The position numbers and the translations under genes were made by a program. This document shows positions 1-34,281 of a DNA stretch of 34,281 nucleotides, piece after piece (position 1 is the first letter of the stretch; each line of letters starts with the position of its first letter). The stretch covers positions 1 to 34,281 of the forward strand of contig JALOPN010000002.1 of assembly GCA_025453875.1 (NCBI GenBank), read 5' to 3'. The stretch comes from Gemmatimonadaceae bacterium (GTDB lineage Bacteria > Gemmatimonadota > Gemmatimonadetes > Gemmatimonadales > Gemmatimonadaceae). The notes under the pieces were generated by a model. The model was not told the origin of the DNA. It did not search any database and saw only the letters and a list, made by a program, of their open reading frames with translations.

Positions 1-226
1 ACAGCGGCTCGTGATTCACGCCCCGCTCATGCACCTCACCAAGGCTGGCATCGTGGCGCTCGGCCAGTCGCTCGGCGTGGACTACGCGCTCACCACGAGT
101 TGCTACGATCCCTTGCCGAACGGTGCGGCGTGCGGTCGTTGCGACGCATGTCAACTGCGCCTCAAGGGCTTTGCGGAAGCGGGCGCCACCGATCCCATCG
201 CGTACGCCACGACGAGTTCCGCGTGA
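1..226 (+). CDS. queC: 7-cyano-7-deazaguanine synthase QueC (3' part)
   Basis: This is the C-terminal end of QueC; the gene starts left of the window and is open to base 2. QueC converts 7-carboxy-7-deazaguanine, ammonia and ATP to preQ0, the precursor of queuosine and related bases. The visible part holds the conserved SCY motif and the zinc-binding cluster CGRCDAC followed by QLR, then a GF...AGATDP tail typical of the family. The stop TGA (224-226) overlaps the queE start codon as GTGA, which points to translational coupling with the next gene. The family assignment is secure; the missing N-terminus with the ATP-pyrophosphatase loop cannot be judged. Confidence 0.93.
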
Positions 227-867
227 CGTACACGGTCAAGGAGATCTTCTACACGTTGCAGGGCGAAGGCATCAACGCCGGTCGCCCTGCCGTGTTCTGC
301 CGCTTCAGCGGCTGCAACTTGTGGACCGGTCGCGAAGCCGATCGCGCCACCTCCACCTGTCGCTTCTGCGATACGGATTTTGTGGGCGTCGGCCCGGACG
401 GCGGCAAGTTCGCGACGGCGGCGGCGCTCGCCGACGCGGTGCGCTCGCGCTGGCCGTCCGACGCGCCGAGCGGGGTGCGCCCGTTCGTGGTGTGCACCGG
501 CGGCGAACCGCTGCTGCAACTTGATCGGGCCGCGATCGACGCGCTGCACGACGCCGGCTTCGAGATCGCGGTGGAGAGCAACGGCACGATCGCCGCGCCC
601 GAGGGGATCGACTGGTTGTGCGTGAGTCCCAAGGCGCGCGCCACGCTCGTGCAGACGCGCGGCCAGGAGCTCAAGCTCGTCTATCCGCAGACGGAAGCGG
701 AGGGCGATCCTGCACGCTTCGAGGCGCTCGACTTCGACCACCTCCTGCTGCAGCCGATGGATGGTCCGGACCGCGAGGCGAACACCGCCGCCGCGATCGC
801 GTACTGCCTGGCGCATCCGCGGTGGCGGCTGAGTGTGCAGACACACAAGGTGATCGGGGTGCGGTAG
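223..867 (+). CDS. queE: 7-carboxy-7-deazaguanine synthase QueE (radical SAM)
   Basis: QueE rearranges 6-carboxytetrahydropterin to 7-carboxy-7-deazaguanine, the step between QueD and QueC. The protein is 214 residues from a GTG start that overlaps the queC stop by 4 bases. It opens with the QueE signature [11 protein letters not shown]. The [4Fe-4S] ligands have the spacing C-x14-C-x2-C (GCNLW...STCRFC), a variant known from some QueE subgroups rather than the common CxxxCxxC. TGGEPLLQ (SAM binding) and a C-terminal QTHK are also present. The last 12 codons, including the stop, are repeated at 3234-3269 with two synonymous changes, so the 3' end of this gene was duplicated or replaced during an insertion. 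Function is confident. Confidence 0.95.
832..867 (+). repeat. queE 3'-end direct repeat, copy 1
   Basis: These 36 bases encode [11 protein letters not shown] and the stop of queE. They recur at 3234-3269 with mismatches only at 834 (T versus C) and 843 (A versus G), both synonymous third codon positions. The final 24 bases are identical. The match stops abruptly at the stop codon on the right and at the Ser codon on the left. Confidence 0.9.
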
Positions 868-914
868 AGCGGCGGCCAGCAAACAGCGGCGCCCGCGCCC
901 CGACACGGCCCCCG

Positions 915-1043
915 TCAGAACGGTGTCTCGAAATACTCGACACCTCCACTGATCGAGTCACTGATCGAGTCGACGATGACGGTGCAGGCCCCCTTGTCTG
1001 ATGGCGATCCTCGGCCAGACGTCGCGCCGCCCTGGACTCGATC
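915..1043 (-). pseudogene. Remnant tail of a paralog of the small secreted protein at 1089-1592
   Basis: On the minus strand, a frame open from about 1043 to a TGA at 917-915 encodes a tail containing VIVDSIS, an extra DSIS, then GGVEYF. The intact small protein just upstream ends with VVDSVSGSVRFY, and the two tails align residue by residue apart from the inserted DSIS. No start codon leads into this frame and an in-frame TGA lies just upstream (1046-1044), so it looks like the 3' remnant of a second copy left between queE and the intact gene. The resemblance is short (about 12 residues plus the insertion) and could be partly chance. Confidence 0.4.
948..971. repeat. 12-bp perfect tandem duplication
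   Basis: ACTGATCGAGTC occurs twice head to tail (948-959 and 960-971). In the minus-strand frame of the gene-tail remnant it adds four in-frame residues (DSIS), so it looks like a slippage or recombination scar inside a former coding sequence. Confidence 0.85.
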
Positions 1044-1088
1044 TCATCATGACCGGGTCGCACGCGCGCCTTGCGTCGAGGCGGGCGC

Positions 1089-1592
1089 TCACTGGGTGTA
1101 GCCCCGATAGAACCGAACACTGCCGCTCACCGAGTCGACAACGAACCTCCATCTCGCGCCATTGCCATCATGGAACGGAGGCGTGGCAAGGTACTTGTGG
1201 GGATTGAGGCGCGCCACGCTGATGCCTGGCCACGCGCCGTCGCGCGTCGCGTTCTTTGACTGTGCCTCTGTCCCCGCTTGCCAAACCCTGATCAGTGAAT
1301 CGATGTGCGAACAGACGGTGGAGTCAGTGGTGGCATGCACGCTGTCGATGGGCCACCACGCAAGCCCCAGCTCCGCTCGGCGCTCGGCGGCGACGGGCTC
1401 ATCACCGTCAGCATCCTCGTCTGCGGCCAAGCTCTCAGCAGTTTCGATCACGTTTTGTTGATAGCCCTCACGACCGTGCAGACACGGGTTCGTCGCCGCG
1501 TGAGCGGCTCGCGGTTCGACCTCTCTCGCCCGTTCAGTGAGGGACGTCCCGAGGGCAGCAATACCTGCGCAGACGATCAGGGTCGCACGCAT
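1089..1592 (-). CDS. Small exported hypothetical protein
   Basis: This is a 167-residue protein with no family I can name. The N-terminus (MRATLIVCAGIAALG) is basic then hydrophobic and reads as a signal peptide. The mature part has an acidic stretch (ADEDADGDE), conserved-looking Cys37 and Cys95, and a C-terminal segment ARWRFVVDSVSGSVRFY rich in beta-strand residues. The ATG at 1592 is supported by a strong ribosome-binding site (AAGGAGA, about 8 bases upstream), one of very few in this window. Its start overlaps the end of the JAMM lipoprotein gene by 16 bases, so the two are co-transcribed and probably coupled. A shortened relative of its C-terminus lies just downstream at 915-1043. A partner or inhibitor role for the lipoprotein is possible but only inferred from the overlap. 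Confidence 0.7.
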   Translation of the reverse strand: MRATLIVCAGIAALGTSLTERAREVEPRAAHAATNPCLHGREGYQQNVIETAESLAADEDADGDEPVAAERRAELGLAWWPIDSVHATTDSTVCSHIDSLIRVWQAGTEAQSKNATRDGAWPGISVARLNPHKYLATPPFHDGNGARWRFVVDSVSGSVRFYRGYTQ

Positions 1593-3118
1593 GATCCAAC
1601 TCTCCTTCGAAACGAGGAATAGGCAGCGTCAAACTGCGACTTGCTTGGCACGCGCACGGCACCGGTTTGGATGCCGTTCGAGTCGTAGATCTTCTCGCGA
1701 TCCGACCACGCTCCTGTTCGCCCGATCGCGATGGTGTTCGGATCGATCGCGACGACCGGCACGACGGGAGGTCTCCCCCAGTTGAGATCGGCCGCTTCCC
1801 AATCTTGAGGGGAGAGAATGCCCTTGTGCGGACCCTTTTCCGCGGTCCCGTTGCAGAGTGGTCTTCCGGGAACTGCTGGGTGCGAATGCGCCAAGAGCAC
1901 CGGCGTCCATCCGAGGTTCGTGGCGACACGCGCACTGGACCCGTTGCAGATGTTCGGTGCCGTCACATCAACTTCGAACCGGTGACTCCCATCCGGCAGC
2001 CGATAGACGTATCCCGCCCACTCCACTTTGGGAACGAGCGTCTCGGTCCGCTCCATCTCCGTCTTGAGCAGTTCCCGCGTGGCCGGCAGGTCGAGCAGCG
2101 AATCGCCGGTCGGGCACGTCACCACGGGCCACGCGGTCGCGTTGGCGCTCGCGGCCTGCACCATGGCCGAGCCGCCACTGCCGACCGTCGCCCGAACCCA
2201 CATGACGCCCGACTCATGGACCGGGATCGTGCAACTCGCCTGGCCGGCATGACAGCTTACCGCCGACGTTTGTGCGGCCTGTGCCCGCTGGCGCGGAACA
2301 CGCGTAGCGGCATCGGGTGCGGCCCTCGTGGACGCGTCCACCATCATCGCGATCGGCGGATCGCCCACGGCCGAACGCCAGATCCACTCGTGGACCTGCA
2401 AGGCCAGCGAACCGGCGGATGCCGTGAACGTCACCAGCCCGCCCCGTTCGACCTCCGGTGGTGTCGCCGTCAGCGTGAGCTGCCCGTTGGACACGATCTC
2501 GACGCGCACAGCCTGCTGTCCGCCGGTGCCAATCACACACCGACGCCCCGTCAGACCGTTGCACGCTGGTGGCCCCGGGTACGAGGGCTGCAGGAACGGT
2601 CGACGCTTGACCGGACCGCTCCCGCGCACCACACCGGTCACGCTGAACGAATCGATGAGCCCGGGGAACGGCGCGTTGGGCGAGGGGCCGATCGCCGCGA
2701 TGTTCGTCGCGCCGGTTCCGGTGAACGCCGTGTAGATCTCCCCTCCTCGATCGCCACCAATGCGTTCACCATCGGCATCGAGCGATGGATAATCGGAGCC
2801 AGCCAGATTCCAGCTCGGTGGAATGAGCGGATTGTAGATCCGCAGAATGCGCCCCACGACGGTCACGCGCACCAAGGTGCGCTGCGGGAACGAGAACACC
2901 GCAGCCGAGCTATCGCTGGCGGTCTCGGTTCCGAGTCCGACGGATACGAACTCCGACCACGGACGATCCGGCGAATAACACACCGGATCAGGACACGTCA
3001 TGCCGAGGCGCGGAAGCGGCGGGACCGGGGCAGGACGCGTCAAACCCTCGCGGAGGGCATCACGCTCGGTTGGCACGGGCCGGTCGCACGCCCCGGCGAT
3101 GAGCGCAATCGCGAGCAC
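1577..3118 (-). CDS. Lipoprotein with Ig-like region and C-terminal JAMM/DUF4329-like metallopeptidase motif
   Basis: The protein is 513 residues from the GTG at 3118. A lipobox-like IAGAC puts the lipidated Cys at residue 11, which leaves an unusually short signal peptide with no basic n-region. Residues about 215-330 contain LTATPPEVERGGLVTFTAS, an Ig/PKD-like fold signature. Near the C-terminus, HSHP (about 411-414) is followed by SPQD (436-439), matching the zinc-binding JAMM pattern H-x-H...S-x-x-D. The following hydrophobic strands (VVPVVAID) and IYDSNG resemble DUF4329/JAB-type secreted peptidases. A better start may be the ATG at 3168. It enters this frame only if the run of eight C between them gains one C, and the result would be a normal basic plus hydrophobic lipoprotein signal. 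The gene lies inside the segment bounded by the queE-tail repeats. Lipoprotein and motif are visible; enzymatic activity is inferred. Confidence 0.7.
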   Translation of the reverse strand: MLAIALIAGACDRPVPTERDALREGLTRPAPVPPLPRLGMTCPDPVCYSPDRPWSEFVSVGLGTETASDSSAAVFSFPQRTLVRVTVVGRILRIYNPLIPPSWNLAGSDYPSLDADGERIGGDRGGEIYTAFTGTGATNIAAIGPSPNAPFPGLIDSFSVTGVVRGSGPVKRRPFLQPSYPGPPACNGLTGRRCVIGTGGQQAVRVEIVSNGQLTLTATPPEVERGGLVTFTASAGSLALQVHEWIWRSAVGDPPIAMMVDASTRAAPDAATRVPRQRAQAAQTSAVSCHAGQASCTIPVHESGVMWVRATVGSGGSAMVQAASANATAWPVVTCPTGDSLLDLPATRELLKTEMERTETLVPKVEWAGYVYRLPDGSHRFEVDVTAPNICNGSSARVATNLGWTPVLLAHSHPAVPGRPLCNGTAEKGPHKGILSPQDWEAADLNWGRPPVVPVVAIDPNTIAIGRTGAWSDREKIYDSNGIQTGAVRVPSKSQFDAAYSSFRRRVGSCVRP

Positions 3119-3147
3119 GAGGCATGCACGCTCGGCATCAAATGTGC

Positions 3148-3155
3148 GGGGGGGG
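3148..3155. repeat. Homopolymer G8 (C8 on the minus strand) ahead of the lipoprotein gene
   Basis: A run of eight G lies 30-37 bases upstream of the GTG start of the JAMM lipoprotein. It is read as C8 in the sense of that gene. The ATG at 3168 is out of frame with the lipoprotein; one additional C would put it in frame. It is a candidate slippage tract. Confidence 0.7.
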
Positions 3156-3174
3156 TAGCGCGTCTCATCGAGCG

Positions 3175-3203
3175 AGTTTGGCGCTCGAGACTGAATGTGT
3201 TAA
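3175..3203 (-). promoter_or_regulatory. Candidate sigma70-type promoter for the JAMM lipoprotein
   Basis: Minus-strand TTAACA (3203-3198), a 17-base spacer and CAAACT (3180-3175) lie upstream of the lipoprotein. The -10 ends 6 bases before the ATG at 3168, so a transcript from here would start at or very near that ATG. The -35 is good and the -10 weak. It overlaps an opposite-strand candidate promoter. Confidence 0.35.
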
Positions 3204-3206
3204 GAT
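3178..3206 (+). promoter_or_regulatory. Candidate promoter reading toward the macroglobulin gene
   Basis: TTGGCG (3178-3183), a 17-base spacer and TAAGAT (3201-3206) preceded by TG at the extended -10 position form a plausible sigma70-like promoter on the plus strand. The same -35 hexamer and spacing are found at 29068-29096. It lies just inside the cassette, so the 3424 gene may be transcribed through the queE-tail copy with a leader of about 210 bases. No better promoter is evident between 3270 and 3423. Confidence 0.35.
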
Positions 3207-3233
3207 CGGCTTCGCACCGGCGGATCTCGGCCC

Positions 3234-3269
3234 AGCGTGCAGACGCACAAGGTGATCGGGGTGCGGTAG
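3234..3269 (+). repeat. queE 3'-end direct repeat, copy 2
   Basis: This is a second copy of the last 12 codons of queE, including the stop, 2.4 kb downstream of the gene and with no queE body in front of it. The two differences from copy 1 are both synonymous, which means this copy comes from a functional queE reading frame of a slightly different allele and is not a chance match. It marks the right border of the inserted segment. Confidence 0.85.
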
Positions 3270-3423
3270 GCGCCTGACGGGTCGAGCCGGTCGTGTTCAT
3301 CGATTCATCATGTCGCGTTCACGAAGACGTCATGCACTCTTCATCGCCTCGTGATTGCTGTAGGGCGCCCGCCGACGCACGATAGGCCGGAGCAATCGCG
3401 CACCGCACCCGCACGCGAGGAAA
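3270..3423. other. Non-coding leader between the queE-tail copy and the macroglobulin gene
   Basis: With 3119-3233, this makes a gap of about 300 bases between divergent genes. The left part holds the G8 tract, the two overlapping promoter candidates and the queE-tail copy. In this right part I see no gene, hairpin terminator or strong promoter. The only clear signal is an AGGA at 3418-3421 that serves as ribosome-binding site for the next gene. Confidence 0.5.
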
Positions 3424-6400
3424 ATGGCGATGACCCACGCAACACGTTCTGCTGACCGCCCACGCGCCCGCGTGGGTTTCGCCGCGATCGTCGCGCTGGT
3501 GGTCGCCTGTGCGGGCGCGCCCACCGCGTCACTCGACGCGCAGCAGCCACGGCCCACGCTCGCCCCCCTGCTGCCACAGGTCCCACGCGTCGTCGTGCGT
3601 CCCACGCCACCACGCGCGCCCGAGCCCCTCGGCCTGCGGCAGGACGCGGCCTCGCGCGACGTCGCGCCCAACGGCAGCATCACCGTGGGCTTCGATCGCG
3701 ATCTCGTGCCGCTGCTGCCGCGTGCGCCACGCCCCACGCCGTCGGTGCGCATCGAACCGGCGCTGCCCATCGTCGTGACGTGGCGTGACGCGGCCACGCT
3801 GCGCGTGACGCCGATGGAACCGCTGACGCCGGGGCGCACCTATCGGATCATTGTGGACACACCGCTCGTCGCGCTCGACGGTGCGGCGCTCGAGTCGCCC
3901 GCCGTTGTGCGCGCCCACGTTGCACCGGTGACGCGGCGGCAGCTGCTGCCGGAACTGTATGCCGATGGCGAGTCGCTCATCGATCCGCATGGCACGCTGC
4001 GGCTGGTGATGCGCGGCGCGGTGGACAGTGCAACGTGGGCGCACGCGATCTCGGTGCGCGTCGACCGCAGTGCCGGGTGTGCAGCGGACCTCCATCGCTA
4101 CACCCTCGTGCGACAGCGACTGCCGAGCGCCGACGAGTGGGTCACCGACACGTTCGAACGTCCGACGAACGGCGGTCGCCGCATTGACACACTCACCCGC
4201 GTGCTCGAGTATCGTCCCGACACACCGCTCCCCAGCGACTGCCGCGGCGTGCTCGAAGTACCCGATGCGCAGGCGGGGCTGCCAGACCGTACGGACACGA
4301 CCGGCGCAACCGCGCTCGCGGTTCCGGCGGAGCGCTATCGCGTGCGCACTGCGCGACCGTTCCAGCTCGATCCGCTGGCGCCCTGCCGCAGCCTCCCCTG
4401 TGCTGTTCCAGGCGCGGTGTACGTGGGGTTCACCGTGAGCGCGCAACGCTCGGCAATGCCTCCACTGCGCGTGCAACCCGCCGGCGTGGGCTCACCACAA
4501 CCGACGTCGTCATTCGGGACGCGCGCCGGCTGGATGCTGCCGACGTCTGCGCAGCCAGGGGAGCTGGTGCGCGTGCTCGCCGATACCGCCCTGCGCGACA
4601 TGTTCGGTCGAACGCTCGTCGGCGAGAACGCATGGTCGGTGCGTGTGCCGGACCGTACCCCCGACGCGCGCCTGCTTGATGCGGGCCTCATCCAGCGGCC
4701 ACGCCACGCGCCGGATTCGCTGGCGGTGTGGCACGTCAACACCGCAGGCATCGAACTGCGCGCCGTGCGACTTCGCGTACCAGGACTGCTCACGGGACCA
4801 TCGCGACCGAGCTTTCGCGAGCCTCCGACGTGGGCGGTGATCGGAGATACCCTGCGGTTCACGTACGCGCTTTCGGCGTCGCGCAACGAGGAACGCACCT
4901 CGTTCATTGCCATCCCCGACGCGGTGCGCCGCGACCCGCGACAGCCGTGGCTGCTGGAGGTGCGTGTGCTGCGTGCCGCCTCGCGCCTCAACCTCGCGGG
5001 CACACCGTGGGCGGATTCACTGTTGCCCGCAGACCGGATGCGGGCCACTGTGCTCATCTTCAGCGATCTGGCGGTGCACGCACACCTGCTGGGCGCACCG
5101 TCGGCCGTCTTCGTGACCGATGCCCGCACCGGAGCGCCCGTGTCGGATGCGTCCGTCACGTTGCGCGACTCGCTCGATCGTGTGCTGGGCACCGCGCGCA
5201 CGCAGGCGGACGGTACGACACTCCTCGCCCTCGGCACGACGGCGACCGCGTGGCGCGACATGCGGGAGCGCGCCACTGTCCTCGAGGTCACGCGCGGCGA
5301 CGACACACTGCGACTGCCGGTGCAGCGGCTCGATCCGCACGTGCCACTCGCGCTCGCGGGCAGCAAGCCGGCCCCTCGATGGACGGAGAGCGTCTCCGGT
5401 GTGCCCCCGTGGAGCCGCTCACTCGCCTTTGCCGATCGCGAACTCTACCGCGCTGGTGAGCGCGTGTATTTCGGCGTCATCCGTCGCGCGTGGGACAACC
5501 GTGGGCCGCAGTCGTCCGCTGGTGACTCCGTACGCTGGACGGCCGTGACGGCGGAATTCGGTGGCGGTCTCGTGACCACGCCGTTCGACAGTGGGACCGT
5601 GCGACTCTCGGCGGCCGGCATCGCCGTCGACTCGCTGCACCTCCCGCATGATCTCGCGCCATCGCGACTGCTGCTGCAGTTCAGGCGATTCCGTGATGGC
5701 GCGTGGCGAGAGGACGCGAGCGTCCGCGCGCGCATCGCGGAGTATCGCGCGCCGGAGTTTCTCGTGCAGCTCGCGGGCACGACCGAACGCGCGGCCAACC
5801 GCATGTCGGCGCAGTTTGACATCACGTCGCGTTACCTGCACGACGCGCCCATGTCGGGCGCACACGTGCGGTGGTCGGTGACGTTCAACGAGCCGTGGAC
5901 CGCGTTTCCGGCGCTGTTCGCGAACGGGTGGCAGGTCGGACGTTGGCGTGGGGGTGAAGGGGTCTCGGCACCGGCGATCGAACGGCGCGTCGAGCGCGGC
6001 GTCGATTCGCTCGATGCGCGCGGTGCCCGTCGTCTCTCTATCGACCTCACCGACGCCGCGTACAGCCAGCCCGTGTACGCCGCGCTCGACGTCACGGTCA
6101 CCGACGTGACACGGCAGGAGGTCACCGCGACCACACGAGAGACGCTCCATCCCTCCGCGTTCTACCTCGCGGCGCGCCGCGATGTCGTGCCGACGGAGAG
6201 CGGCACTCCCACGACGGTCAGCGTACGTGCCGTGACCACCGATGGCGCGACCACACGCGGTGCGCGTGTGTCACTCGCACTCGTGCAGTGGCGCCGCGAG
6301 CACACGCCACTGCCGGCCACGCAACGCGTGACCACGCCGCTCGACACGATCTGGCGTCGCGCACTCGTGCTCGACGACACGCTGCACACGATCGACATCC

Positions 6401-9400
6401 CCGTACCGATGCAGGGCGTCTACGAACTCGTGCTCACCAGTCGTGATTCCACCGGCCAACGTGTGCTCACGTCGCTCGATGTGAGCCCATCACGTCCGCC
6501 GTTCCTCCCAACTGTGGCGACGCCATCCGCGCCGCCCGTGCTGCGTCCCCTGCAGGAAGAGGTGCCCGCAGGGACGCCCGCCGGCGTCGAGTTCGAAAGC
6601 GCGTTCGACGACGCGGAAGCGTGGCTGACCCTCGACCGCGAGGGGACGCTGTGGCAGTGGCGCGCGCGGGTCGCCCGCGGCGTACACAGGGTGTCCGTGC
6701 CAACGACCGGCGTGGCAACGCCCGGCGCGTACCTGTCCCTCCTGCTCGTGCCGCGTGGCGATCCGGCCACTCGCCATCACCCCGACGCGTCCCTCGCCGA
6801 TCGCACACCCGTGGGCACGCGCTGGCAGTTTGCATCCGTCGCGTTGCGCGTGGGCGACACGCCGTCGCGTCTCACCGTGCGCACCTCGACAACACGCGCG
6901 CGCTGGGCACCCGGCGATACGGCCACGCTCGACCTCGAAGTGCGCGACGGGCTGGGCGCCACCGCGTCGGCGGAAGTGATCGTGTGGGCCGTCGATGAAG
7001 GGGTGCTCGCGCTCAGCGACTACACGATCCCCGATCCGCATCGTGTGCTCAACGGCATGCCGGTTGCGACGATGCCCGCGTTCTCCTCGCTCTGGTGGCA
7101 CGGCGCGTCGCTCGCGCGCGACGAAACGCGGGCCGCCGCGCGCCGACCGTGGTTCCTGCGCACGGAGTACGACGACTTCTCCGGCAAGGCGTACTACGAG
7201 ATGGCGCGTGGCGTACGAGCGTACGGGGTCGCCGGGGGCGCGCCGGCCCCCGCTCCACCGGAGGCGCGCCGTGATGTCCGCGCCACCGCGTTCTTCGTGG
7301 CGAACGTGCGGACCGATTCACTCGGTCGTGCGCGGGTGCGCGCGGCGCTGCCGCAGGGGATCACGCGATATCGCGTGATCGCGCTCGCTGTCGACACGCT
7401 CGGTCGCGCCGGGCGCGACTCCACCACGCTGCAAACGTATGCACCGCTCGTCGTGCGCGCCGCGATGCCACGCTTCGTGCGCCCGGGCGATGTGTTTCGT
7501 GCGGGTGCCGCCATCTCATCCGCTGATGGATTGTCACGTGCCCTCGATGTGTGGGCACACGCACCGGCGCTCGCGGTACGCGACAGTGTGATGCGCCTAC
7601 CGCGCAGCGACGAGGCGTTGTCCGCACGCTTCCTGTGGAGCGTGCCGGACACCGCGCCGGCGCAGGTGCCAGTCACGTTCGTCGCCTCGACGCGTGAGGC
7701 GCGCGCGGCACGCAACGCCGCGGCCGAGTCGCGCGAGGCGATTTCGGCACGCGATGCCGTACGCATCACGCTTCCCGTGTCGCGTGTTGCACGTCCCTTC
7801 GTGGTGTCACACGGTGCATCCATCGATGGCATGGAGCGACGCGATCTGGAACTCCCGGCGGATGCGTCGCTCAACGACGCGACGCTCACGATCACACTTG
7901 GCACCGGGATACACGGTGCACTCGCCATTGCCGTCGAGCGTGCGCTGCAGGCGAACAGCGACGGTCTCGAACCACTGGCTGGACGCTTGCGCTGGCTGGC
8001 CTCTCGCGTGCCGACCGACAGCACCACACGGCGTGCGTTGCGACAGGAGATGGATTCGCTGATATCGCAACTGCGAACGCACGTGGATTACGGAGGGGAA
8101 GTGCACTTTTGGCCCGGGGTGCACTGGAGCACCGGCTGGCTCACCGCGTACGCCGCTCTCGCGGTGGGAGAGGCGCGCGCCGCCGGCGCCACCGTACCGA
8201 CGGATCTCATCAGCTCGCTCGTGCAAGCGATCCAGAACGGCGCGATCGATACGATGAGCGTGCCCTATGGCTCGGCCAGCGCGCGCGTCGCACAGCAACA
8301 ACGGGTCTGGTCGACCATGCTCGCGCGGACGATGGCGCTGCGTACACTCGGCACCGCCGACACATTGCTCGAACGGGCCGTGGTCGCCCATCGGGAGTCG
8401 CTCCGGTGGGATGATCTCGCGTGGCTTGCGGAGCTGCTGCACGACACGGGGCACCCGGTTGACGCCGCGCAGCGCCTCGCCGACGCGTGGTTTGTGATGA
8501 CCCGCGGTCCTCACGGGCCGCGGTCGTTCGCCGATGCCCCGTCGAGTGACGCCGCGCTCCCGTCGGCACTGCGCGGTGAAGCACGCCTGCTGCGCGCGAC
8601 TCGCCGCATCCAGCCCAACCACCCGCGCCTCGCGGAGCTCGAATCCGAAATCGCGACGCGACTCGCGGCGTCGGCCACCATGCACGACGTGGGGTGGGTG
8701 GCGGTGGCGCTCGACGCCTCGTACGACACCGCGACGACACCGACGCGCGTACGCCTCACACGCGCGGATGGATCGGAGCGCGTCGACACCCTGGTGGCTT
8801 CGACCGAGCGTACACCGAGCGGCCCGCGCGTCGGTGCACACTCTGCGGCCGCACGCGCGGCCACGGTGGGTCGTCTCTCGGTGACGGTACCCGCGGCGAC
8901 GTATGCTCGCGTGGGACCACGCTCGGACAGCGCGCAACCGCTCGCATTCATCGTGCACACCGATGCGCCGTCGTACGCGGTGTTGCGCCTGCAGGCGCCG
9001 TCCCGTCCCGACGCGCGCCGGCCGGTGCGTCAGGGCTTCGACATCGAGCGACGCATCGAAAGCGTCACCGATGGCCTGCCCATCACCACGATCGAAGCGG
9101 GCATGCTCGTACGCGTCGTGCTGCGCGTGCGCACCAGCACGTGGCGTGAGTTTGTTCGCCTCGAGGATGCGCTACCCGCCGGACTCGAGCCGATCGACGG
9201 CTCGCTCAACACGACCACCCCGTTTCGTGATCTCGTGGCGGGCATGGAAGCGAGGACGCTCGCGCAGCTCGCTCCCGAGGATGCACCAGCCGGCGAGTCG
9301 TCCGAACGGTCGCGCCCGCAACCGCACTGGTTCACGCGCACCATTCGCGCGGATGGCATCAGCTTCACCGTGCGTGAACTCGGTGCCGGACTCCACACCG

Positions 9401-9561
9401 TGAGCTACCTCGCGCGCGCGATCACGAGCGGTCGATTCGTGCATCCGTCGGCGCTGGTGTACAGCGAACTGCTACCCGAGGTCAGCGGTCGCACCGCCGC
9501 CTCGACACTGGAGATGGTGGAGCCGACGGTGGAGGTGCCACCGTCACGCGGTGGACGGTGA
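3424..9561 (+). CDS. Giant alpha-2-macroglobulin-like protein (thioester-less)
   Basis: This 2045-residue secreted or periplasmic protein belongs to the bacterial alpha-2-macroglobulin family, which traps proteases or guards the envelope. It begins with a signal peptide (FAAIVALVVACAGAPTASLDAQ). An SbsA/Big_5-like Ig domain follows at about 80-165 (NGSITVGFDRD...LTPGRTYRI). The MG2 signature FADRELYRAGERVYFG is at about 669. The WAVDEGVLALSDY block is at about 1188, and the A2M domain (ARVRAALPQGITRYRVIALAVD) at about 1300. Where thioester members have GCxEQ, this protein has DGLEPLAGRL (from 1513): the Cys and Gln are absent, so no covalent trapping is expected. The first ATG (3424) is only 2 bases from the AGGA box. 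ATG 3430 has an 8-base spacing and may be the true start. No penicillin-binding protein pbpC, a common partner, is adjacent. Confidence 0.9.
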   Translation: MAMTHATRSADRPRARVGFAAIVALVVACAGAPTASLDAQQPRPTLAPLLPQVPRVVVRPTPPRAPEPLGLRQDAASRDVAPNGSITVGFDRDLVPLLPRAPRPTPSVRIEPALPIVVTWRDAATLRVTPMEPLTPGRTYRIIVDTPLVALDGAALESPAVVRAHVAPVTRRQLLPELYADGESLIDPHGTLRLVMRGAVDSATWAHAISVRVDRSAGCAADLHRYTLVRQRLPSADEWVTDTFERPTNGGRRIDTLTRVLEYRPDTPLPSDCRGVLEVPDAQAGLPDRTDTTGATALAVPAERYRVRTARPFQLDPLAPCRSLPCAVPGAVYVGFTVSAQRSAMPPLRVQPAGVGSPQPTSSFGTRAGWMLPTSAQPGELVRVLADTALRDMFGRTLVGENAWSVRVPDRTPDARLLDAGLIQRPRHAPDSLAVWHVNTAGIELRAVRLRVPGLLTGPSRPSFREPPTWAVIGDTLRFTYALSASRNEERTSFIAIPDAVRRDPRQPWLLEVRVLRAASRLNLAGTPWADSLLPADRMRATVLIFSDLAVHAHLLGAPSAVFVTDARTGAPVSDASVTLRDSLDRVLGTARTQADGTTLLALGTTATAWRDMRERATVLEVTRGDDTLRLPVQRLDPHVPLALAGSKPAPRWTESVSGVPPWSRSLAFADRELYRAGERVYFGVIRRAWDNRGPQSSAGDSVRWTAVTAEFGGGLVTTPFDSGTVRLSAAGIAVDSLHLPHDLAPSRLLLQFRRFRDGAWREDASVRARIAEYRAPEFLVQLAGTTERAANRMSAQFDITSRYLHDAPMSGAHVRWSVTFNEPWTAFPALFANGWQVGRWRGGEGVSAPAIERRVERGVDSLDARGARRLSIDLTDAAYSQPVYAALDVTVTDVTRQEVTATTRETLHPSAFYLAARRDVVPTESGTPTTVSVRAVTTDGATTRGARVSLALVQWRREHTPLPATQRVTTPLDTIWRRALVLDDTLHTIDIPVPMQGVYELVLTSRDSTGQRVLTSLDVSPSRPPFLPTVATPSAPPVLRPLQEEVPAGTPAGVEFESAFDDAEAWLTLDREGTLWQWRARVARGVHRVSVPTTGVATPGAYLSLLLVPRGDPATRHHPDASLADRTPVGTRWQFASVALRVGDTPSRLTVRTSTTRARWAPGDTATLDLEVRDGLGATASAEVIVWAVDEGVLALSDYTIPDPHRVLNGMPVATMPAFSSLWWHGASLARDETRAAARRPWFLRTEYDDFSGKAYYEMARGVRAYGVAGGAPAPAPPEARRDVRATAFFVANVRTDSLGRARVRAALPQGITRYRVIALAVDTLGRAGRDSTTLQTYAPLVVRAAMPRFVRPGDVFRAGAAISSADGLSRALDVWAHAPALAVRDSVMRLPRSDEALSARFLWSVPDTAPAQVPVTFVASTREARAARNAAAESREAISARDAVRITLPVSRVARPFVVSHGASIDGMERRDLELPADASLNDATLTITLGTGIHGALAIAVERALQANSDGLEPLAGRLRWLASRVPTDSTTRRALRQEMDSLISQLRTHVDYGGEVHFWPGVHWSTGWLTAYAALAVGEARAAGATVPTDLISSLVQAIQNGAIDTMSVPYGSASARVAQQQRVWSTMLARTMALRTLGTADTLLERAVVAHRESLRWDDLAWLAELLHDTGHPVDAAQRLADAWFVMTRGPHGPRSFADAPSSDAALPSALRGEARLLRATRRIQPNHPRLAELESEIATRLAASATMHDVGWVAVALDASYDTATTPTRVRLTRADGSERVDTLVASTERTPSGPRVGAHSAAARAATVGRLSVTVPAATYARVGPRSDSAQPLAFIVHTDAPSYAVLRLQAPSRPDARRPVRQGFDIERRIESVTDGLPITTIEAGMLVRVVLRVRTSTWREFVRLEDALPAGLEPIDGSLNTTTPFRDLVAGMEARTLAQLAPEDAPAGESSERSRPQPHWFTRTIRADGISFTVRELGAGLHTVSYLARAITSGRFVHPSALVYSELLPEVSGRTAASTLEMVEPTVEVPPSRGGR

Positions 9562-9586
9562 ACCATCGCTCACACGTCGCGCGCGT

Positions 9587-9967
9587 TCACCAGACTGTGA
9601 TGACGCCGTACCGGGCAAACACGCCGTCGTTCGTCACGAGCGGTGCCCCCAATCGCAGTGACTGTGCGGCGAGCATGCGATCGAACGGGTCGCGATGATG
9701 CAGCGGAAACAACCCCGCCAACTGCGCATCGCGTCCAACGATGGGCAACTCGTCAAAGCCCTGCGCGTCGAGCGCGTCGGGGAGTTCGGCGAGCAGCAGT
9801 TCACCGTCAGGCAGCTTGCCGAGTCGGGTCTTGATCGCAATCTCCCAGATGCTCGCCGAGCTGACGTAGACACGCGCGGACGCCGTGATGTGCGCCCTCG
9901 CTCGCGCCGAGAGCTGGCTGTCACCAGTGAGCCACCACAGCAGTGCGTGCGTATCGAGCAGCAACAC
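9587..9967 (-). CDS. vapC: VapC-type PIN-domain toxin
   Basis: This 126-residue PIN-domain ribonuclease is the toxin of a type II pair. It carries the usual acidic metal-binding residues: Asp5 in LLLDTHALLWW, Glu42 in ASIWEIAIK, Asp93/Asp96 in HRDPFDRMLAAQ, and Asp114 in VTND. The length is normal for the family. It starts at GTG 9967 directly after the antitoxin stop (TGAGTG, no gap), so its translation is coupled to the antitoxin. It is the last gene of a five-gene minus-strand run. The stop faces the macroglobulin gene 25 bases away. The RNA target cannot be inferred. Confidence 0.93.
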   Translation of the reverse strand: MLLLDTHALLWWLTGDSQLSARARAHITASARVYVSSASIWEIAIKTRLGKLPDGELLLAELPDALDAQGFDELPIVGRDAQLAGLFPLHHRDPFDRMLAAQSLRLGAPLVTNDGVFARYGVITVW

Positions 9968-10267
9968 TCAGTCTGCACCCCACGCGTCGAGCTCCGCGTC
10001 GGGGAGCGGATCGTGAAAGCTCTCGGGAATGACCAACCGACCGCGCATGGCGCCAAAAGCACGCACCGGCTCTGGACGCGCGATCGGCACCAGACGCGCC
10101 ACCGGTGTGTCGCCACGCGAGATCACGTACTCCGCGCCGGCCGTCGCCACCTCGCGAAGGAGACGCGAGAGATGCGTCTTCGCGTAGTGCACGGTGACCG
10201 ACTCGGTCGGATCGGTGCGCTCCGACGAGCTGACCGACGGGTCGGAAGCGTTCGGCGGTTCAATCAT
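9968..10267 (-). CDS. vapB: Phd/YefM-type antitoxin paired with VapC
   Basis: This is a 99-residue antitoxin from the ATG at 10267. The DNA-binding part has the Phd/YefM pattern VHYAKTHLSRLLREV and EYVISRGDTPVARLVP. The C-terminal toxin-binding tail (RAFGAMRGRLVIPESF, then DPLPDAELDAW) is typical of antitoxins beside this PIN subgroup. A GTG at 10309 would add 14 residues and overlap the upstream stop by 4 bases (GTGA). I prefer 10267 because a 28-base palindrome (10276-10303), a likely autoregulatory operator, would otherwise lie inside the coding region. Neither start has a clear ribosome-binding site, so the choice is open. Confidence 0.88.
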   Translation of the reverse strand: MIEPPNASDPSVSSSERTDPTESVTVHYAKTHLSRLLREVATAGAEYVISRGDTPVARLVPIARPEPVRAFGAMRGRLVIPESFHDPLPDAELDAWGAD

Positions 10268-10275
10268 GGTTGAAA

Positions 10276-10303
10276 GTTGACCAAGTCCGATGACTAAGTC
10301 AAC
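10276..10303. promoter_or_regulatory. Palindromic operator candidate before the antitoxin gene
   Basis: The arms GTTGACCAAGTC (10276-10287) and GACTAAGTCAAC (10292-10303) pair at 10 of 12 positions around a 4-base centre (CGAT). It lies 8 bases upstream of the antitoxin ATG at 10267 and just after the amidohydrolase stop. Antitoxins of this class repress their own operon through such inverted repeats. A TTGACT hexamer inside it could serve as a -35, but I see no good -10. Confidence 0.55.
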
Positions 10304-10305
10304 AC

Positions 10306-11943
10306 TCACCCCGGCCGCAGCACTCGCCCGCTCCCCTCGCGCGCACGCTCACCATCACGCAGCGCGATCATCCCGTTGACGAGCACCGCACGAATCCCGG
10401 TCGGGTACTGGAACGGCTGCGCGAACGTGGCGATGTCGTCCACCGTGGCCGCGTCGAACACGACAACATCGGCCGGTCGGCCCACGGCGAGCACACCACG
10501 GTCGGCCAGCGCCGCGCGCGCCGCCGGCCGCGCGCTCATCTTGGCCACGGCATCGGCAAGCGTGAGTGCGCGCCGTTCACGGACGTAGCGACCGAGTACG
10601 CGAGGAAAACTCCCGATGCCTCGCGGATGCGGACTGCCACGACGGGTTGGGCCATCAATCGCGAACCCGCCGCCATCGGTGCACACCATGCCGAGTGGAT
10701 GCGCGAGAATGCGCTCGAGATTCGGCTCGCTCATCGCAAAGCCGACCATGCCGACATCACCGTCGTTGCTACGCAGCAACGTCACCGCCACCTCGAACGG
10801 GTCGATACCAAGCGTCGACGCGTACTGACCAAGGCGCTTCCCCTCGGCCGGTCGATCCGTCACCGCCTTCACCGATGTGATCTGCACGTTGTCCCAGCCA
10901 CCGATGAGCGCGATCTTCGCCAACGTCTCGTCGCGAATGCGCGGGCGCACCGCCGCATCATCGAGCCGCGCGAAGAACGCCGCCGTTCCACCATCCCGAC
11001 TCCACACCGGGAACAGACTCGTGAGTCCCGTCGCGTACGCGAGATACGGATACCGATCGAATGCGACATCGAGCCCCCGCGCCTTCGCCCCCTCGAGGCG
11101 GGTGAAGACCTGATCGAGCTTGTCCCAGTTGCGCGGCCCCTGCGTCTTGAGGTGCGAGACCTGCAACCGACAGCCTGCTCCCTCGGCCACGGCGATCGAC
11201 TCGTCGATCGCATCGAGCAATCGATCATCTTCGTTGCGCATGTGTGTCGCGTACGCGAGTCCGCGCGCGCGCAGTGGCCGACACAACGCGATCAGTTCGT
11301 CGCGACTCGCAAACGCTCCGGGCGTGTACTCGAGCCCGGTGGAGGCACCGCACGCGCCCTCCGCGAGCGAGCGCTCCACGAGCGACACCATCGTGCGCAG
11401 TTCGTCGGCCGTTGCCGGCCGATCGTCGTTGCCCACCACGGCGCCTCGCACGCTGCCCAGCCCCACCATGGCCGCCACGTTGCACGCGGGGCGCAATCGA
11501 TCGAGACTCTCGAGGTACGGCCCAAACGGACGCGCCGGCGAGCCGACGGCGCGTGAACTGCCATCGGCCCCGCACACGATCGTCGTGATCCCCTGTCGAA
11601 TCACCGACTCGGCACGCGGATCATCGTACAGCGAGCCATCGGCGTGCGAGTGAATGTCGACAAATCCCGGCGCGACCACGAGACCGCGGGCGTCGATCTC
11701 CTCCCGCGCCGCGTCCGACAGCCGTGCACCAATCGCGGACACGCGTCCCGCCGTGATCGCCACGTCGAGCGCTCTCGCCTCGGTACCGAGGCCATCCAGC
11801 AGTTGCCCCCCGCGAATGAGCAGGTCGACGTCGCGCCGGCGCGCGTGCACCGCCGGGGCTGCCAGCACCGAAGACGGTCCAGCCATCGCCACCGACGCCG
11901 ATGCCGCGGCGCCCGCCGCCACGAACTGCCGCCGCGTGATCAC
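10306..11943 (-). CDS. Tat-exported N-acyl-D-amino-acid deacylase-like amidohydrolase
   Basis: This 545-residue amidohydrolase resembles D-aminoacylase/N-acyl-D-glutamate deacylase enzymes, which release D-amino acids from N-acyl derivatives. The N-terminus MITRRQFVAAGAAASASVAMA carries a twin-arginine signal, so the folded metalloenzyme is exported. DLLIRGGQLLDG opens the small beta domain. Metal ligands are visible in DIHSHADG (HxH), ACGASTGLEYTPG, THMRNEDD, QVSHLK and CTDGGG. The C-terminal GRPADVVVFD plus TGIRAVLVNG closes the beta domain. It begins at GTG 11943, overlapping the upstream stop (GTGA). Its own stop is next to the antitoxin operator. Substrate is not certain; dipeptidase or imidazolonepropionase-like activity is less likely given the motif set. 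Confidence 0.88.
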   Translation of the reverse strand: MITRRQFVAAGAAASASVAMAGPSSVLAAPAVHARRRDVDLLIRGGQLLDGLGTEARALDVAITAGRVSAIGARLSDAAREEIDARGLVVAPGFVDIHSHADGSLYDDPRAESVIRQGITTIVCGADGSSRAVGSPARPFGPYLESLDRLRPACNVAAMVGLGSVRGAVVGNDDRPATADELRTMVSLVERSLAEGACGASTGLEYTPGAFASRDELIALCRPLRARGLAYATHMRNEDDRLLDAIDESIAVAEGAGCRLQVSHLKTQGPRNWDKLDQVFTRLEGAKARGLDVAFDRYPYLAYATGLTSLFPVWSRDGGTAAFFARLDDAAVRPRIRDETLAKIALIGGWDNVQITSVKAVTDRPAEGKRLGQYASTLGIDPFEVAVTLLRSNDGDVGMVGFAMSEPNLERILAHPLGMVCTDGGGFAIDGPTRRGSPHPRGIGSFPRVLGRYVRERRALTLADAVAKMSARPAARAALADRGVLAVGRPADVVVFDAATVDDIATFAQPFQYPTGIRAVLVNGMIALRDGERAREGSGRVLRPG

Positions 11944-12896
11944 GTGGAACGCATCTCGCCGCGCACGCTTTGCATGATCGACGCGAGCGTGTTCCCCTGC
12001 GCAAGCCCCGCGATGCGCTGCTGCACCCGCGGATACAACGTGTCCGCTTCACCGCGGAACTTCCCGAACAGCGACTTGAGGTCGGCCCCACTCAACGATT
12101 GCCCCTGCGCGTAGTAGCGCTCGGCCACGTGACCAAGCGCGTACGTGCTCGCGAACGTGACCGCCGCACCGGCCGCCACCCCACCCGCGCCGCCGAGCAT
12201 ACGCCCGAGCAGTCCACCGGCGAGACCGCCGAACGTCTTGCGCACCGCCGTCTCCAACGCCTGCGCGACCACTCCCACGCCGAGCGTGGCCATGAGTGCC
12301 TTGATCTGGCCACCATCGGTGCTGGCCCCGCGGCGCTGCCCGATCGTGTGCACGAGGCGCATCTGCAGCGGGATGATCGCGAGGTTGGCGAGCTTGTCGG
12401 GCAGCAGTTCGAGCGCGGCGGTGAGCATCGCCTGATCGAGAATGAAGTCGTCGAGCGACTCGGACGCGCCGCCCGATGACGTGCCCGCGGCAGTCGCCCC
12501 CGACGCGGTGGCGGCACTCGCCCCGACCCAGGCGTCGACATCGCGCGCAGTGGACTCGGCCTCGCGTGCGAGTCCGTCGCCATCCACCCCGAGCGCCTGC
12601 GCCAACGACCGCAGGAACAGCGTCTCACGCGTGTTCACGTAGCCGTCGGCATTCGCCACGGCGAGCGCCGTGCGGTAGGCGAGCGCACGCTCCTCGTCAC
12701 TCTCGAACACGCGCGCCAGACGCGTGGCCTCGATCGGTGCACTCGTCGCCGTCACCAGCAGCACCTCGTCGAGCGATACGCCGAGGCGATCGGCGACGTC
12801 AACAAGTTGGGTGCGTTCGGCCTCGTCCTGCGTTCCATCGGCGATGGCCGTGAGCGCGGCGATGCGCACCACGGCGTCGGCAGCGGCGGGGCGCAT
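11940..12896 (-). CDS. TerB-like / DUF697-like protein
   Basis: This 318-residue, apparently cytoplasmic or membrane-associated protein has two parts. The N-terminal half (about 5-115) is a TerB-type helical, metal-binding-like module seen in LTAIADGTQDEAERTQLV and again in ALAVANADGYVNTRETLFL, both with the ADG..(E) pattern of that fold. After an Ala/Ser/Gly-rich linker, the C-terminal half has a DUF697/YcjF-like pattern: LANLAIIPLQMRLVHTIG, a glycine-rich hydrophobic stretch GGLLGRMLGGAGGVAAGAAV and TYALGHVAERYYAQG. TerB-like proteins are linked to membrane stress, but the role here is unknown. Its ATG shares one base with the upstream stop (TGATG) and its stop overlaps the amidohydrolase start, so it sits in the middle of a coupled operon. 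Confidence 0.75.
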   Translation of the reverse strand: MRPAAADAVVRIAALTAIADGTQDEAERTQLVDVADRLGVSLDEVLLVTATSAPIEATRLARVFESDEERALAYRTALAVANADGYVNTRETLFLRSLAQALGVDGDGLAREAESTARDVDAWVGASAATASGATAAGTSSGGASESLDDFILDQAMLTAALELLPDKLANLAIIPLQMRLVHTIGQRRGASTDGGQIKALMATLGVGVVAQALETAVRKTFGGLAGGLLGRMLGGAGGVAAGAAVTFASTYALGHVAERYYAQGQSLSGADLKSLFGKFRGEADTLYPRVQQRIAGLAQGNTLASIMQSVRGEMRST

Positions 12897-15800
12897 CAGC
12901 GCACCGCCGGGACGAGAACCGCGCGCTGGCCCGGTTCGACTTTCACCACACGCAGCACCGCCGTCTGCACCACGTCACTGGCCTGCAGCACCACGCGATA
13001 GTCACCCGTGGTGATCTCGCGCGGCGCGGCTCCGCCACGACCAGCGCCGAAGCCACCACCACCACCACCGCCACCACCGCCGCCACCGCCGGCCGGTGCA
13101 TTGGCCAGTCGCGCTCGCACGGCTTCGGGCGTCTGCGACGAATCGGGCGCGCCGCGCGCTTCGGCCGGACGCGGATTCACACCCGCCGGAAAACCGGGGA
13201 CGGCCAGCGTGGCCGCCGCACCGCCACCGCCGAAGCCACCGCCACCGAATCCGCCCGCATTCACGTTCCACTCCACGCGGTGCAAGCCCGCGCCGTTGCG
13301 GCCGTTGAAGCGTGCGATCGTGTCACCGGCCGCGTCCACGATGCTCACGCGCACCGAGCCGCTCACGTTCGACGCGAGGCGATAGCTGATCACCGCACCG
13401 GACGGCCCACCATCGCCCTTCCAGGGACGCTGCGCGCGCGGCTCCGACGGCACCGGCAGCTGTCCGTAGCGGAACGCCGGGGCCGGCGTGAAGAGATGCA
13501 CCGGCTTCGCGACGGTCTCTGCCGTCATCTGCTGCAGCGGCGCGACATCGAGCACCTGGATGGAACGACCGTGCGTGCCGGCGATGAGTTCGCGATCGCG
13601 CAGATGCACCTGCAGATCATACACGGGCACCGTGGGCAGATTGCTGCCGAGTCGGAACCAGCTCGCACCGCGATCCAGCGAGGCCGAGACGCCGAGTTCC
13701 GTGCCGACGTAGAGCAGGTTCGGATTGACCGGATCCTCGCGCACGACGTACACGCTGTTCGGTCGATCGCGCGGAATCCCCGCCGCGATCGACGTGAACG
13801 TGCGCCCGTAGTCGGTGCTCATGAACAGGTACGGCGTGAAGTCGTTGTCACGATGTCCGTCGAAGGACACGTACACCGTGCCTTCGGCATGGCGTGACGG
13901 TTCGACGCGACTCACGTACGTGCCCTTCGGCACGCCGGCAAAGCGCAGCGTGAGATCTTCCCACGCACCGCCGTCGTTGCGTGTGACCTGCACCTTGCCG
14001 TCGCTCGTGCCCACGTAGAGCAGCCCCGGCCGTACCGGCGACTCGCCGATCGTGACGATCGTGGCGTTCTCTTCGGCCCCCGTGGCGTCACGGGTGATGC
14101 CGCCCGTCGCGTCGGCGGCGGCGTTGCCCTGCGCATCGAATCCCGTGGTGACACGCAGGATGGTCTCATCGGCGGTGGAGAGGTCGGGCGAGATCGCGTA
14201 CAGGTCCAGCCCGCCGTTCACCGACTTGAAGAGCTTCTCCGCGCCGGCGTAGAAGACGTTCGCGTCGTGCTTCGAGAGCACGAACGGCGTGTTCCAGTTC
14301 CAGCGCGTCGCGACCGACGGGTCGGCGAGGTCGCGCTGCATCTGCGCACGCAGGTCGGCGATGCGCTTCTGCTGATCGGCGGTGAGCGGTTTTCCCGCCG
14401 CTTCGGCTTTCACCTGTGCAATGCGACTCCCAAAGTCGGTGCGCGTGATCGTGCGCGGACGAATGCGATCGAGCTGTCCGGTGCCGAGATGCCGTCGCAT
14501 GAGGTTGCCTCCCTGCGACTCGAAGTACACGAGATCGGGATCGAACGGGTTCTGCGCCGACTGCAGCCCGTCGGCGGCGAAGAGCGCGAACCAGTCGGTC
14601 ATCTGCAGCTGGCCACCGGCGCGGCGACTCAGACCACACGAGGTGCCATTGTCCTGCAGACCGCCGCACACGCGATAGGGCACCTGGTAGTCGTAGCTGA
14701 TGCCGTAGAACTGGCCCATCGGCATGTTGTTGAGCGCGTCGTACGTCCCGCCGCGATCGAACGTCTGAAACACGCCCGCGTCACCGCCCACGATGAAGTG
14801 ATCGGGGTCCTGCGGGTTGATCCACATGGTGTGGTAGTCTTCGTGAATGCCGAGCATCCCCGCCGTCCATGAGCGCCCGCCGTCGTTCGAGGCGTGGAAC
14901 GCGACCGCGAGGCGATACACACGATCGGCATTCTTCGGATCGATCATGATCTCGGAGAAGTAGAACGGCCGGCGATTCTCGGTGTTCATCCAGCGCCACG
15001 AACGCCCCGCGTCATTCGAGCGGTAGAGCCCGCTCAGCAGCAACGCGGGGGGCGCGCCGCGCACCGAATCGGCTTCGACCATCGCGTACACGACGTCCGG
15101 ATTGCTCGGCGCGAGCTTCACCGTGATGCGTCCCTTCATCGTCTCGGGGAAGCCGTTCCCCTTCACCTCGGTCCACGTCGCGCCGGCGTCGGTGCTCTTC
15201 CAGAGCGCCGAGCCCGGGCCGCCACTCTTGAACCAGCTCGGCTTGCGTACCCGCTCCCAACTCGCCGCGTACACCACGTCGGGATTGCGTGGGTCGAGCG
15301 TCACATCCACGAAGCCGGCCTTGTCGCTGATGAACTTGCTCAGCGTCCACGTGCGTCCACCGTCGGTGGTCTTGTAGAGGCCGCGCTCCGGATTGCTGCC
15401 CCACTGCGCTCCGAGCGCGGCGACGTACACGATGTCGGGGTTGGTGGGGTGAATCGCAATGCGCCCGACGTGCTGCGTCTTCTCGAGCCCCATCGATTGC
15501 CACGTGACACCACCGTCCACGCTCTTGTAGACGCCCCAGCCGGGTGCGACGGAGTTGCGCGAATCGGCTTCGCCGGTCCCCAGCCACACGATATCGGGGT
15601 TGCTCGGCGCGATCGCGATGTCTCCGAGCGAGGCGATCGGCCCCTGCTCCCAGACCGGGAAGAACGTCGTGCCGGCGTTCACGGTCTTCCAGACGCCGCC
15701 CGTCGCGCCGGCGACGTAGAACACCCGCGGGTCGCGCGGATGCACCGCGAGACTCGTGATGCGACCCGCCATGTTCACCGGGCCGATCGCGCGCCATGCC

Positions 15801-15910
15801 ATGGCGCGCAGCGTGGTGGAGTCGGGGATGAGCTGCGCGTCGAGGGAGGACGCGGGCAGCCCCAGCAGGAGCGCGCTGGCGAGCAGGGCGCGAGCGGAAC
15901 GAGCGGTCAC
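12896..15910 (-). CDS. Large secreted VPS10/BNR-repeat beta-propeller protein
   Basis: This is a 1004-residue secreted protein of the Sortilin/VPS10-like, glycosyl-hydrolase-type BNR family. A signal peptide (ALLASALLLGLPASSLDAQ) precedes repeated Asp-box motifs such as VYKSVDGGVTWQSM, LYKTTDGGRTWTL, LWKSTDAGATWTEV, LYRSNDAGRSWRWM and ASLDRGASWFRL, which form one or two beta-propellers. The final third has a FlgD-Ig-like strand pattern (VRVSIVDAAGDTIARFNG) interrupted by glycine-rich inserts, one of them a run of 13 Gly. It starts at GTG 15910 without a ribosome-binding site and heads the five-gene run 15910-9587. The family is abundant in bacteria with large secretomes; the ligand or substrate is unknown and catalytic residues are not evident. 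Confidence 0.88.
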   Translation of the reverse strand: MTARSARALLASALLLGLPASSLDAQLIPDSTTLRAMAWRAIGPVNMAGRITSLAVHPRDPRVFYVAGATGGVWKTVNAGTTFFPVWEQGPIASLGDIAIAPSNPDIVWLGTGEADSRNSVAPGWGVYKSVDGGVTWQSMGLEKTQHVGRIAIHPTNPDIVYVAALGAQWGSNPERGLYKTTDGGRTWTLSKFISDKAGFVDVTLDPRNPDVVYAASWERVRKPSWFKSGGPGSALWKSTDAGATWTEVKGNGFPETMKGRITVKLAPSNPDVVYAMVEADSVRGAPPALLLSGLYRSNDAGRSWRWMNTENRRPFYFSEIMIDPKNADRVYRLAVAFHASNDGGRSWTAGMLGIHEDYHTMWINPQDPDHFIVGGDAGVFQTFDRGGTYDALNNMPMGQFYGISYDYQVPYRVCGGLQDNGTSCGLSRRAGGQLQMTDWFALFAADGLQSAQNPFDPDLVYFESQGGNLMRRHLGTGQLDRIRPRTITRTDFGSRIAQVKAEAAGKPLTADQQKRIADLRAQMQRDLADPSVATRWNWNTPFVLSKHDANVFYAGAEKLFKSVNGGLDLYAISPDLSTADETILRVTTGFDAQGNAAADATGGITRDATGAEENATIVTIGESPVRPGLLYVGTSDGKVQVTRNDGGAWEDLTLRFAGVPKGTYVSRVEPSRHAEGTVYVSFDGHRDNDFTPYLFMSTDYGRTFTSIAAGIPRDRPNSVYVVREDPVNPNLLYVGTELGVSASLDRGASWFRLGSNLPTVPVYDLQVHLRDRELIAGTHGRSIQVLDVAPLQQMTAETVAKPVHLFTPAPAFRYGQLPVPSEPRAQRPWKGDGGPSGAVISYRLASNVSGSVRVSIVDAAGDTIARFNGRNGAGLHRVEWNVNAGGFGGGGFGGGGAAATLAVPGFPAGVNPRPAEARGAPDSSQTPEAVRARLANAPAGGGGGGGGGGGGGFGAGRGGAAPREITTGDYRVVLQASDVVQTAVLRVVKVEPGQRAVLVPAVR
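13053..13091. repeat. Trinucleotide repeat encoding 13 consecutive glycines
   Basis: On the minus strand this is an uninterrupted series of GGT and GGC codons inside the BNR propeller gene, within a flexible linker. Mixed codons limit slippage, but length changes would stay in frame. Confidence 0.8.
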
Positions 15911-15955
15911 GGCGGGCGGGGTTGAGGGTGATGCCCTAGTCTACGCCTCCCCCCA

Positions 15956-15976
15956 CGTTGCCGTTAGACGGCGACG
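15956..15976 (-). other. Hairpin just after the DsbA-like gene
   Basis: Arms CGTTGCCGT (15956-15964) and ACGGCGACG (15968-15976) can form a 9-bp stem with one G-T wobble and a 3-base loop, 3 bases past the stop of the DsbA-like gene. There is no T-run on the minus strand, so it is at best a weak or Rho-assisted terminator. Confidence 0.3.
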
Positions 15977-15979
15977 CGT

Positions 15980-16615
15980 TCAGAACCCCGCGTCGCCCGC
16001 GATCACCGACCGGAGGTAGCCCGCAAACTGCGGCCCGGGAATCGCGCCCAGGATGCGCTGACGTCGCTGCACGAAAAACGTGGGCGTCCCGTACACCCCC
16101 AACACCTGCGCGGCCTGCTTGTGTTGTCGCACGCGGTCGCGCATGCGTTCGCTGCGGACGCATTGATTGAACTGCGCCGTGTCGAGGCGCAACGAACGCG
16201 CGATGCTGGCGAACAGCTCGCGCGGCACGCCAATGGGCGCCTTCCATTCGGACTGCCGGCGCAACAGTGCATCGGCCATGGGCACGATCTTGCCCTGCTC
16301 GCCCGCACACTCCGCCGCTTCCGCCGCAAAGGCGGAGTGACGGAACGTCCCGAGTACGAACACGACCGTCTTCCACCGCACCTTGCCGGGCGTGACGAAC
16401 TCGCGCTCGAGCGCCGGATACGTTTCCGCGTCGAACCGCGCGCACTGCGAACAGCCGAGGTCGATGAACTCGATGACTTCCACGGGCGCGTTCTTCGCCC
16501 CGCGATCGAAGCCCATCTGGTCGAGGCCCTGCGCGCTCGACGTGGCGAGCGGCCAGACCATCGCGAGCAGCACGAGCCACGCGCTGCGCGCGCGGCCTGT
16601 CATCGAACGGATCAT
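15980..16615 (-). CDS. DsbA-family thioredoxin-fold oxidoreductase, exported
   Basis: This is a 211-residue DsbA/DSBA-like thioredoxin-fold protein. From the ATG at 16615 it has a signal peptide (SAWLVLLAMVWPLATSSAQG). The active-site motif CSQC follows at residues 55-58 after a strand EVIEFIDLG. The cis-Pro motif is GTPTFF, close to the C-terminus. It probably catalyses disulfide formation or exchange in secreted proteins. Longer in-frame starts exist up to 16699, but they would bury the signal peptide behind 28 residues. No clear ribosome-binding site is seen. It sits between the DUF547 gene and the BNR gene on the same strand. A redox partner DsbB is not visible. Confidence 0.87.
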   Translation of the reverse strand: MIRSMTGRARSAWLVLLAMVWPLATSSAQGLDQMGFDRGAKNAPVEVIEFIDLGCSQCARFDAETYPALEREFVTPGKVRWKTVVFVLGTFRHSAFAAEAAECAGEQGKIVPMADALLRRQSEWKAPIGVPRELFASIARSLRLDTAQFNQCVRSERMRDRVRQHKQAAQVLGVYGTPTFFVQRRQRILGAIPGPQFAGYLRSVIAGDAGF

Positions 16616-16714
16616 CGCAGTCGTGTCCACCACTCGAAGGCAAAAGGAGAGCGTCGGCCCCACCACGTCGGGGCGCTGGCGGGGAAGATAATCCACCATG
16701 CCCGGTCCGCTGGG

Positions 16715-17509
16715 CTACCGCGGTTGGCGATTCAGGGACCAGTCGTAGGGCGTCCACTGCACCCGCGCCTGTCCGCGCTCGAGGACACGGCGCTCCGTGC
16801 CGGCGGGCCAATACCGGGCGAGCCAGCGCAGCATCCCCGCTCGATCGGGGGCGAAATCACCGCCGTACCAGTCGAAGATGCGGCTCAGATGCACAGTGTT
16901 CGTCGCCGAATCGACGCGGTTCTTCATCGGCGACCGCAGCAGGAACTGTCGCGCCTGCTCGTCGAGCTGTGCGTCGAGCCGATCACCGACGTACGCTTCA
17001 CTGCGCAACGGCGGACAGCCGATGGCCGCGCACACGAGCGCAAAATGAATGCGCGGCTCGCGAAACACGGGCCGAATGCGCTGATGCTCGATCTCATCGA
17101 GGGTGTAGCGCACGCCGGCAACGGTCGCCATGCGCTCGCGCCACGCTCCGCCCGTCGAGACGAGCCCCAGCGAACGATTGATGTTCTTGATCGACGTGCG
17201 TTCCCCGTGTGCATTGATCTGCGCGATCGTGTACGCGTTGTACGCGTTGATCCAGAACGCCAGCTGCTCGCTGCGCGGCAGACGGGCCGGATCGGTCGCC
17301 GCGAGGTGCGCCAGATACCGCGCGAACTCGGGCGCTCGTGCGAACGCGTCGTAGTCCACCAGACCGTCGCGCACGTGGGCACGCAGCAGGCGATCGAAGG
17401 GCTCGTGCGAGACCGCCTGCGCCGAGAGGCGCGACGCAGCGGCAGTCGCGCACAGGATGGCGAGCGCCGCGAGTGATCGGACAAGGACGTGAGAGCGCAT
17501 CGTGAGCAT
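16715..17509 (-). CDS. DUF547-domain exported protein
   Basis: This is a 264-residue protein of the DUF547 family, whose molecular role is not established. From the ATG at 17509 (or 17500) it has a signal peptide (RSLAALAILCATAAASRLSAQ). The DUF547 core follows: DGLVDYDAF, LAFWINAYNAYTI, IKNINRS, YTLDEIEH and HFALVCAAIGCPPL (a Cys-Pro motif conserved in the family), then IFDWYGGDF toward the C-terminus. Papain-like fold proposals exist for DUF547; conserved Asn, His and Cys are present here. An extension of the open frame to 17944 is low-complexity, antisense to ytxJ and not credible as coding. Confidence 0.88.
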   Translation of the reverse strand: MLTMRSHVLVRSLAALAILCATAAASRLSAQAVSHEPFDRLLRAHVRDGLVDYDAFARAPEFARYLAHLAATDPARLPRSEQLAFWINAYNAYTIAQINAHGERTSIKNINRSLGLVSTGGAWRERMATVAGVRYTLDEIEHQRIRPVFREPRIHFALVCAAIGCPPLRSEAYVGDRLDAQLDEQARQFLLRSPMKNRVDSATNTVHLSRIFDWYGGDFAPDRAGMLRWLARYWPAGTERRVLERGQARVQWTPYDWSLNRQPR

Positions 17510-17586
17510 GTCGGCAATAGTGCGGAGCGCGCAGCGAGGTTCCCTGCCCCTCCGCGACGGCACCTCGGCGGTGGTAGCTTGTCCCC

Positions 17587-17931
17587 ATGCCAATCGTCCG
17601 TCAGTCTGCCGAGGTGACGGCGGCGTGGGAGGCGCGCTTCGCCTCCGAGCCGCTGGCCGTCCTGTACAAGCACAGCCCCACCTGCGGGCTCTCCGACATC
17701 GCCTGGGACGAGGTGCAGGCCTTCGCAGCGGCCAGCCCCGACGTGCCCGTCTACGTGGTCGATGTGTTCGCCCTGCGGCCCCTTTCGAACGCGGTGGAGC
17801 AGGCCCTCGGGATCCGCCACGAGTCCCCGCAGGCCATCGTGTTTCGGGAGGGGGCCCCCGTCTGGCACGGCTCCCACCGACGCGTGACCCGTCAGGCGCT
17901 CGCGGAGGCGGCGGCGGCGCCGGCGGTGTGA
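17587..17931 (+). CDS. ytxJ: Bacillithiol-system redox-active protein YtxJ
   Basis: This is a 114-residue monothiol glutaredoxin-like protein. YtxJ family members are thought to remove bacillithiol mixed disulfides, so this hints that the organism makes bacillithiol. The family signatures are clear: VLYKHSPTCGLSDIAWDEV with the single active Cys, VYVVDVFALRPLSNAVEQ, GIRHESPQAIVFREG and WHGSH. The length is normal. Upstream, TAGCTT preceded by TGG (extended -10) ends 6 bases before the ATG and there is no ribosome-binding site, which suggests a leaderless transcript. It is divergent from the DUF547 gene. Confidence 0.92.
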   Translation: MPIVRQSAEVTAAWEARFASEPLAVLYKHSPTCGLSDIAWDEVQAFAAASPDVPVYVVDVFALRPLSNAVEQALGIRHESPQAIVFREGAPVWHGSHRRVTRQALAEAAAAPAV

Positions 17932-18027
17932 CGGTTCGGGCCATCTTCAGGGTCGCGAGGCGCTGATCTGGTCGCTAGGTTGCCGAGGTTGCCGCAGGTC
18001 CACCGACACTATTCACTCCCTCATCGC

Positions 18028-18720
18028 GTGCTTCTTCGCGCCTCCCACACACTGCGCTGTGCCGCCGTGCTCGCCCTCGTGGCGATCGCGTCGCCGCTCT
18101 CGGCGCAGGTGGGGGCGTCGAGTGACGCTGGGGAGCGTCGGGTGCGCGCCGCAGAAACGACGGCCGCCGGATTGCCCCGGCTCGCCGGCGAGGTCGCGCG
18201 GCCGCGCGCCTTTGCCGGGCTGGCGGCCTCCGTCTCGGCGCTGCGTGACTCCCTCGTCTCGCGCGCCAAGGAGACCGTCGGCATCAAGTACCTGCTCGGC
18301 GGCAACAATCCGCTGGTCGGACTCGACTGCAGCGCGCTCATCCGGCACATCGTCTCCTCGTTCGACATCTCGCTGCCGCGCACGGCGCAGGAACAGGCGA
18401 GCATGGGGCGCGCCATCCCGAAGGATCGCAGCCAGATGCGCCCCGGTGACCTCCTCACCTTCGGGAGCGGCTCGCGCATTTCGCACGTCGGCATGTACAT
18501 CGGCGAGGGCCGATTCATTCACGCGAGTACGTCGAAGCGCCGCGTGATCGAGAGCTCGCTTGACGAGCGGTCATCGTCGCTCGTGCGGCAATGGAAGGGG
18601 GTGCGACGGCTGGTCGATGGAGACTTCGCGGCCGCGCGCTACGACAGTCTCTTCGCGCTGCTCGATTCGGCGATGATCTTCCGCCGCGATTCCTCGGTGC
18701 CGGACACGTCGCGCCGCTGA
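18028..18720 (+). CDS. NlpC/P60-family cell-wall endopeptidase, exported
   Basis: This 230-residue cysteine peptidase of the NlpC/P60 class cleaves gamma-D-Glu-diamino-acid bonds in peptidoglycan stem peptides. A signal peptide (LRCAAVLALVAIASPLSAQ) is followed by a linker and the catalytic domain: Cys101 in LDCSALI, His153 in ISHVGMYIG and His165 in FIHAST form the triad. MRPGDLLTF is also typical. I chose GTG 18028 because it places the signal peptide at the start. A TTG at 17980 is possible but falls in a 9-bp tandem repeat (GGTTGCCGA/GGTTGCCGC, 17978-17995). The stop codon lies in the loop of a perfect hairpin, 26 bases before queD. Confidence 0.9.
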   Translation: MLLRASHTLRCAAVLALVAIASPLSAQVGASSDAGERRVRAAETTAAGLPRLAGEVARPRAFAGLAASVSALRDSLVSRAKETVGIKYLLGGNNPLVGLDCSALIRHIVSSFDISLPRTAQEQASMGRAIPKDRSQMRPGDLLTFGSGSRISHVGMYIGEGRFIHASTSKRRVIESSLDERSSSLVRQWKGVRRLVDGDFAAARYDSLFALLDSAMIFRRDSSVPDTSRR

Positions 18721-18731
18721 ACGCGCGACGT
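18706..18731 (+). other. Perfect hairpin spanning the nlpC/P60 stop codon
   Basis: Arms ACGTCGCGC (18706-18714) and GCGCGACGT (18723-18731) form a perfect 9-bp stem with an 8-base loop that contains the stop codon. No T-run follows. It ends 15 bases before the queD ATG and could influence translation or stability between the two genes. Confidence 0.45.
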
Positions 18732-18746
18732 CCTACGCACAATCGC

Positions 18747-19124
18747 ATGACGTCGTCCGAGCCGGTTGCGGAGCTCTCCGCGCGCTTCCAGTTGGCCAGC
18801 GCACGACGGCTCCCGCACGTGGGCGACGCGCATCCCTGTGGTCGACTGCATGGGCACACCTTCGACATCACGCTCGTGGTGCGCGGGCCAATCGATCCGC
18901 ACTTCGGGTGGGTCGCGGATTTCGCCGACATCACGGCCGCGTGGACGCCGATCGCTGCGCAACTCGATCATCGGGTGCTCAACGAGGTGCCGGGGCTCGA
19001 GAACCCCACGAGCGAACAACTCGCGGTGTGGATCTGGCGCGCACTCAAGCCTGCCATGCCACTCCTGCACGCCATTCACATCGGCGAGACCGGTGGGTTC
19101 GTCGTGACCTACCGGGGCGAGTGA
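18747..19124 (+). CDS. queD: 6-carboxytetrahydropterin synthase QueD
   Basis: QueD converts 7,8-dihydroneopterin triphosphate to 6-carboxytetrahydropterin, the substrate of QueE. The 125-residue protein shows the catalytic Cys and zinc-binding histidines in PHVGDAHPCGRLHGHTFDI, GWVADFADI, QLDHRVLNEVPGLENPTSE, and a final GETGGFVVTY. All motifs of a functional enzyme are present. The ATG at 18747 is the first in frame that fits the family length; an earlier in-frame start would lie inside the previous gene. It is separated from queC/queE by about 18 kb, although all three act in one pathway. Confidence 0.93.
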   Translation: MTSSEPVAELSARFQLASARRLPHVGDAHPCGRLHGHTFDITLVVRGPIDPHFGWVADFADITAAWTPIAAQLDHRVLNEVPGLENPTSEQLAVWIWRALKPAMPLLHAIHIGETGGFVVTYRGE

Positions 19125-19193
19125 ACGGCCCGATGATGCGCCGACGCGCTCGGCCATGAACCGCCGCGTCGTCTCTGCGCTCGCGCTCGCATC

Positions 19194-20030
19194 ATGACCT
19201 TGCGCCAGGGCCCCGTGCCACTGCCCCCCTCGACGCGCGCGACACCACGGTGGCTGCCGGCGGCGGCCGGTGCTGCGCTCGCCCTCGGTGCCTGCGAGCT
19301 CGCGCTCGAAATCGGACTGCATGATGCGACCGGTGTCTCGCCCGCACACCTCCGCCTGGCCGCACTCGCCCTCGGTGCCGCGCTCGGCCGCTCGCGCTTC
19401 GCCTGGACCCTCTGGCTCGCGCTCCTCGCGAGCGCCGCGCTGTTGGTGCTCATCGGCTTCACGCCGCTCGTCGATCGCGCCGTCCTCTCACTCGTGCGCG
19501 CGGACGCCGAACGCGACGGCGCCGATGCCATCGTGGTCTATTCCGGCGGCATGACCGATGCCGGCCATATCGGCGAGGGCGCGCTGTCGCGACTGGTGAG
19601 CGCGCTCGACGATGTGCAGCGATTGCGCGTGCCGCACGTCGTCGTGTCGGAGCAGACACGCGAGGTGCGCGGTCGCACGGTGCGCTCGAGCAACGATCAA
19701 CAGCGCGTGGTCGGATTGCTCGGTGCTGGCGTCGAGGTGCACGTGGTGGGGCCGGTGTACACGACGCACGATGAGAGTCTCGCCTTCGCCGCGCTCGCGC
19801 GGGCTCGCGGCTGGACGCATCTGCGCGCGGTCACCTCACCGCTGCACGCACGACGCGCCTGCGCCACGTTGGAGGCGACCGGGCTCACCGTGACGTGCGC
19901 ACCGTCCACGGCGCGCGATGTTGCGGTGGCGCCCCCGTCCACCAGCGGTGCGCGCCTGCAACTCTGGCGAGCGGCCGTGCATGAACTGGTGGGATTGTTC
20001 GTGTACCGACTGCGAGGATGGGTGTCATGA
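19194..20030 (+). CDS. YdcF-like (DUF218) membrane protein
   Basis: This 278-residue protein has two hydrophobic N-terminal segments (about 22-45 and 68-92), followed by a DUF218/YdcF domain. In the domain, DAIVVYSGG, VVSEQTREV, SSNDQQRVVGLL, RAVTSPLHARRACATLE and the C-terminal HELVGLFVYRLRGWV match the family. SanA/ElyC relatives affect envelope integrity; the activity is not defined. Its stop overlaps the start of the nuclease gene as ATGA. The ATG itself overlaps the stop of a 13-codon frame (19156-19197) that reads like a short signal peptide. Confidence 0.85.
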   Translation: MTLRQGPVPLPPSTRATPRWLPAAAGAALALGACELALEIGLHDATGVSPAHLRLAALALGAALGRSRFAWTLWLALLASAALLVLIGFTPLVDRAVLSLVRADAERDGADAIVVYSGGMTDAGHIGEGALSRLVSALDDVQRLRVPHVVVSEQTREVRGRTVRSSNDQQRVVGLLGAGVEVHVVGPVYTTHDESLAFAALARARGWTHLRAVTSPLHARRACATLEATGLTVTCAPSTARDVAVAPPSTSGARLQLWRAAVHELVGLFVYRLRGWVS

Positions 20031-20650
20031 CCGACGGTCCGTTTCTTCGATCGCAGCGCGGCCACGTGGCCCTCTTCACGCTGCTCGTGTCCTGCGGCGC
20101 GCCATCGGCCGATACCCCCTCGTTGGACGCGGTGTCGCGCAACGAGGTGGTCGCGACGACGAGCTCGGCTCCGCCCGCCGCCACGGTGGCGTCGGACAAC
20201 GACGCACAACGCACGACACCGCGCGACCCCTGCGTGATCGCGGCCGTCAGTGATGGCGACTCGTTTCGCTGCCGTGATGACCGGCGCGTGCGCCTGCTGC
20301 TCCTCGATGCGCCCGAGATGGATCAAGCCCCCTTCGGCGTGCAGGCGCGCGACGCGTTGCGCGCCCGTCTCCGTCGCGGCGATACGGCGTGGCTCGAATA
20401 CGATGTGCGGCGCGAGGACCGATATGGCCGGACGCTCGCGCACGTCTACACGGCCGCGCGCGGCGGCACCCATGTCAACCTCGCCCAGGCGCGCGACGGT
20501 TGGGCGGTGGCCGTCGTCTTCCCGCCCAACGTCCGCGATGTGGAACGCATTCGCGCCGCGGTGGCGGAGGCGCGCGCGGCGAAGCGCGGCCTCTGGGCCA
20601 ACGGTGCGTTCACGTGCGAACCGATTGCCCACAAGCGCGGCGACTGCTGA
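20027..20650 (+). CDS. Staphylococcal-nuclease-like lipoprotein
   Basis: This is a 207-residue thermonuclease-fold protein. LFTLLVSC gives a lipobox with Cys23, so it is probably anchored outside the cytoplasm. After a Ser/Thr/Ala linker, the SNase domain shows VSDGDSFRC, VRLLLLDAPEMDQAPFGVQAR (substrate and calcium-binding region) and EDRYGRTLAHVY (the second catalytic Arg region). LWANGAF closes it. ATG 20027 overlaps the previous stop by 4 bases and is preferred to ATG 20018. It likely degrades nucleic acid outside the cell. Confidence 0.9.
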   Translation: MTDGPFLRSQRGHVALFTLLVSCGAPSADTPSLDAVSRNEVVATTSSAPPAATVASDNDAQRTTPRDPCVIAAVSDGDSFRCRDDRRVRLLLLDAPEMDQAPFGVQARDALRARLRRGDTAWLEYDVRREDRYGRTLAHVYTAARGGTHVNLAQARDGWAVAVVFPPNVRDVERIRAAVAEARAAKRGLWANGAFTCEPIAHKRGDC

Positions 20651-20825
20651 TCTCGACGCCTCCGCTGCGGCGTTGGTGAGAGGCCGTGATCGCGGTCACT
20701 TCCCCCCGCCGCCAGCTGGCCCTAGCGTTCCACGGTACCACTCCAGGATGATCGGCACGTTGCCCGCCGACATCGCCCCGTTCTGCCGCGACGCTGCGGC
20801 ACCTCGTCGCTTTGCCCCGATCACC

Positions 20826-21794
20826 ATGGCTTCGCTCACGTTCTCCTTCGCTCCGACGGTTGGCTCGCGCCGCGCCCTGCTCACGGTGCTCGCGGCATCA
20901 CTCACCCTGAGCGCCTGTCAGGATCGCAAGGCCATTGCGGAAGCGGAACGACTCGCCACCGAACTCGCCGCCGCCACCGCAGAGCGTGATTCCCTTGCGG
21001 CGTTGGTCGGCTCCGCCGGTGCCGACAAGGACCGCGCGCTCACCGAACTCGCCGAGGCCTCGCGTTTCGCCGATCAGATCGATGCCGAGCTGCGACAGGT
21101 CCGCGGGCTCACCTCGCAGGTGCAACCCGCCAAGAGCGACGAGAGTGGACGCGCGCAGGCCACTGCGGCGCGCGAGGACATTCTCGCGCGACTGAAGACG
21201 CTCCGGCAGCGACTCAATGCGCGCACCGCCGACCTCGCACGCACGCGTGATTCCATCACGAAGCTGCGCGGTGAAGCGAGCACGACGGCGCAACTGCTTG
21301 GCGACCTGCAGGCGCGCCTCGAGCTGCGCGATCGCGAGATCCAGGCGTTCGAGGCGGAAGTGCGTCAGCTGCGCGAGGACAATACGCGCCTGTCGCAGGC
21401 GAACGTCGCACTCACCGATACCGTGCAGCAGGTGCAGACCTCGGCCAACCGCGTCTACTGGACCGTTGGCACGAAGCGGCAGCTGCTCGATCGCAAGCTG
21501 ATTCGCGAAGAGGGCGGTTCGCGCATGCTGCTGGTGACGCGACTGGGCGAGACACTCGTGCCGGCGCGAGACCTCGATCCCTCGTTCTTCTCGGTTGGCG
21601 ATCGTCGCGAGCTGCAGTCGATTCCGCTCCCGCGCGCCGACAAGAGCTATCGCATCGTGTCGCGCCACGACGCCGCGCTCGTCGAGGCGGAGCGCAAGGA
21701 GTCGGATGGCTCATTCCGCGGCGCGAGTGTGCGCATCACCGATCCGGCGCGGTTCTGGGCGACGTCGCCGTTCCTGATCATCGTGGAGAAGTAA
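20826..21794 (+). CDS. Coiled-coil lipoprotein
   Basis: This 322-residue protein has a signal peptide and lipobox (LTLSAC, Cys31). Residues about 35-215 form a long heptad-rich coiled coil full of Ala, Glu, Arg and Leu (for example ILARLKTLRQRLNARTADLA and LELRDREIQAFEAEV). The C-terminal part (about 216-322) starts with VYWTVGTKRQLLDRKLI and has beta-strand character. It is a family I have seen only as hypothetical. A structural or tethering role in the envelope is possible. The 175 bases before it contain no convincing promoter or terminator. Its last 17 bases overlap the end of the convergent permease gene. Confidence 0.75.
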   Translation: MASLTFSFAPTVGSRRALLTVLAASLTLSACQDRKAIAEAERLATELAAATAERDSLAALVGSAGADKDRALTELAEASRFADQIDAELRQVRGLTSQVQPAKSDESGRAQATAAREDILARLKTLRQRLNARTADLARTRDSITKLRGEASTTAQLLGDLQARLELRDREIQAFEAEVRQLREDNTRLSQANVALTDTVQQVQTSANRVYWTVGTKRQLLDRKLIREEGGSRMLLVTRLGETLVPARDLDPSFFSVGDRRELQSIPLPRADKSYRIVSRHDAALVEAERKESDGSFRGASVRITDPARFWATSPFLIIVEK

Positions 21795-23358
21795 GGCGCG
21801 GCCAGCGCCGGATGGTCAGCCACCAACATCCGGCGCTCGCCACACTCCACCAGAGCGCGCGCGCGATCGCGTCGCGCCACGGCAACGCGACACCGCTGGC
21901 GAGCAACGGCGGATCGGCAAAGCGCAGCCACCACGCGTGCACACCGTTGGCGTCGAGCGCCACCGCGGCGACCCAGCCGGCGATCAGCACGAGATGTGCG
22001 ATCACCTTGTGCCGCACGAGCACGTGCACCAGCAGCGACAGCAGCAGCCACTGCACGAACGGCAGCCACACCCACAAGATCGCGCCGCCCCCCGCAGCAC
22101 CGGCAGTTGACAGGCCTGGCGCACGAGCACCGCTCGTCAGCAACACCGCGAGCACGGCACTTGTGACGAGCACACCCACGAGCGCCGCCTGCGCCGCGAC
22201 CATACCGGCAACCCGGCCGCCCACGAGCGTGCGCGTGGATACCGGCGCGCTGGCCACCAGCGCATGCACGCGCTCGTCGTGGTCACGCCACAGCAGCTCT
22301 CCCGCGTAGATGGTGGCCAGCAGGATGAGGAACAGTCGCGCGTGTTCGCGCACCAGGAGCAGCACGGTCGCCGCGTCGTCGGTCGCACCGAGCGACGCGG
22401 TCACCACGTTGGCAATCACGTTCAGCGCGCCCAGGGCGCCGATGATGCGCCACCCTGTCTCGCGCCACGTCCACGTGAGCGTCACGCGCGCGATGGCCAT
22501 CCACTGCGGCACACGCCAGCGTCCATGCGAGTGTACGGCACGCGCGGCTGAGTCCGTCGAGGCAGACGACGCGTTGGTACGGCGTCGCACACCAATCGAG
22601 GAGGACTCCACGGGTGCGGCGAGCGTGAGCGCGCCGAGCAGCAACGCCGTCGCCATCCACATCATGCGGCTCGCAGCGATTCGGCCGCTGAACGGCACGG
22701 GCGCGCTGGCGCGAGTCGTCGCATCCCACCGAGACGTCTCCTGCTGCACGGCCACCGTGCCGAACGGATCCCCGAGCGCGGCCACCACGGCCCACGACGA
22801 GGACAACCGGCCCTCGTGCACGGTGCGTCGCATTGACTCGGCCCCCTGCCACACAAACAGCAGCGCGAGTGCGGCGGCGAGCACCCCGAGGAGTCGACGC
22901 GTTCGCACGGCCACGACCGACAGGATGGTCCCCACCGTGATGACGGTGGGCAGCGTGAGTGTCCACCACGGCCACAGCGCTCGGCCAACGAGCGCGCTCC
23001 ACGACACGTCGCGCGGCACCCATGGCGCCGCCGCGCCCAGCAGCACCCCGCATGGCATCGCGAGCGAGACGGTCGCAAGCACACCCAGCGCCGCGAGCCA
23101 TCGGCCGAGCACCCACGCGCGGCGATCGAGCGGCGTCGTGAAGAGCAACTGATCGGTGCGCCACGCGGCGTCGCGCAGGAAGGCGCTCGCCGTGACCATC
23201 GTGGTGATGACCTGCCCGAACGCGGTCAGTCCCCCGAGCGCGAGCGCGATGGCGAGCGGCGAGAGCTTGGGGAGCGCCTCACGTGCGCGGACGAGCTCGA
23301 CGGTGCCACTGCTGACGAAGCCGAAGGTGAGCAGGGCGAACACGAGGGCGTAGAGCAC
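21778..23358 (-). CDS. ABC-2-type permease-like membrane protein
   Basis: This 526-residue protein has about twelve hydrophobic segments in two similar halves. The opening LYALVFALLTFGFVSSG and the later AFLRDAAWRTDQLLFTTPLDRRAWVLGRW, repeated as ATIYAGELLWRDHDERVHALVASAPVS followed by RTLVGGR, are typical of ABC-2 permeases beside aminopeptidase-type domains. No ATPase subunit is adjacent. The frame remains open upstream of GTG 23358 and encodes a family-like N-terminus (LLQQVRAIAALEWRIQRRE), but it holds no ATG, GTG or TTG. A CTG at about 23424 is the only nearby option, so the true start is uncertain. It overlaps the convergent lipoprotein gene by 17 bases. Confidence 0.78.
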   Translation of the reverse strand: MLYALVFALLTFGFVSSGTVELVRAREALPKLSPLAIALALGGLTAFGQVITTMVTASAFLRDAAWRTDQLLFTTPLDRRAWVLGRWLAALGVLATVSLAMPCGVLLGAAAPWVPRDVSWSALVGRALWPWWTLTLPTVITVGTILSVVAVRTRRLLGVLAAALALLFVWQGAESMRRTVHEGRLSSSWAVVAALGDPFGTVAVQQETSRWDATTRASAPVPFSGRIAASRMMWMATALLLGALTLAAPVESSSIGVRRRTNASSASTDSAARAVHSHGRWRVPQWMAIARVTLTWTWRETGWRIIGALGALNVIANVVTASLGATDDAATVLLLVREHARLFLILLATIYAGELLWRDHDERVHALVASAPVSTRTLVGGRVAGMVAAQAALVGVLVTSAVLAVLLTSGARAPGLSTAGAAGGGAILWVWLPFVQWLLLSLLVHVLVRHKVIAHLVLIAGWVAAVALDANGVHAWWLRFADPPLLASGVALPWRDAIARALWWSVASAGCWWLTIRRWPRLTSPR

Positions 23359-23468
23359 CGTGGCCGGCTCGCGTCGTTGAATGCGCCACTCGAGCGCGGC
23401 GATCGCCCGAACCTGCTGCAGCAGGCCGGGGAGACTGCTCGGGTAACCGGTCGGCGCGCTCCGCCCGC

Positions 23469-23960
23469 TCAGAGCTGCGGCAACTCCCGATCACCGAGGT
23501 CGCCACCCTCGTGATGCCAGCGCAGCTCTTCCGGCGTGAGCGGACGCAGCGCCAGATCGACGGCCAACCACGTCGTCTTCGCAAAGGGATAGCACAGGAC
23601 ACAGCCCGCGAGCATGAGGGCGCCCGCGATATACGTCAGAGCGTCCCAGGGCACGTCCGGCCAGGTCACGAACACCATCCCGCACACCACGAAGAACAGG
23701 ATCAGTTCGACCGCGATGAGGTTGAACAGGTACGCGCCCACGAAGTAGTCGCTTTCCCCGCGCTCGATGCGCAGGCCGCACGTCGGACACTGCTGCTTGA
23801 GCGTGAAGAACGACGCGAACAGTCCACGACCGCCGCAATGCGGACACCGAAGCAGCAGGGCACGGCCCAGCAGTTGGGTGGGCGTGGCGCGCACGAGTGG
23901 CGCCAACGACAGGGTGTCGCGGTCAGCGCCGAGGCCGCGTGCAGCGGTGAGGTGGGGCAT
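23469..23960 (-). CDS. DUF983 zinc-ribbon membrane protein
   Basis: This 163-residue DUF983 protein has an N-terminal zinc ribbon with CPHCGGRG and, after about 16 residues, CPTCGLRI. Two transmembrane segments follow (AVELILFFVVCGMVFVTW and a second starting ALTYIAGALML), then the conserved RPLTPEELRWHHEGGD tail. The family's role is unknown; members often sit near cytochrome oxidase genes, which are not seen here. The ATG at 23960 has a TATATT element 5 bases upstream on the minus strand, suggesting a leaderless start. A longer open frame to 24026 is less likely. Confidence 0.87.
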   Translation of the reverse strand: MPHLTAARGLGADRDTLSLAPLVRATPTQLLGRALLLRCPHCGGRGLFASFFTLKQQCPTCGLRIERGESDYFVGAYLFNLIAVELILFFVVCGMVFVTWPDVPWDALTYIAGALMLAGCVLCYPFAKTTWLAVDLALRPLTPEELRWHHEGGDLGDRELPQL

Positions 23961-23965
23961 GCTCC

Positions 23966-23971
23966 AATATA
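23966..23971 (-). promoter_or_regulatory. -10-like TATATT for the DUF983 gene
   Basis: TATATT on the minus strand ends 5 bases before the ATG at 23960. The expected start of transcription would coincide with the ATG. A matching -35 is not convincing. A GGAG directly before the ATG is too close to act as a normal ribosome-binding site. Confidence 0.35.
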
Positions 23972-24121
23972 CCTCTGGTGCACCCGCGTGCCGGGTCGAG
24001 ATCCGGCCCGATCGCCCGGCGTGCATTAACGGCGACCGCCCCTCGCGCGTAGGTGCACAGGTGGGGTGCCGACGCGCCCCGGTGCTGGCGCGCCTTCGCG
24101 CCTCGATTCGACCCGATCTTC

Positions 24122-25357
24122 ATGCCTTCGGTTCCGGCTTCCTTCGTTCGTCTCGCAGCGTGCACACTCGGTGCGACGCTGCTGCTGGCCGCCTGTGGCG
24201 GCGGCGCCTCCCCGAGTGCCGGCAACACCGCTGGCGGTGGAGGCCCGGGGGGGGGTGGTCCGGGCGGCGGACCGGGCGGTGGCCGACCCGGTGGTGGCCC
24301 CGGTGGGCGCGCGCCACAGATCACCCCCGTCGAGGTCATGCTGGTCGAGCGCGCCGCCGTGTCCAACACGAGTCTGGTCACGGGTCAGCTCGAGCCGCTC
24401 CGCGTCGTGTCGGTCAACGCCCAGCTGGCCGGCGCGCTCCAGGAGCTCATCGTCGAAGAAGGAGCGAGCGTGCGGGCGGGACAGGTCATCGCGGAGATCG
24501 ACGCCCGCGAGCTCGAGGCGCAGGTGGCCGCGGCGGAAGCACAGGCGACGTTTGCTCGCGCCACGGCCGAGCGGTCGGCCGCCCTGTTCGCGCAGCAGAT
24601 CATCACGGCCGCCGAGAACGAGCGGGACCAGGCCGCACGCGTCGCCGCCGACGCCAGTGTGACGCAGCTGCGCACCCGACTTGGCTTCGCGAAAATTCGT
24701 TCACCGCTCACGGGCGTCATCACCGCGCGCTTCGTGCAGAGCGGCGATATCGTGGGCAACAATACGCGGCTCTTCACCATTGCCGACCTCAGTACACTGG
24801 TCGTGCGCATGCCGGTGTCGGAGCTCGAGGTCGCACGGCTGCGTCCCGGTCAGGAGGTTGCCTTGCGTGTGGACGCGCTCGGCGGTGAATCGGTCCCCGG
24901 TCGTGTGCGGCGCATCTTCCCTTCGGCCGACTCCATCTCGCGCCTCGTGCCAGTGGAGATCGCCGTCGCGGGCGCCGGTGCGTCGCGCCTGCGTCCGGGA
25001 TACACCGTGCGGGCGACCATTCGTCTCGACACGCGCGATGACGCGCTCGTCGTCCCGACGCGTGCGGTCCTCGGCGCGAGTGGTGCACGCAGCGTGTTCA
25101 TCGTGAAGGGCGGCCTTGCCGAACGACGCGCCGTGCGTGTCGGTGACGACGTCGATGGCAAAGTCGAGGTCTTTGCCGGCCTCGCCCTCGGCGACACGGT
25201 CATCGTGGCGGGCAACTCGCTCGTCCGCGAGGGCGGCTCCGTTCGCATCGTCGATCCGCTCTCGCCGGAGCTTCCCGCCAACGGTCGGCCGACAGGAACT
25301 GCCGCCGGTACCGCAGCCGCTGACTCCACCGCCCTCGTGACGCGGAGAACGCCGTGA
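24122..25357 (+). CDS. RND efflux periplasmic adaptor lipoprotein (MFP)
   Basis: This 411-residue membrane-fusion protein links an RND pump to its outer-membrane channel. A signal peptide and lipobox (LLLAAC, Cys25) are followed by an extreme Gly/Pro linker (about 37-65). The half-lipoyl motif comes next (LQELIVEEGASVRAGQVIAEID), then a helical hairpin (about 140-190), the second lipoyl half (LGFAKIRSPLTGVITARFVQ), a beta-barrel and a membrane-proximal domain (VVPTRAVLGASGARSVFIV). The linker DNA contains a run of nine G (24247-24255). The stop overlaps the pump start as GTGA. The in-frame extension to 24053 would put 23 residues before the signal peptide and is rejected. Confidence 0.92.
   Translation: MPSVPASFVRLAACTLGATLLLAACGGGASPSAGNTAGGGGPGGGGPGGGPGGGRPGGGPGGRAPQITPVEVMLVERAAVSNTSLVTGQLEPLRVVSVNAQLAGALQELIVEEGASVRAGQVIAEIDARELEAQVAAAEAQATFARATAERSAALFAQQIITAAENERDQAARVAADASVTQLRTRLGFAKIRSPLTGVITARFVQSGDIVGNNTRLFTIADLSTLVVRMPVSELEVARLRPGQEVALRVDALGGESVPGRVRRIFPSADSISRLVPVEIAVAGAGASRLRPGYTVRATIRLDTRDDALVVPTRAVLGASGARSVFIVKGGLAERRAVRVGDDVDGKVEVFAGLALGDTVIVAGNSLVREGGSVRIVDPLSPELPANGRPTGTAAGTAAADSTALVTRRTP
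24247..24255. repeat. Homopolymer G9 inside the MFP linker
   Basis: Nine consecutive G lie in the Gly/Pro-rich linker of the adaptor, about 125 bases after its ATG. A change of one base would shift the frame and end both the adaptor and, through coupling, possibly the pump. Confidence 0.75.
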
Positions 25358-28300
25358 GCACGCCCGAGACGCCGGAACGGCGTGGCATTTCGAGCTGGTC
25401 GATTTCGCGCCCCATCGGCACGCTCATGATCACGAGCACGCTGCTCGTGCTCGGCCTGTTCTTCGTGGGTCGCCTGCCGGTCGATCTGCTGCCGCGCATC
25501 GTGTATCCGCAGGTGCGCGTGTCGGTCAGCAATCCCGGTGTCGAACCGATGGTGCTCGAGGAGACGGTGGCCAAGGTCCTCGAGTCGTCGCTCGCGACGA
25601 CCGAAGGGCTGCAGCTCATGAGCACCGAGATCAACGAAGGGCGCGTCAACATGACGCTCGACTTCCGGTACGGCACCAACGTCGACTTCGCGCTGCAGGA
25701 TGCCGCGAAGAACGTCGAACGGGTGCGCGCCCGCCTGCCGGTGGAGGCCGAGCCCCCCGTCATCAACAAGTCCGATCCGTCGCAGATGCAGATCTATCAG
25801 GTCGCGTTCTCCTCGAGTACGCGCGATCTGGTGGCGTTGCGACAGTGGATCGATCAGCGCCTGCGCCCGCAACTGCTCAGTGTGGACGGCGTCGCCTCGG
25901 TCGACATCTCGGGCGGTCTCGTGCGCGAGATCCAGGTCGAGGTCGATCCGGAACGACTGCGCGGCTTCGGCCTCACCGTCAACGGCCTGCTCACGGCGCT
26001 CCGCAACGAGAATCAGAACCTCGCCGGCGGACGTGTGTCGGGGTCGGATCTCGAACTCGTCAGCCGCACGACGGGCAAGTTCGAAACCGTCGACGACATT
26101 CGCAATGTGCTGCTCACCGGCGGTAATGGCACGCGCATTCCGCTGCGCGATATCGCGACCATTCGTGACACGAGCCAGGAGCAGCGCTTCTGGGCGCGCC
26201 TCAACGGTGTGCAGGCGGTGCGCATCGGCATCCAGAAGCAGCCCGAGGCCAACACGGTCGAGGTCGTGGATGGTGTGAAGGTGCTGCTCGAACGCCTGCA
26301 GGCCAGTCAGTACCTGCCGCGCGACATCGAGTACCGCACCACGTTCGACCAGTCGGGCTTCATTCGTGACGCGCTCTCGTCCGTGCAGAGTGCGGCCATC
26401 ATGGGTGCCACGCTGGCCATGCTGGTGGTGCTCGTCTTCCTGCGGTCGTTCCGCAAGACGTTCATCATCGGTGTGTCGATCCCGCTGGCGATTCTCGCGA
26501 CGTTCATCATGATGGGCATCAGCGATCTCACGCTGAACATCATGTCGCTCGGCGGTCTCGCCCTCGGCACCGGACTGCTGCTCGACAACGCGATCGTGAT
26601 GCTCGAGAACATCTACCGCCGACGCGTGGTGGACAATCTCGATTCGGAGGAGAGCGCGCACGTGGGCGCGGCCGAAGTCGGCAGCGCCGTCGTGGCGTCC
26701 ACCACGACGAACCTCGCATCGGTGGCGCCGTTCCTGCTCATCACGGGACTCTCGTCGCTCATCTTCCGCGAGCTGATCCTGACGATCTCGTTCGCGATTC
26801 TCGCGTCGCTGCCGCTCGCCCTCACGCTCGTGCCCATGTTGGCCGCGCAGCTCGGCAAGGTGCGCTTCAAGAGCGGGCTCGAGAAGTTTCCGCCGCTGCT
26901 CGCCTTCGATCGTTTCCTCAATCGGCTCATCGATTGGTATCGTGGCGGCGCGGCGCGCGCCGTGCGGTGGCGCTGGAGCGTGCTCGGAGGCGCGGTGGCT
27001 GTCTCTGCGGCGGCCATCTTCGCGGCGCGCAGCATTCCCAATGAGTTTCTTCCGCAGGTCGACGACGGCACGGTGGGCGCGTTCATCCGCCTGCCCCCCG
27101 GCGCCACGCCAGCGCAGACCGATCGCCTCACGCGTGAACTCGAGGCCATGGCCCTCGAGATGCCCGATGTCGAGAGCGTCTTCGCGACCGCCGGTGGGTT
27201 CCTCTTCGGCGGCACGAGCAGTGCCAACTCGGGGCGCGGCAGTCTCGACATTCGGCTCAAGGGCACGGCGAAGTCACGACAGCTCACCTCGGAGCAGTGG
27301 GTCGCCGAGTTGCAGAAGCGCATCGATGCGCGCGGCTTCGCCGGCGCGCGCGTGGGCGTACGGCCGCCGCGCATTCGCGGACTTCGCACATCCTCGAGCG
27401 GTGAGGCCGTTTCGGTGGCCATCGTGGGTGACGAACTGCCGGTGCTCGAAGAAGTCGGGCGTTCGGTCGCGCGCACGCTGCAGGGCCTGCCCGGCCTGCA
27501 GAACTTCGATTTCCAGGCCGACGAACAGAACCCGCTGCTGTCCATCGAACTCGACCGGGAGCGCGCACGCGCGCTCGGACTCGACGTCGCGACGGTCGGC
27601 GCGACCGTCCGCACCGCGCTCGACGGCACGGTGGCCACGCGATACGCCGAAGGCAACTTCGAGTATGACGTTCGTGTGTTCTTCCCGCGCGGACGCTTCC
27701 AGAGCGTGAACAATCTCGGTGATCTGCCGCTCTTCCCGGCCGGCATCGGACGGGCCCCGATTCAGCTGCGCGATGTGGCGAGTGTCGGTCCGGCGCTCGG
27801 ACCGTCGAGCCTGCGGCGCGAGAATCAGAACCGTCAGATTCGTCTCACCGGCGACGTGCTCACTTCGGTCGCCACCATCGGCGCCGTCACCGACTCCATT
27901 CGCAATCGCCTGCAGGGGCTCGCGTTCCCGGACGGCTACGGCGTCATCATCGGTGGCGAAGCCGAAGCGATCGAGGAATCGAATGCGCAGATGCTGCTGG
28001 TCGTGGGCCTCGCGATCTTTCTCGTCTTCGTCGTGCTGGCGGTGCAGTACGAGAGTCTGACCGACCCGTTCGTGATTCTCGCCGCCGTGCCCATGGCGCT
28101 TGTCGGTGTGATCGTGATGCTCAAGCTCACGGGTACGCCGTTCAGTGCCCCGGCGCTGCTCGGCATGATCATGCTCGCTGGCATCGTGGTGAACAACTCG
28201 ATTCTGCTCGTGGAGTTCGTGAAGACGCACCAGGAGGAGACCGGGTCGTCCATGGTCGACGCCGTGGTCGAAGCGGGTGCAGCGCGCATGCGCCCCATCC

Positions 28301-28554
28301 TGATGACGACGATCACGTCACTCGTTGGCACGGCGCCGCTCGCGCTCGGCCTCGGCGATGGTGGCGAACTCATGCGCCCGCTCGCGATTGCCGTCGTCGG
28401 TGGGTTGAGCATGTCGACGCTGCTGACGCTCTTCGTCGTCCCCTGCTTGTACGTTGTGATTCACACGGCGGTCAACGCCTTGCGTCGCGTCGTGATCGGC
28501 CCGGACGGTGGATCGCTCGGATCCACGGCGCCGCAACCGGTCGCGGGCGACTGA
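25354..28554 (+). CDS. RND-family efflux transporter permease (AcrB/HAE1-like)
   Basis: This is a 1066-residue inner-membrane proton-driven exporter. It has the full two-repeat plan: TM1 near 20-40, then a large periplasmic pore/docking region with LDFRYGTNVDFALQDAAKNV. TM2-6 include the relay residue Asp411 in LGTGLLLDNAIVMLENI, which aligns with AcrB Asp407; Asn412 stands at the second Asp, as in many HAE1 homologs. A second periplasmic region and TM8-12 follow, with VVLAVQYESLTDPFVILAAV and LAGIVVNNSILLVEF. GTG 25354 overlaps the adaptor stop by 4 bases. No outer-membrane TolC-like gene is in view. Substrates cannot be predicted. Confidence 0.94.
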   Translation: MSTPETPERRGISSWSISRPIGTLMITSTLLVLGLFFVGRLPVDLLPRIVYPQVRVSVSNPGVEPMVLEETVAKVLESSLATTEGLQLMSTEINEGRVNMTLDFRYGTNVDFALQDAAKNVERVRARLPVEAEPPVINKSDPSQMQIYQVAFSSSTRDLVALRQWIDQRLRPQLLSVDGVASVDISGGLVREIQVEVDPERLRGFGLTVNGLLTALRNENQNLAGGRVSGSDLELVSRTTGKFETVDDIRNVLLTGGNGTRIPLRDIATIRDTSQEQRFWARLNGVQAVRIGIQKQPEANTVEVVDGVKVLLERLQASQYLPRDIEYRTTFDQSGFIRDALSSVQSAAIMGATLAMLVVLVFLRSFRKTFIIGVSIPLAILATFIMMGISDLTLNIMSLGGLALGTGLLLDNAIVMLENIYRRRVVDNLDSEESAHVGAAEVGSAVVASTTTNLASVAPFLLITGLSSLIFRELILTISFAILASLPLALTLVPMLAAQLGKVRFKSGLEKFPPLLAFDRFLNRLIDWYRGGAARAVRWRWSVLGGAVAVSAAAIFAARSIPNEFLPQVDDGTVGAFIRLPPGATPAQTDRLTRELEAMALEMPDVESVFATAGGFLFGGTSSANSGRGSLDIRLKGTAKSRQLTSEQWVAELQKRIDARGFAGARVGVRPPRIRGLRTSSSGEAVSVAIVGDELPVLEEVGRSVARTLQGLPGLQNFDFQADEQNPLLSIELDRERARALGLDVATVGATVRTALDGTVATRYAEGNFEYDVRVFFPRGRFQSVNNLGDLPLFPAGIGRAPIQLRDVASVGPALGPSSLRRENQNRQIRLTGDVLTSVATIGAVTDSIRNRLQGLAFPDGYGVIIGGEAEAIEESNAQMLLVVGLAIFLVFVVLAVQYESLTDPFVILAAVPMALVGVIVMLKLTGTPFSAPALLGMIMLAGIVVNNSILLVEFVKTHQEETGSSMVDAVVEAGAARMRPILMTTITSLVGTAPLALGLGDGGELMRPLAIAVVGGLSMSTLLTLFVVPCLYVVIHTAVNALRRVVIGPDGGSLGSTAPQPVAGD

Positions 28555-28597
28555 CCCGGCATCACCAGCTTTCACCCCGACCACAGGAGCACTGCAG

Positions 28598-29005
28598 ATG
28601 GCCTACAAGATCACGGAGATCGAAGGCATCGGCCCCGCGTTCGCCGAGAAGCTTGCCACCGCCGGCATCAGCACCACCGAGCACCTGCTCGAACAGTGCG
28701 CCGATGCGAAAGGCCGGACAGCGGTTGCCGAGAAGACGGGCGTGGACGTGTCCCGTCTGCTCAAGTGGGCCAACATGGCCGACCTGATGCGCATCTCCGG
28801 AATTGGCGGCGAATACAGCGAACTGCTCGAGGCCGCCGGCGTCGATACGGTGAAGGAGCTGCGCACGCGCCGGCCCGACAACCTCGCCGCGAAGATGGCC
28901 GAAGTGAACGAGACGAAGAAGCTGGTGCGGCAGGTGCCGACGGAAGCCGCCGTGACGAAGTGGGTGGAGCTGGCGAAGGCCATGGACCCGAAGATCACCC
29001 ACTGA
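28598..29005 (+). CDS. DUF4332 helix-hairpin-helix protein
   Basis: This is a 135-residue cytoplasmic protein. Two helix-hairpin-helix-like motifs are visible: IEGIGPAFAEKLATAGISTTEHLLEQC and ISGIGGEYSELLEAAGVDTVKELRTRRP, the pattern of DUF4332. Such motifs bind DNA non-specifically in other proteins, but the function of this family is not established. AGGAG lies 8 bases before the ATG, one of the strongest ribosome-binding sites in the window. It begins 43 bases after the pump gene and is followed by a clear terminator, so it probably ends the efflux transcript or has its own promoter. Confidence 0.9.
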   Translation: MAYKITEIEGIGPAFAEKLATAGISTTEHLLEQCADAKGRTAVAEKTGVDVSRLLKWANMADLMRISGIGGEYSELLEAAGVDTVKELRTRRPDNLAAKMAEVNETKKLVRQVPTEAAVTKWVELAKAMDPKITH

Positions 29006-29025
29006 GCCTCGAAACCGGCTCGTGC

Positions 29026-29063
29026 AGCGGGCGCGTCGACAGCCGACGCGCCCGCTCTTTGTT
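29026..29063 (+). terminator. Rho-independent terminator after the DUF4332 gene
   Basis: Arms AGCGGGCGCGTCG (29026-29038) and CGACGCGCCCGCT (29044-29056) form a perfect 13-bp stem with a 5-base loop, followed by CTTTGTT. It lies 21 bases past the stop and closes the efflux/DUF4332 transcript. Confidence 0.88.
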
Positions 29064-29067
29064 CGGC

Positions 29068-29096
29068 TTGGCGAGAGCACCACTTGAGATTATTTT
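29068..29096 (+). promoter_or_regulatory. Promoter of the DUF3299-zrgA pair
   Basis: TTGGCG (29068-29073), a 17-base spacer and TATTTT (29091-29096) lie directly after the terminator. The expected start of transcription is at the ATG (29103) or within a base of it, so the first mRNA codon may be the start codon. No ribosome-binding site is present. Confidence 0.55.
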
Positions 29097-29102
29097 CTCA
29101 AG
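29083..29102. promoter_or_regulatory. Palindromic operator over the -10, candidate Zur-type site
   Basis: CTTGAGA (29083-29089) and TCTCAAG (29096-29102) are perfect inverted repeats around the A/T-rich centre TTATTT. The element covers the -10 and ends exactly at the start codon, where a bound repressor would block transcription. It is strikingly A/T-rich for this genome. The genes it controls are of a kind often zinc-regulated, so a Fur/Zur-family repressor is a reasonable guess; the sequence is not a canonical Zur box. Confidence 0.5.
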
Positions 29103-29645
29103 ATGCAGACGCCTCGCCGTCTCCTCCGCCCCGTCGTGTACGGGCTGATCGCCGTCGCTGCCGCAGTCGGCCTCTCGGTGCGCCGACCGAATCTGCAGGC
29201 GCGCGACGTGCCGGGGGCCGATGCGCTGTCAACGCAGCTGCAACGCGCCCCCGCAGTTGCCGCCGACGATGCGGCGGTGCACACGCTCGACTGGCGCACA
29301 CTCTCGGGGCTCGACGTCCGCACCGGCACGCCGAACGACGTCTTGCGCCAATTGAACGGCCGCCTCGTGCGCATCCCCGGGTACATCGTCCCGCTCGACG
29401 ATTTCGCCGAGGCGGTGTCCGAGTTTCTTCTCGTGCCCTACTTCGGTGCGTGCATCCACACGCCACCGCCACCACCGAATCAGATGGTGCATGTGCGTGT
29501 CACCGGCGACTCGCACCGATCCGCGAACTGGATGCAGCCGGTGTGGATCGAAGGACGGTTTGCGATTCGTGCCGTGACCAGCCCGTACGGCCTCGTGGCG
29601 TTCCAGCTGCAGGCCACCGCCATCACCCCGTACACGGAGCCCTGA
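29103..29645 (+). CDS. DUF3299 exported or membrane-anchored protein
   Basis: This is a 180-residue DUF3299 protein. An N-terminal hydrophobic segment (VVYGLIAVAAAVGLSV) serves as signal or anchor. The family core is obvious: LNGRLVRIPGYIVPLDDF, EFLLVPYFGACIHTPPPPPN followed by QMVHV, and the later PVWIEGRF. Cys and His in GACIHTPPPP could bind metal. DUF3299 genes commonly travel with metal-uptake genes, and here the next gene is a ZrgA-like zinc protein overlapping by one base (TGATG). Expression probably starts at the ATG itself from the promoter/palindrome directly upstream. Confidence 0.88.
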   Translation: MQTPRRLLRPVVYGLIAVAAAVGLSVRRPNLQARDVPGADALSTQLQRAPAVAADDAAVHTLDWRTLSGLDVRTGTPNDVLRQLNGRLVRIPGYIVPLDDFAEAVSEFLLVPYFGACIHTPPPPPNQMVHVRVTGDSHRSANWMQPVWIEGRFAIRAVTSPYGLVAFQLQATAITPYTEP

Positions 29646-30187
29646 TGCGATTCCCGACTCTGCTGGGCGCGCTGCTCGGCGTTGCCTTCACCACCGGTTC
29701 CCTCGAGGCACAACGCAAGCCCGCGCCCAAGGCGCATGCCCACGGACTCGCCACGCTCGACATCGCGATCGAGGGCAAGACGGGTGTGCTTCGCTTTGTC
29801 GCGCCCGCCGAAGATGTGTACGGATTCGAGCGCGCACCGCGCACCGCCGCCGAGCGACAGAAGCGCGAGGCGGCGCTCGCCACGTTGCGCACGCGCTTCG
29901 CCGAGTTGGTCATCTTCGAGGCCGCGCTCGGTTGCCGGATCACGAACTCGTCGCTCAAGGACATCGGTGATCATGGTGCCGGGCACGATCACGACGACGA
30001 CGGCGGTCACGCCGAGGTGACCGCCGAGTTCGCGCTCACCTGCGCGCAGGCACCGGCCGGCAAGGACATTCGCTTCGGCATCACGCGGGCCTTTCCATCC
30101 ATCCGCACGGTGCAGGTGCAACTCGTGAGCGATACGCAGCAACAGGGGCTGCGCGTGCAGAGTGATCGGGGTACGGTGCGCCCGTGA
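29645..30187 (+). CDS. zrgA: ZrgA-like DUF2796 periplasmic zinc-binding protein
   Basis: This is a 180-residue exported protein of the DUF2796 family. ZrgA of Vibrio, in this family, is part of a zinc-uptake system. A signal peptide (LLGALLGVAFTTGSLEAQ) is followed by KAHAHGLATLDIAIEG, the conserved histidine strand, and LRFVAPAEDVYGFERAP. A metal-binding loop rich in His and Asp, HGAGHDHDDDGGHAEV, lies at about 115-130. The ATG shares one base with the DUF3299 stop, so the two are coupled. The ABC transporter genes that accompany it in Vibrio are not visible here. Confidence 0.85.
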   Translation: MRFPTLLGALLGVAFTTGSLEAQRKPAPKAHAHGLATLDIAIEGKTGVLRFVAPAEDVYGFERAPRTAAERQKREAALATLRTRFAELVIFEAALGCRITNSSLKDIGDHGAGHDHDDDGGHAEVTAEFALTCAQAPAGKDIRFGITRAFPSIRTVQVQLVSDTQQQGLRVQSDRGTVRP

Positions 30188-30211
30188 GCGGCCACCGCTA
30201 ACTTAGAACGC

Positions 30212-30577
30212 ATGGATCGCCTCTTCCTCATGATCGGCTCGCTCTCGGCGGGCCTCAGCGTCGCGGCAGGCGCGTTCGGCGCACACGCGCTTCGTGCGCG
30301 CCTCGAGCCGAGACAGCTCGAGGTGTTCGAGACAGCGGCGCGGTACCAGATGTACCACGCGCTCGCGATCGTGCTGGTGGCGTGGGCTGCCACGCGCTTC
30401 ACCAGCTCGTTGGTCAACGTGAGTGGCTGGCTCTTTCTCGCGGGCACGGTGCTTTTCTCCGGCTCGCTGTACGCGATGACCTTCACCGGCATTCGCGCAC
30501 TGGGGGCGATCACACCCATCGGTGGCGTGTGCTTCATCGCTGGCTGGATCTGTCTCGCACTCGCCGCCCGATCCTGA
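30212..30577 (+). CDS. DUF423 small membrane protein
   Basis: This 121-residue integral membrane protein has four hydrophobic helices and the DUF423 signature AAGAFGAHALRARL, then ARYQMYHALAIVLVAW and a final GGVCFIAGWICLALAA. The function is unknown; the family is widespread. TAACTT ends 7 bases before the ATG and no ribosome-binding site is seen, so a leaderless start is possible. It follows the ZrgA-like gene by 24 bases and is closed by a terminator. Confidence 0.9.
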   Translation: MDRLFLMIGSLSAGLSVAAGAFGAHALRARLEPRQLEVFETAARYQMYHALAIVLVAWAATRFTSSLVNVSGWLFLAGTVLFSGSLYAMTFTGIRALGAITPIGGVCFIAGWICLALAARS

Positions 30578-30587
30578 CATCCCAGCC

Positions 30588-30628
30588 GCGGGCGGCGCAT
30601 CAGCGCGTCGCCCGCTCTTGAGCTTTTC
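30588..30628 (+). terminator. Rho-independent terminator after the DUF423 gene
   Basis: Arms GCGGGCGGCGC (30588-30598) and GCGTCGCCCGC (30605-30615) pair over 11 bp with one G-T wobble and a 6-base loop, followed by TCTTGAGCTTTT. It resembles the terminator at 29026 in stem composition and tail start. Confidence 0.75.
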
Positions 30629-30645
30629 CGAGAAACGCCGATAAT
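30618..30645 (+). promoter_or_regulatory. Promoter candidate for the hybrid histidine kinase
   Basis: TTGAGC (30618-30623), a 16-base spacer and GATAAT (30640-30645, five of six consensus bases) follow immediately on the terminator stem. Transcription would start near 30652 and leave a leader of about 70-105 bases before the kinase. Confidence 0.5.
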
Positions 30646-30755
30646 AGGGGTGAACGGTGTGACCGATGACGGTCATGTCGATCTGGTGCGCACCCCGGCG
30701 TTCGTGCAGCAGGTGAACGACGGTGGCGCTGGTTTGCCCCCCTTCCGGCACCCGC

Positions 30756-32672
30756 ATGCCACTCGCCACCAGCTCTCGCCTCGTCGCGCGCCTCGAATGG
30801 CTGGCGAGCCAGATGGACACCGGCGTCGTCATCACCGACGCGCCAGGGAACGTCCTCTGGGTGAACGAGGGGTTCCGTCGCATGACGGGGTACGAGCTCA
30901 CCGAGCTCGTTGGCAGACGCCCCGGTCCGTTGCTGCAGGGCCCGGACACGGACGCGGCGACCGTTCGCGTCATGCACGACGCATTGGAGCACGAGCGCCC
31001 CTTCCTCGTCGAGGTGCTCAACTACTCGCGCGACGGCAGTCCGTACTGGGTGAGCATCGATTGCCATCCCCTGCGAGACGCACAGGGCGCGCTGGAGGGC
31101 TTCATCGCCCTCGAGATCGACATCACCGCACGGCGCACCGCCGAGCAGCGGGTGCACGATTCGGAGCAGCGGTATCGCAGCCTCTTCGAGCACGCCCACG
31201 ACGCCATCCTCGTGGCCAATGATGCCGGCGCCTACGTCGACGCCAACCCCGCGGCACTCCGCATGCTCGGCTATACGCGGGAGGAACTGCTCGGGCTCAC
31301 CGTGACCGATCTCATCCCGCCGGCCGAGGCGTTGCCCGCCTGGCGCTCGTTCGAAGCAGACGGCGCACAGCGCGGCGAGTTGGTGCTGCGTCGGCGCGAT
31401 GGACAGCGCCGTACGGTGGAGTACAACGCCGTACGCGATTTTCTCCCCGGACTGCATCTCTCGATGCTCCGTGATGTGACCGATCGCCGACTCACCGAGA
31501 TGCGCAGTCGCCGGTCGGATCGACTCGAAGCGCTGGGTACGCTGGCAGGGGGCATCGCGCACGACTTCAACAACATCCTCACCGGCATGCTCGGCGAGCT
31601 GGCCGTGCTGCAGGAGGAGCTGCGGTCCGCGTGCATGACCAGCGCCGCGACCGCGCCCACGATGCGACGGGCGGACGCGTCCATCGCCTCCGTGCTTGCG
31701 AGTGGCGAGCGCGCACGTGATCTCATTCGACGCATCCTCTCGTTCAGTCGCATGCACGAGCCGAGTCAGGCGCCACTCGCGCTCAACCCGGTCGTGCACG
31801 AAGCGTCGCGCCTGTTGCGTGCGCTCCTGCCGTCGATGGTCGAGTTGCGGGTCGACCTGCCCGAGACGTCCCCCTGGGTCAACGGCGACGCGACCGCGTT
31901 GCATCAGATCGTCACGAATCTCGTGACCAACAGCTGGCACGCGTTGCCCGCCGTTGGTGGCGTGATCGATGTGCGCGTGCAGGTGTTGTCGACGCGTCCC
32001 GACCGTGAGAGTCTCGCGCTCCTGCCGTCGGGTCCCGTGGTGTGCCTCAGCGTGCGTGACAACGGGCACGGCATGGACGCGGACACCCAGGCCCGCATCT
32101 TCGAACCACTGTTCACCACCAAGCCGGCTGGTGAAGGAACCGGCCTTGGGCTGGCGGCCGTCCAATCGATGGTGGACGCGCACGGCGGCATCATCGACGT
32201 CTCGAGTACCGTCGGACACGGCACGACGTTCTCGATCTGGCTGCCGGCGATCGCGTCGCCGGAGCCGCGATCCGGCACACCAGGTGGCGTCGCCGCGGTG
32301 CGGCCCGCGCACACTGGGCGCGTCGTGCTCGCCGACGACGATGCCCAAACACGCGCTGCACTCGAGCGCATGCTGCGTCACCTGGGATTTTCCGTCGAGG
32401 CCTACGGCGACCCGCGCGAAGTGCTGGCCCGCATCAGCGCGTCCCCGGATACGCTCGACGTGCTGCTCACCGACCTGTCCATGCCCGGCATGACCGGCGA
32501 ACACCTGGTCACGTCGGTTCGCGCCGTGCGCGCCGACCTGCCGGTGATCGTGCTGAGTGGCTTTCTCGCTGGCGATGTGCGCGCGCGACTCGATGCCATC
32601 GGCGTGCCGGCCCTCGACAAGCCCCCGTCGCTCGACATGCTCTCGCGGGCGCTGGTGCGCGTGCGTGCCTGA
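30756..32672 (+). CDS. PAS-PAS hybrid histidine kinase with receiver domain
   Basis: This is a 638-residue soluble hybrid sensor kinase; no membrane segment is seen. PAS1 (about 12-125) includes GRRPGPLLQGPDTD and EVLNYSRDGSPYW, a LOV-like PAS type without the flavin-binding Cys. PAS2 (about 135-245) contains YRSLFEHAHDAILVANDAG. The phospho-acceptor His269 is in GGIAHDFNNILTG. The ATPase domain shows HQIVTNLVTNSWHA, DNGHGMD and GTGLGLAAV. The C-terminal receiver (from about 520) has LADDDAQTR, the phosphorylated Asp573 in LLTDLSMPGMTG, and LDKPPS. ATG 30756 is preferred; GTG 30723 would add 11 residues. No separate output regulator is adjacent. Confidence 0.92.
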   Translation: MPLATSSRLVARLEWLASQMDTGVVITDAPGNVLWVNEGFRRMTGYELTELVGRRPGPLLQGPDTDAATVRVMHDALEHERPFLVEVLNYSRDGSPYWVSIDCHPLRDAQGALEGFIALEIDITARRTAEQRVHDSEQRYRSLFEHAHDAILVANDAGAYVDANPAALRMLGYTREELLGLTVTDLIPPAEALPAWRSFEADGAQRGELVLRRRDGQRRTVEYNAVRDFLPGLHLSMLRDVTDRRLTEMRSRRSDRLEALGTLAGGIAHDFNNILTGMLGELAVLQEELRSACMTSAATAPTMRRADASIASVLASGERARDLIRRILSFSRMHEPSQAPLALNPVVHEASRLLRALLPSMVELRVDLPETSPWVNGDATALHQIVTNLVTNSWHALPAVGGVIDVRVQVLSTRPDRESLALLPSGPVVCLSVRDNGHGMDADTQARIFEPLFTTKPAGEGTGLGLAAVQSMVDAHGGIIDVSSTVGHGTTFSIWLPAIASPEPRSGTPGGVAAVRPAHTGRVVLADDDAQTRAALERMLRHLGFSVEAYGDPREVLARISASPDTLDVLLTDLSMPGMTGEHLVTSVRAVRADLPVIVLSGFLAGDVRARLDAIGVPALDKPPSLDMLSRALVRVRA

Positions 32673-32674
32673 GG

Positions 32675-32689
32675 CACCGGCCTCCGGTG
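32675..32689. other. Short hairpin between convergent stops
   Basis: CACCGG and CCGGTG form a perfect 6-bp stem with a 3-base loop exactly between the stop codons of the kinase and the ATPase gene. With no T-run it is only a possible bidirectional termination or pausing signal. Confidence 0.3.
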
Positions 32690-34281
32690 TCAGGCCGCTC
32701 GGCGCAGACGCAGCGAGTTGACCACCACACTCACGGAACTGAAGGCCATCGCGGCGCTTGCCAGCATCGGGCTCAACAGCAGACCCGTGAGCGGATACAA
32801 CGCGCCCGCCGCGATGGGCAGCGTCACGATGTTGTACGCAAAGGCCCAGAAGAGATTCTGACGCATCGTGCGCATCGTGCGTCGCGACAACACCATGGCA
32901 TCGACCACACCGTGCAGGTCGCCACGCATGAGCGCGATATCCGCCGCTTCGACCGCGACGTCAGTGCCCGTACCGATGGCGAGCCCGACATCGGCACGCG
33001 CCAACGCCGGTGCATCGTTCACGCCATCGCCCACCATGGCCACGATGGCCCCGTCGCGCTGCAGTGCCTCGATCGCCGCGACCTTGCCCTCGGGCAGCAC
33101 GCCGGCGACGACGCGTGTGACACCGGCTTCACGCGCGACGGCCTGCGCGGTGGCCTCCTGATCACCGGTCAGCATCACGACCTGTAATCCCATCGCCTGC
33201 ATGCGAGCCACAGCCGCGCGCGACGTCGGACGCACCGGATCCGCCACGGCGAGCAGGCCGGCGAGCTCGCCGTCCACCGCCACGAACATCGTCGTCTGCG
33301 CCGAAGACGCGAGCCGCTCGGCGTCGATGCGCAGTGGGGTGGTGTCGATGGACCACGTCGCGAGATGACGCGCGTTGCCCACGAGGACCGCCCGGCCCTG
33401 CACCACCCCATGCACCCCGTGGCCCGTCGTACTCGCGAATGACTCCACGGGCCACACCGTGAGCGCGCGTGCGTCCGCTTCGCGCACGACGGCCGCCGCC
33501 AGCGGATGTTCACTCGCGCGTTCGAGCGAGGCCACGAGGCTGAGCATCTCGTCGGCGGTGATCGACGAACCGGGGACGCTGATGACATCGGTGACCGTGG
33601 GCTGTCCGACCGTGATGGTGCCGGTCTTGTCGAGCACGACCGTGGTCACATCACCGGCGCGCTGCAGGACCTCGCCGCCCTTGATGAGCAGGCCGCGTTC
33701 CGCGCCGCGCCCCGTGGCCACCATCACCGCCGTCGGCACCGCGAGGCCCATCGCGCAGGGACACGCGATGATCAGCACCGACACCGCCGTGGCGAAGCCA
33801 CGCACGGCCGCTTCTCCCGCGGTACCACCATGCAGCTGCACCGCCACGAACCACACCACGCCAGTGAGCACGGCCAACACGATCACGGCGGGCACGAACA
33901 CCGCGCTGATGCGGTCGGCGAGGGACTGGATGGGCGCGCGACTGCCCTGCGCGTCGCGCATGAGGTGCACGAGTTGCGCGAGCACACTGTCGCGGCCGAG
34001 TGTCGTGGCGCGAATGCGCACACTGCCGGTGCCGTTGATCGTCCCGCCGATGATGCGATCACCCGACTGCTTCGTCGCCCGTGAGCATGCTCTCGTCGAA
34101 CGCACTGGTGCCGTCGAGCACGATACCGTCGACCGGCGCGCGTTCACCCGGACGAATGCGTACCGTCTCACCGCGACGCACGTCGGCGACCGGAACATTC
34201 ACTTCCGTACCGGCACGCTCCACTCGTGCGGTGGGTGGTTGCAGCGAGGCAAGTGCGCGCAACGCCGAGGAGGTGCGTTGC
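32690..34281 (-). pseudogene. copA: Copper P-type ATPase (CopA-like), 3' part, frameshifted
   Basis: This is the C-terminal two-thirds of a P1B copper exporter; the 5' part lies right of the window. Recognisable parts are the metal-path CPC in LIIACPCAMGLAVPT, the phosphorylation site DKTGTIT, SEHPLAAAVV, MLTGDQEAT, MVGDGVNDAPAL and the C-terminal MAFSSVSVVVNSLRLR. The actuator domain is broken. One frame reads [17 protein letters not shown] and stops. The continuing frame picks up at [17 protein letters not shown]. Comparison with the usual TGESxPVxKxxGD order suggests about 14 bases are missing at 34070-34080, which removes the TGES loop needed for dephosphorylation and shifts the frame. 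Either it is a recent pseudogene or there is a sequencing error. Confidence 0.85.

Follow-up and report, generated by a model that had tools for sequence, protein, structure and literature searches.

Directly upstream of a zinc-linked gene pair of a Gemmatimonadaceae bacterium lies a short AT-rich palindrome which ends on the last base before the start codon. This raises the question of whether the palindrome is an operator and, if so, which protein reads it. In our reading the dyad is quite probably the operator of a zinc-starvation regulon, at which a Fur-family dimer would repress zrgE-zrgA; the best candidate is encoded on contig C407 of the same genome. That it is a zinc-repressor site is very probable, since sites of the same kind precede further zinc genes in the source genome and in its relatives.

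Gene arrangement and sequence features of the locus

The window, by which the whole analysed stretch of 34,281 nucleotides is meant, contains the gene pair downstream of a gene for a DUF4332 helix-hairpin-helix protein (28598–29005, plus strand; PF14229, E 5e-44). This gene is outside the zinc unit; in a relative of the same genus (G004) two other genes and a distance of about 3.3 kb separate it from zrgE. It is followed by a hairpin (29026–29056, plus strand) which is its probable intrinsic terminator. The perfect 13-bp inverted repeat reported in a preliminary description of the sequence was recovered, with arms at 29026–29038 and 29044–29056 and a 5-nt loop. The structure folds with −30.5 kcal/mol (z −3.9) and is on the list of terminator-like hairpins; its tail CTTTGTTC is a weak T-run with 5 T in the 8 bases past the stem. 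The window contains a single 13-bp stem of this kind, and one of six shuffles has one as well.

Further downstream the weak −35-like element TTGGCG (29068–29073, plus strand; 4/6 positions) is separated by 17 bases from the −10-like element TATTTT (29091–29096, plus strand). The distance between hairpin and TTGGCG had been given as 5 bases and has to be corrected to 11. Letters and spacing of the proposed promoter are present, but the pair matches the consensus at only 8/12 positions and was not reported by the promoter scan. Pairs of the quality 4/6 plus 4/6 were counted 12 times in the window versus 12.6 in shuffles, so they are no commoner than chance, and this holds for TTGGCG as well.

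The −10-like box is covered by the dyad CTTGAGA-TTATTT-TCTCAAG (29083–29102), which consists of perfect 7-bp arms (29083–29089 and 29096–29102), a 6-nt loop and the core TGAGA-N6-TCTCA at 29085–29100. The dyad runs up to the zrgE ATG at 29103, just as originally described. Palindromes with perfect 7-bp arms around a 6-bp loop are frequent, the window having 9 against an expectation of 6.5; however, this is the sole one there with at least 14 A+T among its 20 bases, and none was found in 100 shuffles.

The assignment of the two genes as DUF3299 and ZrgA-like was upheld by the Pfam families. The zrgE-like gene (29103–29645, plus strand) carries DUF3299 (PF11736, E 7e-35; 120.6 bits, cut-off 22), and the zrgA-like gene (29645–30187, plus strand), which overlaps the zrgE stop codon (TGATG), carries the ZrgA domain (PF10986, E 4e-39; 134.5 bits, cut-off 27.4). 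The product of the latter contains the His/Asp-rich stretch HGAGHDHDDDGGH and reaches 97 bits with the NCBIfam model ZrgA_Zn_trans, below the equivalog cut-off of 185 bits. Near the contig end a P-type ATPase fragment was seen on the minus strand (32690–34198).

No Shine-Dalgarno sequence was seen 5' of the zrgE ATG. Since TATTTT occupies positions −12 to −7 relative to this codon, the transcription start would fall at the ATG, which suggests that the zrgE-zrgA mRNA is probably leaderless. A similar AT box is located close to the ATG of the unlinked Fur-family gene in both genera, in the source genome and in related genomes. One survey records an anti-Shine-Dalgarno sequence for the class (PMC10783764), so Shine-Dalgarno-led starts are to be expected there too.

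Recurrence of the proposed operator motif at zinc loci

The source genome (G000) is a 64 % complete draft of 2.96 Mb in 410 contigs. The exact dyad arms CTTGAGA-N6-TCTCAAG have no second copy in it, and the exact palindrome was therefore rejected as a repeated motif. The proposed search for the palindrome before other zinc genes succeeded with the relaxed pattern TGAKA-N6-TMTCA, which occurs exactly three times in the draft, always at zinc or zinc-linked loci. One occurrence is the dyad core 5' of zrgE-zrgA. Another (C407:6587) lies 26 bases 5' of the gene for a Cys-free, i.e. zinc-free, L33 protein which is followed by a ZigA-type GTPase gene. The remaining one (C197:544) ends on the start codon of a DUF5916 gene, behind which come an ABC module and a COG0523 fragment at the contig end. 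The DUF5916 gene itself (G000:C197:559–2700) seems to shift frame after about 230 codons, which is either an assembly error or a broken gene. With one mismatch allowed, 23 places were found compared to 13 in a reversed control; among them is a fourth strong site, located before a ZIP-L31B operon on C407, a contig which also holds a Fur-family gene.

An independent 22-bp matrix was trained on 18 sites of another genus of the family (g23) only, and in the source genome the pattern matches plus selected stretches were scored with it. Within the window the dyad is best at 21.5, the next value being 6.0, and 100 Markov shuffles peak at 19.1. The other three sites of the genome score 26.3, 25.5 (the ZIP-L31B operon) and 24.2. 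The best of the remaining scored one-mismatch sites, before an ArsR-methyltransferase gene, reaches 18.9, and all others are at 15.8 or below. At two further zinc-type loci of this genome, a COG0523 gene on C251 and a DUF3299-ABC operon on C382, the matrix found no site.

In the one zrgEA pair available from the same genus (G004; 64 % and 59 % identity) the sequence TGAGAATAGATTATCA stands directly before the ATG, at the same place as the dyad of the window. The zinc cluster of g23 is composed of genes for COG0523 GTPases, zrgE, zrgA, a ZIP-like protein, zinc-free L31/L33 proteins and a Fur-family protein, and its promoters carry TGATA, TGAGA or TGCGA, N6, and TATCA, TCTCA or TCGCA. Across 12 genomes 24 of the 31 exact relaxed sites are at zinc or zinc-linked loci by our own tally, in which DUF5916-ABC and MerC-like genes are taken to be zinc-linked on account of their neighbourhood. 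ZIP promoters of three relatives score 30.0 (G001), 13.2 (G002) and 15.4 (G003) with the g23 matrix; the zrgA gene of G003 has no site.

Outside the family, 12 of 18 zrgA loci from other families of the class score at least 19.8 somewhere in the locus with the same matrix. With any spacing from 3 to 9 admitted over the 330 bases upstream, 16 of the 18 zrgA loci scored highest at 6, several of these top values being low. Genome-wide pattern counts for gaps 3 to 9 were 4, 6, 12, 26, 11, 10 and 8, with the maximum at gap 6. Twelve related DUF3299-ABC operons which do not contain zrgA showed no strong site (maximum 6.3, g23 matrix), and the median for proteobacterial zrgE loci was 6.0, although two of them exceeded 21. 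The original proposal of CTTGAGA-N6-TCTCAAG as a Zur-type site stands up well in a modified form: a looser motif, to which the outer C/G of each arm does not belong, precedes zinc genes in the source genome, in related genera and in other families. In addition, a site in another genome (G083:C77:5488–8998) precedes an AztD-like zinc chaperone gene and the gene for a TonB-dependent receptor behind it; the two likely form a zinc import operon.

The candidate regulator and alternative readings

The Fur-family gene at G000:C407:1713–2081 (PF01475, 63.6 bits, cut-off 23.1) is the candidate for the regulator. Among PDB chains its product most resembles those of Fur and Zur/FurB, with sequence matches to FurB/Zur (2o03, 3mwm), and two structural CxxC pairs, CRTC and CDTC, can be read in the translation. 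Genes of this type are present in 11 of 12 genomes, the orthologs in 10 other genomes being 72–83 % identical, and wherever the surroundings were inspected they belong to the zinc cluster or adjoin it. The search for a Zur-family regulator suggested at the outset yielded a Fur-family gene in the same zinc cluster. The NCBIfam Zur model NF008646 does not match the C407 protein; the other Fur paralogue matches it weakly. Moreover, the subfamily lacks the Cys that adjoins the His cluster in actinobacterial Zur and is presumably a metal ligand there; Ser is found at the aligned position in a relative (YERSGSAHHHH) and, by eye, Ala in the source genome (YEVAGQGHHHH). Because of this replacement and the missing match to the Zur model, we infer the zinc specificity of the protein from the genes that it would control. 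The promoter of the C407-type gene itself has a half site at most. In another genome (G345:C4:93089–93523) a strong site is located 60 bp upstream of the start of a second Fur paralogue with 56 % identity, which is possibly autoregulated.

As long as zinc is sufficient, a Fur-family dimer, most likely the C407 protein, would bind the dyad and cover the −10 region, so that transcription of zrgE-zrgA would be blocked. At low zinc the repressor would be released and both genes transcribed, probably starting at or next to the zrgE ATG and giving a leaderless mRNA. The sequences show the dyad itself, its conservation in place and letters at the G004 ortholog pair, its recurrence before other zinc genes and the preference for a 6-bp spacing, whereas the identity of the regulator, zinc as the signal, repression as the effect and the start of transcription are inferences.

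It is also conceivable, although rather unlikely, that the dyad is an operator of the zinc regulon which is read by another protein, either the C138-type Fur, the second paralogue of the genome, or a repressor of the ArsR/SmtB type. The draft of G004 keeps the site and has a C138-type Fur, while the C407 type is absent from it, and ArsR-family genes are found in the zinc clusters of some relatives. However, the ortholog of the neighbouring SseA gene is also missing in G004, which makes a draft gap likely, although the gene may have been lost; the C407-type gene accompanies the zinc cluster in the inspected genomes, whereas an ArsR gene is found in some clusters only. A Rex-like or CRP-like regulator is hardly credible as the reader. 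In its favour, two near-matches with 2 mismatches and TTGTGA-N6-TCACAA-like sequence precede atp genes in the source genome, and a Rex-type domain is encoded there. Against this, the zinc sites of the g23 training set read TGAKA or TGCGA, never TGTGA, and most inspected exact sites adjoin zinc genes. The two near-matches, TTGTGA/TTGCGA-N6-TCACAA, lie just before an ATP-synthase I-like ORF (G000:C133:873–892) and upstream of atpA (G000:C151:35041–35060), and the Rex-type DNA-binding domain is located at G000:C46:38–181. These sites are Rex-like and may belong to a Rex regulon, and they were set aside as members of the zinc regulon.

That the dyad works at the RNA level, as a hairpin which controls translation just before the start codon, and not as a DNA operator, is very improbable. 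As RNA it does fold (−8.9 kcal/mol, z −3.9), but relatives keep the letters and break the pairing (TGAGA/TATCA, TGATA/TCTCA), which is why this reading was rejected; sites between divergent genes and at variable distances to the starts argue against it too. There is equally little to be said for a functionless AT-rich palindrome that happens to lie beside a zinc gene pair. The abundance of such arms in the window and the uniqueness of the exact arms in the genome would fit a chance origin, which is contradicted by the independent matrix, the conservation at the ortholog, the recurrence at zinc loci and the spacing preference.

Relation to known zinc regulons

Zur regulons in general are governed by a Fur-family repressor and comprise zinc import, COG0523 and zinc-free L31/L33 genes, and Zur boxes of several lengths are known (PMC6103462). 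The regulon proposed here has the same types of targets and a Fur-family candidate, with inverted repeats recurring before zinc-homeostasis genes as expected of a Zur box; in contrast to the general picture, its candidate targets add a DUF5916-ABC module and MerC-like genes. The Zur box of Streptomyces coelicolor is the 15-bp sequence tGaNNatSatNNtCa with 7-1-7 geometry (PMC5472717). It has in common with our sites the TGA...TCA dyad and a position upstream of genes for zinc import, COG0523 proteins and zinc-free ribosomal proteins. However, the 7-1-7 geometry of 15 bp is not found at our sites, where the preferred spacing of 6 results in an even-centred element of 16 bp (TGAKA-N6-TMTCA) with one base more between the half sites. 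The operator is therefore best read as a putative 16-bp variant of the known 15-bp Zur box.

A search of a paper library found no described Zur or zinc-starvation regulon for Gemmatimonadota; a regulon open to assay, whose operator is defined and for which a candidate regulator can be named, would now be at hand for this group. A wider reading is tentative, with doubt slightly prevailing: a distinct 16-bp zinc operator, YGAKA-N6-TMTCR, may be common to the whole group and be read by a Fur-family protein with a metal site unlike that of known Zur, the regulon including a leaderless zrgE-zrgA, DUF5916-ABC and MerC-like genes. If this is true, the regulon takes in membrane modules which are not known as zinc genes, and DUF5916, its ABC partner and the MerC-like proteins, whose role is unassigned, would be linked to zinc.

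In Vibrio, zrgE encodes a DUF3299 protein and zrgA is repressed by Zur; in Vibrio parahaemolyticus both belong to one operon and are induced 76-fold and 206-fold, respectively, by zinc limitation (PMC9817125). The locus described here likewise encodes ZrgA together with DUF3299 (ZrgE) behind a putative zinc-linked operator. Whereas zrgABCDE of Vibrio is one operon of five genes with the putative site TGAGTGTTATATTATAACACCCG (PMC9817125), the zrg system is split in the source genome. There the zrgE-zrgA pair stands alone; the second DUF3299 gene, accompanied by genes for an ABC ATPase and a permease, is located elsewhere (G000:C382:12270–14894) and has no site. The zrgE-zrgA pair is thus separable from the ABC genes that share its operon in Vibrio. 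A GCGTAnTATTC-like element is shared 5' of the DUF3299-ABC operons and may represent the −10 region commonly used in this group.
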